DNA of 64,000 nt. Source: Synergistaceae bacterium (lineage in GTDB: Bacteria; Synergistota; Synergistia; Synergistales; Aminobacteriaceae). Made by a program: the position numbers and the translations under genes. Within the stretch, counting starts at the first letter, position 1, and each line of letters begins with the position of its first letter. Positions 1 through 64,000 of this stretch are shown in pieces. The notes under the pieces were generated by a model, which saw only the letters and a list, made by a program, of their open reading frames with translations, searched no databases and was not told where the DNA came from. Location of the stretch: NCBI GenBank assembly GCA_017439345.1, contig JAFSJJ010000044.1, positions 186,001 to 250,000 of the forward strand. Reading direction: 5' to 3'.

Positions 1-63
1 TCTAATCTCTGTCTCGGCTGCAATGTCTGTAACGTCCAAAAAATTATTAGTCGGTGCGGCCAT
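1..63 (-). CDS. N-terminal fragment of an unidentified protein
   Basis: An ATG at 63 (minus) opens a frame that runs off the left edge after 21 codons (begins MAAPTNNFLDVTDIA). It lies 4 bases after the stop of the small zinc-ribbon gene at 68-229, which is operon-like spacing. No clear ribosome binding site beyond GAGA is seen. Too little is visible to assign a family; only the open frame and its position support it. Confidence 0.4.
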   Translation of the reverse strand, partial: MAAPTNNFLDVTDIAAETEIR

Positions 64-67
64 GATT

Positions 68-229
68 CTATCTCGCTGAGTAAGTCTTTGCGCTCCAGGA
101 TTTACCGCGCTGTATTTCTCCTGAGACGAGCTCAAGGTAACGGCTCATGCATTCGGGGCAGCGTCGTGATTGTGAAGCTGAGTCGATCTCAAATTCTTTC
201 TTGCATTCAAGGCATCGAAATTTTGCCAT
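68..229 (-). CDS. Small zinc-ribbon protein (53 aa)
   Basis: A 53-residue protein with two CxxC pairs (CLEC near residues 6-9 and CPEC near 28-31), the layout of a small zinc ribbon. The start ATG at 229 has a good GGAGG about 8 bases upstream. It is basic and has no signal peptide, so it is probably cytosolic. It reads into the partial gene at the left edge. No family name is recognised. Small zinc ribbons of this kind often bind nucleic acid or a partner protein, but nothing here decides the role. Confidence 0.6.
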   Translation of the reverse strand: MAKFRCLECKKEFEIDSASQSRRCPECMSRYLELVSGEIQRGKSWSAKTYSAR

Positions 230-365
230 TATTAAATCCTCCATGTTTAAGTTTGGCTTATTTGCTTAGAGTGAATTAGCGTTGATTATAAATTTGTGTC
301 GTGAATTTGCAAGGGTAATAATAAATATTTGTGAATTTTACTCAATTTTTTTACGGGAAATAATT

Positions 366-371
366 TATAAT
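366..371 (+). promoter_or_regulatory. -10 box upstream of mglB
   Basis: A perfect TATAAT lies about 60 bases before the mglB start, in an AT-rich leader that ends in an AGGAGG ribosome binding site at 415-420. No convincing -35 box sits at the usual distance. The downstream bases (ATTCGCA) are shared with the leader before 56660. The region 230-429 shows no gene. Confidence 0.45.
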
Positions 372-429
372 ATTCGCACTCACATTTTCATTTAAAAATT
401 TTATATTTTATTTCAGGAGGCTTTTTATC

Positions 430-1446
430 GTGAAAAAGTATGTTGTATTATTAGCAGCACTTTGTCTCGCAGTTTTCGCAGTATCAGCGTTTGCAGCTTC
501 CGATGACCCCATCGGAGCTTGTATCTATAAGTATGATGATACCTTCATGACAAACGTCAGGCGCGCAATGTTGGCCGAAGCAGAGAAATCAGGCGAAACA
601 CTTGATGTCGTTGACTCCCAGAACAGACAGCCCCTCCAGAATGACCAGGTTGACGCTCATATTTCCAAAGGCGTTAAGGCTCTCATCATCAACCCCGTTG
701 ACAGAACAGCAGCAGAACCCCTCATGAACAAGGCCAAAGCAGAAATGCTCCCGATAGTCTTTATTAACAGAGAGCCATACGAAGACGTTATGAAGGCTTA
801 TGACAAAATCTGGTACGTAGGCGCAAAGGCTGAAGAGTCAGGCACTCAGTCAGGACAAATTATAGTCGATTACTTCAAGTCTCACCCCGAAGCAGATAAG
901 AATCACGACGGCAAGATTCAGTACATCATGATTCGCGGAGAGCAGGGACACCAGGACGCTACCCTCAGGACTGAATACTCGACCAAAGCAATGAAGGACG
1001 CAGGCTTTGAGATCGTAGAGCTCGGCAACGACACAGCTAACTGGGACAAAGTTCAGGCAACTGACAAAATGAAGGGCTTCATCTCAGCAGTCGGAATCGA
1101 TAACATCGAGGCAGTATTAGCTAATAACGATGATATGGCACTCGGAGCAATCGAAGCACTCAAGGCAGAAGGCTACAATCTCGGCGACCCCGCAAAATAT
1201 ATCCCCGTCGTAGGAGTTGACGCAACTGCACCGGCACTCGAAGCAATGAGCAAAGGCGAGTTACTCGGCACAGTTCTTAATGACGCTGACAACCAGGGAA
1301 TCGCAGCAGTGAAGATCGCAGCCCTCGCAGGTGATGAGAAGGCAATCACTGAGGAGTCAATCGGCTACAAGATCACTGACGGCAAATATATCTGGATACC
1401 CTATCAGCCCGTTACAGTCGAGAATTACAAGAATTTCATGAAATAA
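430..1446 (+). CDS. mglB: Galactose/glucose-binding protein MglB-like, ABC importer
   Basis: Periplasmic substrate-binding protein of the MglB (D-galactose/glucose) family, 338 aa. An N-terminal signal peptide ends near residue 22 (VSAFA/A). It shows the family's early IYKYDDTFM stretch, the calcium-loop segment around NHDGKIQ, a GHQDATLRT segment, the ANNDDMALGA stretch and a C-terminal LNDADNQG segment, all close to E. coli MglB. GTG start at 430, 9 bases after AGGAGG. It is the first gene of an mglB-mglB2-mglA-mglC set and is followed by a terminator-like hairpin, so it is probably made in excess over the membrane parts. Galactose or glucose is the likely ligand; other hexoses are possible. 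Confidence 0.93.
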   Translation: MKKYVVLLAALCLAVFAVSAFAASDDPIGACIYKYDDTFMTNVRRAMLAEAEKSGETLDVVDSQNRQPLQNDQVDAHISKGVKALIINPVDRTAAEPLMNKAKAEMLPIVFINREPYEDVMKAYDKIWYVGAKAEESGTQSGQIIVDYFKSHPEADKNHDGKIQYIMIRGEQGHQDATLRTEYSTKAMKDAGFEIVELGNDTANWDKVQATDKMKGFISAVGIDNIEAVLANNDDMALGAIEALKAEGYNLGDPAKYIPVVGVDATAPALEAMSKGELLGTVLNDADNQGIAAVKIAALAGDEKAITEESIGYKITDGKYIWIPYQPVTVENYKNFMK

Positions 1447-1464
1447 GTTATAGCGTATTTAATG

Positions 1465-1500
1465 CCCCCGTTGAGCTAATTATCTTCGGGGGTTTTGTTT
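1465..1500 (+). terminator. Intra-operon terminator after first mglB
   Basis: Stem CCCCCG (1465-1470) pairs with CGGGGG (1487-1492) around a 16-base loop and is followed by TTTTGTTT. Only 26 bases separate it from the next binding-protein gene, so it probably acts as a partial terminator or 3'-end stabiliser that raises binding-protein dosage over MglA/MglC. Confidence 0.75.
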
Positions 1501-1525
1501 AATCAATGTCAGAGAGGTGATTTTC

Positions 1526-2518
1526 TTGCGTAAAATTTTTATGTTAGCTTTCATATTAATTCTTGCCCTCGTATCATGTTCATATTCACAAGAAAATATT
1601 ACAATCGGTGCATGTATTTATAGATTTAATGATGCTTTCATGCTCAGATTCAGAAACGCAATGCAGGCAGAGTCCGAGAAGTCAGGAGCAAAAATTTCTA
1701 TCACGGACGGCCAAGACGACCAGAATACACAAGATGCTCAAATTGATGAGTTCATTGCAAACGGAGTCAACGTCTTAATAATTAACCCTGTCGACAGAAT
1801 GACTTCACAAGGCATAATCGATAAAGCCAAGTCCGCAAATATTCCCGTAGTATTTATCAACAGAGAGCCTACACCCGAAATGCTGAACTCGTACGAACGC
1901 GCTTATTACGTCGGAGCTAAAGCAGAAGAGTCAGGGACTCAGGCAGGGCAGCTTATAGCGGATTATTTCAAGGCTCACCCGGAAGCAGACAAGAATCACG
2001 ACGGTAAAATTCAATTCGTAATGCTCAAAGGTCAAAACGGTCATCAAGATATGATTCTGAGATCAAAATATTCTGTTGAGGCAATCAAGGCAGCAGGCTT
2101 TGAACCGGTTGAAATCGCGAGCGCAATTGCGAACTGGGACAAGTTACAGGCTATGAACATCATGAACGCTTTTATTATGTCAATCGGTCCGGAAAATATC
2201 GAGGCTGTCATAGCTAACAATGACGAGATGGCACTCGGAGCAGTCGAAGCCCTCAAGAACAACGACTACAACAAGGGCGACCCGGCTTTATATATTCCTG
2301 TAGTAGGAGTTGACGCAAACGCTTCTGCACTTGACGCAATGGACAAAGGCGAAATGCTTGGAACTGTCTTAAACGATGCAGATAATCAAGGAGCTTCGGC
2401 GGTGAAACTTGCTGCTGCTTTAGCTTCCGGTAAAGATATAAATTCAATAGGTTACACGATTACTGATAATAAATATATCTGGATTCCGTATCAGAAAGTT
2501 ACAAGAGGTGATAAATAG
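1526..2518 (+). CDS. mglB: Second MglB-type sugar-binding lipoprotein
   Basis: Paralogue of the preceding protein (same IYRFNDAFM, NHDGKIQ, GHQDM, ANNDEMALGA and LNDADNQG segments). Its signal peptide ends in LALVSCS, a lipobox-like sequence, so this copy is probably membrane-anchored where the first is soluble. I choose TTG at 1526: the in-frame GTG at 1517 overlaps the likely ribosome binding site GAGGTG, leaving about 6 bases to TTG. The stop overlaps the GTG start of mglA by one base. Probably delivers galactose or a related hexose to MglAC; whether the two copies differ in ligand cannot be read from sequence. Confidence 0.88.
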   Translation: MRKIFMLAFILILALVSCSYSQENITIGACIYRFNDAFMLRFRNAMQAESEKSGAKISITDGQDDQNTQDAQIDEFIANGVNVLIINPVDRMTSQGIIDKAKSANIPVVFINREPTPEMLNSYERAYYVGAKAEESGTQAGQLIADYFKAHPEADKNHDGKIQFVMLKGQNGHQDMILRSKYSVEAIKAAGFEPVEIASAIANWDKLQAMNIMNAFIMSIGPENIEAVIANNDEMALGAVEALKNNDYNKGDPALYIPVVGVDANASALDAMDKGEMLGTVLNDADNQGASAVKLAAALASGKDINSIGYTITDNKYIWIPYQKVTRGDK

Positions 2519-4050
2519 TGAGTGAATATTTACTCGAAATGAAGAACATCACGAAAATATTTCCGGGCGTTAAGGCTCTCGACAACGTTCAATTAAATGT
2601 TCGTAAAGGCACAGTTCACGCTCTTATGGGTGAGAACGGCGCAGGAAAGTCAACGCTTATGAAATGTCTATTCGGGATCTATGAACCTAACGGCGGCGAA
2701 ATTTATTTAGAAGGCCAGAAAGCGGAAATTCATTCAGCACGTCAAGCAATGGATAAAGGAATCGCAATGGTTCATCAGGAGCTTCACCCGATTAGATTTA
2801 GATCCGTCATGGAAAATGTTTACTTGGGAAGATTCCCCGGCCATATGGGCATCGTAGATCATAAAGCCATGTACGACAAGACTAAAGCACTGTTTGAAGA
2901 CTTAGAGCTTGACGTTGACCCCTTAGCACTCGCCGGAGACCAGTCCGCAGCAATCTTGCAGATGATGGAGATAGCGCGCGCTGTTGACATGAAAGCAAAG
3001 ATTATCATTCTTGACGAACCTACATCATCGCTTTCTGATAGAGAAGTAGCTCACCTGTTCAAGATTATTAACAGGCTCAAGGCTCAAGGAGTCGCATTTA
3101 TTTATATCTCTCACAAGATGAAGGAAATTCTTGAGATCTCTGATGAAGTTACGATCATGAGAGACGGCACTTATGTCGGAACTTGGCCGGTAGTTAATAA
3201 GGAAACAGGAGAGAAGCTCACGAACGATTTTATTATCCGCCAGATGGTCGGACGCGAGATGACGAATCAATTTCCACCGCGAGAAGGCAGGCCTCTTGAT
3301 GAAGTTGTCCTCAAGGTCGAGCATGTATCTTCACCGCTTAAGAAGTCATTTCAAGATGTCAGCTTTGAGTTACACAAACAGGAAATTTTGGGAATCGGCG
3401 GACTTGTCGGAGCTCAGAGAACTGAATTTGTTGAAGCGTTATTCGGCTTAAGGGGCATTGCTTCCGGTGAAATTTATCTTAACGGCGCAAAGTACTCTTC
3501 AAAGTCTCCGGGATTTGCTAAGTCAAGGGGACTCGCTTTGTTGACTGAGGAGCGCAGGGCAACGGGAATTTTCGGAATTCTGCCGATACTTGAGAACACT
3601 GTTATTGCTAACCAGAAAAATTATGCGAGCATGGGAATTCTCAACGAACATAAACGCAGAGTCGAAGCTGACAGGGAATGCAAGAAGCTCAACGTTAAGA
3701 CTCCTTCACTTGAGACGTTGATTCAGAATCTCTCAGGCGGTAACCAGCAGAAAGTCTTAATTGCAAGGTGGCTGCTCACTAATTCAGATATATTGATTCT
3801 CGATGAGCCTACCAGGGGCATAGACGTAGGAGCTAAGTACGAGATATATAACATCATGCTTGAGCAGATCTCTCAGGGCAAATCTATAATCATGATCTCG
3901 TCAGAAATGCCGGAGTTAATGGGCATGAGCGATCGAATTATGGTCATGTGCGAGGGCAGAGTAACGGGCTTTCTGAACAAGGGCGAATACACTCAGGAGA
4001 AGATTATGGCACTTGCTACCCAGTTTGCAGGCCGTAACACAGCTGCTTAA
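2518..4050 (+). CDS. mglA: Galactose ABC importer ATPase MglA (two NBDs)
   Basis: A 510-residue ATPase with two nucleotide-binding domains in tandem, as in MglA/RbsA. NBD1 has a normal Walker A (GENGAGKST, residues 38-46) and Walker B/D-loop IILDEPTSSLS. NBD2 has the usual degenerate Walker A (GLVGAQRTE), a signature LSGGNQQK and LILDEPTRGID. The GTG start shares its first base with the preceding stop; AAGAGGTG at 2503-2510 is the ribosome binding site. It acts on the inner face of the cytoplasmic membrane with MglC. Family assignment is firm; sugar specificity is taken from the MglB-type neighbours. Confidence 0.94.
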   Translation: MSEYLLEMKNITKIFPGVKALDNVQLNVRKGTVHALMGENGAGKSTLMKCLFGIYEPNGGEIYLEGQKAEIHSARQAMDKGIAMVHQELHPIRFRSVMENVYLGRFPGHMGIVDHKAMYDKTKALFEDLELDVDPLALAGDQSAAILQMMEIARAVDMKAKIIILDEPTSSLSDREVAHLFKIINRLKAQGVAFIYISHKMKEILEISDEVTIMRDGTYVGTWPVVNKETGEKLTNDFIIRQMVGREMTNQFPPREGRPLDEVVLKVEHVSSPLKKSFQDVSFELHKQEILGIGGLVGAQRTEFVEALFGLRGIASGEIYLNGAKYSSKSPGFAKSRGLALLTEERRATGIFGILPILENTVIANQKNYASMGILNEHKRRVEADRECKKLNVKTPSLETLIQNLSGGNQQKVLIARWLLTNSDILILDEPTRGIDVGAKYEIYNIMLEQISQGKSIIMISSEMPELMGMSDRIMVMCEGRVTGFLNKGEYTQEKIMALATQFAGRNTAA

Positions 4051-4077
4051 TTTTTACAGGAGGAGAAAAATTTAATC

Positions 4078-5295
4078 ATGGCAGAAATTACTACATCAAA
4101 ATCAAAGCGTCTTTTCACGACAGCAGGAATTATATTTCTTGTTCTCGGTATTGCTTTATATTTCCTGAAGGCTCCTATGGGTCTTAATAGAAAGATTTAT
4201 GACCTTCCCATATTCTTAATTATTATCGGCGTGTGCTTTGCTTTGAAGGGTTTCATGTCGGCGAATAAACCAAATAACGAATTAGAGCGCGTATCGTTCG
4301 GCGAATTCCTGACTAATAACGCAATATTACTCGCAATGTTAGTGCTTGTTGTCGTAATTTGTATCTTGCAGCCCAGATTTATGCAGATTCGAGTCGCTCT
4401 TGATATTCTGACTCAGTCATCGACAAAGTTAATAATGGCTCTGGGAATATGCTTCACGTTATTAATCGCAGGTACAGACTTAAGCGCGGGCCGTATGGTA
4501 GGACTTGCGGCGGTTGTCTCGGCTTCAATGCTTCAGACGGCTACTTACGCAAATAGATTTTTCCCGGACCTTCCTCAAGTTCAATTATGGATGCCGATAG
4601 TTATTGCTATTATTGCCTGCATGGTCTTCGGAGCGTTGAACGGCTTCTTAGTTGCAAAATATGACATGCACCCCTTCATAGCGACTCTTGCTGTTCAGGT
4701 TATTATATATGGCGCGTGTTCGCTGTATTTCGATATGCCCCCGAATAACTCTCAGCCCATCGGAGGAATCAGACCGGACTTCGCACAGCTTGGCCAGATG
4801 AGATTATTCTCAATGGGTCGTGATTTCCCCGGAATAAGTATATTGATTCCTATTGCAGCAGTTATTTGCGTAATAATCTGGTTCATACTCAATAAAACAG
4901 TTTTCGGCAAGAACGTCTATGCAATCGGCGGAAACCGTGAGGCAGCAGTCGTCGCAGGTATCAGCGTCTTCAAAAATATTATGGCGATATTTATATTAGC
5001 TTCATGCTTATACGGAATTGCAGGAGTTCTCGAAGCAGCCAGGACAGCAGGAGCAACGAACAACTACGGCAACGGCTACGAACTTGACGCAATAGCAGCC
5101 TGCGTTGTCGGAGGCGTTTCACTCAATGGAGGAATAGGCAAGGTCAGCGGGATTATCATGGGCGTGTTGATCTTCACGATAATTCAATACGGCTTGCAGT
5201 TCATTAACGTGTCTCCTATGTGGCAGCAGGTCATCAAGGGCGTAATTATAGCGGTCGCAGTTGCAATAGACTTGACGAAATACCGCAGGAAGTAA
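4078..5295 (+). CDS. mglC: Galactose ABC importer permease MglC
   Basis: A 405-residue integral membrane permease with about ten hydrophobic helices, of the RbsC/MglC family. Visible hallmarks include the LIAGTDLSAGRMVGL segment, the EAA-like loop region GGNREAAVVAGISV, and NNYGNGYELDAIAACVVGGVS near the C-terminus. It is longer than E. coli MglC (336 aa) because of extra N-terminal hydrophobic segments. It starts 28 bases after mglA behind an AGGAGG site and closes the transporter set; a hairpin terminator follows. Confidence 0.93.
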   Translation: MAEITTSKSKRLFTTAGIIFLVLGIALYFLKAPMGLNRKIYDLPIFLIIIGVCFALKGFMSANKPNNELERVSFGEFLTNNAILLAMLVLVVVICILQPRFMQIRVALDILTQSSTKLIMALGICFTLLIAGTDLSAGRMVGLAAVVSASMLQTATYANRFFPDLPQVQLWMPIVIAIIACMVFGALNGFLVAKYDMHPFIATLAVQVIIYGACSLYFDMPPNNSQPIGGIRPDFAQLGQMRLFSMGRDFPGISILIPIAAVICVIIWFILNKTVFGKNVYAIGGNREAAVVAGISVFKNIMAIFILASCLYGIAGVLEAARTAGATNNYGNGYELDAIAACVVGGVSLNGGIGKVSGIIMGVLIFTIIQYGLQFINVSPMWQQVIKGVIIAVAVAIDLTKYRRK

Positions 5296-5304
5296 ATAAA
5301 TTTT

Positions 5305-5356
5305 TTCCCTCTGTCTGAATCTAAATCTGTATAATATCGGGCGGAGGGAATTTTTT
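5305..5356 (+). terminator. Terminator of mgl operon with an embedded TATAAT
   Basis: Arms 5305-5315 and 5340-5350 pair over 11 positions (two G.U) and are followed by six T. The loop holds a TATAAT (5330-5335), correctly placed to be the -10 box of the toxin-antitoxin pair that starts at 5381. The element may thus end one operon and start the next. The -35 region is not convincing. Confidence 0.65.
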
Positions 5357-5380
5357 ATATTTTATACAGGAGGACTTACT

Positions 5381-5596
5381 ATGATTTACACATTTGAATT
5401 AAACGAGAAAGAAATGGAAATCGCGGAGAATTTTGCGAAAGAATGCGGGCAGACTGTCTCTGAGCTTGCGAAAGTATGCCTGTTCGATGAAATTGATTTA
5501 TCAAGGGAAGGCGAAGAGGCTTGGGCAGAATATGAGAAAAATCCTGTAACGTATACACATGAAGAAGTAGGGAAGAGACTAGGACTTCTTTCATGA
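5381..5596 (+). CDS. Antitoxin of a RelBE-type pair
   Basis: A 71-residue acidic protein with a short N-terminal strand and helix (MIYTFELNEKEMEIAENF) like ribbon-helix-helix antitoxins of the DUF6290/RelB kind. It is followed with a 4-base ATGA overlap by a RelE/ParE-fold toxin, the standard type II order. AGGAGG precedes the ATG. Expected role: bind and neutralise the toxin and repress its own promoter, here probably the TATAAT at 5330-5335. The C-terminal half should be the toxin-binding tail. Assignment rests mainly on the partner and size. Confidence 0.8.
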   Translation: MIYTFELNEKEMEIAENFAKECGQTVSELAKVCLFDEIDLSREGEEAWAEYEKNPVTYTHEEVGKRLGLLS

Positions 5597-5868
5597 AATA
5601 TCATGTTACTTATACGGATAAGGCCGATAAGATTCTTGAAAAAATGGACTTACAGGTACAAAAGAGAATATATAGCTGGATAAATAAGAACCTTGAAGGC
5701 TGCGAAGATCCTAGAGAACACGGCAAAACTTTAAACGGGAAACTTAAAGACAAATGGAGCTATAGAGTCGGTAATTACAGAATAATAGCAAAGATTCAGG
5801 ATGACAAAGTTATTATTCTTATTACTGATGTAGGACACAGGAAAGAAATTTATAAACGCCAGCACTAA
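5593..5868 (+). CDS. RelE/ParE-superfamily toxin
   Basis: A 91-residue basic protein with the RelE fold: N-terminal YHVTYTDKADKILEKM, helix pair, then a KDKWSYRVGNYRIIAKI strand region and a C-terminal VGHRKEIYK. The Arg residues in YRVGNYR and the HRKEIY end match the residues RelE-type toxins use to bind and cut mRNA on the ribosome, so mRNA interferase activity is likely; a ParE-like gyrase poison is less likely. It overlaps the antitoxin by 4 bases and ends 24 bases before galK, so it sits inside the galactose gene set. Confidence 0.85.
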   Translation: MKYHVTYTDKADKILEKMDLQVQKRIYSWINKNLEGCEDPREHGKTLNGKLKDKWSYRVGNYRIIAKIQDDKVIILITDVGHRKEIYKRQH

Positions 5869-5892
5869 GCACTAGGAGGAGAGAAATTTTAC

Positions 5893-7068
5893 ATGATTAA
5901 CGAAATGCACAAAGTCTTTGCTCAAATTTTCGGCACTGACTCAACCCCTGAAGCGTTCTTTGCCCCCGGACGCGTCAACTTAATCGGCGAACACACTGAC
6001 CATGAAGGCGGCTTTGTATTTCCCTGCGCAATAGATTTCGGAATATACGCCCTCGCAGCTAAGAGACCTGATAATAAACTCTGCATGTACTCTCTTAATT
6101 TCGATAAAGATTATAATTCACCGTTTGAAATATTACTCGATGACGTTCACGAAAACTTAAATATTAATCGCTCTTGGGTAAATTATCCGCTCGGAGTAGT
6201 AAGCGTTCTCAAGTCTCACGGATATAAATTCAATTCCGGGATAAATATTTTGTACGCAGGCAATCTCCCGGACGGTGCGGGCTTGTCATCATCGGCAGCT
6301 ATTGAAGTTCTCACCGCAAAAATCTTCAGTGAATTAGAATCTTTCAACATTGACGGGGTTACAGCCGCGAAATTCTCACAGGAAGCAGAAAATAACTTTG
6401 TCGGAATGCACTGCGGTATCATGGATCAATTTGCTGTCAGCATGGGAAAAAAGAATCACGCTGTATTATTAAATTGTTCGAGCTTAGAATATTCCTACGC
6501 GCCGTTAGAGTTAGGCTCATGCAGGATAATTATTACGAATTCTAACGTCCCTCATTCTCTCGTAGGCTCTGAGTATAATTTGCGCCGTCAACAGTGCGAG
6601 GCAGCTTTAGCGGACATTCAGAGAGTCAAAGATATTAAGTGCTTGTGTGATTTGACCCTTGATGAACTCGATGAATATTCGTATCTTGTCAGTGAAAGTG
6701 TGAACTTAAAGCGCGCCCATCATGCAGTCAGTGAGAATGCCAGAGCGGTACGAGCTTCACAGGCTTTGAGGTCCGGCAATCTAAAAACTTTCGGAAGGTT
6801 AATGAATGCTTCTCATGTCTCTTTGCGTGATAATTATGAGGTTACAGTTCCTGAGCTTGACATTCTCGCAAAACTTGCCTGGAACATGCCCGGTGTAATA
6901 GGCTCAAGAATGACAGGAGGAGGCTTCGGAGGCTGTACAGTCAGCATCGTTGAAGAGAGCGCAGTCAAAAATTTTATAGAGTCAATCGGTGCGGACTACG
7001 AGAAATTAACAGGACGCAAGGCAGCTTTCTACACTACAGGAAGCCGGGACGGAGCAGGAAGAATCTAA
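5893..7068 (+). CDS. galK: Galactokinase
   Basis: Phosphorylates galactose to galactose-1-phosphate, the first Leloir step, in the cytosol. It has the galactokinase signature GRVNLIGEHTDHEGG (from residue 26), the GHMP ATP-binding motif LPDGAGLSSSAA, and the C-terminal MTGGGFGGCTVS. Length 391 aa is normal. ATG at 5893 follows AGGAGGAG. It lies after mglBAC and the toxin-antitoxin pair and one base before the GntR gene. galT and galE are not in the window. Confidence 0.95.
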   Translation: MINEMHKVFAQIFGTDSTPEAFFAPGRVNLIGEHTDHEGGFVFPCAIDFGIYALAAKRPDNKLCMYSLNFDKDYNSPFEILLDDVHENLNINRSWVNYPLGVVSVLKSHGYKFNSGINILYAGNLPDGAGLSSSAAIEVLTAKIFSELESFNIDGVTAAKFSQEAENNFVGMHCGIMDQFAVSMGKKNHAVLLNCSSLEYSYAPLELGSCRIIITNSNVPHSLVGSEYNLRRQQCEAALADIQRVKDIKCLCDLTLDELDEYSYLVSESVNLKRAHHAVSENARAVRASQALRSGNLKTFGRLMNASHVSLRDNYEVTVPELDILAKLAWNMPGVIGSRMTGGGFGGCTVSIVEESAVKNFIESIGADYEKLTGRKAAFYTTGSRDGAGRI

Positions 7069-7069
7069 C

Positions 7070-7768
7070 TTGCAGACGAAAACTTTATTAGCTCACAAGA
7101 TAGAAGAAGAATTATTGCGCTTCATTCAGGAGACTCCCGTTAATATCGGCGAGAGAATTCCGACCGAGTTAGACCTGTCCAAGAAATTCAATGCAGGACG
7201 CAGCACCATTCGTGAAGCAGTGAAGAGCCTGGCCTCAAAAGGTGTTCTTGAAGTCAGGCAGGGGGCAGGGACTTTTGTTGTAAACTCCAGCACAGTTGAA
7301 GATGATCCGTTGAGACTCTCGCGCTATCATGATAAATTACAGCTCGCACTAGAATTATTTGACGTAAGATTAATGATTGAGCCGGAGATTGCAGCCCTCG
7401 CAGCCCAGAACGCAAGCGGTGATGATATTATCGAGATAAAGAATTTATGTGATGAAGTCGAGAAAATTTACTTGTCAGGAAATAACCACGTCCGCAAAGA
7501 TATTGAATTTCACAAGAAGATAGCTCACAGCAGCAAGAACAGAGTTGTTGAAGAGTTAATCCCGTTGATAATTTCAGCAGTGTATACTTTCGCAAATGTT
7601 ACTCACAGATTGTTGCTTCACGAGACAATAGAGACTCACAGGGCAATAACTGACGCAATTTCACGCCATGACCAGACCGGAGCAAGGTGCGCTATGGAGA
7701 TGCATTTAATATATAATCGTCAGATGATTTTGAAGCTTATGAAACAGGAAGCGAATCACGAAAAATAA
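7070..7768 (+). CDS. GntR-family regulator (FadR subfamily)
   Basis: A 232-residue repressor: N-terminal winged helix of the GntR family (RIPTELDLSKKFNAGRSTIREAVKSLASKG, helix-turn-helix followed by the VRQGAGTFV wing) and a C-terminal all-helical FCD domain with conserved Asp/His positions (EFHKKIAHSSKN; THRAITDAI). TTG start at 7070, one base after the galK stop; AGGAAG upstream serves as binding site. A good promoter lies directly after it, so it may regulate gntP-dehydratase, with a sugar acid as likely effector. Confidence 0.9.
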   Translation: MQTKTLLAHKIEEELLRFIQETPVNIGERIPTELDLSKKFNAGRSTIREAVKSLASKGVLEVRQGAGTFVVNSSTVEDDPLRLSRYHDKLQLALELFDVRLMIEPEIAALAAQNASGDDIIEIKNLCDEVEKIYLSGNNHVRKDIEFHKKIAHSSKNRVVEELIPLIISAVYTFANVTHRLLLHETIETHRAITDAISRHDQTGARCAMEMHLIYNRQMILKLMKQEANHEK

Positions 7769-7771
7769 TCA

Positions 7772-7800
7772 TTGACCCTGAATATAATTGCATATATAAT
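7772..7800 (+). promoter_or_regulatory. Sigma-70 promoter for gntP-dehydratase
   Basis: TTGACC (7772-7777) and TATAAT (7795-7800) are separated by exactly 17 bases, the best promoter match in the window. It sits between the GntR gene and the GntP permease gene and gives this pair its own transcription start. A GntR operator would be expected near it, but no clear palindrome was seen. Confidence 0.8.
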
Positions 7801-7875
7801 TTTTCTCACCCAATAAACACATCAACAAAACGTAAGACAAATTTTATATTTTTATGAGGGAGGCTTTCATTTATC

Positions 7876-9228
7876 ATGGAAGGCGTTATGTTGGATTCTA
7901 CCCGTTTGGTCGCAGGTGCCTTAATAGGTCTTGTGATTCTCTTGCTATTAATCATTAAGTTCAAGGTTCACGCAATAATTTCTATCTTAGTCGGCGCGAT
8001 TGCTATAGGTCTCATTGCGGGAATGCCTTTACCTCTTATCATTCAGTCAGTCAATGACGGAATGGGCGGAACGTTGAGGGGCATAGCTCTTCTTGTAGGA
8101 CTCGGCTCAATGTTCGGGGCTATTCTTGAGGCTTCAGGAGGTGCTCAGACTTTAGCTGTAACTATGGTGAAAAAGTTCGGCGATGAGAAGGCAGCGTGGG
8201 CACTGGGAATAACAGGACTCGTTGTTGCAATTCCCGTATTCTTTGATGCAGGCTTGATAATCTTGATCCCGTTAGCTTTCTCGCTTGCTAAGAGGACAAA
8301 TCGAAGCGCATTGTTCTATACTATTCCCCTTCTTGCAGGTCTTGCTGTAGGACATGCATTTATTCCCCCGACTCCCGGACCTGTTCTCGTAGCTAACATG
8401 ATCGGAGTTGACTTAGGCTTTGTAATCTTAATCGGAATATTCTGCGGAACCCTTGCAATGATAGTCGCAGGGCCAATATGGGGAGCTTACTGCGGTAAAA
8501 AATATTTCGTTCCCGTGCCTGAGCAAATTAGAAATCAAGAAGACTTTGACGAGTCCAAACTTCCGAGCTTCACGACTATCGCAGGAATAATCTTAATCCC
8601 GTTATTATTAATCATTCTTAAGTCAGTATTCGGAGTCATTCCTTCAATGTCAGGTGTAATGCCGTTATTTAATTTCTTGGGTGAGCCGTTCGTTGCCTTG
8701 TTAATCGCTACGATATTCGCAATGTACAGGCTTGGCCTCAAGCACGGATTCACTATGGAGGAATTAGAGAAAATTATGACTAAGTCCCTTGAGCCTACAG
8801 GGTTAATCTTGCTCGTTACTGCCTGCGGTGGTGTGTTAAGATACGTCCTTCAGTACTCAGGAATAGGAAATTTAATCGGCAATGCTGTATCTTCTGTCAA
8901 TATGCCTATAGTAGTCGTCGCTTTCGTAGTAGCTGCTCTTGTCAGAATTTGCGTAGGTAGTGCTACGGTTGCTATGACGATGGCCGCCGGTATAGTTGCT
9001 GCAATGCCTGCCGTTCAGTCGTTGACTCCGTTATACAAGGCGTGTGTTGTCGCAGCAGTCGCAGGAGGTTCAACAGTATGCTCACACTTCAATGATTCGG
9101 GCTTCTGGCTGGTTAAGTCGCTCGTTGGACTCGATGAGACTACGACCCTTAAGACTTGGACGATAATGGAAACTCTTGTCGGAGTCTCAGGCTTTGTCGT
9201 TGCGTTAATAATTTCGTTATGCTTCTAG
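7876..9228 (+). CDS. GntP-family gluconate/sugar-acid permease
   Basis: A 450-residue, roughly 12-helix permease of the GntP family (proton symport of gluconate and related sugar acids). Family stretches: IPVFFDAGLIILIPLAFSLA, the AFIPPTPGPVLVA loop and CVGSATVAMTMAAGI. The ribosome binding site GAGGGAGG lies 12 bases before the ATG, a little far, but no better start exists. The dehydratase gene follows 9 bases later, so substrate is probably an aldonate such as galactonate or gluconate. Confidence 0.9.
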   Translation: MEGVMLDSTRLVAGALIGLVILLLLIIKFKVHAIISILVGAIAIGLIAGMPLPLIIQSVNDGMGGTLRGIALLVGLGSMFGAILEASGGAQTLAVTMVKKFGDEKAAWALGITGLVVAIPVFFDAGLIILIPLAFSLAKRTNRSALFYTIPLLAGLAVGHAFIPPTPGPVLVANMIGVDLGFVILIGIFCGTLAMIVAGPIWGAYCGKKYFVPVPEQIRNQEDFDESKLPSFTTIAGIILIPLLLIILKSVFGVIPSMSGVMPLFNFLGEPFVALLIATIFAMYRLGLKHGFTMEELEKIMTKSLEPTGLILLVTACGGVLRYVLQYSGIGNLIGNAVSSVNMPIVVVAFVVAALVRICVGSATVAMTMAAGIVAAMPAVQSLTPLYKACVVAAVAGGSTVCSHFNDSGFWLVKSLVGLDETTTLKTWTIMETLVGVSGFVVALIISLCF

Positions 9229-9237
9229 GGGGATAAT

Positions 9238-10983
9238 ATGGAACTCACAAGCCAGAAAATGCGCAGGATAGCTCCCGAATTAGACCCGTTACGAATCGGC
9301 ACAGGCTGGAAACCTGAGGACTTAGAGAAAGTTCAAATTATAATCGAGAGTACAGCAGGAGACAGCCACCCTGGGAGCGGACATTTATTTAAACTGGTCG
9401 AAGCAGTCAGAAAAGGAGTCAGCGATGCAGGAGGCTACGGAGCAAGATATTTCTGCACTGACATTTGCGACGGAGAGAGTCAGGGACATGACGGAATCAA
9501 TTTCTCACTCGCAAGCCGTGAAATGATTGCCAACATGATAGAGATTCACGCGAACGCTACACCCTTTGACGGCGGAGTCTTTATCTCATCATGTGATAAG
9601 GGAATGCCCGGAAACTTAATAGGCATGGCACGAGTCAATATCCCTTCAATCATGGTAACAGGAGGCACAATGAGCGCAGGTCCTGATTTATTAACTCTTG
9701 AGCAATTAGGAATGTACAGCGCAAAATTTGAACGCGGCGAGATTGACGAGGCAAAATTACTCTGGGCGAAACATAATGCTTGTCCTTCATGCGGTGCGTG
9801 TTCGTTCATAGGGACGGCTTCAACTATGCAGATAATGGCCGAAGCTATGGGCTTGAGTCTCCCCGGAAGTGCTTTATTACCTGCCACGAGTCCTGACTTA
9901 ATCGACTATGCTTATAATGCCGGTAAAAGAATCGTCGAACTTGCAAAAGAGGGCGTGAAACCTTCTGATATAGTTACGATGGACAGCTTAGAGAATGCAA
10001 TCATGGTTCACGCTGCTATTTCAGGGAGCACGAATTGTTTACTTCACCTGCCAGCCATTGCCCACGAGTACGGACTCACGATAACAGGCGATACTTTTGA
10101 CAGACTTCACAGAGGAGCGCATTATCTTCTTGATTTACGTCCTGCAGGTAAGTGGCCCGCTGAATTTTTCTATTATGCCGGAGGAGTCCCTGCAATCATG
10201 GAAGAGATTAAAGCAGTCTTACACCTTGACGCAAAGACTATAACGGGTAAGACACTCGGTGAAAATCTCGAAGACCTGAAAGCCGCAGGATTCTATGAAC
10301 GCTGCCAGAAGTGGCTCGACGAAGCTAACAAGAAGTACGGTATCAACATCACTAAAGAAGACATTATAAGACCCTACGATAAAGCTATCGGAACTGAGGG
10401 AAGCATTGCAGTCTTGAAGGGAAATCTTGCACCCGAAGGAGCAGTCATCAAGCACACAGCCTGCCCGTCTGAAATGTATAAAGCCGTTCTCAATGCAAGA
10501 CCGTTTGACAGTGAGGAAGAATGCCTTGACGCAGTTTTACATCACAGAGTAAATAAAGGTGATGCCGTCTTTATCCGTTATGAAGGGCCTAAGGGTTCGG
10601 GAATGCCTGAAATGTTCTACACGTCCGAAGCAATCAGCTCTGATAAAGAATTAGGGCGCGCGATTGCGTTAATCACTGACGGCAGATTCTCCGGAGCGTC
10701 AACCGGGCCTGTGATTGGTCATTGCAGTCCTGAAGCTCAAGCAGGAGGGCCTATTGCTCTAGTAGAAGATGGCGACTTAATCGAACTTGACGTATTTGCA
10801 CGCAAGCTAAACATCATCGGAGTCAAGGGCGAACGTAAATCACCTGAAGAGATCGAGAAGATATTAGCCGAACGCAAGAAAGCTCTCAAGCCTCACCCGA
10901 AAAAATACAAGCGCGGAGTGTTACGTCTGTTCAGTGAGTTAGCTGCATCGCCAATGAAGGGCGCGTATCTCGAGTACGAATAA
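9238..10983 (+). CDS. IlvD/Edd-family dehydratase, probably sugar-acid dehydratase
   Basis: A 581-residue Fe-S dehydratase of the IlvD/Edd family. Cluster ligands: C119 in SSCDKGMPG and C182/C185/C188 in CPSCGACSFIGTA; the C-terminal half has ITDGRFSGASTGPVIGHCSPEA. The family covers dihydroxy-acid dehydratase (branched amino acids) and sugar-acid dehydratases. Placement 9 bases after a GntP permease and near a GntR regulator favours an aldonate such as galactonate, gluconate or an arabinonate/xylonate; IlvD itself is less likely since no ilv genes are near. A terminator follows. Confidence 0.85.
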   Translation: MELTSQKMRRIAPELDPLRIGTGWKPEDLEKVQIIIESTAGDSHPGSGHLFKLVEAVRKGVSDAGGYGARYFCTDICDGESQGHDGINFSLASREMIANMIEIHANATPFDGGVFISSCDKGMPGNLIGMARVNIPSIMVTGGTMSAGPDLLTLEQLGMYSAKFERGEIDEAKLLWAKHNACPSCGACSFIGTASTMQIMAEAMGLSLPGSALLPATSPDLIDYAYNAGKRIVELAKEGVKPSDIVTMDSLENAIMVHAAISGSTNCLLHLPAIAHEYGLTITGDTFDRLHRGAHYLLDLRPAGKWPAEFFYYAGGVPAIMEEIKAVLHLDAKTITGKTLGENLEDLKAAGFYERCQKWLDEANKKYGINITKEDIIRPYDKAIGTEGSIAVLKGNLAPEGAVIKHTACPSEMYKAVLNARPFDSEEECLDAVLHHRVNKGDAVFIRYEGPKGSGMPEMFYTSEAISSDKELGRAIALITDGRFSGASTGPVIGHCSPEAQAGGPIALVEDGDLIELDVFARKLNIIGVKGERKSPEEIEKILAERKKALKPHPKKYKRGVLRLFSELAASPMKGAYLEYE

Positions 10984-10992
10984 ATATAAAAA

Positions 10993-11028
10993 ATTCAGAG
11001 CCTCTGACTCACGCCGGAGACTCTGAAT
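10993..11028. terminator. Bidirectional terminator
   Basis: ATTCAGAG (10993-11000) pairs with CTCTGAAT (11021-11028). Read on the minus strand it is followed by a T-rich run, so it best serves the dctM remnant; it also lies directly after the dehydratase stop. Confidence 0.65.
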
Positions 11029-11044
11029 CTGAATTAATTAATGA

Positions 11045-12055
11045 TTAAACCGAATAACCGAACATCATAACCCCGAACTGAATCGCCCCTATTCCGATTG
11101 ACTGAGCAACAGGTAATAATATCGGCGCGGCTATTAATATAATCGGTGCCATGTCCATAATACAGCCAAGAATTAATAATATTGCATTCAACATTAAGGC
11201 AATGGCTACAGGATTATCAGAGACACTCTTAATCAAATTCGCAGCCTTCGCAGGAACGTGCAGTATAGTCAAGCAGTAACCGAACGCAGCAGACGTAGCA
11301 ATCAATATTAACACTATCGCAAGAGTCTCTATACACGTATCAAGAGCCTTATAAATAAACACTGAGACAATAAGCGAATATATTACGGCTATAGCAGCTG
11401 ACTCAGTAGCAGTAAACACACCGACTACAACAATTAAGACCGCAGCCAATGCCCAGAATGAACGCATAAGTTCAGCAATAAATTTCTTTGAGTTAAACGG
11501 CTCGCCTTTGGGATAATTTCTCTTAACTGAAATAATATACGAACCTATCATTAACGAAATCGCAAGAAGTGCTCCGGGAAGATAGCCGGCCATGAAGAGC
11601 GCACCTACTGAAATTCCGCTCGCTGTCGTCGCATAAATTACCATGTTATGGCTCGGAGGAACTAGCAGACCTTCCCACGATGACGTTATAGTTACTGCTG
11701 TCGAAAAATCTGCGTCATAGCGAAGTTGATCCCGAAATGCCACCGAAAAAATACGAAGCAACTATATTGACCATCGCAAGTCCTCCCCTCATCCAGCCGA
11801 CAAGAGAGTTAGCCAGGGCAATTAATTTATCAAAAATTCCGCCCGTTCCCATTAAGACTCCCATTGTGATAAAGAACGGAACAGCCATCAACGAGAATGA
11901 CCAGATACCTTTGACCATCTGCTGTGGAAACGTAACTATAGACTGACCTTGAGAGATAAGACAAAATACGGTCGAGAGTCCTACGGCGTAGGCAATAGGG
12001 AAGCGCATTAGAATCATAGCAAAGAACGTGCCGAGTAAATATCTTCAGGACTCAT
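11045..12055 (-). pseudogene. Decayed TRAP transporter large permease dctM
   Basis: Homology to TRAP DctM is split among frames. The start MSPED (ATG at 12055) is followed by a frameshift before FPIAYAVGLSTVF. A second break falls after FFGGISGS, where normal proteins continue with an ADAAATGS-like stretch; that stretch is gone and homology resumes in another frame at YDADFSTAVTITSS (around 11720). The C-terminus stops at QFGVMMFGYSV, short of the usual NLAIGLCTPPVG end. Three lesions make a working permease unlikely. An intact DctPQM set lies at 57265-60307. Confidence 0.85.
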
Positions 12056-12452
12056 GAATTTTTCACCTCGCTTGATGACTCACTCAACGCAAAAATTTCT
12101 TCGAGTCTTAAAAAATATCTGCTCAAGCTCAAATACAATCATGCCCGCACCTGCTACAGGATTCAGACTCTGCTCAAGGACGGCAGGGACTCATATTTTC
12201 CCGACTGGCAGAATACACAAGCATAACTACACCGAGTGCAAGAACTGCAATATCAGATAATAAATCAAGATACCTGACAACTTTTTTCGGCATGTACTCT
12301 GATATGAGCGCGCTTACGAATTGCAAGGGTAGCAGACAACACAGCCATATATACCATGAGAGTTAATACAATCTGTTCGCTCCATGCAGGGTCAGGAATA
12401 AATGACACGTAACAGCGGCATCCGCAACAAGAAGCAGCTTGCAGACGTTCAT
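12052..12452 (-). pseudogene. Decayed TRAP small permease dctQ
   Basis: Minus-strand translation gives DctQ pieces in shifting frames: a start MNVCKLLLVADAAV at 12452, then PAWSEQIVLTLMVYMAV and ATLAIRKRAHI, then YMPKKVVRYLDLLSDIAVL, then a C-terminal GAGMIVFELE and LEEIFALSESSSEVKNS ending in a TGA that overlaps the dctM ATG. Order and overlap are those of a normal dctQM operon, but at least three frameshifts or deletions interrupt it. No dctP is adjacent. Confidence 0.8.
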
Positions 12453-12497
12453 TTAATTAATAATAAAAATTGGGCAGGGCATAAAAATACACACCTG

Positions 12498-12522
12498 TCT
12501 AACACTAAGGGAGGGAGTTAGA
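12498..12522 (-). terminator. Possible weak terminator
   Basis: TCTAAC/GTTAGA arms around a 13-base loop lie just after the stop of the minus-strand gene at 12525-12920. The T-run is poor, so this is a weak call. Confidence 0.3.
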
Positions 12523-12524
12523 TT

Positions 12525-12920
12525 CTATTTTCTCTGTTTGATATTTTGACGTAGTTCTGTATTATTGGACTGGTATGCTTCAAAGGCTGAGTCAGACTGC
12601 ACGGGAGCTTTATTACATGTGTAATTAATGCGTGCTTTCTCTGATTCTAATTCTGATTGAGTTATAGATCTAGTGCGTTGTGATCTGATATTCTCGATTA
12701 TTCTTGTTCCGTCAGGCTTTGAGAAGAGTGCGCTGGAATTCCTGCCGTGTCCCTCGAGTTCTCTTATACATTGAGAGCGTTCGTCTTCATGTTCATGATT
12801 ATGACTCGGAGCAGCTTTCAGAACATGAGCTTCATACTTCACTGCGCAGGCGAAAACTTTCTGCGAGGCCAAGAATAATATTGCTAAGAGAAACAGGAAC
12901 ATTACAGCTTTACGTTTCAT
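12525..12920 (-). CDS. Small exported protein with His-rich segment, unknown
   Basis: A 131-residue protein with a clear signal peptide (basic start, hydrophobic FLFLLAILFLA, cleavage near VFA/C) so it is probably periplasmic or, if the Cys is lipidated, membrane-anchored. Just after it comes a short His/Glu/Asp segment (HNHEHEDE), which could bind metal. The rest is hydrophilic with no recognised domain. AAAGGAGG precedes the start; a nested ATGAATGA just upstream gives a possible 4-codon mini-frame. It sits alone downstream of a 23-bp tandem repeat at 13124. Confidence 0.65.
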   Translation of the reverse strand: MKRKAVMFLFLLAILFLASQKVFACAVKYEAHVLKAAPSHNHEHEDERSQCIRELEGHGRNSSALFSKPDGTRIIENIRSQRTRSITQSELESEKARINYTCNKAPVQSDSAFEAYQSNNTELRQNIKQRK

Positions 12921-13123
12921 TCATTTATGAACCTCCTTTCATGTGTGATTAATAATGCTTTGAAATGATAAAGTGATAGAGCTTATTATGTCAAGCAAAG
13001 TTTTACATGTTCAATCATAATTATTCATGCAAGTCATATTTTTGCTGTGAGATAAAAATAAAAAGTTATTGATGAAGCGAGTCTTAATAAAATATTTTCG
13101 TGAGTGAGTTTAACGCGTCAACT

Positions 13124-13146
13124 TGTATTAGTAAATGTATTAGTAA
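13124..13146. repeat. Tandem 11-bp direct repeat, also at 39791
   Basis: Two perfect copies of TGTATTAGTAA separated by one base (12-base period). The same twin repeat, with only the spacer base changed, occurs at 39791-39813 in the opposite orientation. It lies in the 273-base gap between 12920 and 13194, which otherwise shows only a terminator. Could be a paired operator site. Confidence 0.7.
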
Positions 13147-13157
13147 TTACGAAATAA

Positions 13158-13186
13158 GCCCCCTAGATTGAATTGATCCAGAGGGC
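13158..13186 (-). terminator. Terminator of the aminotransferase gene
   Basis: An 11-pair stem (GCCCTCTGGAT with its partner, two G.U) around a 7-base loop on the minus strand, just after the stop at 13194. The following T-run is short (TTATTT). Confidence 0.65.
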
Positions 13187-13193
13187 ATAATTA

Positions 13194-14333
13194 TTATACT
13201 CTAAAGAAGTCTGCTATGTTAGTGATTAACTCTTCCTGCTCTGACGCTTTGAGTCCCGGGAACACAGGCAAAGCTAATACTTCACGTGATAACTTCTCGC
13301 TCTCGGGGAAGTCGCCTTCATGATAATTAAGATACTTGAAGCAGGGCTGTAAATGCAATGATAACGGATAATACACACGAACAGCAAAGCCTCTTTCATT
13401 GAGATAATTCATTAAGTCATCGCGTCTTGATTTGACTCTGATTACATACTGATGATAAATGTGATAGTTATTCTCAAGTTCAGCAGGTGCAGTGATAAAT
13501 TCTGTTAAATCATTAGTCTTGAATAATAACTTGTAATAATCTGCGATCTTTCTGCGTTCGTTGTTCCATGACTCAAGATGCTTTAATTTTATATCGAGTA
13601 TCGCAGCCTGAAGAGCATCAAGTCTGCTGTTAATGCCTATCTCGTCATGAAAATACGTTGTCCCTGAGCCGTGAACCCTTAACTTCTTGAGTCTCTCTGA
13701 GCGTTCCTTATCACGAGTTACGACCATTCCGCCGTCTCCGCAGCCCCCTAAATTTTTCGTAGGGAAGAACGAATAACATCCTACATCACCGACTGTGCCT
13801 GCCCTCATGATTCTTTTATCGGGTGAAGTCCTGCAAGCTCCGAAAGCCTGTGCAGCGTCCTCAATAATCTTTATGCCTTTATCGTGAAATGCGTTAATAA
13901 CATCCTCATCAAGTGCCGTCATCTGTCCGAACAAGTGAACGGGTAAGAATGCGCGGGTCTTGCTAGTTATTTTGCTCAAAGCGTCATCGAGATTAATATT
14001 GTAAGTTACAGGGTCAACGTCAGCGAACACAGGAACAGCTCCGAGCCTGGCTATAGTCCCTGAAGTAGCAAAGAATGTAAACGGTGTAGTGATTACTTCA
14101 TCGCCGGGCTTAATGTCAATCGACATGAGTGCAAGCAGTAAAGCATCAGTCCCTGAAGCACAGCCTGTGCAGGAACCTTCGGGGAGTTCTAAATATTTAT
14201 CGCAGTGAGTCTCGAACGTGCTGACTTCCTGCCCTAGAATGAAGCTCTGTCTATCGAATATGCGTTCAATAGCGCTGAAGACTTCAGGTTTGATTGCATT
14301 AAATGAACGCTTTAAATCTAAAATTGGAAGCAT
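13194..14333 (-). CDS. DegT/DnrJ/EryC1/StrS-family sugar aminotransferase
   Basis: PLP-dependent aminotransferase, about 379 aa, that normally aminates nucleotide-linked keto-sugars for surface glycans. Family marks: GCASGTDALLLAL near the N-terminus, DVDPVTYNINL, the HLFGQ and EDAAQAFGA segments, the PLP-lysine site FFPTKNLGG, and RLDALQAAIL. Start set at 14333: the ATG at 14345 touches the AGGAG ribosome binding site, and the frame above that is non-homologous. It is divergent from the broken epimerase gene, suggesting a former shared sugar pathway. Confidence 0.9.
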   Translation of the reverse strand: MLPILDLKRSFNAIKPEVFSAIERIFDRQSFILGQEVSTFETHCDKYLELPEGSCTGCASGTDALLLALMSIDIKPGDEVITTPFTFFATSGTIARLGAVPVFADVDPVTYNINLDDALSKITSKTRAFLPVHLFGQMTALDEDVINAFHDKGIKIIEDAAQAFGACRTSPDKRIMRAGTVGDVGCYSFFPTKNLGGCGDGGMVVTRDKERSERLKKLRVHGSGTTYFHDEIGINSRLDALQAAILDIKLKHLESWNNERRKIADYYKLLFKTNDLTEFITAPAELENNYHIYHQYVIRVKSRRDDLMNYLNERGFAVRVYYPLSLHLQPCFKYLNYHEGDFPESEKLSREVLALPVFPGLKASEQEELITNIADFFRV

Positions 14334-14439
14334 TGATAAATTCATCTCCTGAAAAAGATTATCACATGAGAGCATAATAATTTTTACATGATAAAATTTT
14401 ATATACACACTACAAAAATATTTTTACGGAGGATTTACT

Positions 14440-15502
14440 ATGCATTTATACGCGCCCTGGGGGGTCAATTCCCATATACTTTATCGCGAGGATTTGGACT
14501 TCATTGACTCCCTGACTCTTGACTGGGAAAAGATTGCAGGAAAAACTTTCTTGATCTCCGGAGCTTCGGGACTAATCGGCAGCTTTCTCGTTGATGTCTT
14601 AATGAGAAAAAATTGCAAAGTCCACGCTCTGGGCAGAAGTTACGACAGAGCGGCAAAGAGATTCGCAAATTATATTGACTCTGAAAATTTCACGTTCACC
14701 CGGCACGACATCAACACACCGTTAATAAATAATAAATAATAATAAATATGATTACGTGATTCACCTTGCAAGCAATACACATCCGATAGATTACTCTGCT
14801 GACCCTGTAGGAACTATCACAACTAATATTATTGGTCTCGATAACATGCTTAGATTCGCGCTTGAACATGAATCAAAACGCTTTATGTTCGCTTCATCAG
14901 TCGAAGTGTACGGCAACAACAGGGGCGATACAGAATTATTTGACGAGAACTATTGCGGTTACGTGAATATTTCTAAGGCCCGCTCGGGTTATCCTGAAAG
15001 CAAACGCTGCGGAGAGACTCTGTGTTTATCTTATATGCAGCAATACGGTTTAAGTGTCGTCATTCCGAGATTTTCACGAACTTACGGGCCGACTATGCAG
15101 ATGAGCGACTCGAAGGCAATAGCGCAGTTCATCAAAAAGGGACTCGCCGGTGAAGATATAATTCTCAAGAGCGCAGGGAATCAACTTTACTCGTACAGTT
15201 ATTCAGCCGACGCAGTATCAGGACTCTTGACTATATTGACTCAAGGCTTGGACGGTGCAGCATACAATATTGCGGACGAGAAATCAGATATAACACTCAA
15301 GGATTTGGCAGAGTTAATCGCGGATTATTCAGGGACTCAAGTAGTCTTTGAATTACCTGACGAGAAGGAAGCGCGGGGCTACAGCATGTCAGTTAAGGCA
15401 AGATTAGACTCAACGAAGCTAAAAAATTTGGGCTGGAGTGCTCACTATGATATTAAATCCGGTATAACTAGGACTCTTGAAATCTTGAAATCAATTTCCT
15501 AA
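14440..15502 (+). pseudogene. NAD-dependent sugar epimerase/dehydratase split by a frameshift
   Basis: Two frames together make one short-chain epimerase. The first (14440-14739) carries the Rossmann motif GASGLIGS and ends at a TAA; the second (from about 14747 to 15502) resumes with YDYVIHLASNTHP and contains the catalytic YPESK (Y-x3-K) and a full C-terminus (GWSAHYDIKSGI). The break lies in an AAT/AAAT simple repeat at 14722-14748; losing about 10 bases there would rejoin the frames. It may be a recent pseudogene, a phase-variable gene or a sequence error. Good GGAGG before the ATG. Confidence 0.85.
14722..14748. repeat. AAT/AAAT simple repeat at the epimerase frameshift
   Basis: A run of AAT and AAAT units about 27 bases long spans the exact point where the epimerase frame breaks. 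Runs like this change length by polymerase slippage, which fits an indel that is not a multiple of three. Confidence 0.75.
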
Positions 15503-15979
15503 CTCGTGATCTTCCGGAATTAATTTATTTCCCCTGCGTGTTATCCAGTCTTTGACGCTGCCCCGGTAATTCTTGAGCTTCGAGGCTGAGAAATTAAAGC
15601 GTCGTATTAATGCATCTGCGAATCTTCCTGCTGCTGTGCCTGTGTTGCAGTAAAGTATGATAGTATTTTTCTTAGTGATACCTACTTTAGCGAGTGCTGC
15701 CGATGCTGCTGCGACCTGTAAATCACTTACCGGGAAACTTATGGCTCCCGGAATATGTCCTCCTGGTACGCCTTTCATTGGTGATTTGCCCTCGTAGACT
15801 TCTTCAGGCCGAACGTCAACGAGAATATATCCCGGCTGCATGACATGATTGATTACATAGCTGCTGTCTACGTCTTCTACAGTAGGTTCAAGTTTTGAAT
15901 ATATCAGTGTAGCTGCAAAAGTTACCGCGAATATCACCGGTGCAACGATTATTAACGGCAAATGTTTATCTAGTGTCAT
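15491..15979 (-). CDS. Membrane-anchored rhodanese-like protein
   Basis: A 162-residue protein with an N-terminal hydrophobic segment (IIVAPVIFAVTFAATLIY) that anchors one rhodanese domain outside the membrane. The domain has VDVRPEEVYEGK, GHIPGAISFPV and an active-site loop YCNTGTAAGR with the catalytic Cys, so sulfurtransferase or thiol chemistry is possible. ATG at 15979 follows AGGGGG. Its 3' end overlaps the end of the convergent epimerase frame by 12 bases. Confidence 0.88.
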   Translation of the reverse strand: MTLDKHLPLIIVAPVIFAVTFAATLIYSKLEPTVEDVDSSYVINHVMQPGYILVDVRPEEVYEGKSPMKGVPGGHIPGAISFPVSDLQVAAASAALAKVGITKKNTIILYCNTGTAAGRFADALIRRFNFSASKLKNYRGSVKDWITRRGNKLIPEDHELGN

Positions 15980-16040
15980 GATTAAGCCCCCTGTGAAATT
16001 TTTTACGAGTAATTATACACTTGCAATAAAAAAATTATGC

Positions 16041-16067
16041 TTGCAAAAAATAAACTTGTGTTATAAT
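16041..16067 (+). promoter_or_regulatory. Promoter for miaA-ispH-rpsA
   Basis: Extended -10 TGTTATAAT (ending 16067) with TTGCAA at 16041-16046, 15 bases upstream of the TATAAT. The spacing is short, but the extended -10 can compensate. The same TGnTATAAT form occurs before four other genes here. Confidence 0.55.
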
Positions 16068-16128
16068 TCTACAACGTTTTTGTTTTATTAATATCATGTT
16101 GTTTTACGAGGGGTTTAAATAGCGTTTT

Positions 16129-17079
16129 ATGAATCGCCAGCCAGTGGTCGCTTTAATAGGATCCACAGCCGTAGGTAAGACGGCACTAAGTTTATCAGTA
16201 GCAGAAAAATTACATGCAGAAATTATTTCGGTTGACTCGCGTCAGGTTTATCGTTATATGGACATAGGAACCGATAAAGTTTCGCAGAGTATCAGGCGTG
16301 AAATTCCCCATCACATGATAGATATTGCAGACCCTGATGAAAAATTCACGGTGTCGGACTTCGCAGAAGAAACTTCACTCGCAGTATCACGAATCCTCAA
16401 ACGTAAGAAAATCCCGTTATTTGTCGGAGGCACCCCATTTTATTATAATGCCCTGTTTCATGCGTCTCTGAATGAAGATTTGCCTTCTGATGAGAACGTA
16501 CGAGGAAAATATGAGGCTCTTGCAAATTCTCAGGGAGCAGAGTTATTGCACATGAGATTAGCTGAAGTTGATCCGGATACAGCACAGAAATTACACAAGA
16601 ATGACGTTCAGAGAGTCACGAGAGCATTAGAGATCTGGGACTTGACGGGAAAAGCTCCTTCTCAGGTTTATAACGAAGGCACTAAACGCGATTACGGATT
16701 TAACGTGCTTTATATAGGCTTGAGTCGTTCACGCGAGGAATTATTTTCACGAATTGAAATGAGACTCGAACAGGAATTTAATTCAGGTTTCCCGGAGGAA
16801 GTCGGCTGGCTGTTGAAACACGGCTTCGATGACAGATTTAACCCGTTGAAGGGACTCGGTTACCGCGAATTAATAGACTATCACAGGGGAAAAATTGATT
16901 TGAGTCAGGCATTAGAGAACTCAATATCACGGACTAAGGCATTTTGCAGACGGCAGCAGACATGGTTCAAGAAGTTTGAGCCTGCTGTATGGTTCGATAT
17001 GTCAGATTCTAATCACGAGGAAGAAATAATTAACGCAGCTTTGAGTCATATTAATAATCACGGGGATTTGTCAGAATGA
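16129..17079 (+). CDS. miaA: tRNA dimethylallyltransferase MiaA
   Basis: Transfers a dimethylallyl group to A37 of tRNAs reading UNN codons. 316 aa, normal length. P-loop GSTAVGKT (residues 11-18), SVDSRQVYRYMDIGTDK, PHHMIDI and VGGTPFYYNAL segments, and the KGLGYRELIDY stretch are all typical. ATG at 16129 is the first possible start after an in-frame TAG; GAGGGG lies rather far (about 16 bases) upstream. The stop overlaps the ispH start by 4 bases. Confidence 0.95.
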   Translation: MNRQPVVALIGSTAVGKTALSLSVAEKLHAEIISVDSRQVYRYMDIGTDKVSQSIRREIPHHMIDIADPDEKFTVSDFAEETSLAVSRILKRKKIPLFVGGTPFYYNALFHASLNEDLPSDENVRGKYEALANSQGAELLHMRLAEVDPDTAQKLHKNDVQRVTRALEIWDLTGKAPSQVYNEGTKRDYGFNVLYIGLSRSREELFSRIEMRLEQEFNSGFPEEVGWLLKHGFDDRFNPLKGLGYRELIDYHRGKIDLSQALENSISRTKAFCRRQQTWFKKFEPAVWFDMSDSNHEEEIINAALSHINNHGDLSE

Positions 17080-17948
17080 TAAATATAATCATGGCTGAAC
17101 ATGCAGGATTTTGCTTCGGAGTCAGACGCGCAGTTAATGCAATTTCGGACGCTCTGAATAATAATAATAACGTCTGGACAATCGGGCTGCCTATTCATAA
17201 TCCCCAGGAAGTTGCGAGACTTGAATCACTTGGCCTTCATGTTGCGGATAATGCAGGCGGGATTCCTTCAGGTGCAAAAGTGTTAATACGCGCTCACGGT
17301 GAGTCTTTAAGCGTCATGGAAAGTCTTAAGGCCCGCAATATCGAAGTAATAGACATGACATGCCCGTTTGTGAGAAAAGCTCAGGACATGGCAGCGAATT
17401 TATCACGTGAAAATTATTATGTTATTTTATTAGGCGACAAGAATCACCCGGAAATCAAAGGCATTCTGGGACATGTTATAGATAATAAAAATGTTGAAGT
17501 CATTGCAGATGAGTCAGAAGCAGAAAAAGTTTCATATCACGCTAAAATCGCATTAATATCACAGACGACTCAGAGAGAAGAACGACTCGCAAAAGTTACA
17601 GGAATATTAACGCGGAAATCTTCAGAGCTTCACGTATGCAATACTATATGCAAAGCTACATCGGAACGTCAGCAGGCAGCAAGAGAATTAGTGCGCAATA
17701 ATCATGTTGACGGAGTAATCTTAATCGGAGGCCGTGAAAGTGCAAATACAGGCAAACTCAGGGACATAATCGAGTCAGAAGGCGTTAATGTCTTATGGAT
17801 CGAGGAACCTGAAGAGCTAAATGCAAATTCACAATGGCTGAATAATAAAAATATGGTTGGTATTGCCGCGGGTGCAAGTACACCTGAATGGCTTATCGAT
17901 AAAGTAATTAATAATATTGCGGCAAAAAAGGTAGTCAAGGGGGTTTGA
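17076..17948 (+). CDS. ispH: HMBPP reductase IspH
   Basis: Last step of the MEP isoprenoid pathway: reduces HMBPP to IPP and DMAPP with a [4Fe-4S] cluster. 290 aa. Cluster cysteines are in AGFCFGVRRA (C13), DMTCPFV and TICKATSERQ; the RAHGES, GDKNHPE and ASTPEWL motifs are present. It starts in an ATGA overlap with miaA and is followed 6 bases later by rpsA. The ispH-rpsA neighbourhood is common in Clostridia and Synergistota. It supplies substrate for MiaA and for UppS elsewhere in the window. Confidence 0.96.
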   Translation: MINIIMAEHAGFCFGVRRAVNAISDALNNNNNVWTIGLPIHNPQEVARLESLGLHVADNAGGIPSGAKVLIRAHGESLSVMESLKARNIEVIDMTCPFVRKAQDMAANLSRENYYVILLGDKNHPEIKGILGHVIDNKNVEVIADESEAEKVSYHAKIALISQTTQREERLAKVTGILTRKSSELHVCNTICKATSERQQAARELVRNNHVDGVILIGGRESANTGKLRDIIESEGVNVLWIEEPEELNANSQWLNNKNMVGIAAGASTPEWLIDKVINNIAAKKVVKGV

Positions 17949-17954
17949 TTCACT

Positions 17955-19604
17955 ATGGATCAGCAGGAAGTAATTGAGCGTCAGAACGAAGAAGAAGTAA
18001 AGACAGACGCAGCGCAGGAAGTTTCACAGGCTCAGAGCGAGTCTAAGTCAGAGTCAGAGTCAAAAGAACCTGAAACAATGCAGGAACTTTTAGACCAGTA
18101 CGGCAGCACAGTACGTTTACGCAAAGGCGAGATCAGAACAGGTACTATCGTCAGCAAGAACGAGAACGGCTGGCTTGTCAACGTAGGCTTCAAGTGTGAA
18201 GGACTGCTCCCGATTCGGGAATACACGAGTCATTCACTGATTGAGAGCAGCGAGGAACCTAAACCAGGCGACAAGATCGAAGTCGAAGTAGTGAACGTCA
18301 GAGACGGCGAAGAGGCACAGTTACTGCTCAGCAGATGGCGCCACGAGTTCGATAAACGCTGGCAGGCACTTGAAGATGCTGTCAAAGAAAGCACTACTAT
18401 GCAGGTTAAGGGAGTCAGCAAAGTTAAAGGCGGTCTCATGGTCGACTGCTTTGGCCTTGAGGGCTTTATTCCCATATCACAGCTTACGTTGACCGGCAGA
18501 AACGTGAACCCTGCAAATTTCGTAGGTCAGAATATCAAAGTCAAGATTCTTGATCATGACAGACGCAAACACAGACTCGTATTCTCAAGGCGTGAACTGC
18601 TTGAAGAGATAGAGAATGAGCGCAAGGCAAGATTCTATGAGAGAGTTCACGAGGGCGATATTCTTGAAGGCGAAGTATCGAGTCTTACTGATTTTGGCGT
18701 GTTTGTGAATCTCGGCGAGATGGACGGCCTTGTTCATTCAACTGAGCTGACATGGAAGCGCAATGTCAAGATTAAGGACATGTTCAAGAAGGGCGACAAG
18801 GTTACGGTTAAAGTCATCGGCATTGACAAGGAGAAAGATAGAATTTCCCTCAGCATCAAGCAGACGACCGGCGATCCATGGGACACTGTAGGAGAACGCA
18901 TTCACAAGGGCGATGTCATGAAGGGTACTGTAACGAATTTAACGGAGTTCGGCGCATTCGTTGAGATTGAACCAGGCATAGAAGGACTCGTTCATGTAGG
19001 CGACATCAGCTGGCAGAGAATCAAGAAGCCTAAGGACGTGTTAAAGCGCGGTCAGGAGCTTGAAGTTCTAGTGCTTGACGTTGACACTGAGAAAAGGCGC
19101 ATCAGTCTGGGCTGCAAACAGCTTCATGATCCTTGGAGCGATATTGAATCACGCTATGCACCCGGCCAGGATATTAAAGTTAAAGTTGTCAGGCTTGCAG
19201 ATTTCGGCGCATTCGTTGAAGTCGAAGAGGGAGTCGAGGCCCTTATTCACATTTCACAGATCAGCCGCAGGAGAATCGATAAGCCCGGCGATGTCTTATC
19301 AGAAGGCCAGGAAGTCGACACAAGAATTCTTGAGATTAATCCCGCTGAACGCAGAATGAGATTATCTATGAGCGTCCTTGAGCCCGAACCTGAACCCGAA
19401 CCCGTCCCAGTCGAGGAGAAGAGAGCTTCAGAAGGCAGACCGGAGAGACCTGAACGCGGTGAAAAACGTGAAAAAGGTGAAAAGCGCGGCAAGTCCCGTA
19501 ATCGTGCTCTTAAAGAGTCAGCAGGCTACGAAGATGACTCTGAAGGAATGGACTATAACCCGTTCGCAGAGGCCTTCAAGGGTACTGAATGGGAAAATAA
19601 ATAA
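17955..19604 (+). CDS. rpsA: Ribosomal protein S1 with five S1 domains
   Basis: A 549-residue S1 protein. After an acidic, low-complexity N-terminus, five S1 repeats can be followed: IRTGTIVSKNENGWLVNVG, MQVKGVSKVKGGLMVDC, and three classic ones (LEGEVSSLTDFGVFVNLG, MKGTVTNLTEFGAFVEI, IKVKVVRLADFGAFVEV). It ends in a charged tail with EPEPEP and repeated EKR units. Six domains is usual for proteobacterial S1; five-domain forms occur elsewhere. Translated right after ispH; a strong terminator follows. Confidence 0.93.
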   Translation: MDQQEVIERQNEEEVKTDAAQEVSQAQSESKSESESKEPETMQELLDQYGSTVRLRKGEIRTGTIVSKNENGWLVNVGFKCEGLLPIREYTSHSLIESSEEPKPGDKIEVEVVNVRDGEEAQLLLSRWRHEFDKRWQALEDAVKESTTMQVKGVSKVKGGLMVDCFGLEGFIPISQLTLTGRNVNPANFVGQNIKVKILDHDRRKHRLVFSRRELLEEIENERKARFYERVHEGDILEGEVSSLTDFGVFVNLGEMDGLVHSTELTWKRNVKIKDMFKKGDKVTVKVIGIDKEKDRISLSIKQTTGDPWDTVGERIHKGDVMKGTVTNLTEFGAFVEIEPGIEGLVHVGDISWQRIKKPKDVLKRGQELEVLVLDVDTEKRRISLGCKQLHDPWSDIESRYAPGQDIKVKVVRLADFGAFVEVEEGVEALIHISQISRRRIDKPGDVLSEGQEVDTRILEINPAERRMRLSMSVLEPEPEPEPVPVEEKRASEGRPERPERGEKREKGEKRGKSRNRALKESAGYEDDSEGMDYNPFAEAFKGTEWENK

Positions 19605-19624
19605 TAGCAAATTAAATATTTATG

Positions 19625-19650
19625 CCCGGTCAACGCTTGGCCGGGTTTTA
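19625..19650 (+). terminator. Strong terminator after rpsA
   Basis: A nine-pair stem (CCCGGTCAA with TTGGCCGGG, one G.U) around a CGC loop, followed by TTTTATTG. It ends the miaA-ispH-rpsA unit. Confidence 0.9.
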
Positions 19651-19681
19651 TTGTATATTAACTCAGGAGGATTTATTTATT

Positions 19682-20197
19682 ATGAAATTCTATAATGTCG
19701 TGAAAGATCGTTATTCGTGCAGAAGTTTTGCGCCCCGTCCCGTTGAAGCTGAGAAGCTCGAAAGGATTCTAGAAGCAGGAAGACTCGCACCTACAGCTAA
19801 GAACGTCCAGCCCGTTAAAATCTGGGTCATTCAGAGTCCTGAAGCACTCAAGAAAATCAAATCAGCGACTCCGTTCAAGTGGCTCACATGTCCGGTTATT
19901 CTCGCAGTCGGAGGCACTCAGGAAGGGGCATTTGTCAGGCCGTCAGATAATCGCAATTTTGAAGACGTTGACGCAAGTATCGTAGCGACTCATTTAATGC
20001 TTGCGATTCAATCTGAAGGTTTGGGCAGCACATGGATAGGCTTCTTTGATGAGCCCAAAGTCAAAGAGTTATTCCCTGAAATGAAAGATTATGATCTTAT
20101 AGCGTTATTCCCTATCGGCTACCCTGCTGAAGACTCGCAGCCTTCGGAGCGTCATGAAGTCAGAAAGAGTAAATCGGAACTCGTGAAGTATTTATAA
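19682..20197 (+). CDS. Nitroreductase-family flavoprotein
   Basis: A 171-residue NAD(P)H/FMN nitroreductase-like protein. Marks: YSCRSFAPRPVEAEKLERIL (phosphate-binding RxS region), LAPTAKNVQP, and GLGSTWIGFF. ATG at 19682 is preceded by AGGAGG; the longer frame upstream runs through the terminator and is not used. Substrate cannot be told from sequence. It starts a short run with thpR and the Nif3-like gene. Confidence 0.9.
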   Translation: MKFYNVVKDRYSCRSFAPRPVEAEKLERILEAGRLAPTAKNVQPVKIWVIQSPEALKKIKSATPFKWLTCPVILAVGGTQEGAFVRPSDNRNFEDVDASIVATHLMLAIQSEGLGSTWIGFFDEPKVKELFPEMKDYDLIALFPIGYPAEDSQPSERHEVRKSKSELVKYL

Positions 20198-20200
20198 TTT

Positions 20201-20743
20201 ATGTCCGAACTTGTAAGATTATTTACAGCTGTAAGGCTTCCCGGTTCTGAGGCTGATAAACTAGAAAATTTTCTCTCAGGACTTAAATCACTTGCAAAAA
20301 TTAAATGGGTAAGGCGTGAACAGTTTCATATTACCCTGAAATTTATCGGTGAAATTGAGTCATTCAGGCTTGAGGGCGTGAAAGCAGCTCTTGAGAATAT
20401 AAAAACTTTCGACTCGTTCAACATTGAGCTTGATTATATCGGAGCATTTCCCAATTTGAACGCGCCTAGAATATTATGGCTTTCGGGGGACAGGGGAGCT
20501 TCTGAACTCGCAAAGATAGCACGACTCGTTAATGATGTGTTGTATGACGAGGCAGAAATTGAACGCGATGATAAGAAATTCAAGGCTCATTTGACACTTG
20601 CAAGGCTGAAAGACTCTTACTTGCCTGAAGAGTTAGTGCGAAGGCTCGGCGATGTTCCCAAATTGAGCTGGTCATGCGGTGAACTCGTCCTAATGAAGAG
20701 CGTTTTGACTCCTAAAGGGCCGATATATACGCAAATAATGTGA
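20201..20743 (+). CDS. thpR: RNA 2',3'-cyclic phosphodiesterase ThpR
   Basis: A 180-residue 2H phosphoesterase (LigT/ThpR family). Both catalytic HxTL motifs are present: HITLKFIGE near residue 45 and HLTLARLK near 128. It opens 2'-3' cyclic phosphates on RNA ends. It begins 3 bases after the nitroreductase stop, and its TGA overlaps the next ATG. Confidence 0.92.
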   Translation: MSELVRLFTAVRLPGSEADKLENFLSGLKSLAKIKWVRREQFHITLKFIGEIESFRLEGVKAALENIKTFDSFNIELDYIGAFPNLNAPRILWLSGDRGASELAKIARLVNDVLYDEAEIERDDKKFKAHLTLARLKDSYLPEELVRRLGDVPKLSWSCGELVLMKSVLTPKGPIYTQIM

Positions 20744-21066
20744 TGGAATTCTGCAAGCTCGAAATATTTATTCCTGAATCACACTTGAAGATTTTGCAGG
20801 AAACTTTACGCTCTCACGATGCAGGACACATAGGCAAATATGACTCGTGCTTATCATACAGCCGTGTTATAGGCACATGGAGACCACTTGAAGGCACTGC
20901 GCCATATAAAGGAGTTCAAGGCGAAATAAGCTCTGAGAGTGAAATCAAAGTTGAAGTTACCTGCAGAGTCAATGACGTTGACGAAATTATTAACGCGGTC
21001 AAGAAAATTCACCCTTATGAAGAGCCGGTTATTAACGCCATTCCATTAATCAGGACAGGCTTATAA
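20743..21066 (+). CDS. Nif3/YqfO-like single domain protein
   Basis: A 107-residue protein matching the small ferredoxin-like insert domain of the Nif3/YqfO family (KLEIFIPESHLKILQETL at the start, GTWRPLEG, and the closing KIHPYEEPVINAIPL). Stand-alone versions are widespread and of unknown function. I use the ATG at 20743 that overlaps the thpR TGA; a GTG one codon earlier is also possible. Confidence 0.8.
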   Translation: MEFCKLEIFIPESHLKILQETLRSHDAGHIGKYDSCLSYSRVIGTWRPLEGTAPYKGVQGEISSESEIKVEVTCRVNDVDEIINAVKKIHPYEEPVINAIPLIRTGL

Positions 21067-21073
21067 ATAATAT

Positions 21074-21137
21074 TTTTCCCTTTTTGAGTCTGAGTCTATA
21101 ATGTGAGTAAATTAGATTCAGAGGGGGAAAATTTTTT
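21074..21137 (+). terminator. Long hairpin: terminator plus embedded -10 and RBS
   Basis: Arms from 21074 and to 21131 pair almost continuously (about 20 pairs with several G.U), followed by six T and then at once the ATG at 21138. The loop holds TATAAT (21097-21102) with TTTCCC 16 bases upstream. The ribosome binding site GAGGGGG lies in the 3' arm. It could stop read-through from thpR/Nif3, start the next transcript and mask translation. Confidence 0.6.
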
Positions 21138-21752
21138 ATGATTCGCAAAATAATTCACATCGATCAAAGCAAATGCAGCGGTTGCGGACTGTGTGCTAAG
21201 GCATGTCATGAGGGAGCAATTGAAATTATCAACGGCAAGGCAAAATTAACCCGTGAACATTTTTGTGACGGACTCGGTGATTGTCTGCCTCAATGTCCGA
21301 CCGGAGCAATCACTTTCGAGGAACGCGACGCACCTGAATATGACAAAGAAGCTGTTGAACGCGCAAAAGTCTCACGTGAAATGCTCGCTCATGGGATTCA
21401 GTGGCCGATACAGTTAAAGCTCGTTCCTGTTCAGGCAGAATTTTTTGATGAAGCTGACTTGTTAATTGCTGCTGACTGCACGGGCTTTATTTACTCGAAC
21501 ATTCACGAATATTTTATCAAGAACAGAGTCATAATAATTGCATGTCCGAAACTTGACGGCGTAGATTACTCGCAAAAACTTTCGCAAATATTTTCACTTA
21601 ATAATATTCACAGCATAACTTTATTACGAATGGAAGTACCTTGCTGCGGAGGTCTTGTCAGGATGACTCAGGAGGCATTGAAGCTCTCAGGAAAGAATAT
21701 AGCTTTTAACGCAGTAACGATTTCGAGAGCAGGAAAAATCATTAACTCATAA
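21138..21752 (+). CDS. Two-cluster ferredoxin-like protein with C-terminal domain
   Basis: A 204-residue 4Fe-4S protein. N-terminal ferredoxin motifs: CSGCGLCAKACHEGA and, for the second cluster, CDGLGDCLPQCPTGA. The C-terminal half (ADCTGFIYSNIHEYF, IIACPKLDG, EVPCCGGLVRM) has further cysteines and resembles the tail of widespread anaerobe proteins annotated only as 4Fe-4S binding. Probably a soluble electron carrier or redox sensor. The start follows directly on the hairpin described at 21074. Confidence 0.85.
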   Translation: MIRKIIHIDQSKCSGCGLCAKACHEGAIEIINGKAKLTREHFCDGLGDCLPQCPTGAITFEERDAPEYDKEAVERAKVSREMLAHGIQWPIQLKLVPVQAEFFDEADLLIAADCTGFIYSNIHEYFIKNRVIIIACPKLDGVDYSQKLSQIFSLNNIHSITLLRMEVPCCGGLVRMTQEALKLSGKNIAFNAVTISRAGKIINS

Positions 21753-21763
21753 AAATAATAAAA

Positions 21764-21789
21764 TCCCCCCGAAAACTGCTTCAGGGGGA
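21764..21789. terminator. Convergent terminator
   Basis: TCCCCC (21764-21769) pairs with GGGGGA (21784-21789). On the minus strand it is followed by TTTTATTATTTTT, so it mainly serves the macroglobulin gene. Confidence 0.8.
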
Positions 21790-21806
21790 GTAAATAATTA
21801 ATTATC

Positions 21807-24800
21807 TTACTTAATCACAACTTCAGGCTGAGCAGGCCCTGTGAATCTTATATTCGAGTCATACATTCCGAACGCGCTTATCTGAGGAACGCTGAACGTA
21901 CCCCTTGTAACGGCTCTGAGCTTCAACCCGTAAGACACTTCGCCCCTGATAGAGTTAAAGAATAATACGAGTCTGTCATCGCGAATGTCGCTGGTGATTC
22001 CGTTGGTGCCTGAGTCATTATTAGTGTCGTCAAGTCTGGGATTCTCGATCTCAAATCCTGCGGGCAGCAAATAACTCAATGCTACGTTATTAACATGCCT
22101 TGAAGGTCTGACTGTGATTAGAACCTGAATAACTTTACCGTGAGATACAGGCTGAGTGAAGTCCAAAATGTCGCCCTTCTCATCGAAGTATACGCACTCA
22201 ACGTTAATATTTCTGCGTTCCGGTTTAGGCTGACTCTTCGGGAAACCTGTAACGCTCCATGAGTAATAGCCTTGTCCGTGTCCGTCTGAGTCCGTATCGA
22301 TTTGAATCTTAGTATCTTTTGGAAGCTCTTTCACGTTGACTGATGAAGTCTTGCCGCTCTCGTAAGTTAATAATGCTTTGTCGCTGGTCTCTGTCGTAAC
22401 TCTTGCTTTGAGTTCGCTCTTTGCCCCTGCTGACTCAACGTTATAGCGTGCCAGTGCAGATAATGCCCAAGAGTTATCCTGAGTGCTGTACCATGCGCCT
22501 TTAGCCCCTAAGTCCGCGAGATTTACGGCTAATTCAGTTACTTCCGGTGCCTGAGGTTCAACGTTAAGCCAAATTGATAATAATAAAGCAATATTTCTAG
22601 CATTTGACTCTAACGTCATTCCCGATGAGCCTTTGTATTCGTTCAGAGCAAGATCTCTGAGAGCGTCTGCCCTGCCGTCGATTATTGCCTGAGCTCCTGC
22701 CAAGAAAATCTGTCCTGAAGGTCTGAGCATCTTATTATTCTCTCGTAAGTACTCAATCCAGCCTAGAGGCTTTTCACCGTATAAAGCAAGAACGTAAACA
22801 GCATATGCCTTAGTCGTCATGTCATCCATCTCTGAAGAATTCGAGTCATAAGCAGGCATTGAAGCTAAGTATTGCCTCATCCAGCTTAATACTCCAGAGA
22901 ACATCTCTTCAGGATAAGCGACACCGTGATTGCGTGCATTGAGTAAGAAGTGAGCTGCGTAGACACTGCCCCAGTTATATGGAGTCGAATTGCCCGGCCA
23001 CATTGCAAATGATCCGTCATAGAGCTGCATTGCCTGAATGCGATTAATTGCTCCGTCAATGCGTTCTTGGACTGCTGAGTCGTTAATTGCTAACGGGTCA
23101 AGTTCTGCGAGTGCATCAGGAAGTATCAGGAACGGCCAGGCTGTTGAAATAGTCTGCTCAAGACAGCCATAGGGATAACGATTCAGATAATTCACTGCTT
23201 GATTGATATTTACCGCAGGAGTGTCCGCAAGATTCAGGGTGCCTGAAATGTCTCCCATGAAGTTATTTAGAGGGAGCGTAAGTTCTGTAGTTCCGTTGCT
23301 GAAGACTCCTGAACCTGCAAGGGTAATCATAGGCCATGCTGAACGTACAGGCATTTCGATCTCTTGAGAATATTCGCGGTCTGTGCCGTCCTCGTTCCAT
23401 GATGTAGTTATCGTTAATTTCGCTTTGTCAGCTCCTCCGAGTGCAGTAGCTGTTATATTGACGTTTTCGTTAGAGCCTGCCGAGATATTTAAATCTGCAA
23501 ATGACTTGGTGAGCGATAAGCCTTCAGGTGTGAAATTAATTTTAACGCTGCGGTTTTGACCTGAAGTATTGAACACAGTAACAGGAATTACGAAAGAGTC
23601 TCTAGGTGCTGCAAATCTTGGAAGACCTGCCTCAGTTACGATCTCACGCGCTATTTGAACCTGCTGTTCTGCGCAGCCGAAGTTACGCCCTGAAGCTGCT
23701 ACGACAAAGAGTCTGCCTCGTCCGCTGAATTCCGGTATGTCAAGCTCTGTATTAATTACGCCTTTATCGTCAGGAGTGAGAGTCCCGTTAAAGAGTGAAA
23801 GAATCTTGAATCTCTGAACGTTCGAGTCTCCTGCTAGTGCTGCCATTGCCTCATCGCCGCCGGGGTGAAGCTGTTCTGCTGCCCTGTCCTCGACTGGTAT
23901 TAACTGGTCGTAGATGTCAAATGCCTGCGAGTTTAATTCTTTCCTGCCCCAGAAGTAATTTAATAAGTCCGGAGTCTTGTAGCGTGTCAGGCCTAATACT
24001 CCGTCATCGACAAGTGCTATTGCTACATCGGCTCTCTTGTTGATATTCTCTGAGCTGCCGTTGAGCTTGATTTTCACAGGAAGTTTTGAAGCAGGTTCGA
24101 TCTTTGCAGGTGCGTCAAGAGCTACATTCAAATCAAAGCCTGAGACATCAACGTTAAGTCTTGTGAGTCCTATTGCCCTGTGAGAAGCCCAGCCCTTTGC
24201 ATCTTCTGCCTGAACAGGTCTGATTAACCATGCAGAGACCCATACATTAGGAAGCATATTATTATCAACAGGAAGCTCAAAATCTATCTCAGACTCATTG
24301 ACTCTCTGAATCTTTCTTGTGATTAATTTCGAGTTCTCTACTGTGAGAAGCAATAAGCCTTCAAACGGAATCTTGACTTTAATCTTTGCCTTGTCGCCGA
24401 CTTTGTATAAATCTTTCTCGGGTTTCATTTCGACTCTGTCAATTAACTGCGAACCGCTGCCGGCATATTCAGGGTCAGAAGCATAGAATCTATATACAGC
24501 GCGTGCGTTGTCGTTTGAGTCAGAGATTCTAACCATGTAAGAGCCGTACTTCTCAGGTCTGAATGACACTTCACCGAGACCGTGTTTAAGAGTCAATGTC
24601 TTGTCTTGAACTTGAGTCAATTCTTCGGTGCACTGCCAGCGTTTATGACCATCGACTTCGACTATATTATAGTTCCATGTGATTTTATAGAGTTCTGCAT
24701 TCAATTCGCCTGGGTCAGCAGGTTCTTCGTTGGGATCAATAGCAGCGACTTTGAATTTAATATCGTTTCTAACTGCAAATTTATCGCCAGCCGGAGCAAT

Positions 24801-27197
24801 TCCTAACAGCCAGTGAGCCGGGAAATATGGACGAGTTATAGTGCTTGATACCCATCGTCCGCCGTCTTCCATGACTTCGGTCTTCATAGAAACGTTAATG
24901 ATAGTCGGTGCCTGCCAGTCTGCATTAAGAGTCAAACTTGCCTGTGATTTGCCGTAGTTGTCAAGAACTGCGTCATTCATGGTGTTCTCGACCGTTGAGA
25001 ACTTTCTCTCAGGGTCTCCGAATGAGTAGCCCTTCCATCTGTCCTGAGTCGGTGCAAAATCTCCCTGACGAGCTGTCCATGTCGTCTTAGAGTTCAAGCC
25101 TGCACCGTCGACTCCGAACAGCCAGCGTGCATAAATATCAGTCGTGAAGACATCATCTCTAAAGAAATATTTATTATGAGTGTTCAACGTTACTTCAATG
25201 CGCGGAGGAGCAAAATCTTCAACGTGGAAATTATAAGTCGTCAGCGGTGAGTCTTCCTTGCCAGGTATCACAAGAGAGGCTTTCCACACTCCTGTTAATG
25301 CGTTAGAAGGCAGGTTGAATTCAGTTAAAGCACTTCCGCTTTCAGTTAGAGTCAATGTCTCCTGTTTGACTTTGCGGCCAAGGGTATCGCGAATTACGAA
25401 TAACACTGGAAACGGTTTCGGTGTCGTAACGTCAGGATTTCGAACTATTGCTTTGAAGCTGACTGACTCGCCTGTCCTGTAAATGTCTCTGGGTGAGAAA
25501 ATTATTGCGTCGTAACCGTCTCTGAGCCAAGGCCTTCCTGCTGTATCGAAAGTTTCGCGGCTCAATAAATTTCTTGATAACTGGACATACGTTAAATCAG
25601 TGTTTTCGCCCTCAGTCTTTGAGATAACTGCTAATACTGGCTGATTATCTTTTTCCCAAGTCTTGCCGTCAGGAATCTCGTAATGAAATACTCCGCCGTT
25701 GTTAGTCTTACCCTGAGCGAGTAACTGCCTCTTGTCAGAGTAAATCTTAACGTCAGCGTCCTGAATTCCCCTTGCAGTAGTGAGAGTGTTGACCCAGATT
25801 AATATTCCGTCCTCCCAAAGTCTGGCAGTAGCTCCCATGTCCGAAAGATTGATCATTTGCTCTGACTCGCTCCACCATTCTTTGTCTAAGTCTCGTGCAG
25901 TGAGTAAGAATAACCCTCTTTCACCCTTCGCCATTTCCTGAATCGGTATAGTACGTTTGACTCGTTCGTTCAGGGGTAAATCAAGCTGCATTTCACTGGT
26001 AAATATTCTCTGTGCTATGTCTTTATTAAAATTATCGTAGCGTCCTCCGACTGCATGAGGAATATTATTCTCATACATGCGCCATAAATCGAGCTGTAAT
26101 CTCTTAACGTTGCGTAATTCAATTGGAATCAAACCGTCGTTGAAAGCTGTTAAGAACGTCCCTGAAGCAGGAAGTGTTATATCTGAATTAAGATCAGGCA
26201 TGATTACGGACTGCTTGACATCTTCTTTGAGAACTAAACCGTTCTTGGCCGGGAAACCTTTTCTGAACGTAATAACGAATCTGTTACGGGGCTTGAATGA
26301 GTCTGAACGCAAAGTGAAAGATTCATCGCTCCAGCCTGTCTCGAGTTCAAGATCATTTACTGAAGGTTCAATATTGATAAAACTCTTAACGGTCTTGGGG
26401 TCGACACCGAAATTGAACCATGCGCGTATTTCATTCTCTTCGTCCGGGTCAGTAGTCAGTCTCGAGAGCATTAAAGCCGGGTCAAGATATACGTTCTCAG
26501 TGTAATCCTTCTCGATGCCCATATCGCCTTCGCCGGATTTGAGTCCCGCCATGATTCTTACAGTGAATCTCTGGCGTGAAGCAGTCTTGTTGACCGGAAC
26601 AGCTGCCCTTATAGTTCTTGAAGGTAACGCGCCGACTATGTTATATGCTAACTCTTTGCCTTTAGCGTCAGAAATAGTCATAAAGCCTTTGAGCCTTGCC
26701 GGGTCAATCCTCATATTGAAATTAAGAGTGAAATATGCGTTGCCGTCCCTTCCCATTGAAGCGCGAATATCAGTAGGCGAGAGTCCTTCTGTCTGAAATC
26801 TGAACGAACCCGGGCCGATCCTTCCGCCGCGTATATCTCTGAGATTTTCTTTGAGAGTAGCTGTGTAAGTCGTCGCTGCTCTTAACGGAGCTAATAACTT
26901 TGCTGTGAAAGTCCTGTCGTTCTGCCATCGTCCTTCGAGCTGCAATGCTGGATTAATCTCAATAGGGAACAAATTATTTTCCGGAGTAACTACAGTGCCT
27001 ATCTGATTGCGTTTGATTACGGGGTTGCGGAACACTATCCTGAATGAAACGTTCTCAGGGACTGTGCCTGTTGGTGCGAAGCTCTGGACTCCTTGAGGCA
27101 TGTTCGACCGTGAAGCACTTAGAGCCGGTGATACACACACAAAGAGAGTCAGAACTACAGCAAGTAAAACATGTGAAATTCTTTGAGGCTTGTACAC
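21807..27197 (-). CDS. Bacterial alpha-2-macroglobulin with thioester
   Basis: A 1796-residue exported protein of the bacterial alpha-2-macroglobulin (YfhM-like) family: signal peptide (cleavage near SPALSA/S), a long chain of MG beta-sandwich domains, and an alpha/alpha thioester domain with the CLEQ motif (C1345) in GCLEQT. It is thought to trap proteases that attack the periplasm. No lipobox is seen, so it may be soluble or attached otherwise. The usual partner pbpC is not adjacent. Minus-strand terminator follows the stop. Confidence 0.93.
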   Translation of the reverse strand: MYKPQRISHVLLAVVLTLFVCVSPALSASRSNMPQGVQSFAPTGTVPENVSFRIVFRNPVIKRNQIGTVVTPENNLFPIEINPALQLEGRWQNDRTFTAKLLAPLRAATTYTATLKENLRDIRGGRIGPGSFRFQTEGLSPTDIRASMGRDGNAYFTLNFNMRIDPARLKGFMTISDAKGKELAYNIVGALPSRTIRAAVPVNKTASRQRFTVRIMAGLKSGEGDMGIEKDYTENVYLDPALMLSRLTTDPDEENEIRAWFNFGVDPKTVKSFINIEPSVNDLELETGWSDESFTLRSDSFKPRNRFVITFRKGFPAKNGLVLKEDVKQSVIMPDLNSDITLPASGTFLTAFNDGLIPIELRNVKRLQLDLWRMYENNIPHAVGGRYDNFNKDIAQRIFTSEMQLDLPLNERVKRTIPIQEMAKGERGLFLLTARDLDKEWWSESEQMINLSDMGATARLWEDGILIWVNTLTTARGIQDADVKIYSDKRQLLAQGKTNNGGVFHYEIPDGKTWEKDNQPVLAVISKTEGENTDLTYVQLSRNLLSRETFDTAGRPWLRDGYDAIIFSPRDIYRTGESVSFKAIVRNPDVTTPKPFPVLFVIRDTLGRKVKQETLTLTESGSALTEFNLPSNALTGVWKASLVIPGKEDSPLTTYNFHVEDFAPPRIEVTLNTHNKYFFRDDVFTTDIYARWLFGVDGAGLNSKTTWTARQGDFAPTQDRWKGYSFGDPERKFSTVENTMNDAVLDNYGKSQASLTLNADWQAPTIINVSMKTEVMEDGGRWVSSTITRPYFPAHWLLGIAPAGDKFAVRNDIKFKVAAIDPNEEPADPGELNAELYKITWNYNIVEVDGHKRWQCTEELTQVQDKTLTLKHGLGEVSFRPEKYGSYMVRISDSNDNARAVYRFYASDPEYAGSGSQLIDRVEMKPEKDLYKVGDKAKIKVKIPFEGLLLLTVENSKLITRKIQRVNESEIDFELPVDNNMLPNVWVSAWLIRPVQAEDAKGWASHRAIGLTRLNVDVSGFDLNVALDAPAKIEPASKLPVKIKLNGSSENINKRADVAIALVDDGVLGLTRYKTPDLLNYFWGRKELNSQAFDIYDQLIPVEDRAAEQLHPGGDEAMAALAGDSNVQRFKILSLFNGTLTPDDKGVINTELDIPEFSGRGRLFVVAASGRNFGCAEQQVQIAREIVTEAGLPRFAAPRDSFVIPVTVFNTSGQNRSVKINFTPEGLSLTKSFADLNISAGSNENVNITATALGGADKAKLTITTSWNEDGTDREYSQEIEMPVRSAWPMITLAGSGVFSNGTTELTLPLNNFMGDISGTLNLADTPAVNINQAVNYLNRYPYGCLEQTISTAWPFLILPDALAELDPLAINDSAVQERIDGAINRIQAMQLYDGSFAMWPGNSTPYNWGSVYAAHFLLNARNHGVAYPEEMFSGVLSWMRQYLASMPAYDSNSSEMDDMTTKAYAVYVLALYGEKPLGWIEYLRENNKMLRPSGQIFLAGAQAIIDGRADALRDLALNEYKGSSGMTLESNARNIALLLSIWLNVEPQAPEVTELAVNLADLGAKGAWYSTQDNSWALSALARYNVESAGAKSELKARVTTETSDKALLTYESGKTSSVNVKELPKDTKIQIDTDSDGHGQGYYSWSVTGFPKSQPKPERRNINVECVYFDEKGDILDFTQPVSHGKVIQVLITVRPSRHVNNVALSYLLPAGFEIENPRLDDTNNDSGTNGITSDIRDDRLVLFFNSIRGEVSYGLKLRAVTRGTFSVPQISAFGMYDSNIRFTGPAQPEVVIK

Positions 27198-27296
27198 TTT
27201 TATACATTCCTTTCTGATTTAAATTTTTATAAGCGCGTAAAATTATAGCGTGTTCGAGAAATTTATTTAAGCCTTTGCAAATTATATAAATCGTTT

Positions 27297-27305
27297 TGTT
27301 ATAAT
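27297..27305 (+). promoter_or_regulatory. Extended -10 promoter of cheV
   Basis: TGTTATAAT ending at 27305, with TTGCAA at 27275-27280 (19-base spacer). It lies about 70 bases before cheV in the divergent gap to the macroglobulin gene. Confidence 0.5.
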
Positions 27306-27375
27306 CTATAAATAATCACATGAGACATAAATCACAAATCACATAAACATAAATGGGGGACAAAAATTAATTGCT

Positions 27376-28287
27376 ATGGAAGAGAAGAAGACAGTAGCAG
27401 CTGCCAGCCGTAAATGGGAAGTAGTTTTATTTAGGCTTGGCATTGATACATTTGCTATAAACGTCAACAAGACAAAAGAAATTTTGCGATGGACAGGATA
27501 CAGGCCCGTACCTACAAAGACTCCTGCTTTCATTGGAATTACTACAGTGAGAGAAGCGACTCTGCCGTTAATAGACCTGCGGATATTCTTAGGCATAGAC
27601 TCGCCCGTGCCTCTCGAACAGACTAAAGTTATGGTCGTAGAATTCAATGATATAAAACTCGGCTTCTTAGTTGACGGGGTCGAACGAATTCAACAGGTCA
27701 ACGCCGAAGACCTCGATGCTTCCAAGATGAGAGGGGTATCTCTAAAGTGGGTCTTGTATATTATTAAGCGCGACGAACGAAATATTTTGCTGTTAGATTA
27801 CGAGGCAATCATTCAGGAGACTGCGCCGGCTGTAGCTGAACACATGTTCGACCAGACTAAACTATCAGGCTATCAAAGAGAGATCGGACATGTTGAAGAC
27901 TTTCATATTCTTGTTGCAGATGACTCGCCGTTATTAAGACAGCAGACCTGCGACGTTCTCAAGCAATCCGGGTTCACGAGTATTTACCCGGTCAAGGACG
28001 GAGTCGAAGCACGAAAATTATTATTAGATCAGGGTGAAAATTTTGATTTATTAATTTCTGATATAGAGATGCCTTTACTTGACGGCTTGAGTTTGGTCGA
28101 GACACTCAGACAGGACTCAAAGACTCAAGATATGCCTGTAATATTATTCTCGTCTATCATGGTCAAAGATTTGCTGGACAGGGCAGAGTCTCTCAAGATT
28201 ATTCACGTCCTGAAGCCTGATGTGTATAAACTCGTTGAGAGCGTTATGAAAATTTATCAGGACTGCAAGAAGAATAGACGCTATTAA
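27376..28287 (+). CDS. cheV: Chemotaxis coupling protein CheV
   Basis: A 303-residue protein with an N-terminal CheW domain (LFRLGIDTFAINVNKTKEIL; PLIDLRIFLGI) and a C-terminal receiver domain (VADDSPLLRQQ acidic pair, phospho-acceptor D229 in ISDIEMP, Lys in VLKPD). It couples chemoreceptors to CheA and adapts through phosphorylation. The gene stands alone here, so the main che and flagellar genes should be elsewhere. It implies a motile organism. A terminator follows. Confidence 0.93.
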   Translation: MEEKKTVAAASRKWEVVLFRLGIDTFAINVNKTKEILRWTGYRPVPTKTPAFIGITTVREATLPLIDLRIFLGIDSPVPLEQTKVMVVEFNDIKLGFLVDGVERIQQVNAEDLDASKMRGVSLKWVLYIIKRDERNILLLDYEAIIQETAPAVAEHMFDQTKLSGYQREIGHVEDFHILVADDSPLLRQQTCDVLKQSGFTSIYPVKDGVEARKLLLDQGENFDLLISDIEMPLLDGLSLVETLRQDSKTQDMPVILFSSIMVKDLLDRAESLKIIHVLKPDVYKLVESVMKIYQDCKKNRRY

Positions 28288-28293
28288 AATTTT

Positions 28294-28326
28294 TCCCCCT
28301 GCACTGCGAGATATTTAACAGGGGGA
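28294..28326. terminator. Terminator between cheV and prepilin-like gene
   Basis: TCCCCCTG (28294-28301) pairs perfectly with CAGGGGGA (28319-28326). It lies between two convergent genes; T-rich sequence flanks it on both sides. Confidence 0.75.
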
Positions 28327-28340
28327 GAGAGTTTTATTAA

Positions 28341-28643
28341 TTAATTGCTTATCGTGAACTTCATTGATTTATTTCCTTGAGCAGCTGTTAAGACATTATT
28401 TGATCTCTTGAATGTTATATCGCCGCGTTCTGTATCTGTAATTTCTCCGCTGTTTGGTATTGAGTTAGAATGTTCGTTAATGTATTTCTGAGTATAAAAC
28501 ATAAAGAAATCATAATCTTTAACTCTTGCTGCGTTGGTGAGCTGGTTAGCTGTGAAGTCAAACACTCCTGTCATGATAAATGCAAACACTATCATCGCGA
28601 CAAGAAATTCTGCTAAAGTCTCTGCACGTCTGCGCCTCTTCAT
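28341..28643 (-). CDS. Prepilin-like protein (100 aa)
   Basis: Starts with a basic leader (MKRRRR) followed by a prepilin-type site: AETLAEFLVAMIVFAFIM, with Glu at the fifth place after the likely cut and a hydrophobic helix. This is the class III signal of type IV pilins and type II secretion pseudopilins (PilV/GspI-like). The remaining 65 residues are hydrophilic and unrecognised. It is the last gene of the rpsO-to-prmC run, with AAGGAG 12 bases before its ATG. No other pilus genes are close. Confidence 0.7.
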   Translation of the reverse strand: MKRRRRAETLAEFLVAMIVFAFIMTGVFDFTANQLTNAARVKDYDFFMFYTQKYINEHSNSIPNSGEITDTERGDITFKRSNNVLTAAQGNKSMKFTISN

Positions 28644-28652
28644 AATTAATTA

Positions 28653-29468
28653 TCACTCCTTATGAAAAACTAAAGCTCTTGGGAAATTGCCGGAGTCAAG
28701 AAATTCACGCTCGAACGTAAAATCATGACTCAAATTCTTTAACGCATGAACTTGACTCAAATCGCCTGCTTCGAGAATTATATAATAATTACGCTTTAAG
28801 AGTGAATTACACTGCGCAAAAATTTCACGGTAATATTTCATGCCGTCTTCTCCTCCGTCAAGGGCAATAACAGGCTCGTAATCTCTAACAGTATTCATTA
28901 AGTTATTAATCTCACCTGAAGGAATATACGGGGGATTCGAGACAAGGAGCTCTAATTCTGAGTCAATCTCGTTTATATTCGTGATAATTCGTGAACGTCC
29001 TGAAAGTTTATAATGCTCTAAATTTTTTCGTGCATAGCTAAGAGCCTTAGGACTAATATCAAGCATATAAGCAAATGAATTCGGGAACTCCATTAGAAGC
29101 GTAACTGCTATACAGCCTGAACCTGTCCCCCAGTCAAGAAAGCTGAATACTTGATCATGTGAGAAATAATTTTTAACTGCGTTGATTATGCTCTCCGTGT
29201 CGTGTCTAGGGATTAAGACTCCCTGTCCAACGTGAAAGTTATAGCCGTAAAATTCTGTCGTGCCTAAAATATATTGCAATGGTTCGCCGAGTTCACGACG
29301 TGTGATAATTTTTTCGAGTGAGTCAGCTTCTTCACGTGAAAAGTTTTTGCGGGTCAATATCTGAGAGTGAGTCAAGCCCAGAGCCTCGGACATCAGCCAC
29401 ATAACTTCTTGAGAAGCGTTAGGAATGCCCGAATGCTCTAGACGTGATATATATTCATTAACCTTCAA
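28653..29468 (-). CDS. prmC: Release factor glutamine methyltransferase PrmC
   Basis: Methylates the Gln of the GGQ motif of RF1/RF2. About 271 aa; it has an N-terminal helical domain, the SAM-binding FLDWGTGSGCIAVTL and the catalytic NPPY (VSNPPYIPS). I take the TTG at 29468, giving the family-like start MKVNEYISRLEHSG; the next in-frame ATG is at 29513, deep in prfA. It overlaps prfA by 11 bases, linking the enzyme to its substrate RF1. Confidence 0.93.
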   Translation of the reverse strand: MKVNEYISRLEHSGIPNASQEVMWLMSEALGLTHSQILTRKNFSREEADSLEKIITRRELGEPLQYILGTTEFYGYNFHVGQGVLIPRHDTESIINAVKNYFSHDQVFSFLDWGTGSGCIAVTLLMEFPNSFAYMLDISPKALSYARKNLEHYKLSGRSRIITNINEIDSELELLVSNPPYIPSGEINNLMNTVRDYEPVIALDGGEDGMKYYREIFAQCNSLLKRNYYIILEAGDLSQVHALKNLSHDFTFEREFLDSGNFPRALVFHKE

Positions 29469-30537
29469 GATTTTGCAGCTTCTGGGTCTGTTCAGCGAGT
29501 AACATTGCGTCAATCATCTCGTATAAATCGCCGTCAAGATAAGACTCAAGTTTATAGAGCGTCAAGTTAATTCTGTGGTCAGTGATTCTATTTTGAGGAA
29601 AGTTGTAAGTCCTGATTCGTTCGCTCCTGTCTCCTGAACCTATCATGCCCCGGCGTTCTGAAGCCTGCTCGCTGTTCTGCTTCTGCTGTTCGAGGTCAAA
29701 TAACTTTGTCTTAAGGTAACTCATAGCACGTGCCTTATTCTTGATTTGCGATCTCTCATCCTGACACGTTACGACTATACCAGTTGGCAAATGCGTTATT
29801 CTGACTGCCGAGTCCGTCATGTTGACATGCTGGCCGCCTGCACCGCTTGAACGATACGTATCAATCTTTAAATCTTCCTGCCTGATTTCGACTTCGACAT
29901 CATCTGCTTCCGGTAACACTGCGACTGTAGCCGCTGACGTGTGAATCCTTCCGCCTGCTTCGGTAATCGGGACTCTTTGGACTCTGTGAACTCCTGACTC
30001 ATATTTCATCTTGCTGTATGCGCCTTTAGAGTCGATTCTGAAGACTATTTCTTTGTAGCCGCCTATACCTGCCGTGTTAGTGCTTGAGTCAATGATTTCT
30101 ATTTTCCATCTTTGACGCTCGCAAAATCTCACGTACATTCTGAACAAATCAGCAGCAAAGAGAGTCGCTTCATCTCCGCCGGTACCTGCTCTAATTTCAA
30201 CGACAACGCTTTTCTCGTCATTTGGGTCTTGAGGCAGCAATAACAGAGTCAAATCACGAGTAAAATTTTCTATCTTAGGCTCAAGAGTCGCAAGCTCCTC
30301 ACGTGCTAGGGACTCAAGTTCTGAGTCTCCGGACTTGATTAATTCTTTTGCTTCGGCTATGGACTTTAGTGCGTCCTGATACTCGCGATACTTAATTACA
30401 ACCGGTTCAAGCTGAGCGCGTTTCTTGCCTAAAATTTGCAGCTCTTTGGGATTTGAAGCTATTGCAGGATCAGAAAGTTTCTCTCCGGTCTCGATGTATT
30501 CCTGTTCGATTGCCTGTAATTTAGGTTCTATGTTCAT
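29458..30537 (-). CDS. prfA: Peptide chain release factor 1
   Basis: RF1, 359 aa, ends translation at UAA and UAG. The catalytic GGQ is in SSGAGGQHVNMTDSAV; the anticodon-like tripeptide region reads RVPITE (PxT type, as in RF1). Normal length. Its ATG overlaps the DUF1385 gene stop by 4 bases and its end overlaps prmC. Confidence 0.96.
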   Translation of the reverse strand: MNIEPKLQAIEQEYIETGEKLSDPAIASNPKELQILGKKRAQLEPVVIKYREYQDALKSIAEAKELIKSGDSELESLAREELATLEPKIENFTRDLTLLLLPQDPNDEKSVVVEIRAGTGGDEATLFAADLFRMYVRFCERQRWKIEIIDSSTNTAGIGGYKEIVFRIDSKGAYSKMKYESGVHRVQRVPITEAGGRIHTSAATVAVLPEADDVEVEIRQEDLKIDTYRSSGAGGQHVNMTDSAVRITHLPTGIVVTCQDERSQIKNKARAMSYLKTKLFDLEQQKQNSEQASERRGMIGSGDRSERIRTYNFPQNRITDHRINLTLYKLESYLDGDLYEMIDAMLLAEQTQKLQNLEG

Positions 30538-31469
30538 GATAACAAGCCTCCATCTAGTGCAGAGTCAAGGGAAATTAACGCAACTTCAGACTGTTTGATG
30601 TCGGGTTCTCTGGTCGTCAGATATTGCAGAGTCAAAAACGGACTAATCAGACACAAGCCTAGAGTCCCGGACTTTGAGGCGAATCTTATAATTTCGTAGG
30701 AGATCCCAATTACAACGGGAATTAATATAATTCGTGCCAAGACCTGAAGAGCAAAACTTTCACCGGCTATTAGAGTCTTAACGGGCGAGAAAATTATTAT
30801 GCTCACGATAACAGCGATTAATAAAAACGAAGTTCCGCATCTTGGGTGAATCCTCGAACACTTCATTATGTTCTCCGGAGTCATCTCTAAACCCTTCTCG
30901 AATGCGTTAATAGTTTTATGCTCTGCTCCGTGATAGCGAAAGACTTCCCGAATGTCCGACCATAAGCCTATAACCGCAACATAAGATATAAATATAACAG
31001 CGCGTAAGATTCCCTCAAGAATATTAATGTTAAGGGGAGTGCTTGCTAATTTTCCTGCTAACCATAGGGGTAACGCAATAAAGAGTCCTCCGACTGCGAA
31101 GACTGCAATAAATATCGAGAGCAAAATATCTTTGAACGTCAATTTTTCCTGAGTCTCCTCAAGAGCAACTTCTGCCGAGCGCGACAACGCTTTGAACCCT
31201 GTAGCCATCATCTCGCACATAGTTACAACTCCGCGAATTAACGGGAGCTTATAAGGCATTCTCTGAGTCCTTGAGCTGTGAGGCCAGTTCTCGTGAAAAA
31301 TATCTCCTGCAGGCCGTCTCACTGCGAGTCCCCATAAGTTTTTGCCCTTCATTAGGACTCCTTCTATGACTGCCTGACCTCCGACGGGGATCTTCTTGAA
31401 GTCTGACTCTGCCTGCACGGTAAATAAATTCATTGCAAGCATGAACAACATATTTAATTTTTTGAACAA
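30534..31469 (-). CDS. DUF1385 (YqhQ-like) membrane protein
   Basis: A 311-residue protein of the DUF1385 family, opening with GGQAVIEGVLMKGKNLWGLAVRRP and having several membrane helices and the FRYHGAEHKTINAFE and HPRCGTSFLL segments typical of the family. Function unknown; it is a usual neighbour of prfA in Firmicutes and Synergistota. TTG start at 31469 behind GGAGGAG, 8 bases away; it overlaps the thyX end by 16 bases. Confidence 0.9.
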   Translation of the reverse strand: MFKKLNMLFMLAMNLFTVQAESDFKKIPVGGQAVIEGVLMKGKNLWGLAVRRPAGDIFHENWPHSSRTQRMPYKLPLIRGVVTMCEMMATGFKALSRSAEVALEETQEKLTFKDILLSIFIAVFAVGGLFIALPLWLAGKLASTPLNINILEGILRAVIFISYVAVIGLWSDIREVFRYHGAEHKTINAFEKGLEMTPENIMKCSRIHPRCGTSFLLIAVIVSIIIFSPVKTLIAGESFALQVLARIILIPVVIGISYEIIRFASKSGTLGLCLISPFLTLQYLTTREPDIKQSEVALISLDSALDGGLLS

Positions 31470-32146
31470 GTTAATAACTCCTCCATATCTCTATAAGGCT
31501 GATTACATGAGCGGCTCTCTTCACACTTCCCAAATATGCAGCTTGGCCCGGCCTTTGCAAATAGAACCGGTGCTTTCTCTCTGACTAGAATTAACATTTT
31601 TCGTGCTAACTCGTGAATCTCCCATTGAGCGCGTCTGCATAGTCTTAATCTGAAAAAGTGATGAAGCTCTCGTGCGTTCATTGTCATAACGAGATTCGTT
31701 GCGTGTCCATGAGGCAATATAAATCTAGCGTCCTCTTTGGGTATATTGAATTTCTCGGTCAATAATTTATAAGCATCGTGAGCTGAGTCGGCCTGCTCCT
31801 GAAAGAGGCTCAATGCTTCGGGATTGGCTTTTACTGACGGCGGGATAACAACATCATCGCTCATTTTGACGTAACGCTGACTCTGCTGGCTGAAGCTCGC
31901 TATTCTGTGACGCACTAACTGATGAGAAGCAACCCTGCTCAATCCGTCAATACCAAATGTAAAGCTGACGTGTTCAAACGTTGAGAGATGGCCGCTGGTG
32001 AATAAGTTTGCGATTAATTTTTGTGATAAATTCTCTTCTTCTCCCTGCAACAATTCGCCTGAAGTTATGTTACTGTAGCATATTCTTGCGCTTGCAGCAA
32101 CGATTGCGTCAGGTTCGGGAGTGTGAGCTAATAATCTTACTTCCAT
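31454..32146 (-). CDS. thyX: Flavin-dependent thymidylate synthase ThyX
   Basis: Makes dTMP from dUMP using methylene-tetrahydrofolate, NADPH and FAD. 230 aa. The ThyX motif RHRIASFSQQSQRY is present, as is MNARELHHFFRLRLCRRAQWE near the C-terminus. It pairs functionally with the dUTPase at 62825. No thyA was seen. It sits between rpmE and DUF1385 on the minus strand. Confidence 0.95.
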   Translation of the reverse strand: MEVRLLAHTPEPDAIVAASARICYSNITSGELLQGEEENLSQKLIANLFTSGHLSTFEHVSFTFGIDGLSRVASHQLVRHRIASFSQQSQRYVKMSDDVVIPPSVKANPEALSLFQEQADSAHDAYKLLTEKFNIPKEDARFILPHGHATNLVMTMNARELHHFFRLRLCRRAQWEIHELARKMLILVREKAPVLFAKAGPSCIFGKCEESRSCNQPYRDMEELLTCSKN

Positions 32147-32191
32147 AATAAAAATGGGAGCATCGCAGCCCCCTTAATGTTGACTCGAAAA

Positions 32192-32419
32192 TTAAACGTC
32201 TGTCTTCTGGCCGTATTTGACTCCCTGATACTTCTTCTGGAATTTCTCCAAACGTCCGGCCTCTGTTAAGACTCTGCCCTTCTTGCCTGAATAGAACGGG
32301 TGGCACGCTGAGCAGACTCCGACTCTGATCTCTTTCATAGTTGAACGTGTCATGAATGTATTACCGCAAGCGCATGTAACTTTGCATTCCTGATAGTCAG
32401 GGTGAATATCTTTCTTCAT
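32192..32419 (-). CDS. rpmE: Ribosomal protein L31 (zinc form)
   Basis: 75 aa; starts [10 protein letters not shown] and keeps the zinc-binding set CAC near residue 16 and CSAC near 37, so it is the C+ type. GGAGG lies just before the ATG at 32419. It follows rpsO with a 23-base gap. Confidence 0.95.
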
Positions 32420-32442
32420 GTTAATATTTCCTCCGGTGTAAA

Positions 32443-32709
32443 TTAATGTCTCAGGCCAAGACGCTCGATGAGTGAACGGTATCTGTTGAAGTCCTTGTTC
32501 ATTAAGTAGCGTAATAATCTGCGTCTGCTTCCTACCATCTTGAGAAGTCCGCGCCTTGAGTGAAAATCTTTCTTGTGAATCTTTAAGTGCTCTGTGAGTT
32601 CGCGAATTCTTTCGGTCAAGATTGCAACCTGAACTTCGGGCGAACCTGTATCTTTCTCGTGAGTCTTGAACTCGTCGATAATCTGATGCTTCTTTTCTTT
32701 CTGGATCAT
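32443..32709 (-). CDS. rpsO: Ribosomal protein S15
   Basis: 88 aa, full length, with the S15 segments [36 protein letters not shown] and [20 protein letters not shown]. First gene of a seven-gene minus-strand run. pnp, its frequent neighbour, is instead at 60467 in this genome. GGAGG precedes the ATG. Confidence 0.96.
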
Positions 32710-32721
32710 GATTTAACCTCC

Positions 32722-32735
32722 GATTAACATTAATC
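32722..32735 (-). promoter_or_regulatory. Small hairpin next to the rpsO RBS
   Basis: GATTA/TAATC arms sit directly before the GGAGG of rpsO on the minus strand. S15 leaders are often bound by S15 itself for autoregulation, but no known leader class was recognised, so this is only a candidate. Confidence 0.25.
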
Positions 32736-32908
32736 TTCACGGCCTGGCACAAAGCTCATCCAGTTAAGCAATGTTCTACGCCGAGAGTGTAAGCGCGCAT
32801 TATGATAACACCCAGAGTGAAATTTTGCATTAGTAAATTATTATTTCAATTAGTATAATAAATATACGCACAAAAATTTTATATAACTATATTAAGAGAG
32901 TGATTTTG

Positions 32909-34261
32909 ATGAAAAGAAAATACTTACCAGCAGCAATAATATTATTTATTCTTGTTATAACATGTTCACAGGATAGCCTGGCATTTACTGATAAAGCAGA
33001 TACGTTGAAAGCTGCCATAGAAAACGATGATCTTGAAGCAGTAAAAGCTCTTGTCAGTGCAGACACAGATATAAATCAAGGTGAAGCTCTTGCAATTGCT
33101 GCCAAAAAAGGAAATATTGAAATCATCAATGCTCTTATAAAAGGCTCTAAGGATGAAAGAGTCAGCAAAAATGTCAACGTCTTTGAGCTTGCAGAGACTG
33201 GGACTCCTATTCAGTTTCTTGAAGCTGTCGTGATGCATAATGCTAACTTTAAAGTCAATTTTCAATATCCTGGTCATCATATGGTATGCGATATTGATAC
33301 AGGAGAAGAATTATACGAATACAAAGGCAAGGAATACGATTTTGAAGCTTTTTATTATATGTTCACGAATCCTTTATTCGTTGCTGCTGCATACAACAAG
33401 AATCCAGAGAGTATAAAATTTTTAATCTCCATTGGACTTAATCCTAATGAAGTTGCCGACAGCGGAGGTACTGGGCTCGCTTATGAAACTGTCTTATCGA
33501 CTGCTTTAGAATGCGGGAATATCACAGCTGTAAGAGAATTACTGAATGCAGGAGTAAGACCTGAAGGAAACGGCAGCCATGAAGGTAAAGGCGCGTACAG
33601 GAGTCCATTTGAGCTGGCAGCAGTCTTAAAAGATAAAGCTATGGCAAGAGAGATTATAGATATGCTGATAAAAGCAGGAGGAAACATAAATGACACTATA
33701 GAAGCTGATGATGGGCATGACAGCGAAGACAAGCTGCAGGACATCAAGACATTTAAATTAATTTACTCAATAGGCGGAGAAGAGTTAGTATATTATCATC
33801 AATTAATACGGTTTTACCGTATACATACACCGCTTGTAAATGTCGTAATTGGTGATGATCCTGATGCTGTGAATGTGCTTCTTGATTTCAATGCTGACAC
33901 TAATATTCGCGATTACTTAGATAAAGTTGCGCTGGATTATGCTCTTGAGCTTCCAAAAGATTCAAAGCTGAGGAACTCTCCGGCCTTCGAGAGACTCAAA
34001 AAGTTAACTACCGCTAAAACAGGTTTAGGACTCAAAGTCACTCATAAAGGCAGACTTGGAATAGTTCAGGCTAAAACTTTGAACATCAGAGCAAAACCGG
34101 CTTCAAAAGCAAAAGTGAATTTTCAGTTACATGAACGTGAATATGTCAGAATCGAAAAGCAGCAGAAAATTAACGGCCAGTTATGGTACTGCATATCAAA
34201 CGTTGATAATCTTAAAGGCTGGGCTTTGGCAAAATATATACTAATTAGTGCAGTTGATTAG
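32909..34261 (+). CDS. Exported ankyrin-repeat protein with C-terminal SH3b domain
   Basis: About 450 aa. A signal peptide (MKRKYLPAAIILFILVITCS) is followed by scattered ankyrin repeats (LKAAIENDDLEAVKALVSA, GLNPNEVADSGGTGLAYETVLSTALE style units, LNAGVRPEG, VNVLLDFNADTNIRD) and a C-terminal bacterial SH3 domain of about 60 residues (AKTLNIRAKPASKAKV, LWYCISN, GWALAKYI). Probably binds protein partners or cell wall in the envelope. The second ankyrin protein at 48345 has a similar export signal. ATG at 32909, near GAGAG. Function unknown. Confidence 0.8.
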   Translation: MKRKYLPAAIILFILVITCSQDSLAFTDKADTLKAAIENDDLEAVKALVSADTDINQGEALAIAAKKGNIEIINALIKGSKDERVSKNVNVFELAETGTPIQFLEAVVMHNANFKVNFQYPGHHMVCDIDTGEELYEYKGKEYDFEAFYYMFTNPLFVAAAYNKNPESIKFLISIGLNPNEVADSGGTGLAYETVLSTALECGNITAVRELLNAGVRPEGNGSHEGKGAYRSPFELAAVLKDKAMAREIIDMLIKAGGNINDTIEADDGHDSEDKLQDIKTFKLIYSIGGEELVYYHQLIRFYRIHTPLVNVVIGDDPDAVNVLLDFNADTNIRDYLDKVALDYALELPKDSKLRNSPAFERLKKLTTAKTGLGLKVTHKGRLGIVQAKTLNIRAKPASKAKVNFQLHEREYVRIEKQQKINGQLWYCISNVDNLKGWALAKYILISAVD

Positions 34262-34278
34262 CAGACTGAATTAAAAAA

Positions 34279-34310
34279 TTATGGACGTACCCTTTCGAGT
34301 ACATCCATAA
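34279..34310 (-). terminator. Hairpin with T-run on the minus strand
   Basis: Arms TTATGGA and TCCATAA plus an inner GTAC/GTAC pair give 11 pairs with one mismatch; on the minus strand TTTTTT follows. It lies 320 bases beyond the stop of the minus-strand gene at 34628 and just after the ankyrin gene. Confidence 0.55.
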
Positions 34311-34627
34311 CGTTATATATAAAAAGTTCTAAGTTAGCAGCTGCGCGGACATCCAAGGGTCATTATGTGTAAACCGCAAACCGTAATCGCAGATTCACAT
34401 AAAGATTAAGCGTTAATTCATATTGTTTACTCTATAACTTAGTAATAATTAATATTGAATACTCTCTAGTAAATACTAAATACTCATTATTCATTAAGGT
34501 ATCTGCCTCATATAAATATAAATAGTGTGAGTTTGTATTATATTTTTACTTTGCCGTAAACCCACGAAATCTGCAAAGACACATAGTTAATGGTTTTCGC
34601 TAAATAGAAACTTTTTACCGGAATAAA
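34311..34627. other. Gene-free AT-rich stretch
   Basis: No credible coding frame is seen on either strand. The plus strand has two loosely similar patches (around 34370-34410 and 34558-34590, both with AAACC... and CACATA...TTAA), which may be decayed repeat copies. A transcript from the minus-strand gene, or a small RNA ending at 34279-34310, could cross it; this is only a possibility. Confidence 0.4.
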
Positions 34628-35269
34628 TTAATAATCAAATTCGATCATCGTTGTAGCATTAGATATTTGCAGGGCACTATCAACGTTATTTCTGAATTTA
34701 TCTACTTCGGCCTGCAGCTTCTTTATCTGTTCCGAGATGTTAATAGGATCAACCAGCACAAACGAATTATTATTTCTGAACATTTCGGATAATGCCTGTA
34801 TCTCAGAAGAGTTGACCTTATCTTTCGAGCCGTATGATGCATTAATGAAGTCCTCTAATTTCTTATCGAGTTTGTCTCCGTTCTCGGCTTCGATTAGTTC
34901 TCTTGCTGCGGTAAGCTGTGAAGTCATCTGCATAATTAAATTCTCTTTGTCGCTGCATCCTTTTTTCAGGGCGTATAATGCTTCGGCTACACTCATTCTT
35001 TCATCGCCGACTGTAATATACGTTGATGCGTTCGATAATGAGATAGCTTTTTTCATCGCGTCAGTGCGTCTGATTAAGTCTAATATCGAGTCAAAATTTG
35101 ATTTAGCTTCTTTCTTGAATGCATCAAGATCAACACCGTTAATTTTCTTAGCGTTCTGTCTGTTGGCTGCGCAAAATGTTGTAGACATGATAGTTGAAGA
35201 AATGCGCCTTATATTAGTTTTTATTTCGACAAGTGCTTCATGAACCGTCATTTTTACATGCTGCGGCAT
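34628..35269 (-). CDS. Orphan helical protein, possibly phage-related
   Basis: A 213-residue, mostly helical protein. It has two similar short motifs, MTVHEALVEIK near the N-terminus and MSVAEALYALKKG around residue 100, each followed by long helices; the second is preceded by SNASTYITVGDE. From memory, this pattern is like small structural or accessory proteins of Firmicute phages, but no neighbouring gene is phage-like and I cannot confirm it. No signal peptide. It is separated from both neighbours. Confidence 0.55.
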   Translation of the reverse strand: MPQHVKMTVHEALVEIKTNIRRISSTIMSTTFCAANRQNAKKINGVDLDAFKKEAKSNFDSILDLIRRTDAMKKAISLSNASTYITVGDERMSVAEALYALKKGCSDKENLIMQMTSQLTAARELIEAENGDKLDKKLEDFINASYGSKDKVNSSEIQALSEMFRNNNSFVLVDPINISEQIKKLQAEVDKFRNNVDSALQISNATTMIEFDY

Positions 35270-35308
35270 TGTGCTTACTCCTCATGATAATAAAAATTTT
35301 TGGGCATT

Positions 35309-35980
35309 CTAGCATAGAGAAAAATTTAAATCAAGTGAAGCAATATATTTATATGTCCGTGTGAATTTATTGCTAGTCTCTTTCATGAAATTTTTTATGT
35401 CGTCAGGTGTATCAAGATCATCAAGCTCATGAGCAAGCCCTAAAGTTAATCCCGCGTTGTGAATATTCTTTCTTGCTGACTCTAAGACGCTCGAAGTTCC
35501 CCACGAGTCAGAATTAAAGACTTCATGCAGTGCCCTCGACATCGCTGTTAGCCAGTAACCTCCGTCAAGTGACGGAGCAAGCACGCAGTCATAGTTATCT
35601 AACATAGCAAACGCCTCAAGAATATATTCATGTTTTATTAACGGGACATCGCTGCCGATTAATGCGACTCGTTTGCAGCCTGACTCTAAGACTTGATTAA
35701 TAGCGTTAAACATTCGGACTCCAAGTGAGCCTTCAGACTGTCTGCAAAGAATGAATCTCTCAGGAATAAATTTCTTGTAATCGTTAATATCGCCTGTGCC
35801 TGTCCAGTAAAGAAATATTTGCGTTGAATCAGGGAGCTTGATTACTTCACTGAAAACATCGTGCCACATCGCAAGCATTAAGCCTTCACGCTGAGAGTCA
35901 TTCAACAGGGGAGCTAATCGAGTCTTGACTTCATGACCAACAGGAAGCCTTGAGAAAATTATTAACGCGTTATCTTTCAT
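35309..35980 (-). CDS. TIGR04282-type glycosyltransferase (DUF2064)
   Basis: A 223-residue nucleotide-diphospho-sugar transferase-like protein (ALIIFSRLPVGHEVKTRLAP at the start, VALIGSDVPL, APSLDGGYWLTAM). The family is named for arsenosugar biosynthesis, formerly rSAM/selenodomain-associated transferase 1. It is the last gene of the minus-strand cluster that starts at 45001 and overlaps the next transferase by 11 bases. The true substrate is unknown. Confidence 0.85.
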   Translation of the reverse strand: MKDNALIIFSRLPVGHEVKTRLAPLLNDSQREGLMLAMWHDVFSEVIKLPDSTQIFLYWTGTGDINDYKKFIPERFILCRQSEGSLGVRMFNAINQVLESGCKRVALIGSDVPLIKHEYILEAFAMLDNYDCVLAPSLDGGYWLTAMSRALHEVFNSDSWGTSSVLESARKNIHNAGLTLGLAHELDDLDTPDDIKNFMKETSNKFTRTYKYIASLDLNFSLC

Positions 35981-36656
35981 AAATAGACCTCAAAAATTTT
36001 GTCGGACAGCCTAATATATACAGAGCTTTAACTATATTCATCTTGAGCCACGTCTTATACTTTCCATGAGTAATATAACGTCTAGCAGAAGTGTTTATTA
36101 TAGTGTCAAGAGCGAAAATTTTACCAGCTTTGTGAAGTTTTCTTAACCTCCGCGAAATCTCCCAGTCTTCCATTAGATAAATCTCTGTAAAGCCTCCGAG
36201 TTCGTTGAATATATCACGCCTCAAGAATAAGCCTTGATCGCCGAATATGAGACAGAAATTTTTTGCCCTAGTGTGTGAAGTCCTCGCTATGAAGTTCATG
36301 AATTTATCATCAGAGTCAGAGTCATAAAATCTTAACTTGAAGAAGCCTCCTGCTGCTCCGTTATTAATTGCGTCATTAATATCATGAAGACTTGTACTTG
36401 AGACTCTTGAATCAGCGTGAACGAACCATAGAACTTGGCCGCGTGCTATATTTGCTCCTGCGTTCATTTGGAAAGCCCGGCCCGGTTTCGAATTGATTAC
36501 TGTAACGTTAAATTTCTCTGCAAGCTCCCTTGTAGAATCTTCGCTGCCTCCGTCTGAGATAATTATCTCTTTATCGCCTTCGAGTCCCTGAAGTGAAGAG
36601 ATTAACTGCGCGATATTATTTTCCTCGTTCAGGACAGGGACAATTATAGAAATCAT
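35970..36656 (-). CDS. TIGR04283-type family 2 glycosyltransferase
   Basis: A 228-residue GT-A glycosyltransferase: ISIIVPVLNEENNIAQLI start, the IISDGGSEDST nucleotide site, VLWFVHADSR (DxD-like region) and GGFTEIYLMEDWEISRRL. The family was called rSAM/selenodomain-associated transferase 2 and is assigned to arsenosugar clusters. Its start ATG directly adjoins the stop of the radical SAM gene. Confidence 0.87.
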   Translation of the reverse strand: MISIIVPVLNEENNIAQLISSLQGLEGDKEIIISDGGSEDSTRELAEKFNVTVINSKPGRAFQMNAGANIARGQVLWFVHADSRVSSTSLHDINDAINNGAAGGFFKLRFYDSDSDDKFMNFIARTSHTRAKNFCLIFGDQGLFLRRDIFNELGGFTEIYLMEDWEISRRLRKLHKAGKIFALDTIINTSARRYITHGKYKTWLKMNIVKALYILGCPTKFLRSIYER

Positions 36657-37604
36657 TTATGCCGTAGTACCTCCGCAGCTCGAGCCGTTCCCAGCTACAC
36701 AAGCATAACAGTGATCAGCAAATTTTATTTTACGGGGCGTTAATTGCGAAATGTTATTAACTTTGCTGATATTATCAGGCTCATCAATTGCGAGTCCTAA
36801 AGGCTGGTTAAAGTCGCAGTCGTATAATCTTCCGTCACAGCCTACTGAAATTTGAAATCTGCACATCATGCCGGGCAGTGCTTCAGGATTGAAAGAGTCA
36901 AATAAACGCTTCATGTACTTGTCATAGTTGCCTGATCTGTCAAGAAATTCGCGAAATCTTCCGATTGGGTTATTAGTAATCGCAAATAGATTCGTGAACT
37001 CTATATTATGCTCAGACTTAAGGCGCGCTTTGTATTCTCTCTCTAAGCTGCTTTGATTAGGGGGCAGGAAAGCTCCTCCGGGATTGTAGACCAAATCAAG
37101 GGGAAGTTTTTCACTAAGTCCATAACCAAGAGCATTTAACTTTTTAAGCATAGAGATTATTATCTTGAAAGTTCCTGAGCCTCTTTGTCTGTCGCAGTCA
37201 TTCTCAGAGTAAAACGGCAGCGAGCAGACTATTTCGACTCCCCGTTCTGCTAAGAATTCCGGCAAGTCCTGATAACCTGACTCGTTCATGATAACAAGAT
37301 TGCTTCTAGTCATTACGTGAACTCCTGAATTAATTGCGTTGTCGATGAGCCATCTGTAATTATTATTCATCTCAGGAGCTCCTCCGGTTATGTCTAATAT
37401 CTTGAAGTTAGGCAGGAGTCTTATAACGTGCTTCATAGTCTCAAGGCTCATTTCTTCATGGCGATTCAATCCTGCGTTTATGTGGCAGTGCTTGCAGAAT
37501 AAATTACATTTACTAGTTATATTCACCTGCATGATATTTAGAGTCCTGCTCGTGAACTTCAAAGACTCATCGCTAATCATGCTCTCGAAATTTTGAATAA
37601 TCAC
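36657..37604 (-). CDS. arsS: ArsS-type radical SAM enzyme
   Basis: A 315-residue radical SAM protein with the cluster motif CNLFCKHC (C33, C37, C40) and the family's Cys-rich C-terminus (CDFNQPLGL, HCYACVAGNGSSCGG). TIGR04167 members are called ArsS and in studied cases join a dimethylarsenic group to a 5'-deoxyadenosyl unit; many homologues carry selenocysteine in the C-terminal motif, but here the codon is TGC. GTG start overlaps the CMD gene stop (GTGA). No ArsM methyltransferase is in the window, so an arsenic role is uncertain. Confidence 0.88.
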   Translation of the reverse strand: MIIQNFESMISDESLKFTSRTLNIMQVNITSKCNLFCKHCHINAGLNRHEEMSLETMKHVIRLLPNFKILDITGGAPEMNNNYRWLIDNAINSGVHVMTRSNLVIMNESGYQDLPEFLAERGVEIVCSLPFYSENDCDRQRGSGTFKIIISMLKKLNALGYGLSEKLPLDLVYNPGGAFLPPNQSSLEREYKARLKSEHNIEFTNLFAITNNPIGRFREFLDRSGNYDKYMKRLFDSFNPEALPGMMCRFQISVGCDGRLYDCDFNQPLGLAIDEPDNISKVNNISQLTPRKIKFADHCYACVAGNGSSCGGTTA

Positions 37605-37933
37605 ATTGATAATCCTTTCACTATATTTTTCATTTGGACACCGTGAACAAGTGAAGCTCCTCCCCTTAAGGCGCAGGCTACGTGAATTGCTTCGGTCATC
37701 TGCTCTTCATTGGCTCCGTTCTCTAAGCAGCTCTGAGTGTAAGAGTCAATGCAATAAGGACACTGGACGGCGTGGGCTACGGCAAGGGCGATTAATGCTT
37801 TCTCGCGTTTGGTCAAGGCTCCTTCTTCAAATACTGCGCTGTAATACGAAATAAATTTTTCCCATAAGTCCGGGGCAAGTTCTCCCATTGAAGCAAATTT
37901 TTCTAGATCATCTGGATTGTAGTAAGTGTTCAT
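37601..37933 (-). CDS. CMD/AhpD-like peroxidase-family protein (TIGR04169-like)
   Basis: About 110 aa, carboxymuconolactone decarboxylase fold with the redox motif CPYCIDSYTQSC and a downstream His in AIHVACALRGGASLVHG. It is the usual partner of ArsS and a counterpart of E. coli YnjA. Homologues often have selenocysteine in the CxxC; this one has Cys. I set the start at ATG 37933, eight bases after AAGGAG; the GTG at 37942 overlaps that site. Confidence 0.85.
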   Translation of the reverse strand: MNTYYNPDDLEKFASMGELAPDLWEKFISYYSAVFEEGALTKREKALIALAVAHAVQCPYCIDSYTQSCLENGANEEQMTEAIHVACALRGGASLVHGVQMKNIVKGLSM

Positions 37934-37938
37934 GTAGT

Positions 37939-38724
37939 TCACTCCTTATGTAAATTTTTCGCTGTTATGAATCTATTCAGCAGGTTAAAATTTTTCTGTG
38001 AAATTTCAGCATTACCAAATATTAAATCAAGAATATGAATGCTCTTGTGCTGATTATCAATACTCATTGCCGACCTGCACGAAGCACAGTACGAAATTAT
38101 TAATTCGCAGGGTGATTCATTGGCGCGTTCCTTCATTGCCTGCTTACTGCCTGTAGTGATTGCCTGAATTCCTCCGCAGCACTTGAATCTTTTCTTGAAT
38201 TCGTGAATCTTGACTCCCATATACTTTAACATTTCGCGAACACTATTTGCGATTTCCTGAGTCCCTGAGCACGAGTCCTGAACACTTGCTTCAAGCCCCG
38301 AGTATTTCCCCTTCAAGTCATCGTTAAGGCCAAGACCCAGCATTAACGGCCATAAAGATATAATTTCGCGTTCATGTTGATAATCTCTTAATACTCTATA
38401 ACAATTCTGGCAGGCTGTGATGACTCTCTTAGCTTTCATTGAGTCTAAATCACGTTTCAAGAGTTCATGATGTCTCGTGAAAGTCTTTGACTCGTTAAGC
38501 AGCTTTAACGGTTTAGAGCAGCAAGCCGTTAATATTCCGATTTGAGAGTCGAGTCTTCTGCTCAGGTAATCTTGAATCATGAAAATATAACCGGGATTAT
38601 AGCCCATGAGACTGCATCCCGGAAAAAATATAATTCCTGACTCTGACTCTCCTGTGTTACGCCTCAAGAGTGATGACGATGCTAAAAACTGATCGAGCCT
38701 GATGAAAATTTTATTGACGTTCAT
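37939..38724 (-). CDS. Cys-rich (CCG-type) redox protein
   Basis: A 261-residue protein with two halves like the Cys-rich domain of heterodisulfide reductase/glycolate oxidase Fe-S subunits: FFPGCSLMG, TACCSKPL and CQNCYRVL in the first, DSCSGTQE, FKCCGGIQ and SYCASCRSA in the second. Such domains hold an Fe-S cluster or cycle thiols. No ferredoxin domain is fused, so electrons must come from a partner. It overlaps the membrane gene before it by 14 bases. Confidence 0.8.
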   Translation of the reverse strand: MNVNKIFIRLDQFLASSSLLRRNTGESESGIIFFPGCSLMGYNPGYIFMIQDYLSRRLDSQIGILTACCSKPLKLLNESKTFTRHHELLKRDLDSMKAKRVITACQNCYRVLRDYQHEREIISLWPLMLGLGLNDDLKGKYSGLEASVQDSCSGTQEIANSVREMLKYMGVKIHEFKKRFKCCGGIQAITTGSKQAMKERANESPCELIISYCASCRSAMSIDNQHKSIHILDLIFGNAEISQKNFNLLNRFITAKNLHKE

Positions 38725-39085
38725 GTTTCGCAGTGAATAATATAATTACAAAGCCTGTTATGATTACGCCTACTAACGCAGCATTAATCACACGAAACGA
38801 TAAATTATGCTGCATGAGTCCTTCTCTTATAATCGACGCAGGAATTACGAGCAAGCCTTCAAGTCCGAGAATATAAAGCAATCCTGCAAACGTAATCACA
38901 AGACTTAATAATGACATCTTGAAAGTGTTGAATTTCTTTGTCAGAACGAATAACAGAGTCAGCACTAACGATACAGCAAAAAATATTATTCCTGTGTTAA
39001 TGCGCATGTCGAGCCACTCATTTCGCGACAACACGACACTAATTAACATGCTCCATAACAAAGCGTTATATATACAAGCAAGCAT
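38711..39085 (-). CDS. Small integral membrane protein
   Basis: A 124-residue protein with about four hydrophobic helices (for example TGIIFFAVSLVLTLLFVL and VIITGFVIILFTA). It starts 4 bases after the YdjY-like gene and overlaps the Cys-rich gene. No family is recognised. Its position suggests it may anchor the Cys-rich redox protein to the membrane, in the manner of small electron-transfer membrane subunits; this is inferred only from order. Confidence 0.65.
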   Translation of the reverse strand: MLACIYNALLWSMLISVVLSRNEWLDMRINTGIIFFAVSLVLTLLFVLTKKFNTFKMSLLSLVITFAGLLYILGLEGLLVIPASIIREGLMQHNLSFRVINAALVGVIITGFVIILFTAKHERQ

Positions 39086-39089
39086 TTAC

Positions 39090-39725
39090 TTACTTCACGA
39101 GCCTCACTATCACATTAACGCGGGTCCCATCCGGAGGCAGGGTGTCAGGATTTCCTTTGAAGCTGACTTCTTTATTATTCATTGCTCCTGTAGGCCACGC
39201 AGCATTAGTCGTTATTCCTGCAGCACATGAGTCAAGACATATAAAGCAGCCTGGGTGATACTTGCTTGCGAATTCAAGATTGCCGCTGAATCTCAAATCA
39301 AGTTTTCTGACTTCACCATTTGCAACTGTGCTTATAATCGCGTCATCAAGGGAGACTTCACCGTTTGAGCCTTCCCATGTCAAGAACACACTTACTTTGC
39401 TGCCTTCTGTAGATTTGCCTTCTGCGCTGGACTTGGCCTTCATATCTTCAGCCTTGATGTTATCTCCGGGAACTGCTCCGAGTTCGACAAGTGCATTATA
39501 ATAATCAATCTCACTGACTAGGGCGCGCATGATTGACTTCTCACCGTTTCCGCCTTTGAAGTATGACAAGGCGTGCTTTGTGGGGCTGACTAAATATTTG
39601 CCGTTGACCTCAGCAGGAATGATGATCTCGCCTTTCTCTTTGTCAATCGTTAGGGATAACTCTTCAGCAAGGGCGAATGACACACACGACATGATAATTA
39701 ATAAAGCAAGAATGAATTTTTTCAT
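39090..39725 (-). CDS. YdjY-domain exported protein
   Basis: A 211-residue protein with signal peptide (cleavage near FALA/E) and a YdjY-like domain: LTIDKEKGEIIIPAEVNGKY, an IMRALVSEIDYYNALVELGAVPG stretch, and a C-terminal region holding CFICLDSC. E. coli ydjY lies between two TVP38/TMEM64 genes; here two such genes lie just upstream. Four cysteines in the C-terminal half could bind a cofactor. AGAAGGG precedes the ATG. Confidence 0.7.
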   Translation of the reverse strand: MKKFILALLIIMSCVSFALAEELSLTIDKEKGEIIIPAEVNGKYLVSPTKHALSYFKGGNGEKSIMRALVSEIDYYNALVELGAVPGDNIKAEDMKAKSSAEGKSTEGSKVSVFLTWEGSNGEVSLDDAIISTVANGEVRKLDLRFSGNLEFASKYHPGCFICLDSCAAGITTNAAWPTGAMNNKEVSFKGNPDTLPPDGTRVNVIVRLVK

Positions 39726-39790
39726 GATAGAATTTCCCTTCTGTTATAATTTACATGACACTTCAATAAAACTTTCACGCAAGAAATAAA

Positions 39791-39813
39791 TTACTAATAC
39801 AATTACTAATACA
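39791..39813. repeat. Tandem 11-bp direct repeat, copy of 13124
   Basis: Two copies of TTACTAATACA (reverse complement of the unit at 13124) separated by one base. It lies in the 127-base gap that splits the minus-strand cluster into two halves, about 65-90 bases upstream of the YdjY-like start, a good place for an operator. Confidence 0.7.
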
Positions 39814-39852
39814 AAAAGTTTTGATTCACTGAGAGACAACAATGCTTCATGC

Positions 39853-40518
39853 TCAAGACTGCTTAACGAATCTTTTACGAACGAACGCACCGATTAACGT
39901 AACGATAACTGCAAGAGTCAACGCTAGAAATAAATATAATCCCCTTCGTTCAGAGTCGGTGATGCCTGCTGCTCCCAAAGTGAAAGCTGCTGCTCCAGGT
40001 GCCATGAATAAGAACGTATACAAAGCATAAGTGATGAGCTTTATATCTGTGAGTCCATACGCGAAATTTTGCAGGTTAAACGGAAACAACGGCACTAAAC
40101 GAGTTATCATTAATAAAATAACTCCGCTGTGTTGAACGTCATCAAATAAAAATTTCTTGAGAATTAAACTCTTTTCGAGCATGGGCTTCACGGAGTCACG
40201 TAAAAAATATCTCGCAGAAATAAAAGCTAACACAGCTCCCAGAGTCGCGGCTACGAGACATAAGAACGTTCCGGTTAATGGATCGAATAACAAACCTGCA
40301 ATCAATGCAAAGGCAGCACCGGGCAAAGCTAACACTACACATGCTAACGATGTCGCAATGATATAAATCAACGCAGCTTTAACAGGACTCTCAATCACAA
40401 GCTCACGAATATATGGCAGCGAATTCATGAACTTATCGTTCAGACCGTAATGATGACTCACTAGAATAATAACAGCGAGACTCACGAGAAATATTGCAGG
40501 CTTGATGAACTTGCTCAC
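39853..40518 (-). CDS. TVP38/TMEM64-family membrane protein (YdjX/YdjZ-like) 1
   Basis: A 221-residue protein with the TVP38/TMEM64 (VTT/SNARE-associated, DedA-like) fold: LALPGAAFALIAGLLFDPLTG, ALGAVLAFISARYFLRD, and LLMITRLVPLFPFNLQNFAYGLT. GTG start at 40518 overlaps the stop of the related upstream gene by 4 bases. The superfamily includes lipid scramblase-like and small-solute membrane proteins. Pairing of two copies next to ydjY mirrors E. coli ydjX and ydjZ. Confidence 0.88.
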   Translation of the reverse strand: MSKFIKPAIFLVSLAVIILVSHHYGLNDKFMNSLPYIRELVIESPVKAALIYIIATSLACVVLALPGAAFALIAGLLFDPLTGTFLCLVAATLGAVLAFISARYFLRDSVKPMLEKSLILKKFLFDDVQHSGVILLMITRLVPLFPFNLQNFAYGLTDIKLITYALYTFLFMAPGAAAFTLGAAGITDSERRGLYLFLALTLAVIVTLIGAFVRKRFVKQS

Positions 40519-41210
40519 TTCTTGCGCTCCTTGTAAATCTTTCGCATTAAGACAACCAGAGCAGACAACGCAAATAATATTAACAGTCCTGTCATCAATA
40601 ACTTTGCGCCCCCTGTAAGCATTCCGCCTACATATGAATATACGATAGTCGCAGGAAGCTGGCCAAGCCCCGTAGCTATAAAGAACGGCCAAAATCTCAT
40701 TGAAGTCAATCCCGCAGCATAGCTCACCAAGTCAAACGATATAAACGGAAGCAGTCTAGCAATTAATATACTGTGAGTCCCGTAGCGTTCAAAGAATGTA
40801 TTGATTGACTCGAGGCCTGCTTTACTGGTGAGTCTCTCCGCTGTGTCTTGTCCTAAAATTCTTGCGATATAGAAACACAACGCAGCTCCGGCCATAGCAC
40901 TTGACCACGAGAGAACTGCACCTTTTACCCATCCGAATAAATTTGCGTTCGCCAACGTGATTATAAACGCAGGAAGAGGAGCAGCTACTGACTGAAATAT
41001 CATCAGAAAGAAAGATATTAACGCCGCGTAAGTTCCATAGTTTGCAATGAAATCACGCATGGATTTGAAATCTCCGGAGGCAAAGGCACTCAGAGTCAAA
41101 TCAATAAAATTCTTGTAATCAGGAAAAATGAAATATGAAGCGATTAATAATGCAAGTACAGCAAGTATTAAGATTTTCGCCCATATTCCCGAAGAGCTTT
41201 GATGACTCAT
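40515..41210 (-). CDS. TVP38/TMEM64-family membrane protein (YdjX/YdjZ-like) 2
   Basis: A 231-residue relative of the preceding protein with about six helices: PLPAFIITLANANLFGW, AGAALCFYIARILGQD, IARLLPFISFDLVSYAAGLT, GQLPATIVYSYVGG. It ends in a basic tail. The one-base gap to the transglutaminase gene and the GTGA overlap with its sister show one operon. The two copies may form a heteromer. Confidence 0.88.
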   Translation of the reverse strand: MSHQSSSGIWAKILILAVLALLIASYFIFPDYKNFIDLTLSAFASGDFKSMRDFIANYGTYAALISFFLMIFQSVAAPLPAFIITLANANLFGWVKGAVLSWSSAMAGAALCFYIARILGQDTAERLTSKAGLESINTFFERYGTHSILIARLLPFISFDLVSYAAGLTSMRFWPFFIATGLGQLPATIVYSYVGGMLTGGAKLLMTGLLILFALSALVVLMRKIYKERKK

Positions 41211-41211
41211 A

Positions 41212-42252
41212 TTATTTTGCTAAATCATCGAGCTTTAGTGTTACCTTGAATTCAAATGTCTTAGGGCTGAACCAGTCTACAACTTTGCCGTCGATCTCTG
41301 CATAGGGATACATGAAATATGTCAGCGGAGTCTTTGCAGTCGCCTCGCTTAACACTGTCTCTCTTGTATCGCGGTTAAGTGCTATTCTGAGTAACTCATC
41401 TCCGCCCCAGAAAAATTCTGCCCATTTCTTTGAAGCAGGATCGTTGACATCTTCGAGATTCTCATTGAGCATTTTCTTTCTGACATCAGCAGGGTCAGCC
41501 ATTACCCAGCCTGTTCCGGGTAAATAGAACTCTGTCCAGCAGTGATAATTGCCCGTAATCTCGCCGGATTTCGCAGGGTCGACTCTCAGTCCGTAAACAT
41601 CGCGCGTGGGAATTCCTGAAGCTCTGGCCAAAGCTACGAACACTGAACTTATATCAGCGCATTTGCCTCCGCCGTCCTTCTCTGAGATTGTCCTGATTGG
41701 GAGACCGAGTCCGCAGCCTTCTTTGACGCTCTCATCTCTGAAAGTGTGAGCAATTACCCAGTTATAAACGCCTTGAGCCTTCTCTAAGATTGACTCTTTG
41801 TTGATAAATTCCATGCTTGCCTCTGCACAGAAGCCCTTATCAATGGGAAGAGACGGAGTCGCCTCAAGATATTTGAGAACTTCAGCCGGGAAAATTTTGC
41901 TAGTCTCGTGAATATTTTTATTCTTTGAGTAGTGTGAATTAACTTTGAAGGTCATTGTCAGAGTCGGAGTCTCTGAAGGATTGAGCCACGTTGCATGAAG
42001 ATACACTGCTCCTGACTTAGAATCTTTCTCAACGCCGATTCTTGCTGCCTTGTCTGCCTTGAAGTTCATATCAGTAATATCTTGATTTGCATCACTTACA
42101 GGGTAGGGAAGCCATAATTCAGCCTTCTTTGAGTTTGCTGCGTCCTTGAGATTCACTTCAAATGTAACTGTACCGGAATAATCAGCGAACGAAGCTGAAC
42201 ACGTAAAGAGAATTAATACGAGAGCTAACGATAAAGATAAAAATTTGCGCAT
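41212..42252 (-). CDS. Exported transglutaminase-like protein
   Basis: A 346-residue protein with a signal peptide (cleavage near ASFA/D) and a transglutaminase-core domain. The catalytic triad is visible: Cys in GGGKCADISSVF, His in NYHCWTEFYLP and Asp in GWVMADPADV. Bacterial members act as peptidases or crosslinkers in the envelope. It lies between the ABC permease and the TVP38 pair on one strand; why this cluster needs it is not known. Confidence 0.88.
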   Translation of the reverse strand: MRKFLSLSLALVLILFTCSASFADYSGTVTFEVNLKDAANSKKAELWLPYPVSDANQDITDMNFKADKAARIGVEKDSKSGAVYLHATWLNPSETPTLTMTFKVNSHYSKNKNIHETSKIFPAEVLKYLEATPSLPIDKGFCAEASMEFINKESILEKAQGVYNWVIAHTFRDESVKEGCGLGLPIRTISEKDGGGKCADISSVFVALARASGIPTRDVYGLRVDPAKSGEITGNYHCWTEFYLPGTGWVMADPADVRKKMLNENLEDVNDPASKKWAEFFWGGDELLRIALNRDTRETVLSEATAKTPLTYFMYPYAEIDGKVVDWFSPKTFEFKVTLKLDDLAK

Positions 42253-42281
42253 AAATGAATCACTCCTGAATAATAAAATAT

Positions 42282-43031
42282 TTAATCAATCGTCCACCGT
42301 AGTAAATATTCTTTCAGACGGTCAAAGAACTGCATCACTATCACTAACACCAAGACCATGAACAGGAAGCCTCCCCAAGCGTGATCGTACAAGCTGAAGT
42401 CAGTATACTTTTTCACAAAGAAACCCATTCCGTAACGAGAGCCGTACATTTCAGCATATACGAGCATTACGAATGTATTTCTCAGAGAATTCACGAAGCC
42501 TGATAATATAGACGGAGAAGCAGCAGGCAGAATAACTCTTGTGATTCGCTTTAATCCGTGAAGTTCGAGGGTGTCCGCTTTGTCAAGATAACGCTTATCA
42601 ATCGTCATTATTCCTGTTATCGTTGCGAACAGAGTCGACCACACAGTACTATACACAATCAGGAACACTGAGGCAGCCCAGAAGTTAGGAGCTAATAAAA
42701 GCACGAACGGTGAAAGCAGTATAGAAGGGACTACGCTGAAGATATATAACAAAGGGTGAAGGATCTCACGTAAAACAGGGTTACGGCCGAGAAATATCCC
42801 GACCGCTAAAGCTAAACTTAACGAAATTAATATAGAAGGAATCATCATGCCGAGAGACGATAAAAGATTTAACAGCATAATATCTTGATTCTTGGAGAAG
42901 GCTTTAACAATTGCGCTGACTTTGGGAAATAAAAACGGGTTCACAAGATTATTTTCTGTCATGTAGTAATAAAGCACTCCGAGTCCGAGAATTAATAACG
43001 CGCTGATAAAGTTAATAACGTAACGCTTCAT
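42282..43031 (-). CDS. ABC permease, NitT/TauT (SsuC) type
   Basis: A 249-residue BPD permease with about six helices and the EAA-type loop LELHGLKRITRVILPAASPSI. It belongs to the SsuC/TauC group. It sits between the substrate-binding gene and the transglutaminase gene, 26-30 bases from each. One subunit presumably forms a homodimer. Comparable position to YnjC, though the family is different in detail. Confidence 0.9.
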   Translation of the reverse strand: MKRYVINFISALLILGLGVLYYYMTENNLVNPFLFPKVSAIVKAFSKNQDIMLLNLLSSLGMMIPSILISLSLALAVGIFLGRNPVLREILHPLLYIFSVVPSILLSPFVLLLAPNFWAASVFLIVYSTVWSTLFATITGIMTIDKRYLDKADTLELHGLKRITRVILPAASPSILSGFVNSLRNTFVMLVYAEMYGSRYGMGFFVKKYTDFSLYDHAWGGFLFMVLVLVIVMQFFDRLKEYLLRWTID

Positions 43032-43057
43032 GATGACTCCGCAAAAATTTTTATTGA

Positions 43058-44104
43058 TTACAGTGTGTTGTTCTCTTCAAAGAAAGCCTGCATCTTTTTA
43101 TAGAATTCAGGAGCCTCGCTGCCGTACTCCTCGCTTGCTTCTTTGAGTGCCTGTCTGTAAAGTTCAATATTAACGTGGTCAACGATATTGATATTCTTTG
43201 CTGTCTCACTTAAGAAACCTGTAGCATCGAGAATCTTCCAAGCTCTGACTATTGACTTCAACAACGGGTCTGCGCTGACTCTGTAATGCTCATCGAACAT
43301 GTAGGCTTCAACAAATTCTTTCTCTGCTCTGATTTTCTCTGCGTGCCACTGTGCAGCCTCTTCTTTGTGAGACTCGTAATAACTCTGAGCGCGTAATAAA
43401 GCCTTGAGTATTAACTTAATCGTTACAGGGTTCTTCTTGACAAATTCCGTCTGAGCTTCCATTCTGCAGCACGAGTAAGCGGGCATAATATCGCTCATGT
43501 AGCACATGATTTCGACGTTGTCCTTGTTGACGTTCTTGATAGTGTAATTCTGCTCTGTTCCCTGTAAAGCGTAATCAACTTCACCGCGAATGACAGCGGC
43601 CAAAGCATCGTTATAATTTGTGATTACTACCCAGTCAAGGGCTTCAAGGGGCTTTGCGTATCCTAAATCTAAGACTGCTCCTGTTAATGCGAAATAGCTC
43701 GGATTACATGCGAACTTCTTGCCGATTAAGTCTTTGACTCCCTCCCACTTGACACCTTTCTTGGCGATAATGGGCATTGCTCCCGTCATCATGTGTCCGC
43801 CGAAAATTGTTAAATCTACTCCGGCCGCGATTTGCTGAAGGGGGTTGCTTGTGCCTGCGTTAGAGACTACATCGACCATGCCGGTTGATAATAACGTCAT
43901 TGCAGAAGCGTTTGCAGTTGCAGGGACTTCTTCGAGCTTGATTCCTACTTCATCAAAGTAGCCTTTTTTCTCAGCGATAGTTAATAATACATTTCCGCTT
44001 GCTCCGCTGTTCCAACGAACTAGAGAAACTTCGGGAGTCTCCTTAGCGTACGACACACCGGCAAGAGCAGTGATGATACACAGGACTAACAAAAACTTTT
44101 TCAT
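43058..44104 (-). CDS. ABC substrate-binding protein, NMT1/SsuA type
   Basis: A 348-residue protein with signal peptide (GVSYA/K) and NMT1/TauA-like sequence: VSLVRWNSGASGNVLLTIAE, GYFDEVGIKLEEVP, SAMTLLSTGMVDVVS, and GKKFACNPSYFALTG. Family members bind nitrate, sulfonates, pyrimidine precursors and other small compounds; the ligand here is unknown. In this cluster it may supply the precursor for the ArsS-type pathway. Confidence 0.88.
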   Translation of the reverse strand: MKKFLLVLCIITALAGVSYAKETPEVSLVRWNSGASGNVLLTIAEKKGYFDEVGIKLEEVPATANASAMTLLSTGMVDVVSNAGTSNPLQQIAAGVDLTIFGGHMMTGAMPIIAKKGVKWEGVKDLIGKKFACNPSYFALTGAVLDLGYAKPLEALDWVVITNYNDALAAVIRGEVDYALQGTEQNYTIKNVNKDNVEIMCYMSDIMPAYSCCRMEAQTEFVKKNPVTIKLILKALLRAQSYYESHKEEAAQWHAEKIRAEKEFVEAYMFDEHYRVSADPLLKSIVRAWKILDATGFLSETAKNINIVDHVNIELYRQALKEASEEYGSEAPEFYKKMQAFFEENNTL

Positions 44105-44164
44105 GATGATAATAAACTCCTTTGCAAAAAATATTTATGCTTCACGGATTCAAAATTAAACCTG

Positions 44165-45001
44165 TTAAGCATCGTTAATCGTATGTGAGGCAACATCTTT
44201 ATTAATCTGCCTGATTAATTCATTTCTAAGACGCAAAATATTCAAGTCCTCAAATTGAGTCTCTCGTGTAGGTTTATGTTCTTCAGGTATTGACGCTTCA
44301 TAAATAATTTTTCCCGGCGACTGACCGATTACAATAATTCTTGTCGCGAGTAATAACGCCTCGTCAACGTCATGGGTCACAAAAAATATTGTCTTGTAAG
44401 TGTCATTCCACAGAGCAAGCACCAAGTCTTGAAGCCTTGCCCTTGTAACAGCGTCTAAGGCTCCAAAAGGTTCGTCCATTAACAAAATTTCAGGCTCGAT
44501 AGCAAATGCCTGAGCAATTGCACATCTCTGCTTCATTCCTCCTGATAATTCTTTAGGGAGCTTGCGATAAATTGACTCGTTCAGTCCGACTTGAGTCAAT
44601 GCTTTAATCACTCGTGCTTTATATTCTGATTTAGAGAGTCCAGGAAATTTTTGAGTCAGTGCCAGCTTGATATTTTCTCCTGCCGTCATCCATGGGAAGA
44701 GTCCATAATCCTGAAAGACTACGCCCCTGTCGAGTCCTGCTGATTTAATCTTGTCAGAGTGCAAAAGAATCTCACCTGAAGAAGGCTTCTCGAGTCCTGC
44801 TAAGAGTCTTAAGAGTGTACTTTTACCGCAGCCGGATTGACCCAGAAAGCAAATGAACTCGCCGGGAATGACTTCAAGATTTATACTGCTCAGAATTACT
44901 TGATTACTATGCTGATACGAGAACGAAAGATTACGGACAGAAATGACAGCATTATTAAAATTCTCCTGAGCATTAACACGATGCCCGGAGTCCTGATTCA
45001 T
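44165..45001 (-). CDS. ABC ATPase, NitT/TauT (SsuB) type
   Basis: A 278-residue ATPase: Walker A GQSGCGKST, signature LSGGMKQRCAIAQA, Walker B LLMDEPFGALD and switch His in VTHDVDEALL. It energises the importer with the next two genes. It is the first gene of the minus-strand cluster. No good ribosome binding site is seen before the ATG at 45001, so the exact start is uncertain. Confidence 0.9.
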   Translation of the reverse strand: MNQDSGHRVNAQENFNNAVISVRNLSFSYQHSNQVILSSINLEVIPGEFICFLGQSGCGKSTLLRLLAGLEKPSSGEILLHSDKIKSAGLDRGVVFQDYGLFPWMTAGENIKLALTQKFPGLSKSEYKARVIKALTQVGLNESIYRKLPKELSGGMKQRCAIAQAFAIEPEILLMDEPFGALDAVTRARLQDLVLALWNDTYKTIFFVTHDVDEALLLATRIIVIGQSPGKIIYEASIPEEHKPTRETQFEDLNILRLRNELIRQINKDVASHTINDA

Positions 45002-45153
45002 AATTTGTTGAATGATAAATACTGCATGTTAATAAAATTTCCGTCCTTAAAAAAATTCACGAGAGAATCTTTTCACAAATAATTTTACTCGTCAATAACT
45101 GCAAGTGTTATCGCGTAAATAATCATAATTGCTCTCTGAAATAAAATCTTAAT

Positions 45154-45162
45154 TGCTATAAT
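45154..45162 (+). promoter_or_regulatory. Extended -10 promoter of rpiB-upp
   Basis: TGCTATAAT ending at 45162, 36 bases before the rpiB-upp start and followed by AAGGAG. No clear -35; the extended -10 may suffice. Confidence 0.5.
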
Positions 45163-45197
45163 ATACAAAATTCAACAAAGAAGGAGTTTACCCCACA

Positions 45198-46292
45198 ATG
45201 AAAATAGCTCTTGGCTGCGACCATGCAGGTTATGTGTTAAAGAGTACAGTCCTTGAATTTCTGAACTCTAGGCAAATCGAAGTTATTGACTTTGGAGCTT
45301 ATGCACCCGACCACGATGATGATTATCCTGATGCAGCTTTCAAAGTTGCCCGCTCAGTAGCTGACGGAGAGACCCACGCAGGAATATTATTATGCGGTAC
45401 AGGTTTCGGAATCTCGATAGCTGCCAACAAAGTACGGGGAATAAGGGCCGTTGCATGTGATACGCCTGGTAAAGCACGACTGGCAAAAGCTCATAACAAT
45501 ATAAATATAATCGCACTCGGAAGCACTATCACGAAGCCTGAGGAAGTCCCTGCAATTCTTGATACATGGCTTAACACTGCGTTTGAGGGCGGAAGACACT
45601 TAAGACGTATCAACAAGATCTCAATGGGCGAAAGTTCAACCATGACTGCAAGATACGAGGGCGGCGGCAAAGTTACGATCTTCAATCATCCGTTAGTTCA
45701 GCACAAAGTCGGCTTAATCAGGAGCATTGAGACTACAAGCAAGCAGTTTAGGGAATTATTGCAGGAAATTGCGGGACTCATGGTCTACGAGATTACAAGA
45801 AGTCTGCCTTTGACTGAGAAGGAAATAGAGACTCCGTTGACGAAAACTATAGCTCACACTATCGAAGGCAAGAAGTTAGCGATTGTCCCGGTCTTACGCG
45901 CAGGACTTGGAATGGTTGACGGAATTTTACAGCTCGTGCCTAACTGCAAAGTCGGTCATATTGGACTTTATAGAGACCCTGAGACTCTGATGCCTGTTGA
46001 GTATTACTGCAAACTGCCTTTTGACATTGAGGAACGTGAAATACTTGTATTAGATCCAATGCTTGCGACTGGAGGCTCATCGGCTGAAGCTATAACGCTC
46101 ATCAAGAAGCGCGGAGGTCAAAGAATTTCACTTGTATGCTTAATCGCTGCACCTGAAGGAATCGAGAAAGTTCACGCTGTTCACCCTGAAGTTAATATTT
46201 ACGCGGCTGCCCTTGACTCGCATTTAAACGAACACGGTTATATAGTGCCTGGTCTCGGAGATGCGGGAGATAGACTGTTCGGGACGAAATAA
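45198..46292 (+). CDS. Fused ribose-5-phosphate isomerase B / uracil phosphoribosyltransferase
   Basis: A 364-residue two-domain enzyme. Residues 1-148 are RpiB: GCDHAG at 7-11, catalytic C66 in LLCGTGFG, H99 in AHNN. From about 157 the chain is a full Upp: [30 protein letters not shown] loop [11 protein letters not shown] and the terminal [11 protein letters not shown]. There is no stop or frameshift between them. It would link interconversion of pentose phosphates, the source of PRPP, to uracil salvage to UMP. The ATG follows AAGGAG. Confidence 0.95.
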
Positions 46293-46295
46293 AAA

Positions 46296-47195
46296 TTGCC
46301 TGATATAGACGTTAAAGCATTAATATTTATTCTGATCGGCTTCTTCTGGGGAGGATTTACTGCTCCTGTGTCTATCAAGCTCGCAGGAATTTACGGAATT
46401 ATAGACGTTCCTGACGCTCGAAAGATTCACAAGGGCAAAATGCCTAGGGGGGCCGGTCTCGGCTTGTGGCTGGGCTACGTGCTGATGGCTGTAATCATGT
46501 CAAGCGAATTAAGTTATCTGCGTTACGTTATGACAGGTGCGACGATAATATTTTTCTGCGGTTATCTTGATGATATGTGTTCGCTTTCACCGTTTCTGAG
46601 GCTTGGCCTTCACTTCATAGCTTCGGCTTTAATAGTACTGCCTTTGAACCTGAATATATTATTAGCTCTTGTTGCTATAATCTGGCTTGCAGGAGTCACC
46701 AGCGCGTATAACTTGATTGACGGCATGAACGGTTTATGTATCTCGATGTTCATTGCTTCGAGCGTTATATTATTCATGCTTGGAAATTCCTACGAGGCAA
46801 TATATACAGGAGCTATGGCATTGGGAGTCTTATGCTGGAACTTTCCGGCTGCTCAGACATTTTTGGGAGACGGGGGCAGCACGTTACTTGGCTATTTATT
46901 TGCGTCTCACTTCCTGATTATAGCAATGCCTAATTTGCAATTTCACGGAGTCAGATTTCACGAGCTGATAATAATATTAATTCTCTTCGGAGGCATTCCC
47001 GTTATTGACACTATAACAGCATTCTCAAGGCGCATTCTTTCGGGTAAGTCGCCTTTCTATCCTGACAAGAAGCATTTGCATCACATATTAATTTCGTTAA
47101 CCGGGTCAAATGTCTTCACAGTTAGCGTTTTGTTATTGCTGCAAGTTTTGACTTTAATCGGAGGCTTGAGCGTCTATTTGCGGATCATAAAATAA
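46296..47195 (+). CDS. WecA/MraY-like phospho-GlcNAc transferase
   Basis: A 299-residue polyprenyl-phosphate GlcNAc-1-phosphate transferase family protein, about ten helices. Motifs: VPDARKIHKGKMPRGAG, CGYLDDM (catalytic DD), NLIDGMNGL, FLGDGGSTLLGY and KKHLHHIL. It starts the lipid-linked step of a surface polymer. TTG start at 46296, 3 bases after the fusion gene; the ribosome binding site is weak. wecB follows, supporting ManNAc-type glycan synthesis. Confidence 0.9.
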   Translation: MPDIDVKALIFILIGFFWGGFTAPVSIKLAGIYGIIDVPDARKIHKGKMPRGAGLGLWLGYVLMAVIMSSELSYLRYVMTGATIIFFCGYLDDMCSLSPFLRLGLHFIASALIVLPLNLNILLALVAIIWLAGVTSAYNLIDGMNGLCISMFIASSVILFMLGNSYEAIYTGAMALGVLCWNFPAAQTFLGDGGSTLLGYLFASHFLIIAMPNLQFHGVRFHELIIILILFGGIPVIDTITAFSRRILSGKSPFYPDKKHLHHILISLTGSNVFTVSVLLLLQVLTLIGGLSVYLRIIK

Positions 47196-47201
47196 TTAAT
47201 C

Positions 47202-48320
47202 ATGAAAAATATAACATGCATAATAGGAACACGGCCGGAAGCTATAAAGATGGCTCCGGTTATTCTTGCTTTAAGGGAAGATAATAATTTTTGCGTTACA
47301 ACCTTTGCTACTGGCCAGCACACTGACATGTTGAGGCAGGCACTCGATGACTTTAATATAATTCCTGACTATAACTTGAATATAATGCGGACTTCACAGA
47401 CTCTTGACTACATAACTTCAAGCGTGTTGACAGGAGTCGGCTCTTGGCTTGATAATCACCCTCAAAATATGATACTTGTTCACGGAGATACTTCAACGAC
47501 ATTTGCAGCAGCTCTTGCAGGGTTCTATCGTCATATACCGGTCGGACACGTTGAAGCAGGACTCAGGAGTCATGATTTGAGTCTGCCGTTTCCTGAAGAA
47601 GCTAACAGGGTTCTTACAGATAGAATTGCAGAGTTATTCTTTGCACCTACTCAAGGGGACGCAGATAATTTGACTCATGAAGGGATCTCACGCGAGAAAA
47701 TTTTTATCACGGGGAACACTGTTATTGACGCATTATATAGAATTCTTGAGAGTAAGCAGGGAGTCAGCGAGCCAGAATATTTGCTCAAAGCCAAGAATAA
47801 GCTTCTAATCTTGATGACAGCTCACAGGCGGGAGTCATGGGGCGAGACGTTAAGGGGCATTTGCAGGGCAGTTATAGATATTATTCACTCAAGAAATGAT
47901 GTAGTCTTTCTTATTCCGCTTCACAAGAATCCTGTTGTCCGTGAAGTATTTAGAGAGTGCCTGAAAGATTACGAGTCAAACATAATTTTCACTGAGCCTT
48001 TAAGCTATTCTGAGTTCGTCTATGCTATGAACAAGAGTGCATTTATATTATCCGACAGCGGAGGAGTCCAGGAGGAAGCCAGCGCAATCAATAAGCCTGT
48101 GTTAATAATGAGGACAGTATCAGAGAGGCCGGAAGCTATAACTCACGGGACGGGGATTCTTGTAGGGACTGACAGAGAGAGAATCAGGGACGAGGCTTTG
48201 AAGTTCCTGAATGATCCTGAACACGTGAAAAAGTTTCTCGCAAAGAATATAAAGCCTTTCGGGAACGGTGAAGCAAGCATTAAGATTCGTGAGGCACTGA
48301 GAAAATATTTTGAGATTTAA
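47202..48320 (+). CDS. wecB: UDP-GlcNAc 2-epimerase (WecB/MnaA)
   Basis: Converts UDP-GlcNAc to UDP-ManNAc. 372 aa. Marks: GTRPEAIKMAPVILAL at the N-terminus, HGDTSTTFAAALAGFY, VGHVEAGLRSHD, PFPEEANR, TAHRRESWGE and LSDSGGVQEEA. It starts 6 bases after the WecA-like gene and shares its operon. Confidence 0.95.
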   Translation: MKNITCIIGTRPEAIKMAPVILALREDNNFCVTTFATGQHTDMLRQALDDFNIIPDYNLNIMRTSQTLDYITSSVLTGVGSWLDNHPQNMILVHGDTSTTFAAALAGFYRHIPVGHVEAGLRSHDLSLPFPEEANRVLTDRIAELFFAPTQGDADNLTHEGISREKIFITGNTVIDALYRILESKQGVSEPEYLLKAKNKLLILMTAHRRESWGETLRGICRAVIDIIHSRNDVVFLIPLHKNPVVREVFRECLKDYESNIIFTEPLSYSEFVYAMNKSAFILSDSGGVQEEASAINKPVLIMRTVSERPEAITHGTGILVGTDRERIRDEALKFLNDPEHVKKFLAKNIKPFGNGEASIKIREALRKYFEI

Positions 48321-48344
48321 ATTTTTTAAGGAGGAATCATTATC

Positions 48345-49604
48345 ATGAAAAAATTCTTGTTGTGTGTAGCTGCAATTATGTTATTAGTGTTCGTATCTTC
48401 AGCATTCGGAAGCATTAATGATGACTTGTTGAAAGCTGTAAAAGATAACAACACGACACCGCAGGATATTCAGGATTTCATAAAATTGAGTGCTGATGTC
48501 AACGCCATAGACAACGAGAGCTTGACCGTTTTAATGCTGGCAGCTATGAACAGCAGCAATCCTGAAGTCATTAAAACTCTAATTAGTTCCGGAGCTGACG
48601 TAAACGCTAAAGATAAGGACAACGATACGGCTTTAATCGGGGCAGCCTGGAAGAATGAAAACCCTGAAATCATAAAGACTCTAATTGACTTAGGTGCAGA
48701 AGTAAACGCTAAAGATAATATCGGATTTTCGGCTTTAATTACAGCAGCTATGAATAACGTAAATCCTGAAGTCATCAAAACTTTAATTAGTGCAGGAGCT
48801 GACGTAAACGTTAAAGAGAACATGGGCAGGACATCTTTAATGCTAGCAACTTGCAACAGCAACGATGTTGAAGTTATAAACATTCTCATTAATGCAGGTG
48901 TTGAGATCGACACTAAAGACAATGAAGGATTTACAGCTTTGATGATAGCTTCTATGTTCAATAGTAATGATAAAGGTATCAAAACCCTAATCAATGCAAG
49001 TGCAGATGTCAATGCCGAGAATAAAAACGGAGAGAATGCTTTAATGCTGGCAGTTCGTTATAACAGGAGCTTGGAAATCATAAAAACTTTAATCAATGCC
49101 GTATCTAATATCGATGCTAAGGACAAAGAAGGCGAGACAGCTTTAATGAAAGCAGTAAGCAATAACAGGCTTGAAGTCATAAAAGCTCTTATCAATGCCG
49201 GTGCTGATGTTAATGCTTGGGACAAAACTCACTGGACACCTTTGATAATGGCAGCTCGTCGTAACAGCGGCTCTGAAGTTATTAAAACTCTAGTCAATGC
49301 CGGTGCATATGTAGACTCTCAGAATCAATTCGGAGAAACTGCTTTAATGTGGATGGTTGCGAATAATAACGATCCTGAACTCATAAAATTTATAATTGAT
49401 TCAGGTGCAGGTGTCAATCATAAGAGCAAATCAGGTCATACTGCTTTAATGGCAGCGGCCTTTAAAAACAGCAGTCCGGAAGTCATTCAAGTTCTGATTA
49501 AGGCCGGAGCAGACGTTAATGCTAAAAATGATGCTGGGAAAACAGCGCTTGACTACGCACAGAATGACGAGATAAAGAAAATTTTAATCGACTCTGCACA
49601 ATAA
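48345..49604 (+). CDS. Exported ankyrin-repeat protein
   Basis: A 419-residue protein: signal peptide (MKKFLLCVAAIMLLVFVSSAFG) followed by about ten regular ankyrin repeats of 33-36 residues (typical unit ends EVIKTLISAGADVNAKD, TALMLA). The repeats are also visible as DNA similarity with a period near 105 bases, so unit gain or loss is possible. Good GGAGG before the ATG. Likely a protein-binding scaffold in the periplasm or outside. It sits between wecB and murA with no evident link. Confidence 0.88.
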   Translation: MKKFLLCVAAIMLLVFVSSAFGSINDDLLKAVKDNNTTPQDIQDFIKLSADVNAIDNESLTVLMLAAMNSSNPEVIKTLISSGADVNAKDKDNDTALIGAAWKNENPEIIKTLIDLGAEVNAKDNIGFSALITAAMNNVNPEVIKTLISAGADVNVKENMGRTSLMLATCNSNDVEVINILINAGVEIDTKDNEGFTALMIASMFNSNDKGIKTLINASADVNAENKNGENALMLAVRYNRSLEIIKTLINAVSNIDAKDKEGETALMKAVSNNRLEVIKALINAGADVNAWDKTHWTPLIMAARRNSGSEVIKTLVNAGAYVDSQNQFGETALMWMVANNNDPELIKFIIDSGAGVNHKSKSGHTALMAAAFKNSSPEVIQVLIKAGADVNAKNDAGKTALDYAQNDEIKKILIDSAQ

Positions 49605-49717
49605 ATTAATCATGTCAAAGCGTGAAAATATTAGTAGCGAGTCCCTCAAGATTCGCGGGGTGATAATTTTATAATTTATAGTAAGGAGACTGAACTAAAA
49701 TCGAAAATCCAAACGTT

Positions 49718-50983
49718 ATGAAAATCAACGGAGGAATCCCCCTCAAAGGCACGATAAAGACTCAGGGTGCGAAAAATGCTGCTCTCCCGGTAATGGCTGT
49801 AGCGTTATTGCTTAAGGGGCAGACTCTGACTCTTGATAATGTCCCGGACTTATATGATATAAATACTATGATAGAGTTATTGAAGACTCTTGGCGTTGAA
49901 ATCGAGATTAAACGGGATTCAAAAACTTCACAGGTAATATTCAACACTCCCGAAGAATTAAAATGGGAAGCTCCTGACTCACTCGTTCGCAAAATGAGAG
50001 CTTCGAGCCTTGTACTTGGCCCGTTGTTAGCTAACTGCGGTCGAGTCTCTCTGCCTTTACCCGGAGGCTGTTCAATCGGAAGCAGACCAATTGACTTGCA
50101 CTTGAAAGGCTTGAAGCAAATGGGAGCAGAGATCGAGATTCAAAATGGTGTAGTTCATGCTCATGTCAAAGGCAAATTACGAGGCAGGCGCATATATCTT
50201 GATTTCCCTTCTGTAGGAGCTACTGAAAATTTGATGATGGCAGCTTCGTTAGCTTCAGGCGAGACGATTATAGAAAATATAGCCCGTGAACCCGAAATAG
50301 ATAATCTTGCAGCAGTGTTAAGATGTGTCGGAGTACCCGTTGAACTCGAAGGCACAGGCGGAGTCAGAATTCGAGGCATTGAGAAGGCTCACTCAGGGCG
50401 TGAACGAGTCATACCGGACAGAATCGAAGCATGTACTTACATTCTTGCAGGTGTCATGACAGGCGGACATATAAAAGTTGAAGACGTTGTGCCGTATCAT
50501 ATTGATGCTATCCTCGCTAAGATGGAAGAAGCAGGCGCAAAGTTCGCAGTTCGTAAAAGCACAGTTGAAATTTTCCCGTCTAATAAAAGACTTCACCCTG
50601 TATCAATAAAAACTATGCCTTATCCCGGTTTCCCGACTGACTCACAGCCTCAGATGGCAGCAGCTCTTTCACTGGCAGCAGGTACAAGCACTATTGAAGA
50701 GAGCGTCTTTCAGGCAAGATTTCTCTATGCTCAGGAATTGAATCGAATGGGTGCAGATATTCAGATTTCTAGAGACGTTGCTATTATCAGGGGCGTTGAA
50801 GGTTTGCAGGGAGCTCCGGTCAAAGCTACGGACTTGAGGGCAGGTGCTGCGTTAATCATTGCGGGACTTGCTGCTGAGGGCGAGACTCGAGTCGAAGATA
50901 TGGTTCACGTCTGGAGAGGCTATGAAGCTATTGATAAAAAACTGCGTTCATTAGGTGCTCAGGTTGAACTCGTCGAACATTAA
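49718..50983 (+). CDS. murA: UDP-GlcNAc enolpyruvyl transferase MurA
   Basis: First committed step of peptidoglycan synthesis. 421 aa: GGIPLKGTIKTQGAKNAALP at the start, the catalytic-Cys loop LPGGCSIGSRPIDLHLKG, and FPTDSQPQMAA. The Cys form is fosfomycin-sensitive in known enzymes. The AAGGAG at 49683-49688 is 29 bases before the ATG, and the only candidate start between them in frame is ATC at 49700, so the true start is unclear. A TATAAT lies at 49670-49675. Confidence 0.95.
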   Translation: MKINGGIPLKGTIKTQGAKNAALPVMAVALLLKGQTLTLDNVPDLYDINTMIELLKTLGVEIEIKRDSKTSQVIFNTPEELKWEAPDSLVRKMRASSLVLGPLLANCGRVSLPLPGGCSIGSRPIDLHLKGLKQMGAEIEIQNGVVHAHVKGKLRGRRIYLDFPSVGATENLMMAASLASGETIIENIAREPEIDNLAAVLRCVGVPVELEGTGGVRIRGIEKAHSGRERVIPDRIEACTYILAGVMTGGHIKVEDVVPYHIDAILAKMEEAGAKFAVRKSTVEIFPSNKRLHPVSIKTMPYPGFPTDSQPQMAAALSLAAGTSTIEESVFQARFLYAQELNRMGADIQISRDVAIIRGVEGLQGAPVKATDLRAGAALIIAGLAAEGETRVEDMVHVWRGYEAIDKKLRSLGAQVELVEH

Positions 50984-51815
50984 TAATAATGACTCACTTA
51001 ATAAAATAGAAATAATTGCGTTCGTAGGCCCTGCAGGTACAGGCAAGAGTCATCGTGCAACCCATGTAGCTCGCCAGAACGGGACTGATATTATAATCGA
51101 TGACGGTTTATTAATCTCGCGGGGGAGAATCTTAGCCGGAAGGAGTGCGAAATCTGAGATTAACAGGTTACGTGCAATCAAGCGCGCTATATTCGAGTAT
51201 CCTGATCACAGGGACGAAGTAAAGAATTATCTTGCTAATAATCCTCCCAAGAAATTAATGATTCTCGCTACGTCCGAAGGCATGATTCATAAAATCACGT
51301 CAAGGCTTGGGCTTAATGATCCGTCGAAGATAATAAATATTGCAGATATTTCGAGTCCCGGTGAAATCGAAGCAGCCCTAAGAGAACGCCACGAAAAGAA
51401 ACAGCATGTTGTACCGGTAGCACGAGCTCAGATAGAACATAATTTTGCAGGTAAGTTAGTCAGTCAGATTCGAGCATTTTTCTCTAAAGGACGAGATAAA
51501 GACGAGTCAAGCAATACGATAGTCAAGCCACTGTTCAGCTTCAACGGCAAAGTTACGATTGGAACTGAAGCAATATTAGCAATGTGCAGAAAGCTGCTCG
51601 AACTCCGCAATCACGTCAAGAAGATTCGCAGCATAGAATTTGAAACGTTCGATGACAAGATAGAGCTTAATATCGAAATTGATTTAACACTTGCAAATCA
51701 TAGCGCATTATCTATAGCAAGGACTTTACAGCGCAAAATCAGAATGGGACTGAGCTACTTTACAGGTATGGACGTAAGGCAAGTAAATATTAGAGTCAAC
51801 GAGATATTTTTATAA
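50964..51815 (+). CDS. P-loop protein with Asp23-like C-terminal domain
   Basis: About 283 aa. N-terminal P-loop GPAGTGKS near residue 22 with a later LMILATSEGM strand (ATP-binding core without a clear Walker B acid). After a basic linker, the last 95 residues read like an Asp23/DUF322 domain: GKVTIGTEAILAMCRKLL, KIELNIEIDL, IARTLQRKIRMGLSYFTG and VRQVNIRVNEI. Start chosen at TTG 50964, 6 bases after GGTG and inside the murA end. I know no named family with this pair of domains. The context is cell-envelope synthesis. Confidence 0.75.
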   Translation: MNSSNINNNDSLNKIEIIAFVGPAGTGKSHRATHVARQNGTDIIIDDGLLISRGRILAGRSAKSEINRLRAIKRAIFEYPDHRDEVKNYLANNPPKKLMILATSEGMIHKITSRLGLNDPSKIINIADISSPGEIEAALRERHEKKQHVVPVARAQIEHNFAGKLVSQIRAFFSKGRDKDESSNTIVKPLFSFNGKVTIGTEAILAMCRKLLELRNHVKKIRSIEFETFDDKIELNIEIDLTLANHSALSIARTLQRKIRMGLSYFTGMDVRQVNIRVNEIFL

Positions 51816-51824
51816 TTTATAATC

Positions 51825-52424
51825 ATGAATATTAACATAACTTCAGCATGGAACTTACTCAAGAGTCAAATAGAAGCCTGTAGGAAGTGCGATCTCTGTA
51901 GAACGAGAAATAATATAGTCATTGGTGACGGGCCTGTAGAACACTGCAAGTGCATCATAATCGGTGAAGCCCCCGGCGAAGAAGAAGATTTATCAGGTAA
52001 ACCCTTCGTAGGTCCAGCAGGGAAACTCTTAACAAAAATTCTTATGAACGGTGCAGGTATCGATAGAAAGACTCTCTACATAACAAACGCTGTGAAGTGC
52101 AGACCCCCGGGCAATGATAATCCTACGAATAAGCAGCTCATAGCATGTAATGATTTTCTCGAAGCCCAGTTGTTATTATTGCAGCCTTCTATAATCGTAA
52201 CTCTTGGCAATGTCCCTACAAAGTGGCTCTTGAAGACCAGCACGGGCATAAGTTCTCTTCGCGGCAAGTGGCAGAAGTGGCGGGGATTAGATTTACTGCC
52301 TATGTTTCACCCAAGCTATTTGCTAAGACAGAGTGGTGAAGCTGAAAAAAGAGTCAAGCAAATGACATGGGACGATGTAAAAGCACTTAAAGCTAAACTT
52401 GATGAATTAAATAAATTAAATTAA
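51825..52424 (+). CDS. Family 4 uracil-DNA glycosylase
   Basis: A 199-residue Fe-S uracil-DNA glycosylase (UdgA-like). Motif GEAPGEEEDLSGKPFVGPAGKLL is the family-4 catalytic region, MFHPSYLLR the second motif, and cysteines in CRKCDLC, KCRPPGN and ACNDF serve a [4Fe-4S] cluster. It removes uracil from DNA, complementing the dUTPase at 62825. It begins 9 bases after the P-loop/Asp23 gene. Confidence 0.92.
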   Translation: MNINITSAWNLLKSQIEACRKCDLCRTRNNIVIGDGPVEHCKCIIIGEAPGEEEDLSGKPFVGPAGKLLTKILMNGAGIDRKTLYITNAVKCRPPGNDNPTNKQLIACNDFLEAQLLLLQPSIIVTLGNVPTKWLLKTSTGISSLRGKWQKWRGLDLLPMFHPSYLLRQSGEAEKRVKQMTWDDVKALKAKLDELNKLN

Positions 52425-52439
52425 GGAGTGAACAAAATT

Positions 52440-53138
52440 TTGACTGAAAAAAAAATTCCGACTCATCTTGCTATAATTCTTGACGGCAACGGACGCTGGG
52501 CCAAGAAGCGAAATCTGCCAAGACTAATGGGACATCGTGCAGGATTGCGAAAACTTGAAGACATGGTGAGACTCGTTAAGCGTGAAGGAATCCGCTATTT
52601 CTCGGTGTATGCTTTCTCAACTGAAAATTGGAATCGTCCTCAAATGGAAGTTACGGGATTAATGAGCTTGTTTCGTTATTATATACGCAGGAAAGTTGAC
52701 GAGATTAAATCAGAAGGCGCGCGTATAAGATTCTGCGGACGTAAAGACAGACTCCCCGAAGATTTATTAGCTCAAATGAAGTGGGCTGAAGATTACACTA
52801 AGGACGAGAAAATTTTAGATTTCATTCTTTGCATTAACTACGGAGGCAGGGCAGAGATCATTGACGCTGTAAACAAGTTAATTGCAGAGAATCCACAGAC
52901 TCCAGTTACAGAGCAGGACTTGAGAAAACATTTTTATTTACCGGACGTGCCTGACCCTGACTTGATAATCAGAACCAGCGGTGAATTAAGACTCAGCAAC
53001 TTTTGGCTATGGGAGAGTGCCTACAGCGAGTATTATTTCACTGATATTCACTGGCCGGATTTTGACGAGGCAGAATTAAAACGCGCATTAGAAAATTATG
53101 CAGGGAGGGAGAGGCGTTATGGCGGTCTTAAAAGCTGA
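52440..53138 (+). CDS. uppS: Undecaprenyl diphosphate synthase UppS
   Basis: cis-Prenyltransferase making the C55 lipid carrier. About 232 aa: HLAIILDGNGRWAKKRNLPR (catalytic Asp), GHRAGLRKLEDM, YAFSTENWNRP, and RTSGELRLSNFWLWESAYSE. TTG at 52440 sits nine bases after AAGGAGTG; the GTG at 52428 is part of that ribosome binding site. First of uppS-cdsA-dxr, a standard lipid and isoprenoid gene set; its product carries intermediates of MurA's pathway and WecA. Confidence 0.95.
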   Translation: MTEKKIPTHLAIILDGNGRWAKKRNLPRLMGHRAGLRKLEDMVRLVKREGIRYFSVYAFSTENWNRPQMEVTGLMSLFRYYIRRKVDEIKSEGARIRFCGRKDRLPEDLLAQMKWAEDYTKDEKILDFILCINYGGRAEIIDAVNKLIAENPQTPVTEQDLRKHFYLPDVPDPDLIIRTSGELRLSNFWLWESAYSEYYFTDIHWPDFDEAELKRALENYAGRERRYGGLKS

Positions 53139-53958
53139 TGTTCAAGAGTTAAGACTGCGGACGTTCAGCAGTGTAATAATCGTATTAATCGTAATAGGCA
53201 GCATTCACATGGGGGGCTTGATCTGGCAAATTGCAGCTTCACTCATAGCTCTTATTTCACTTGCAGAGTATTACAGGTTAATAGGCAAAATCGAAGGCAG
53301 AAGGCTTTCACCAGGTATAGGCTATATATTCTCGTTGATATTCTTAATTGCAGCGACAAGGGAATATCCTCAGCCGATAATATTAGCTATGATTTTATCA
53401 CTTGCAGTGTTTTCGGCGTTCGTTATTGAAGTCTTCAGAAAGCAAATGTCGAGGGGAGCAGCAAGTTACGCGATTATCAATGCTGGAGGCGTAATTTCAG
53501 GAATTTTATATATCACTATTCCTTGGACATGTATGATTATGCTTCGTGATTACATGCTCGGCCGTCAAATGCTGTTCACGTTATTCATGTGTACATGGGG
53601 CTGTGATGTCGGAGCATATATAGGCGGCAAGTTATTCGGAAGGACAAAATTATGCGTCCATGTCAGTCCCGGCAAGACAGTTCAAGGCTTCGTTGCAGGA
53701 ATAATAGGAAGTCTGATACTCAATGCGTGTGCAATATATTCATTCAGTCTGCCTACGTATCCAATTATATTAATAGGCTTTATATGCGGAATTGCAGGCC
53801 AAGTCGGAGACCTCGCAGAGTCTTTAATCAAGCGTGAAGCAGGCCAGAAGGATTCAGGTACGTTGATTCCCGGTCACGGCGGAATGCTGGACAGGTTCGA
53901 CAGTATATTATTTAATGCGTTATTAACGTATTTATTCTTAAGGATAATATTATCATGA
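53119..53958 (+). CDS. cdsA: Phosphatidate cytidylyltransferase CdsA
   Basis: Makes CDP-diacylglycerol. About 279 aa, some seven helices, with the C-terminal signature SLIKREAGQKDSGTLIPGHG, GMLDRFDS. I start at ATG 53119, behind GGAGGGAGAGG; it overlaps the uppS end by 20 bases. Its TGA overlaps the dxr ATG. Confidence 0.94.
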   Translation: MAVLKADVQELRLRTFSSVIIVLIVIGSIHMGGLIWQIAASLIALISLAEYYRLIGKIEGRRLSPGIGYIFSLIFLIAATREYPQPIILAMILSLAVFSAFVIEVFRKQMSRGAASYAIINAGGVISGILYITIPWTCMIMLRDYMLGRQMLFTLFMCTWGCDVGAYIGGKLFGRTKLCVHVSPGKTVQGFVAGIIGSLILNACAIYSFSLPTYPIILIGFICGIAGQVGDLAESLIKREAGQKDSGTLIPGHGGMLDRFDSILFNALLTYLFLRIILS

Positions 53959-55067
53959 TAAATTTAGGTGTAATCGGAGCAACCGGAAGCGTTGGCAGTT
54001 CTGTAATGTCAGTGTGTGAAGCGTGGCCGGATAAAATTTGCGTTAAGGCATTGGCGGCTAATAAGTGTTCGAGAAAATTAATGCAGCTCGCGGAGAAATT
54101 CAGAGTAAATAAAATCTTTGCTTATGAACAGTCAGGCTCAGAAGGTCTTGAAGAGTTAGCTCTTGATCCTGAAATTGATCATGTCGTATTCTCGTCATCA
54201 GGAACAGCAGCGATTAAAGCGTTATGCAAAGCCCTTGAAGCCGGTAAGACTATTTCACTTGCGAATAAAGAAAGCATTGTCGTAGCAGGTAAATGGGTCA
54301 TGCCGTTAATAAAGCATTCTGAGCAGTTACGACCCGTTGACAGTGAACATAATGCGATATGGCAGTGTCTTCACGGTGAAAATAAATCTTTCGTCAATAA
54401 AATATTTCTCACAGCGTCAGGAGGCCCTTTCAGAAATTTTAGTTACGAGCAGTTAAAGACAGTAACTCCTCAAATGGCGTTAAATCATCCTGTCTGGAAC
54501 ATGGGAGCAAAGATTACTATTGACAGTGCGACTCTCATGAATAAGGGCATAGAGTTAATCGAAGCAATGTTTTTGTTTGGCCTCGAGCCTTCTCAAGTTG
54601 ACGCGTTGATTTCACCAGGCTCGTTCGTTCATGGTCTAATAGAGTTCGCTGACGGAAGCGTTAAGATGTTAGCTGCTGAACCTGATATGAAGCTGCCTGC
54701 CGCATCGTGTATATTCTGGCCTGAAAGATTTTTCCCGTCGCCTGAATTCAAGAAGCCTGTATATAATCTTCATGATATTAAGTTCGAGTTCATTGACACC
54801 CAAAGATTCCCAGCTGTGAGAATAGCGCGTGAAGTCATGAAAGTTAAAGGAGCTGCACCGGCTGTCTTAGTCGGAGCTGACGAGGTCGCAGTGAATTTAT
54901 TTCTTGAAGGCAGGATTTCTTTCACAGGAATTAGCGCACTCGTTGAGGAGACGTTAAACTCATGTGATCTGAGTGAGCCTAAGAGTCTTGATGAAGCCCT
55001 TGAGTGTCTTGATCATGCCAGAAGTAAAGCGCGTGAACTTGCAGGTAAAATAAAATCCCTCTCGTGA
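53955..55067 (+). CDS. dxr: DXP reductoisomerase Dxr
   Basis: Second step of the MEP pathway (DXP to MEP with NADPH), matching ispH at 17076. 370 aa: GATGSVGSSV nucleotide site, LANKESIVVAGKWVM, metal-binding PVDSEHNAIWQCL, ASGGPFR and NHPVWNMGAKITIDSATLMN. The ATGA overlap with cdsA places it in that operon. The terminator stem begins inside its last codons. Confidence 0.96.
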   Translation: MINLGVIGATGSVGSSVMSVCEAWPDKICVKALAANKCSRKLMQLAEKFRVNKIFAYEQSGSEGLEELALDPEIDHVVFSSSGTAAIKALCKALEAGKTISLANKESIVVAGKWVMPLIKHSEQLRPVDSEHNAIWQCLHGENKSFVNKIFLTASGGPFRNFSYEQLKTVTPQMALNHPVWNMGAKITIDSATLMNKGIELIEAMFLFGLEPSQVDALISPGSFVHGLIEFADGSVKMLAAEPDMKLPAASCIFWPERFFPSPEFKKPVYNLHDIKFEFIDTQRFPAVRIAREVMKVKGAAPAVLVGADEVAVNLFLEGRISFTGISALVEETLNSCDLSEPKSLDEALECLDHARSKARELAGKIKSLS

Positions 55068-55081
55068 GTTTACCGGGAGGG
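55057..55081. terminator. Convergent terminator dxr / glycosyltransferase
   Basis: CCCTCTCG (55057-55064) pairs with CGGGAGGG (55074-55081), one G.U. On the minus strand ATTTTATTTT follows; on the plus strand the T-run is weak. The stem includes the last dxr codons and stop. Confidence 0.75.
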
Positions 55082-55093
55082 CTGACACTTTGT

Positions 55094-56098
55094 TTACTGT
55101 TTAATATATGGCTTAAATAGACTCCTGAACAGAACGAGCAAAAGTTTTATTACACGCAATTTATTTTTGAATCTCCTTGAGTGCAGCAATTTCGTCACTG
55201 TCGGCCAAAGATATTTATTAATTTCCTGTCTGAACTGTAAGTAATTTATTTTCTTGAGTGCGTTGATAATAAGAGAATATAATGAATGTAACAGAACATG
55301 TTCTGCAAGATCCGGCCTGCCTATGCTGAGTAAATAGTTATAGCGGTCTTCAAAAGCATACATGTGGCCTTGAAATGATTTTATGTTAAAGAAGCTGTTT
55401 AATACGTGTCCCATAATACTTTCACTGTGCAATAAACGCAAATATAATTTCTTGTCTGATGTTACGACTCGTCTGCATGAGCCTGCTGCGTGATGTATAG
55501 TAAATTGATCTTCGTGAATGAAGCCTTCAGGGAATCTTAATTCACTGAACAAAGCTGCTTTGTATAATTTGTTCACAGGATTTATATAACTGCCTGGTGC
55601 TGAGAATACAATTTTTCCGAGCATCTCTTCTCCTGAAAGTGTTTCGTTATGCATTAAAGGAAATTTTATCTCTCTGCCTTTTTCGTCAAATCTGTAAAAT
55701 TCGCATGTCGTCATATCTGCATCGTGTTCTGTCATTAAGTTATGTAAATAATCGTAATATTCGGGAGCTATAGAATCATCACTGTCAATAAAGCCCACGA
55801 ATTCACCGCTCATTATGTCGAGTCCTGCATTCCTTGCTGAAGATAGGCCGCCGTTCTGTTTGTGAATAACTTTAACGCGCGAGTCCTTCTCTGCCCATGA
55901 GTCACACATTGCCGGGCTGTCGTCAGTTGAGCCGTCATCAATGAGAATTATTTCAAGATTTGAGTACGTCTGATTAATTATACTTGTTATGCATTTGTCT
56001 AAATATTTCGCTGTGTTGTAAACCGGAACTATTACGGATATTAAAGGCTTGCTGTCGTCTGAGGCGTTAGTGTTCACTTTCAAAGAGTCCTTTCGCAT
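55094..56098 (-). CDS. Family 2 glycosyltransferase
   Basis: A 334-residue GT2 enzyme: LISVIVPVYNTAKYLDKCI, IDDGSTDDSPAMCDSWA, LSSARNAGLDIMSGEFVGFIDSDDS (DxD) and IHEDQFTIHHAAG. Likely adds a sugar to a surface glycan. It ends in a region with no clear membrane helix. The ATG at 56098 has no strong binding site; the GTG eight codons in, behind AAAGGAC, is an alternative. It stands alone on the minus strand. Confidence 0.88.
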   Translation of the reverse strand: MRKDSLKVNTNASDDSKPLISVIVPVYNTAKYLDKCITSIINQTYSNLEIILIDDGSTDDSPAMCDSWAEKDSRVKVIHKQNGGLSSARNAGLDIMSGEFVGFIDSDDSIAPEYYDYLHNLMTEHDADMTTCEFYRFDEKGREIKFPLMHNETLSGEEMLGKIVFSAPGSYINPVNKLYKAALFSELRFPEGFIHEDQFTIHHAAGSCRRVVTSDKKLYLRLLHSESIMGHVLNSFFNIKSFQGHMYAFEDRYNYLLSIGRPDLAEHVLLHSLYSLIINALKKINYLQFRQEINKYLWPTVTKLLHSRRFKNKLRVIKLLLVLFRSLFKPYIKQ

Positions 56099-56120
56099 AA
56101 ATTTTTATAATTCTATCACA

Positions 56121-56129
56121 TGATATAAT
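56121..56129 (+). promoter_or_regulatory. Extended -10 promoter of the FtsZ-like gene
   Basis: TGATATAAT ending at 56129, 40 bases before the start at 56169, with CAGGAGG in between. No -35 stands out. Confidence 0.5.
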
Positions 56130-56168
56130 CTGCAAAATTTTTCATATAACAACAGGAGGCTATATCTT

Positions 56169-56597
56169 ATGACGTACACTATTACTTTCAACGGCAGCAC
56201 TATATCATTCAACGCTAAATCACAGAAAGACGCTGAACTCATCAAGCGCGCAATTAATGAAGTCCTCACCATGAACGGCTTCGTTAATCTTGATGTTGAA
56301 GATGTCCAGGCAGTAACAGACGGTGCAGAATTCCTGACAGTATGCGAGGGAACAGGCGAGGGCGACAACAGAGCAGAGGACTCGGCACGCGATGCATTAA
56401 AGAATATGGACATTACGAGTGCTAAGAAAATATTGATAGCAGTCATTACAGGCACTGAAATTACTCTGACTGAAATCAGCGGTGCAGCATTCACGATAGA
56501 AGAGTCATGTTCTCCTGACGCTCAAGTTGTATGGGGTCATGCACTTGATGAGAGTGTAGGCGATAAGGTCAAAACTATATTAATCGCAGCATATTAA
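56169..56597 (+). CDS. Stand-alone FtsZ C-terminal-half protein
   Basis: A 142-residue protein that matches, by eye, the second half of FtsZ. Residues 37-51 (GFVNLDVEDVQAVTD) correspond to the FtsZ GLINLDFADVxTVM stretch, including the T7 loop NxDxxD (N40, D42, D45) that activates GTP hydrolysis in the next subunit. GEGDNRAEDSARDAL matches the NRA-E-AA-AI helix, and residues 83-142 (ILIAVITGTEITLTEI, VVWGHALDE, VKTILIAAY) follow the C-terminal sheet domain. The GTP-binding half (GGGTGTG) and the C-terminal tail peptide are absent. The first 17 residues look like a new beta hairpin. It has its own promoter and AGGAGG. Confidence 0.8.
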   Translation: MTYTITFNGSTISFNAKSQKDAELIKRAINEVLTMNGFVNLDVEDVQAVTDGAEFLTVCEGTGEGDNRAEDSARDALKNMDITSAKKILIAVITGTEITLTEISGAAFTIEESCSPDAQVVWGHALDESVGDKVKTILIAAY

Positions 56598-56601
56598 ATT
56601 T

Positions 56602-56610
56602 TGCTATAAT
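56602..56610 (+). promoter_or_regulatory. Extended -10 promoter before 56660
   Basis: TGCTATAAT ending at 56610, 50 bases before the TTG start, with the same downstream ATTCGCA as the mglB leader and AGGAGG at 56645-56650. Confidence 0.5.
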
Positions 56611-56659
56611 ATTCGCATTCCATAATTAATTTTATATAACTTTCAGGAGGCAGTTTGTT

Positions 56660-57196
56660 TTGCAGCACAAATGCAAAGTCAGTGTTATCGATATGAAATG
56701 CTTTGACGACCTTCAAGCAAAGTATTTAGCTGATCCAAAATCCGGCGTATGTCCGTTCTATCATGTAGGGGATGAATTTATTTTCGAGCGTTACGATGAG
56801 CAGGACGACTTCTGGCGGGAAGGAAACGGGACTCAGTGTGCCGAAGCATGGGACTGCATCAGCCGTTATATTTACACAGCGTTGCAGGGCGGCAGCATTA
56901 TGAGAAACTGGACTAGTGACGAACGAATCATGATAGCTTGCTGCAACGACGGAACAAGACCCGTAATATTCAAGATTGAACGCATTGATTATAAAGTATT
57001 ATACGTTAATGGTATTCGTGATGACTCTGATAATCAGAAAATAGCGGACTCTCTCAGGAAAATTAGCGGTGTCTCAGGTGTGAATATAAAGCCGAAATTT
57101 ATAGAAGTCATTCTCGATAATAAAAATATTTCGGACGAAGCATTAACCCTCGCAGCAGAGTCAGCAGGAAATTATAAAGTTACGTGCATTGATTGA
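56660..57196 (+). CDS. TIGR04076-like domain fused to HMA-like domain
   Basis: A 178-residue protein. Residues 1-110 match the small TIGR04076 family (CKVSVIDMKCFDDL, VCPFYHVGDEF, CAEAWDCISRYIYTALQGG, IACCNDGTRPVIFKIERI), whose role is unknown. The last 65 residues (KVLYVNGIRDDSDNQKIADSL, VSGVNIKPKFIEVIL) have the beta-alpha-beta pattern of heavy-metal-associated domains but lack the metal-binding CxxC. TTG start at 56660, 9 bases after AGGAGG. It follows the FtsZ-like gene by 62 bases with its own -10. Confidence 0.75.
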   Translation: MQHKCKVSVIDMKCFDDLQAKYLADPKSGVCPFYHVGDEFIFERYDEQDDFWREGNGTQCAEAWDCISRYIYTALQGGSIMRNWTSDERIMIACCNDGTRPVIFKIERIDYKVLYVNGIRDDSDNQKIADSLRKISGVSGVNIKPKFIEVILDNKNISDEALTLAAESAGNYKVTCID

Positions 57197-57264
57197 TTTA
57201 CAGGCTTGAATTCTGAATTAAAATCAGATTCGCAAATATATTTTATTCAGGAGGTTTCATTATC

Positions 57265-58245
57265 GTGAAGAAATTATTAACAGCTCTCCTTTTAGTGTCG
57301 TTATTGGTGTCATCAGCTTTCGGGGCAGACGTTGTATTACAGCTCGGCTTTGAAAACTCAATGAGTGAGCCTGTCGGTCAGGGTCTCCAGAAGTGGAAGG
57401 AGTTACTTGACGCAAGAAATACCGGCTTGACGATTCAGTTATTCCCGGATTCACAGCTTGGCAACAAGACAGATATTATTGATCAGATGTTACTCGGCGA
57501 ACCTGTAATGACCCTCGCTGACGGAGCATTCTTCGCTGACTACGGAGTCCCCGACATGGGAATAGTTTTCGGACCGTTCTTATTTGCTAACTGGGACGAG
57601 TGCTGGAAATTGATTCGCTCTGACTGGTGGAAGGAACAGACTGACAAGTTAAACGCAATGGGAATTAAGATAGTCGCTGCTAACTGGGCATACGGTGAAA
57701 GACACACGCTCACTACTAAACCCGTTAAGACAGTAGAAGACTTGAAGGGCTTGCAGATTCGAGTCCCTACTAACCAGATTCAGACTAAAGGCTTTGAAGT
57801 CTTAGGAGCTACACCTGTCGGAATGAGCTTAGGCGATGTCTACACGGCATTACAGCAGGGAACTATTGACGGCGGAGAAAATCCCCTAAGCACACTCTAC
57901 GGACGCAAACATCATGAAGTCGCGAAGTATTTAATTCTTGACGGCCACGTTATGAACTTCACAAACTGGATCTGTTCTGCAACATGGTTCGACGGCCTGA
58001 CACCCGAACAGCAGAAGGCACTTGTCGAGACAGGCTACGAAGCAGGAGTCTATAACAATGAACTTCAGGCAAAGGCTCAGGATTATTATCTTGACCTCAT
58101 GAAGAAAGAAGGAGTTACTGTCGTTGTTCCTGATGAAAAAGTTCTCGAGGGATTCAGGGCAAAGGCTCAGGATTTCTACAAACTCGGTTCGTTATTCAAG
58201 TGGTCGGATGGTCTCTATGATAGAGTCAAAGCTGCAATGAAATAA
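57265..58245 (+). CDS. dctP: TRAP transporter substrate-binding protein DctP
   Basis: A 326-residue periplasmic solute receptor with signal peptide (SSAFG/A). Family marks: VLQLGFENSMSEPVGQGLQKWKELL, FPDSQLGNKTDIIDQMLLGE, LKGLQIRVPTN, GATPVGMSLGDVYTALQQG, and IDGGENPLSTLYG. The Arg in IRVP is the residue that binds carboxylate ligands. GTG start behind CAGGAGG. It heads dctPQM; a hairpin separates it from dctQ. Confidence 0.93.
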   Translation: MKKLLTALLLVSLLVSSAFGADVVLQLGFENSMSEPVGQGLQKWKELLDARNTGLTIQLFPDSQLGNKTDIIDQMLLGEPVMTLADGAFFADYGVPDMGIVFGPFLFANWDECWKLIRSDWWKEQTDKLNAMGIKIVAANWAYGERHTLTTKPVKTVEDLKGLQIRVPTNQIQTKGFEVLGATPVGMSLGDVYTALQQGTIDGGENPLSTLYGRKHHEVAKYLILDGHVMNFTNWICSATWFDGLTPEQQKALVETGYEAGVYNNELQAKAQDYYLDLMKKEGVTVVVPDEKVLEGFRAKAQDFYKLGSLFKWSDGLYDRVKAAMK

Positions 58246-58258
58246 CTTAGCACTTTAC

Positions 58259-58295
58259 AGGGAATGAGCCTAATTCGGGTTTGTTCCCTTTTTTA
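58259..58295 (+). terminator. Intra-operon terminator after dctP
   Basis: AGGGAA (58259-58264) pairs with TTCCCT (58284-58289), followed by a T-rich run. As after mglB, it lies between a binding-protein gene and its membrane genes and may tune dosage. Confidence 0.7.
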
Positions 58296-58325
58296 TTTAT
58301 TTCGTTAAAGAGGTGATTTATATTC

Positions 58326-58844
58326 ATGAAGAAAGCTAACCCGTTGATAAAAACTTTATGCAATCTCGATTTAATCATAGCTATTATTGCTCTTATCATA
58401 TTAACTCTTGTTACTACAGCAGGAGTCTTTAAACGCTACGTCATGAAAGATCCTATTTTGTGGCAGGAGGAAATCAGCGCATTCTGTCAGGTCTGGATGA
58501 TTTATATGGGTGCAAGCGTCGCATTCAGGACAGGGAGTCACGTTGCTATCGAGATGTTAATAGACTCTCTCCCGGAAAAATTACAGAAATTTATGGGTTA
58601 CGTGATTGATTTAATAGTGTTATTCGTGCTCGTGTTCTTGCTTGTGAAGTCTCAAGCGTACGTTGCTCAAGTCTTCGGACGTTCAGGAAGGCCGACCCCG
58701 ATTTTGCGAATCCCCTACACGTATATATATGGAATAGCCCCCTATGGATGTGCATTAATGATAGTAAGCTATTTCGTGTCAAAGTATGCGCCTCTATTCG
58801 TGAAATCTATTGAGTTACCTGAACAGAAAGGGGAGACTGAATAA
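58326..58844 (+). CDS. dctQ: TRAP small permease DctQ
   Basis: A 172-residue, four-helix membrane subunit: VTTAGVFKRYVMKDPILWQEE (the WxEE mark), VAFRTGSHVAIEML, and YGIAPYGCALMIV. ATG at 58326 follows AGAGGTGA. It joins DctM to form a sodium-driven importer of carboxylates or sugar acids. Its stop overlaps the dctM start by one base. Intact, unlike the copy at 12052-12452. Confidence 0.93.
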   Translation: MKKANPLIKTLCNLDLIIAIIALIILTLVTTAGVFKRYVMKDPILWQEEISAFCQVWMIYMGASVAFRTGSHVAIEMLIDSLPEKLQKFMGYVIDLIVLFVLVFLLVKSQAYVAQVFGRSGRPTPILRIPYTYIYGIAPYGCALMIVSYFVSKYAPLFVKSIELPEQKGETE

Positions 58845-60307
58845 TGATTAACGCATTAACCCTAAGCATTGTCGGAGCAGTCTTACTCGTTATCCTGCTT
58901 CGTGTCTTAAAAGTGAACTGGTGCATGACGATTCTTGCTGCACTTGTCTTACTTGTCGGAGTAAATATTCAGTGGGTCAAGCCCTATCTTGAGACTCTGG
59001 GCAGACAATGGGGAACTAATACGGTTCTTGGAATCTCTGCAATAATGATGTTAGTATTGCTCTTCCTGAAAGTTCCTGTGTTTATATCAGTCTTCGGAGG
59101 TTCGCTAATTTACTTCCTGTTCAATCCCGGCATAAATCAAATTATATTCGGCCAGCGTTCAGTTATAGGCACTGAGAATCCTTCACTGTTAGCAATTCCG
59201 TTTTTCGTCTGTGCAGGGACATTCATGAATTATTCAGGAGTCACGAATCGAATTATGAATTTCTGTTCGGCTGTAACAGGTCGAATGCCCGGAGGACTCG
59301 CTCAAGTCAACGTATTGCTTTCTACTTTGATGGGCGGTTTGTCAGGTTCAAATTTGGCTGATGCTGCAATGGAAGCAAAGATGCTCGTTCCTGAAATGGA
59401 GAAGCAGGGATTCTCTAAAGAGTTCAGCTCTGTCGTAACTGCTGCAAGTGCCATGATTACCCCGTTAATTCCGCCTGGAATAGCAATGATTCTCTATGGC
59501 TGTATTGCTGATGTCTCAATAGGCAAGCTCTTCATGTCGGGTATAACTGTCGGAGGCTCGTTATGTATTGCAATGATGATACTTGTTCACTTTATCTCAA
59601 AGAAGCGCGGTTATCTTCCAATACGTAACAAAGCATTAACATGGTCTGAACTCTGGATTCATTTGAAGCCTGCGTTACTGCCTTTGTGCTTGCCCATTAT
59701 CATAATCGGAGGAATCAGACTCGGAGTCTTCACTGCAACTGAAGCCGGAGCAATCGCCATAATTTACGCTATAATTCTTGGCCTGCTATATCGCGAGTTG
59801 AGTTTCAAGGGAATCATTCAAGCCTGCAAAGAGACAGTCTGCACAACGGGAGGCATAATGTTAATCGTGTCGGCCGCTTCAGTCTTCTCATGGGTCTTGA
59901 CGAAAGAACGAATCCCACAGCAGTTAACCGAGTTCATAGTCTCGATATGTCCGAATAAGTATGCTTTCTTGATAGCTGTAAATATTTTCGTGCTTATAGT
60001 CGGAATGTTCATAGAAGGCAATGCTACTATGATAGTTCTTGTTCCGTTGTTAGCTCCCATTGCAAGACAGTACGGAATAGACGAGATTCAATTTGCTATG
60101 ATCTATATCTTCAATAATGCAATCGGCGCGCTTTCTCCTCCTATGGGGACTCTAATGTTCGTAACGTGTTCGGTTACAGGCTGCAAGACAAAAACTTTCA
60201 TGAAGGAAGCAATTCCATTCTATTTGTTATTAGTGTTATTGTTATTATTATTAACGTTCTGCCCTCCTGTTACTACTGCGATAGTGAAATTAACTTACGG
60301 AGGCTAA
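58844..60307 (+). CDS. dctM: TRAP large permease DctM
   Basis: A 487-residue, roughly 12-helix permease, complete with FVCAGTFMNYSGVTNRIM, MGGLSGSNLADAAMEAKML, SAMITPLIPPGIAMILYG, GIRLGVFTATEAGAIA and the C-terminal NNAIGALSPPMGTLMFV. These are the very parts damaged in the remnant at 11045-12055. Substrate not predictable. A terminator follows. Confidence 0.94.
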   Translation: MINALTLSIVGAVLLVILLRVLKVNWCMTILAALVLLVGVNIQWVKPYLETLGRQWGTNTVLGISAIMMLVLLFLKVPVFISVFGGSLIYFLFNPGINQIIFGQRSVIGTENPSLLAIPFFVCAGTFMNYSGVTNRIMNFCSAVTGRMPGGLAQVNVLLSTLMGGLSGSNLADAAMEAKMLVPEMEKQGFSKEFSSVVTAASAMITPLIPPGIAMILYGCIADVSIGKLFMSGITVGGSLCIAMMILVHFISKKRGYLPIRNKALTWSELWIHLKPALLPLCLPIIIIGGIRLGVFTATEAGAIAIIYAIILGLLYRELSFKGIIQACKETVCTTGGIMLIVSAASVFSWVLTKERIPQQLTEFIVSICPNKYAFLIAVNIFVLIVGMFIEGNATMIVLVPLLAPIARQYGIDEIQFAMIYIFNNAIGALSPPMGTLMFVTCSVTGCKTKTFMKEAIPFYLLLVLLLLLLTFCPPVTTAIVKLTYGG

Positions 60308-60320
60308 ATAAAAAATTTTC

Positions 60321-60350
60321 GGCGTATGAATCGTAATTGACTCATGCGCC
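60321..60350 (+). terminator. Terminator after dctM
   Basis: GGCGTATGA (60321-60329) pairs with TCATGCGCC (60342-60350), one G.U, then TTATTTATTG. The gap to pnp also has a TATAAT at 60419-60424. Confidence 0.75.
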
Positions 60351-60466
60351 TTATTTATTGCGAAAAAAATATTTACAATGCGTGATTTTTTGCCTCTCTA
60401 TGAGTAAAATATAGCAAATATAATTGCAATTTGTGTTTATGTTTTATTTAGGAGGATTTAAAGATT

Positions 60467-62821
60467 TTGGATCAGGAAAAAATATATTCTGTTATGGTAG
60501 GAGAAGAACCGCTCATATTCAGAACAGGCAAGCTGGCCAAGCAGGCAAACGGTGCTGTCGTTGCTTCTCAGGGAGATACGGTGATATTAAGCACAACGTG
60601 TATGTCAGACGAAGTAAGAACAGGTATTGATTTCTTTCCGTTGATTGTAGACTACGAAGAAAAATATTACGCAGCAGGGAAAATTCCCGGAGGTTTCGTG
60701 AAGCGTGAAGGCAAGCCGGCAGATTCAGGCATCTTAGGCTCAAGAGTTGTAGACAGGGCTATACGTTCTTTATTCAGTGATGATATGCGCAACGAAGTCC
60801 AGATAGTGAACACCATTTTAGCTGTCGATCAGGTTTACCCCCCGAATGTATTAGCTATAAACGCATCGTCAGCTTCTCTTGCAATTTCCGGAGTACCATG
60901 GGGCGGCCCGGTCGGAGCTGTCAGAATAGGACTCGTAGGAGGCAATTTAATAGTCAATCCCACTGACAAGCAAATGAATAACTCGTTATTAAATTTAATC
61001 GTTGCTGGTCATGATGACGGAATTACTATGGTCGAGTCAGGCTCTTATGAAGTCTCTGAAGAGTTATTAGTCGACGCTCTTGAACTTGCTCATTCTGAGA
61101 TAAAGAAAATTATTGCTGTAATACGTCAAATGAAGGCAGAGATAGGCAAGCCGTTAATCGAAGTCCCGGAACCTGAGAAATTCCCGGAAATTGAAGACTG
61201 GATCCGCGAAAATTGCGATTCTGAAATTGATAAAGCAGTCAGGATAGTCGAGAAGAAGCCCAGAGAAAAAAGTTTCAAGGCAATCAAGACGGCAGCTCAG
61301 GAACATTTTGCAGAATTAATAAAAGAAGACCCCGACAAAGCAGAATATATTTCGAGCTATATCGATGAACGCGTTAAAACTATCATGCGTGGAATAATCA
61401 TTAACGAAAGAATCAGAGTCGACGGCCGCAAAATGGATCAGATAAGGCAGATAACATGCGAGACAGGAATTTTACCCAGAGTTCACGGTTCAGCGTTATT
61501 CACTCGAGGCGAGACTCAATCATTAGCAACTGCAACACTTGGAATGATTGGCGAAGATGACCAGCTTCAAGACGGAATCAAACTCAATGAACCCGCTAAA
61601 AGATTCATTCTGCATTATAACTTTCCTCCGTTCTCAGTAGGCGAGATTAAACCCATGAGAGGCCCCGGCAGGCGTGAAATTGGTCACGGTGCATTAGCCG
61701 AACGCGCTTTATTACCAGTCATTCCCACTGAAGAAGAATTCCCGTACGTCATTCGCATTGTCAGTGATATTCTGGAGTCAAACGGTTCAAGTTCTCAAGC
61801 CAGTATTTGCGGAGGCAGTCTCTCAATGATGCACGCAGGAGTCCCGATTAGATGCCACGTTGCAGGTATAGCAATGGGTCTTATCAAAGAAGGCGACAAG
61901 GTGCAAATTCTCACTGACATTCAGGGCCTCGAAGATCACTACGGCGATATGGACTTCAAAGTTGCAGGTACACGGGCAGGAGTTACGGCTCTCCAAATGG
62001 ATAACAAGGCAGGAGGCATTACCCGTGAAATTCTCGAGCAGGCATTGTCTCAGGCTCGCAAGGCAAGATTCGAGATTCTCGAGAAGATGGAAAACGCTAT
62101 TCCGATTCCTAATAAGCTCTCACCGGATGCGCCAAGAATTATTTCGTTCGAGATTGACCCTGATAAGATCCGCGAAGTCATAGGCAGCGGCGGCAAAGTC
62201 GTCAGGAGCATTACTCAGAGAACAGGCGTAAAGATGAATATCGAAGACAACGGCATAATTTCTATTTCAGGACCTACTCAAGCTCAAGTTGAAGATGCAA
62301 GATCAATCGTGCTTTCACTCATACGTGATTTAACAGTCGGCGAAGTCTATTATGGAACTGTAACACGCTTGTTAAGTTTCGGTGCTTTTGTCGAATGCCT
62401 GCCGGGCAAAGAAGGCTTATTGCACGTCAGCGAGATCAGCACTAACAGAGTCCCCAGAGTCGAAGATGTATTAAAGCCCGGCGATAGAGTCCTCGTCATG
62501 GTCAAAGATATTGACGAACAGGGAAGAGCCAATTTAACACGGCGCAGGGTCTTAGCAAGTGAAGATAAAATACGTTCAGCAGGATTAATGCACGTCTTGC
62601 CCGATGAAAGGGAACGCGAGAACTTAATTTCAAGTCTTTCATCAAGAGAACGAGGTTATTCAAATTTCTCAATGAGAGACAGATTAGGCTCTGGAGCAGG
62701 CTACATGGAAAGAGGCTTTTCACGTGGCGGACGCAGCGATTTTGACTTCGGAGGCAGGGGCGGCTACTCATCTGACAGACGGAACGACAGGCGCAATGAC
62801 CGTCGAAGGGACTACAGATAA
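60467..62821 (+). CDS. pnp: Polynucleotide phosphorylase with RG-rich tail
   Basis: 3'-5' phosphorolytic exoribonuclease, 784 aa. Two RNase PH domains (EKYYAAGKIPGGFVKREGKP; FPPFSVGEIKPMRGPGRREIGHG), a KH domain (IREVIGSGGKVVRSI) and an S1 domain (YYGTVTRLLSFGAFVE) are in the normal order. About 80 extra residues follow, ending in an Arg/Gly/Asp-rich tail (FGGRGGYSSDRRNDRRNDRR); typical PNPase is near 700 aa. TTG start at 60467 behind AGGAGG. dut follows after 3 bases. Confidence 0.95.
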   Translation: MDQEKIYSVMVGEEPLIFRTGKLAKQANGAVVASQGDTVILSTTCMSDEVRTGIDFFPLIVDYEEKYYAAGKIPGGFVKREGKPADSGILGSRVVDRAIRSLFSDDMRNEVQIVNTILAVDQVYPPNVLAINASSASLAISGVPWGGPVGAVRIGLVGGNLIVNPTDKQMNNSLLNLIVAGHDDGITMVESGSYEVSEELLVDALELAHSEIKKIIAVIRQMKAEIGKPLIEVPEPEKFPEIEDWIRENCDSEIDKAVRIVEKKPREKSFKAIKTAAQEHFAELIKEDPDKAEYISSYIDERVKTIMRGIIINERIRVDGRKMDQIRQITCETGILPRVHGSALFTRGETQSLATATLGMIGEDDQLQDGIKLNEPAKRFILHYNFPPFSVGEIKPMRGPGRREIGHGALAERALLPVIPTEEEFPYVIRIVSDILESNGSSSQASICGGSLSMMHAGVPIRCHVAGIAMGLIKEGDKVQILTDIQGLEDHYGDMDFKVAGTRAGVTALQMDNKAGGITREILEQALSQARKARFEILEKMENAIPIPNKLSPDAPRIISFEIDPDKIREVIGSGGKVVRSITQRTGVKMNIEDNGIISISGPTQAQVEDARSIVLSLIRDLTVGEVYYGTVTRLLSFGAFVECLPGKEGLLHVSEISTNRVPRVEDVLKPGDRVLVMVKDIDEQGRANLTRRRVLASEDKIRSAGLMHVLPDERERENLISSLSSRERGYSNFSMRDRLGSGAGYMERGFSRGGRSDFDFGGRGGYSSDRRNDRRNDRRRDYR

Positions 62822-62824
62822 TCA

Positions 62825-63292
62825 ATGAGCGATAATAATAATATTAATAATATAACAGTAAAAATATTCAGGAAGGCTCAGACTATCAAGATACCTGAAT
62901 ACGCGACTCCAGGTTCGGCAGGCATTGATATTTGTTCGACTCGTTACTGCATTATCAGACCCGGCGAAATGGCTTTAATTCCTACCGGAATATTTCTGGA
63001 AATTCCTGAAGGCTACGAAGCTCAAATAAGACCAAGAAGCGGACTTGCACTGAATCATAAAATCATAATTCCAAACAGTCCCGGCACTATTGACTCAGAC
63101 TACAGGGGCGAAGTTAAAGTTTTGCTGCTGAACATGGGCGAAGATCCTTTTACTCTTTCATTCGGCGACAGAATTGCTCAGATGGTCTTTGCTCCGGTGG
63201 CAAGAGCTAATTTCGAGGACGTAAAGAAACTTGAAGATATTAACAAGACTCAGAGAGGCTCAGGAGGCTTCGGTAGTACTGGAATAAATTAA
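62825..63292 (+). CDS. dut: dUTP diphosphatase
   Basis: Trimeric dUTPase, 155 aa, hydrolyses dUTP to dUMP (substrate for ThyX at 31454). Motifs: TPGSAGIDI, PTGIFLEIPEGYEAQIRPRS (GLALN), PGTIDSDYRGEVKVLLLN, GDRIAQMVFAPV and the P-loop-like RGSGGFGSTG end. The pnp-dut order is common in Firmicutes and Synergistota. Confidence 0.96.
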   Translation: MSDNNNINNITVKIFRKAQTIKIPEYATPGSAGIDICSTRYCIIRPGEMALIPTGIFLEIPEGYEAQIRPRSGLALNHKIIIPNSPGTIDSDYRGEVKVLLLNMGEDPFTLSFGDRIAQMVFAPVARANFEDVKKLEDINKTQRGSGGFGSTGIN

Positions 63293-63303
63293 TTAAGAAA
63301 TAA

Positions 63304-63341
63304 TTTCTCTCTTGCATGTTAAGTGTGAGAGGGAATTTTTT
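63304..63341 (+). terminator. Terminator after dut
   Basis: CTCTC (63307-63311) pairs with GAGAG (63327-63331), extended outward by two G.U pairs and a T-A, then a run of seven T. Confidence 0.7.
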
Positions 63342-63376
63342 TATATTCGCGAATTTATTATGACTCGATAAAAAAA

Positions 63377-63451
63377 TGGAGCGGAAGACGGGATTTGAAC
63401 CCGCGACCCCAACCTTGGCAAGGTTGTGCTCTACCCCTGAGCTACTTCCGC
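63377..63451 (-). tRNA. tRNA-Gly (GCC)
   Basis: Minus strand. Full cloverleaf: acceptor GCGGAAG/CTTCCGC, TAGCTCAG D-arm, anticodon loop TTGCCAA (GCC), T-arm GTTCAAAT, discriminator T, CCA encoded at 63377-63379. Confidence 0.95.
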
Positions 63452-63484
63452 ATTAAGTTATTCATATTCACATATTCTATTCAC

Positions 63485-63560
<76 letters not shown>

Positions 63561-63594
63561 CGATCATTGCTATACTCACCGGATTTAATTTTAA

Positions 63595-63672
63595 TGGCGG
63601 GGCCGACGAGACTTGAACTCGCGACCTTCGGCGTGACAGGCCGACACTCTAAACCGACTGAGCTACGACCCC
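63595..63672 (-). tRNA. tRNA-Asp (GTC)
   Basis: Minus strand. Acceptor GGGGTCG/CGGCCCC, D-arm TAGCTCAG, anticodon loop CTGTCAC (GTC), T-arm GTTCAAGT, discriminator G (usual for Asp) and encoded CCA. Confidence 0.95.
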
Positions 63673-63689
63673 GCGTTACTCGTTAAACC

Positions 63690-63764
63690 TGGTGGGCGAA
63701 GCAGGGTTCGAACCTACGACCCCTTGCGTGTAAAGCAAGTGTTCTACCGCTGAACTATCCGCCC
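63690..63764 (-). tRNA. tRNA-Val (TAC)
   Basis: Minus strand. Acceptor GGGCGGA/TTCGCCC, D-arm TAGTTCAG, anticodon loop TTTACAC (TAC), T-arm GTTCGAAC, discriminator A, encoded CCA. First of the four-tRNA group in transcription order Val-Asp-Phe-Gly. Confidence 0.95.
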
Positions 63765-63835
63765 TTTGTCGAACACGAGGCATATTTTAATCTTTACCCC
63801 TTTTTATGTCAAGCACGTAACGCAAAAAATTTTTA

Positions 63836-64000
63836 TTATATTAACGGCTCTATTTCCTGCCAGGTCTTCTTGGCCGCGCCTCCTAATGTCCTGAAATACT
63901 CTTCGCAGCTTCTGACTCCCTTCTGGACGGCTGCACTCTCGATAGACTCTTCCCATACCCTGGCAAGCTCTGAGTCATTGTGAACGCACACTGCTGCACC
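63836..64000 (-). CDS. C-terminal fragment, possibly Kdo transferase WaaA
   Basis: An open minus-strand frame enters from the right edge and stops at 63836 after 54 residues (contains VCVHNDSELARVWEES and EYFRTLGGAAKKTW, ends EIEPLI). The layout, with a His-Asp-Ser then ELA helix and a final helix ending near IEPLI, recalls the C-terminus of 3-deoxy-D-manno-octulosonic acid transferase, which would fit a diderm. The match is by eye and weak. It lies upstream of the tRNA group on the same strand. Confidence 0.4.
   Translation of the reverse strand, partial: GAAVCVHNDSELARVWEESIESAAVQKGVRSCEEYFRTLGGAAKKTWQEIEPLI

Follow-up and report, generated by a model that had tools for sequence, protein, structure and literature searches.

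The question raised by this locus is whether a run of thirteen genes, in which relatives of the E. coli genes ydjX, ydjY and ydjZ stand beside a gene for an arsenosugar-type radical SAM enzyme, encodes a single pathway, and on what compound such a pathway would act. The locus belongs to the draft genome (98.3% complete) of a Synergistaceae bacterium related to rumen members of that family and lies within the 64,000-nucleotide stretch of DNA that was analysed, which is referred to here as the window. It consists of 13 open reading frames, all on the minus strand, which span positions 35309-45001 (Table 1); the original prediction had placed thirteen minus-strand genes here, and all thirteen reading frames are present, twelve of them with a family match. 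It had also described neighbours that overlap or nearly touch, which agrees with the measured spacing (overlaps of 4, 14, 4, 4 and 11 bp; gaps of 0, 1, 4, 26, 29 and 60 bp) apart from a single larger gap of 127 bp between VTT2 and YdjY. The listed start of VTT2, a TTG at 40692, produces an overlap of 178 bp with the neighbouring gene; the start is likely the GTG at 40518, which gives a protein of 221 aa and an overlap of 4 bp. Promoter and terminator scans of the locus gave nothing decisive: terminator-like sites were fewer than in shuffled sequences, and none within the cluster was strong. The repeats at the locus are scattered two- and three-copy matches.

Table 1. Genes of the cluster, listed from the importer end, with their positions in the window and their family matches
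Gene product	Position (strand)	Family match	Remarks
ABC transporter ATPase, NitT/TauT type	44165..45001 (-)	PF00005, 116 bits	Optional member
NMT1/SsuA-like periplasmic binding protein	43058..44104 (-)	PF09084, 62.9 bits	Vicinal Cys pair C212-C213
ABC permease	42282..43031 (-)	PF00528 (BPD_transp_1), 77.7 bits	Optional member
Exported transglutaminase-like protein	41212..42252 (-)	PF01841	
VTT1, YdjZ orthologue, TVP38/DedA family	40515..41210 (-)	PF09335	
VTT2, YdjX-like, TVP38/DedA family	39853..40518 (-)	PF09335	Start corrected
YdjY-domain exported protein	39090..39725 (-)	NF040466, 119.4 bits (cut-off 50)	
Small membrane protein after YdjY	38711..39085 (-)		Recurs behind YdjY in relatives
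Protein with two complete CCG (HdrB-type) cysteine motifs	37939..38724 (-)	PF02754; NF045663 (C-terminal half)	
CMD/AhpD-like protein with CxxC	37601..37942 (-)	TIGR04169, 197.1 bits (cut-off 120)	Arsenosugar-associated family
ArsS radical SAM enzyme	36657..37604 (-)	TIGR04167, 396.9 bits (cut-off 300)	Cysteine form
Glycosyltransferase, GT2 fold	35970..36656 (-)	TIGR04283, 231.6 bits (cut-off 182)	
Glycosyltransferase, CofC-like	35309..35980 (-)	TIGR04282, 161.8 bits (cut-off 134)	

At one end of the cluster, four families with arsenosugar names (TIGR04167, TIGR04169, TIGR04282 and TIGR04283) are encoded consecutively, all above their curated cut-offs. The ArsS protein carries the motif CxxxCxxC and a C-terminal GSSC (GSSCGG), so that the window has two features of an ArsS arsenosugar cluster, an ArsS above cut-off with its motifs and the partner families adjacent to it. 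To these the locus adds YdjY, the YdjZ- and YdjX-type VTT proteins, the two-CCG protein, the transglutaminase and the small membrane protein, for which there is no NCBIfam or Pfam match.

Several of the proteins have residues that are conserved in alignments of their relatives: C198 and H237 of the transglutaminase are invariant in 11/11 rows, H51, C160, C163 and C167 of YdjY in 15/15, and C61 and C64 of the CMD protein are present in 24/24, while the invariant cysteines of the CCG protein fall into two sets (C37, C68-C69, C105 and C108; C152, C182-C183, C213 and C216). The vicinal cysteine pair of the binding protein is kept in all 11 correctly read rows of its SBP family, the row of G114, which was in a wrong frame, being left out. 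A cysteine of the VTT proteins, considered as a marker of the whole system, was rejected, as VTT2, YdjX and the cyanobacterial proteins lack it at that column; it is kept in the YdjZ-type rows, Rubrobacter excepted. Among solved structures there is none close to ArsS (one weak match) and no match to the binding protein at 1e-4, and the AlphaFold model of YdjY has a mean pLDDT of 36.

Whether the arsenosugar-type genes and their neighbours belong together was assessed in 185 Synergistota genomes, of which 27 have ArsS and 18 have YdjY; beyond the Synergistota, the surveys covered records of a plasmid collection and a single E. coli genome. A core of ten genes (transglutaminase, YdjZ, YdjX, YdjY, small membrane protein, CCG protein, CMD, ArsS and the two glycosyltransferases) recurs in relatives with its gene order kept, and in other genera the core genes are also linked but in different orders, which together argue against an inherited chance neighbourhood. 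Every one of the 18 genomes with YdjY also has ArsS (hypergeometric 1e-18, a value which ignores relatedness), the association persists when counted by genus (6/6 against 12/62, 1.5e-5), and YdjY and ArsS lie within one cluster in 15 of the 18. Gene-neighbourhood comparison, the check put forward with the original prediction, thus shows the linkage of YdjXYZ to ArsS, CMD and two transferases to be conserved in several genera. In a tree of ArsS, 23 Synergistota genomes, including that of the window, form one clade with support of 99/96. It could instead be supposed that no common pathway exists and that the importer operon, the ydjXYZ-type genes and the ArsS genes adjoin one another as two or three unrelated units, as might be read from the 127-bp gap ahead of YdjY, from the importer, which lies elsewhere in some relatives and occurs in genomes without ArsS, and from genome G087, in which the part with YdjY and that with ArsS fall on separate contigs, CMD being preceded on the latter contig by some 9 kb of other sequence. 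For the ten-gene core, the 18/18 co-occurrence, the reordered linkage in other genera and the lack of a strong terminator within the cluster count against this explanation, which is very unlikely.

The single pathway that had been predicted for all thirteen genes is likely for the ten-gene core, but the ABC importer cannot be counted as a constant partner. Window-type ABC genes form a free-standing operon in several relatives, including some without ArsS, and are accordingly treated here as optional. The combination of an NMT1/SsuA-like binding protein, a BPD permease and an ABC ATPase above cut-off identifies the importer as one of NitT/TauT type; the best NCBIfam match of the ATPase, TIGR01184 at 236 bits, is below that family's cut-off of 291.8. 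The transporter of the SAO (Sec-assisted organometallic) system shows a likeness which is sub-threshold: the window ATPase scores 210.2 bits against SaoA (cut-off 360) and the binding protein 32.5 bits against SaoX (cut-off 300), and other importer families outscore both.

The predicted resemblance to the E. coli ydjXYZ-ynjABCD operon must likewise be divided. The ydjXYZ part stands, with pairwise identities of 53% for YdjZ and 34% each for YdjX and YdjY and with scores of 318.8, 175.7 and 178.4 bits for E. coli YdjZ, YdjX and YdjY against profiles of the window families. The ynj part does not: YnjA, YnjB and YnjC have no match to the profiles of the window's CMD protein, binding protein and permease, and the match of YnjD is no more than that of any ATPase of this general kind. 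Identification of the importer with YnjBCD was ruled out (pairwise E of 0.35 for YnjB and 0.65 for YnjC), as was that of the CMD protein with YnjA (20% over 70 aa, E 6e-4), the former belonging to TIGR04169, a family of the ArsS set. An ABC importer and a protein of the CMD superfamily are thus found near the ydj genes both in E. coli and in the window, but they are of different families in the two; the order in E. coli is X-Y-Z where that of the window is Z-X-Y, and the E. coli stretch examined is, unlike the window, without ArsS or the transferases. A locus in Acetoanaerobium noterae resembles the window in having YdjY, YdjZ-type, VTT2-type and CCG proteins close by together with an ABC importer, but there a YnjB-type importer and a CDP-alcohol phosphatidyltransferase replace ArsS and the transferases, and the 2.63-Mb record contains no ArsS above cut-off. 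The portions of the literature searched give no established role for E. coli ydjXYZ. The conserved Synergistota cluster ties this uncharacterised gene set to ArsS and glycosyltransferases, and the link to radical SAM and glycosyl transfer chemistry makes a long-orphan set testable by supplying concrete hypotheses for a laboratory strain.

The reading preferred here is that the genes from the transglutaminase to TIGR04282 encode one envelope-linked pathway, an ArsM-less variant of arsenosugar synthesis, which would start from scavenged methylated arsenic and yield a glycosylated organo-metalloid, the most likely product being a dimethylarsenic-sugar compound; it is offered tentatively, with a little less than an even chance of being correct. 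It draws on the four consecutive arsenosugar families, the conserved linkage, the co-occurrence of YdjY with ArsS, the single ArsS clade, the presence elsewhere of TVP38 genes beside ArsS and of a YdjZ relative in an arsenic operon, the CCG and CxxC motifs and the three invariant cysteines of YdjY. From the observed gene identities, linkage and cysteine motifs, a substrate, an order of steps and a product can be inferred as follows. A thiophilic compound would be imported, here perhaps by the adjoining NitT/TauT-type importer, or alternatively YdjZ and YdjX would act on it at the membrane together with the exported YdjY. The HdrB-like CCG protein and the CxxC-bearing CMD protein would then reduce it to a trivalent, thiol-reactive form, to which ArsS would add a 5'-deoxyadenosyl group derived from SAM, and the TIGR04283 and TIGR04282 transferases would add a sugar. 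Finally, YdjZ and YdjX, as relatives of lipid flippases, may carry the compound, in lipid-linked or membrane-bound form, to the other side of the membrane, and the transglutaminase would act in the envelope. The reaction of ArsS and the flippase function are assigned by analogy with relatives: PMC12159101 describes how the radical SAM enzyme of the arsenosugar pathway adenosylates arsenic, and PMC10127716 reports undecaprenyl-phosphate flippases among the DedA proteins. Against the pathway as proposed stand the YdjXYZ proteins without a nearby ArsS in E. coli and Acetoanaerobium, the inconstant importer, three genomes of the core-bearing genus in which CMD is missing from the core, and the failure of ArsS to track ArsM (7/27 against 37/185).

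The window genome contains no ArsM above cut-off (NF008823), and none was found with a cyanobacterial ArsM at E 1e-5; the two queries agree on the same genomes, and ArsM is absent from 20 of the 27 with ArsS, which counts in favour of scavenged arsenic. An arsenite efflux gene, as expected of an arsenic resistance operon, was not found in the window genome either when it was searched for Acr3 and ArsB, each of which is absent from 25/27 ArsS genomes. In these respects the genome differs from what accompanies an arsenosugar cluster: as far as tested, nothing elsewhere in it points to arsenic, and the missing ArsM, Acr3 and ArsB make arsenic a less simple choice of substrate. In a clade of ArsS that lacks ArsM, the chemistry of arsenic-sugars would be uncoupled from the methylation of arsenic, which would imply either methylated arsenic cross-fed within gut communities or a different substrate. 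The latter possibility, that ArsS of the window clade transfers its adenosyl group to some other soft nucleophile, such as a compound of selenium, antimony or sulfur, and that the cluster gives a different glycosylated product, is rather unlikely. It would fit the missing arsenic genes, the cysteine pair of the window binding protein and the three conserved cysteines in its distant counterpart from genus g27, the ArsS proteins of four other Synergistota with ArsM, which fall outside the window clade, and the distribution of SelD, which is above cut-off in 25/27 ArsS genomes against 98/158 others and, within the genus, in 12/13 against 10/30, although these SelD tests ignore relatedness. It must be set against the scores of CMD, ArsS and both transferases, which exceed the cut-offs of arsenosugar-named families, and against the presence of ArsM in three members of this ArsS clade.

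The literature on TVP38/TMEM64 proteins that was searched contained no mention of arsenosugars. In other organisms, a TVP38 gene adjoins ArsS in Pseudanabaena, accompanied by ArsM and by a gene resembling that for mercuric reductase, and in Acinetobacter, where it is fused to an FAD oxidoreductase; in Enterococcus gilvus a YdjZ relative lies within an Acr3-ArsC arsenic operon.

The membrane, iron-sulfur and glycosyltransferase parts are not confined to ArsS genomes. YdjZ is accompanied by TIGR04283 in 29/30 genomes and by ArsS in 21/30, and its use as a marker of ArsS genomes alone was ruled out by strong matches in nine genomes without ArsS. YdjZ, CCG and glycosyltransferase genes can thus exist without ArsS, from which it follows that the transferases need not be specific to arsenic. 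Genome G043, which has no ArsS above cut-off, encodes VTT1-VTT2-CCG-TIGR04283-TIGR04282, and G034 is similar. These runs, the close tracking of TIGR04283 by YdjZ, the flippase activity of some DedA proteins (PMC10127716) and an arrangement in genus g27 in which a BioB-like enzyme takes the place of ArsS would be accommodated if the conserved unit were a module for lipid-linked glycosylation and flipping (two VTT proteins, CCG protein, TIGR04283 and TIGR04282) in which an exchangeable radical SAM enzyme, ArsS or BioB-like, sets the class of product. In Thiodictyon and Hymenobacter, however, the transferases lie beside ArsS with no TVP38 gene listed nearby. To our knowledge, no lipid product of such a module has been described, which counts against it, and an explanation of this kind, which is compatible with the pathway preferred here and so is not an exclusive alternative to it, is unlikely.

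A wider reading would treat YdjZ/YdjX, the two-CCG protein and TIGR04282/TIGR04283 as a portable chassis with which glycosylated organo-metalloids are made and moved. ABC importers with cysteine-site binding proteins would feed it, and exchangeable radical SAM enzymes would complete it, ArsS in the case of the window and a BioB-like enzyme in that of g27. The E. coli ydjXYZ-ynjABCD operon, listed as FNR-activated in PMC3688515, would then be a reduced form with a thiophilic metalloid compound as its substrate, and that of the ArsM-less ArsS clade would be something other than dimethylarsenic made by the cell itself; this wider reading as a whole is doubtful. The variant in g27 on which it draws has the membrane, iron-sulfur and glycosyltransferase parts placed around an importer and a radical SAM enzyme that resembles BioB, so that an ABC importer is found again with the same module. 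The transferase occurs in six genomes of g27 (G105, G106 and G108-G111), all of which have the YdjZ-type VTT protein, a CCG-Fer4 protein (Fer4 being checked at loci L164 and L167), the BioB-like enzyme and fused transferases; the binding protein was seen in five of the six. In G110 these genes are divided between two contigs, and in G111 between two places. This architecture hints at a bond-forming radical SAM reaction that may be new.

The cluster as a whole is real, and its ten-gene core is conserved. All thirteen genes are genuine open reading frames in the window ORF check, and family profile matches bear out the family names that the original prediction had assigned to them. Ten of the twelve gene junctions are overlaps or gaps of at most 29 bp, the two wider ones being 60 bp (from the ATPase to the binding protein of the NitT/TauT-type importer) and 127 bp (before YdjY). 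An ORF past the cluster end may be a fourteenth cluster gene; a terminator-like hairpin comes after it. The host genome is a draft of 2.54 Mb in 46 contigs, 98.31% complete, and the ArsS relatives that bear names are from Synergistaceae, Synergistales and Fretibacterium MAGs, several of them sampled from goat, roe deer and red deer.

Coordinates of features in the window and at related loci (L-numbers denote records read)
Feature	Record	Position	Strand
Thirteen-gene cluster	window	35309-45001	-
Second TVP38 (VTT2) gene, start corrected to a probable GTG, 4-bp overlap with neighbour	window	40518	-
213-aa ORF, no Pfam match, 39 bp past cluster end	window	34628-35269	-
Terminator-like hairpin	window	34311-34278	
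Single ORF fusing an RpiB/LacAB-type isomerase domain and uracil phosphoribosyltransferase	window	45198-46292	+
Four consecutive tRNA genes (Gly, Phe, Asp, Val)	window	63377-63764	-
ArsS-less module, Synergistota genome G043	L162	9584-13445	
ydjXYZ-type locus, Acetoanaerobium noterae	L097	6021-14521	
Arsenic genes with YdjZ-type TVP38, Enterococcus gilvus plasmid pCR1C	L100	885-4551	

The cluster had been described as a merger of ydjXYZ-ynjABCD-like and ArsS-type gene sets, and the joining of ydjXYZ to ArsS is confirmed. Profiles of the cluster families match E. coli YdjZ, YdjY and YdjX at 318.8, 178.4 and 175.7 bits, with pairwise identities to the window proteins of 53%, 34% and 34%, respectively, but YnjA, YnjB and YnjC, compared with the cluster proteins by profile and pairwise, gave noise or one 70-residue stretch at 20%, and the match of YnjD to the window ATPase is no more than that of a generic ABC ATPase. 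Because of these matches “ydjXYZ-like” is kept and “ynjABCD-like” is dropped. The E. coli operon, which adjoins ynjE and ynjF, is given as FNR-activated in a passage of PMC3688515 and appears among the PdhR-binding targets in a passage of PMC7660256.

The ArsS half of the cluster is a recognised set: ArsS (TIGR04167), the AhpD-like protein CMD (TIGR04169) and the two glycosyltransferases (TIGR04283 and TIGR04282) all score above curated cut-offs, and these families already bear arsenosugar biosynthesis names in NCBIfam. The window ArsS retains CxxxCxxC and has the C-terminus GSSCGG; since passages of two reviews (PMC13188914, PMC9312934) count the ArsS family among prokaryotic selenoproteins, one of them giving a GxxU motif, the window protein is the cysteine form.

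Among 185 Synergistota genomes (G-numbers; G000 contains the window), ArsS is above cut-off in 27 and YdjY is found in 18, 17 above cut-off and one as a contig-edge fragment; all 18 also have ArsS, and YdjY occurs in E. coli alone of 14 control genomes. The comparison of gene neighbourhoods that had been proposed as a check shows the linkage of the core kept across genera, YdjY and ArsS lying within one cluster in 15 of the 18. In G054 and G060 the two are split between contigs, in pieces ending at contig ends, and in G087 they may be truly separate. In the window's genus the genes usually run transglutaminase-YdjZ-YdjX-YdjY-small membrane protein-CCG (HdrB-like)-CMD-ArsS-GT-GT, no CMD match being found between CCG and ArsS in G068, G083 and G084; the order differs in other genera, as in G123 and G124 (YdjZ-CCG-VTT2-CMD-ArsS-YdjY-small protein-transferases). 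ArsS occurs without YdjY in G009, G015, G016, G037, G073, G089, G095, G143 and G182, although in G073 and G143 the absence of a linked YdjY is hardly informative, because the ArsS contig is only about 4 kb long. In the ArsS tree the window and 22 other Synergistota rows form one supported group (99/96).

The importer is an optional partner of the core in the window's genus. Relatives of the window binding protein at 84-91% identity are found both in ArsS genomes (G059, G060, G066, G069, G089) and in genomes lacking ArsS (G044, G062, G065), and in G066, G069 and G089 they and ArsS are on different contigs, as also in G060, where the ArsS contig is only 8.7 kb. Importer genes adjoin the core in the window and, as a divergent set, in G059; G054 has a permease beside the core at a contig edge, and G089 an importer set of 45% identity a few genes away.

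The CCG protein has two complete HdrB-kind cysteine motifs and the CMD protein one CxxC; both families are consistent with thiol-linked reduction. In arsenosugar biosynthesis the ArsS substrate is trivalent dimethylarsenic. On the best reading an organo-metalloid would be imported or handled at the membrane, reduced, adenosylated and glycosylated, and the product would then be transferred across the membrane. ArsS-type adenosylation of arsenic is reported in part of PMC12159101 on arsenosugar biosynthesis, and a passage of PMC10127716 places undecaprenyl-phosphate flippases and, in eukaryotes, phospholipid scramblases among DedA proteins.

ArsM (NF008823) is above cut-off in 37 of the 185 genomes, among them 7 of the 27 with ArsS (the same seven recovered by a cyanobacterial ArsM query) and 2 of the 18 with YdjY, but none from the window's genus; methylated arsenic would therefore be supplied by neighbours, unless ArsS acts on something else. 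The four Synergistota rows outside the window's ArsS group all come from ArsM genomes, as do three within it. An in-frame TGA occurs in several of the Synergistota ArsM matches, which may be selenocysteine forms of ArsM. Acr3 is above cut-off in 29 of the 185 genomes, two with ArsS (the same two of the 27 in which ArsB is found) and none with YdjY. SelD, above cut-off in 123 of 185, co-occurs with ArsS although the window ArsS carries cysteine: it is present in 25 of the 27 ArsS genomes (Fisher 0.0016, relatedness ignored) and, within the window's genus, in 12 of 13 ArsS genomes versus 10 of 30 others (0.0006, relatedness ignored).

The least expected result is that the radical SAM enzyme of the module appears to be exchangeable. 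The YdjZ profile exceeds 300 bits in 30 genomes, of which 29 have TIGR04283 above cut-off and 21 have ArsS. G043 has VTT1 (YdjZ-type)-VTT2 (YdjX-type)-CCG-TIGR04283-TIGR04282 and ArsS above cut-off nowhere in the genome; G034 (L161) is arranged similarly, with both transferases and without ArsS. In another genus, g27 (L164 in G105, L167 in G109, L180 in G106, L181 in G108, L182/L183 in G110, L184 in G111), the cluster differs from the window's in having a BioB-like enzyme instead of ArsS and, inside it, an NMT1-type importer of a different kind. L164, L167, L180 and L181 contain VTT1, CCG (with Fer4 in L164 and L167), the BioB-like radical SAM enzyme (51 bits in L164 and 49 in L167 against TIGR00433, cut-off 225), binding protein, ATPase and a transferase, which is a fused TIGR04282/TIGR04283 in L164 and the corresponding Pfam pair in L167. 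VTT2 is next in L164, L167 and L180, and L181 stops at a contig edge. A separate permease ORF is called in L167, L182 and L184 only, and a single longer ORF at the place of permease and ATPase in L164, L180 and L181. G110 has the same gene set over two broken contigs, and G111 has the enzyme-importer-transferase and VTT1-CCG parts at two separate places. Window-type binding proteins have a cysteine pair in 11 of 11 correctly read rows, and the g27 proteins, in all 4 rows read (three of them aligned), have three cysteines besides any in the signal peptide; we infer that both may bind a thiophilic ligand.

Outside Synergistota, the genes at the Acetoanaerobium noterae locus are those for CCG, a YnjB-type importer, a CDP-alcohol phosphatidyltransferase, which parallels ynjF near the E. 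coli operon, YdjY, a YdjZ fusion and a second VTT protein; ArsS is nowhere above cut-off on the 2.63-Mb record (titled plasmid). A Klebsiella record has two TVP38 genes with no YdjY between them. Consecutive genes in Pseudanabaena encode TVP38, a mercuric-reductase-like protein, ArsM, TVP38 and ArsS, and in Acinetobacter portensis ArsS is accompanied by a TVP38/FAD fusion, DUF547 and both transferases. On the Enterococcus gilvus plasmid, Acr3, ArsC and a rhodanese-like gene are followed by the YdjZ-type TVP38 (315 bits).

Follow-up and report, generated by a model that had tools for sequence, protein, structure and literature searches.

The window analysed here, the whole stretch of 64,000 nucleotides, encodes a stand-alone C-terminal domain (CTD) of FtsZ, a protein of 142 amino acids at positions 56169-56597 of the plus strand. 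The protein has the FtsZ_C fold and belongs to a conserved family under purifying selection, in which the T7 (synergy) loop and the strand S9 were retained together with loss of the GTP-binding motifs. We tentatively interpret it as an FtsZ-derived regulator that may dock on the nucleotide face of FtsZ, a reading that falls somewhat short of probable.

Domain content, predicted fold and gene layout

The gene, recognised from its open reading frame (142 codons with an ATG start, filling exactly the interval given above), the Pfam search, the orthologue alignment and the predicted fold, matches FtsZ_C (PF12327) over residues 61-141 with an E-value of 1.7e-15 and 57.6 bits, the curated cut-off being 27 bits. 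The GTPase domain (PF00091) was not matched in the Pfam search, and the T1 motif and the GGGTGTG motif of T4 are absent. The score against the FtsZ equivalog model TIGR00065 is 52.4 bits, below the threshold of 295.2. The T7 loop, G37-F-V-N40-L-D42-V-E-D45 in the alignments (56277-56303, plus strand), keeps the catalytic triad N-x-D-x-x-D (N40, D42, D45) intact. The protein terminates one residue past the last strand of the domain and hence has neither a C-terminal linker nor a tail peptide. The description given by the first-pass annotation, that of a bottom half of FtsZ with an intact T7 loop and without GTPase domain or tail, is thereby confirmed.

The AlphaFold2 model, built from an 18-row alignment, has a mean pLDDT of 93.5. 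It predicts an N-terminal beta-hairpin (residues 2-15, strands 2-7 and 10-15; 56172-56213, plus strand), a helix at residues 19-34 that is the remnant of the central helix H7, namely its end (56223-56270, plus strand), followed by H8 (43-50), S7, H9, S8, H10 (100-111), S9 (119-126) and S10 (134-141). S9, with the sequence Q-V-V-W-G-H-A-L (56523-56546, plus strand), forms, by model and conservation, the other conserved part of the nucleotide-facing surface besides the T7 loop. Foldseek matched the model to FtsZ structures (E 2.5e-13), and VIA-align 2 superimposed it on 6unx with Z 18.3 and rmsd 2.5 over 138 residues; structure prediction and fold search, suggested at the outset as a check, thus both returned the FtsZ CTD fold. 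The fold alignment spans FtsZ from residue ~11 (or ~97-99 in B. subtilis FtsZ) to 314. A profile of the nine-member family matched only FtsZ chains among solved structures, the matches mostly starting near profile position 25, at the end of H7. In the fold alignment the hairpin takes the position over H7 that core strands of the GTPase half usually occupy, suggesting that the missing half was replaced by a small cover and not merely cut off. The earlier proposal of a hairpin in place of the lost half is thus supported structurally, by this position and by the presence of the hairpin in all nine orthologues.

The genome contains a single Tubulin/FtsZ GTPase domain, in a full ftsZ on another contig within a murC-murB-ftsA-ftsZ-like cluster; the CTD of this FtsZ is 45% identical to the window protein.

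An extended -10 element and a ribosome-binding site, both claimed previously, are found in the sequence: the promoter-like element TGATATAAT at 56121-56129 and a Shine-Dalgarno AGGAGG at 56154-56159, 9 nt upstream of the ATG, both on the plus strand. A purine-rich, Shine-Dalgarno-like stretch precedes the start in all nine orthologues, and in one of them (G022) the identical TGATATAAT nonamer starts 41 nt upstream of the initiation codon. Since TGNTATAAT is more common in the window than expected (9 occurrences vs. 3.07), TGATATAAT taken alone is weak evidence, and a strict sigma-70 scan, for want of a good -35 element, reports no promoter here. The gene is flanked by a glycosyltransferase gene on the opposite strand and by a TIGR04076 gene. 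The C-terminal part of the TIGR04076 protein (56660-57196) weakly matches a copper-chaperone (CsoZ) model, and its gene adjoins TRAP transporter genes.

Orthologues and the wider clade of paralogues

Proteins of the same layout (139-144 aa, with the hairpin and the T7 loop) occur in 9 of 43 genomes of the rumen Synergistaceae genus to which the window's genome belongs, in metagenome-assembled genomes (MAGs) from goat rumen and reticulum. A scan of genome contigs with an alignment of the family as the query yielded 22 loci; with the single protein as the query it gave no match. Orthologues are 39-51% identical to the window protein and 37-77% identical to each other, while the FtsZ CTDs of the genus are nearly identical. 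Among the matches listed for 188 genomes of the phylum, the hairpin positions and the domain are filled together only in these nine. The first-pass annotation had looked to homologues of equal length elsewhere in the phylum; among the matches listed, such homologues are found within the genus and in none of the 145 other phylum genomes searched.

Four orthologous genes precede a cstA-like gene and three precede ilvC-ilvD. At the eight relatives' loci inspected, neither a GTPase half nor a full-length gene lies upstream, the latter having been named beforehand as the arrangement that would speak against a genuine short gene. For close orthologue pairs, dN/dS values were 0.13/0.63, 0.15/0.82, and 0.20/0.86, i.e., about 0.2, so that the gene is under purifying selection; at the whole-gene level, no sign of positive selection is seen. 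A phage or plasmid origin was also considered and rejected: a scan of viral contigs found no relative, and the only matches in phage and plasmid collections were distant ones of ~34% identity or less, of which the annotated ones are full FtsZ. One genome (G005, L062:1147-2283) carries two stand-alone copies in tandem, the second with the hairpin and without the T7 triad.

The window protein is the smallest member of a clade of FtsZ-derived paralogues present in at least 20 of the 43 genomes of the genus; members of the clade also come from sheep, red deer and uncultured Fretibacterium MAGs. Apart from the stand-alone CTD, its forms are proteins of ~210-260 aa with a shrunken GTPase half and FtsZ-ankyrin fusions of ~850-970 aa, in which the ankyrin repeats are C-terminal to the FtsZ part and are in some cases accompanied by a zinc ribbon. 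For a member of 261 aa, the whole FtsZ fold is predicted (pLDDT 88; Z 33.8 over 257 residues) and the GTP-binding motifs are gone; hence it is a pseudo-GTPase.

In the phylogenetic tree, the paralogues stand apart from all FtsZs with 99/95 support, with the exception of a 297-aa copy. The nine stand-alone proteins are grouped in the best tree with weak support (57/24), and pairing of the window protein with the FtsZ of its own genome is rejected (p-AU 0.012). The 297-aa copy (G039, L045:3018-3911) has a shortened GTPase domain, is situated between ftsA and ftsZ and is apparently a tandem duplicate becoming a pseudo-GTPase; its location suggests that the clade began by tandem duplication.

The T7 loop was lost in three paralogues, two ankyrin fusions and the second G005 copy. 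Each of the two fusions follows immediately after a short FtsZ-derived gene that has T7, and the G005 copy follows the stand-alone gene in the same way. In another genome (G029, L070:6280-6960), a short FtsZ-derived gene, apparently broken by a frame change, precedes a 974-aa ankyrin fusion. At three loci (L034:5068-10106, L036:4825-8990, and L042:4548-9192), FtsZ-derived or FtsZ-ankyrin genes are found in runs with a WYL/WCX-type regulator; two of the runs contain a PD-(D/E)XK protein, that of L034 matching the PADLOC candidate PDC-S26, and a flagellin-like gene lies beside two. These runs resemble a defence or stress operon that includes an FtsZ-like component. The FtsZ_C match in an 843-aa open frame of G174 turned out to belong to a GTPase-intact FtsZ whose frame stays open upstream.

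Retained residues and possible docking on FtsZ

FtsZ hydrolyses GTP only at the junction of two subunits, one giving the nucleotide and the other the T7 loop. In solved filaments, the T7-bearing subunit makes longitudinal contacts through four named regions, T7, H8, H10, and S9, and the nucleotide of the neighbour is flanked by T7 and S9 (PMC8936486). All four regions fall within the domain kept by the window protein. Each of the substitutions N208L, D210N, and D213N suppresses FtsZ assembly (PMC8936486). In S. aureus FtsZ, the GTPase half of the subunit that bears T7 contributes the salt bridge D97-R67; a contact of this type would be missing from the window protein, which has no such half.

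Retention within the clade is uneven. The GGGTGTG (T4) and GxGGGG (T1) motifs are kept in none of the 26 aligned paralogues, and the T7 residues are kept in most (N40 in 22/24, D42 in 23/26, and D45 in 24/26), as is the S9 tryptophan W122 (24/25). Other CTD columns that are invariant or nearly invariant in FtsZ have a mean retention of 0.61, and H7 columns 31%; tested against the other CTD columns, retention gives p 0.02 for the T7 triad and 0.01 for T7 with S9. Of all elements, T7 and S9 vary least among the nine orthologues. With T1 and T4 lost and T7 kept, what has been selectively preserved is the face docking on a neighbour's nucleotide.

These observations underlie the favoured interpretation, in which the window protein would dock via T7, H8, H10, and S9 onto the nucleotide face of its own genome's FtsZ. 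An old FtsZ duplicate in the genus would have lost GTP binding and given rise to the regulator, and in the window form a short beta-hairpin over H7 would have taken the place of the whole GTPase half. Docking on free GTP-bound FtsZ could keep the monomer from the growing end; docking on the filament end with an exposed nucleotide face, tentatively the shrinking end (PMC8936486), could cap it and supply catalytic aspartates that might complete the active site. Such a capping or hydrolysis role would fit the retained T7 and S9 residues. Without a nucleotide face the protein could not pass the filament on, and hence it would be a low-dose regulator of ends rather than a building block. As nucleotide-face mutations have a lower toxicity than T7-face mutations (PMC8936486), by analogy it may be a mild regulator and not a poison.

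Several observations count against docking. The 37-77% identity among orthologues implies faster divergence than would be expected of a protein binding tightly to an invariant surface. The family is present in only 9 of 43 genomes, and its neighbours are metabolic (cstA, ilvC), with no link to division. Finally, the full pre-set interface of T7, H8, H10, and S9 is not significantly more conserved in the nine orthologues, as 16 of 141 circular shifts give a difference at least as large.

The same face might instead serve in defence. SulA, MciZ and, by prediction, Gp0.4 of phage T7 target the synergy-loop surface of FtsZ, and a defence protein that senses an FtsZ-Gp0.4 complex has been described (PMC13423816). 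As inhibitors bind the face that the window protein displays, a decoy or guard whose T7/S9/H10 face titrates or senses phage- or host-encoded division inhibitors is a real competitor, though we consider it improbable. The patchy spread and fast divergence of the family would suit an arms race, as would the runs of FtsZ-ankyrin relatives with a WYL regulator and a PD-(D/E)XK protein (PDC-S26 match) suit a defence role. On the other hand, the window gene has no defence genes among the neighbours scanned and no PADLOC match, dN/dS is about 0.2 with no sign of positive selection over the whole gene, and the exact retention of catalytic residues exceeds what a decoy surface needs.

Rapid divergence and metabolic surroundings (cstA, ilvC, and the TIGR04076 and TRAP genes) are also consistent with a fold repurposed for a job unrelated to FtsZ, e.g., binding of a metabolite or another protein. 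The T7 loop would then be kept for folding or for K+, which is also coordinated by N208 of the FtsZ T7 loop (PMC8936486). This explanation, too, seems unlikely: retention peaks at nucleotide-facing residues, and the three clade members without T7 are still recognised by the domain profile over other regions, which indicates that the loop is not strictly needed for the fold.

Sequestration of monomers, in which the GTP face of free FtsZ would be bound and division delayed in some condition with no role at filament ends, overlaps with the docking reading and is in itself quite improbable. FtsZ monomers are believed to add on through their GTP-loaded nucleotide face, at the T7-exposing end (PMC8936486), so that covering this face would block addition, and a promoter-like element and a ribosome-binding site of its own precede the gene; yet the lower toxicity of nucleotide-face mutations suggests that inhibition by a protein without that face may be only mild. 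A decaying fragment or an assembly or deletion artefact, as a truncated version of a universal gene might be taken to be, can be dismissed, since the nine orthologues share ends and hairpin on independent contigs, synteny is common to four of them (cstA-like gene) and to three others (ilvC), dN/dS is about 0.2, the tree rejects pairing with the genome's own FtsZ, and identity to the latter is 45% vs. near identity among FtsZs of the genus; recent truncation is ruled out on these grounds and, as the first-pass annotation maintained, the gene is no scrap.

Relation to known systems and significance

The window protein shares with FtsZ (TIGR00065; PF00091 and PF12327) the CTD fold, the T7 triad and S9, and differs from it in having no GTPase domain, only the end of H7, a new N-terminal hairpin and no tail peptide. 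It can be likened to MciZ, SulA, and Gp0.4, small proteins that prevent subunits from associating at the filament interface; these, however, are not derived from FtsZ and bind the T7-bearing face, whereas the window protein itself bears the T7 face, and its target would be the nucleotide face opposite. The chloroplast protein ARC3, a negative regulator of FtsZ, combines an FtsZ-like domain with MORN repeats. It resembles the FtsZ-ankyrin relatives in being FtsZ-derived and fused to repeats, but differs from the clade in the repeats and in lineage, and the window protein has no repeats. FtsZl1 and FtsZl2 (Makarova and Koonin, 2010) are likewise paralogues found beside a normal FtsZ; they keep the GTPase core, the C-terminal part of FtsZl1 being unrecognisable (PMC2875224), and the window protein, having lost that core, is the reverse case. 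A literature search covering papers outside subscription found no description of a family consisting of the FtsZ CTD alone. The domain is FtsZ's own; what is new is the architecture, together with the likely use in trans.

In its boldest form, the docking interpretation would make the paralogues a genus-specific set of pseudo-GTPase FtsZs, at the extreme of which the synergy-loop domain alone acts in trans as a GTPase-activating filament cap; this we regard as doubtful. A natural protein consisting only of the T7 half would be a reagent for separating the two roles of FtsZ in hydrolysis, and it would allow capping of one chosen filament end and a direct test of which end grows. It would also provide a minimal natural scaffold for FtsZ inhibitors. 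For the family as a whole, the clade indicates that FtsZ duplicates can lose GTP binding and yet remain under selection, giving rise to a pseudo-GTPase FtsZ family.
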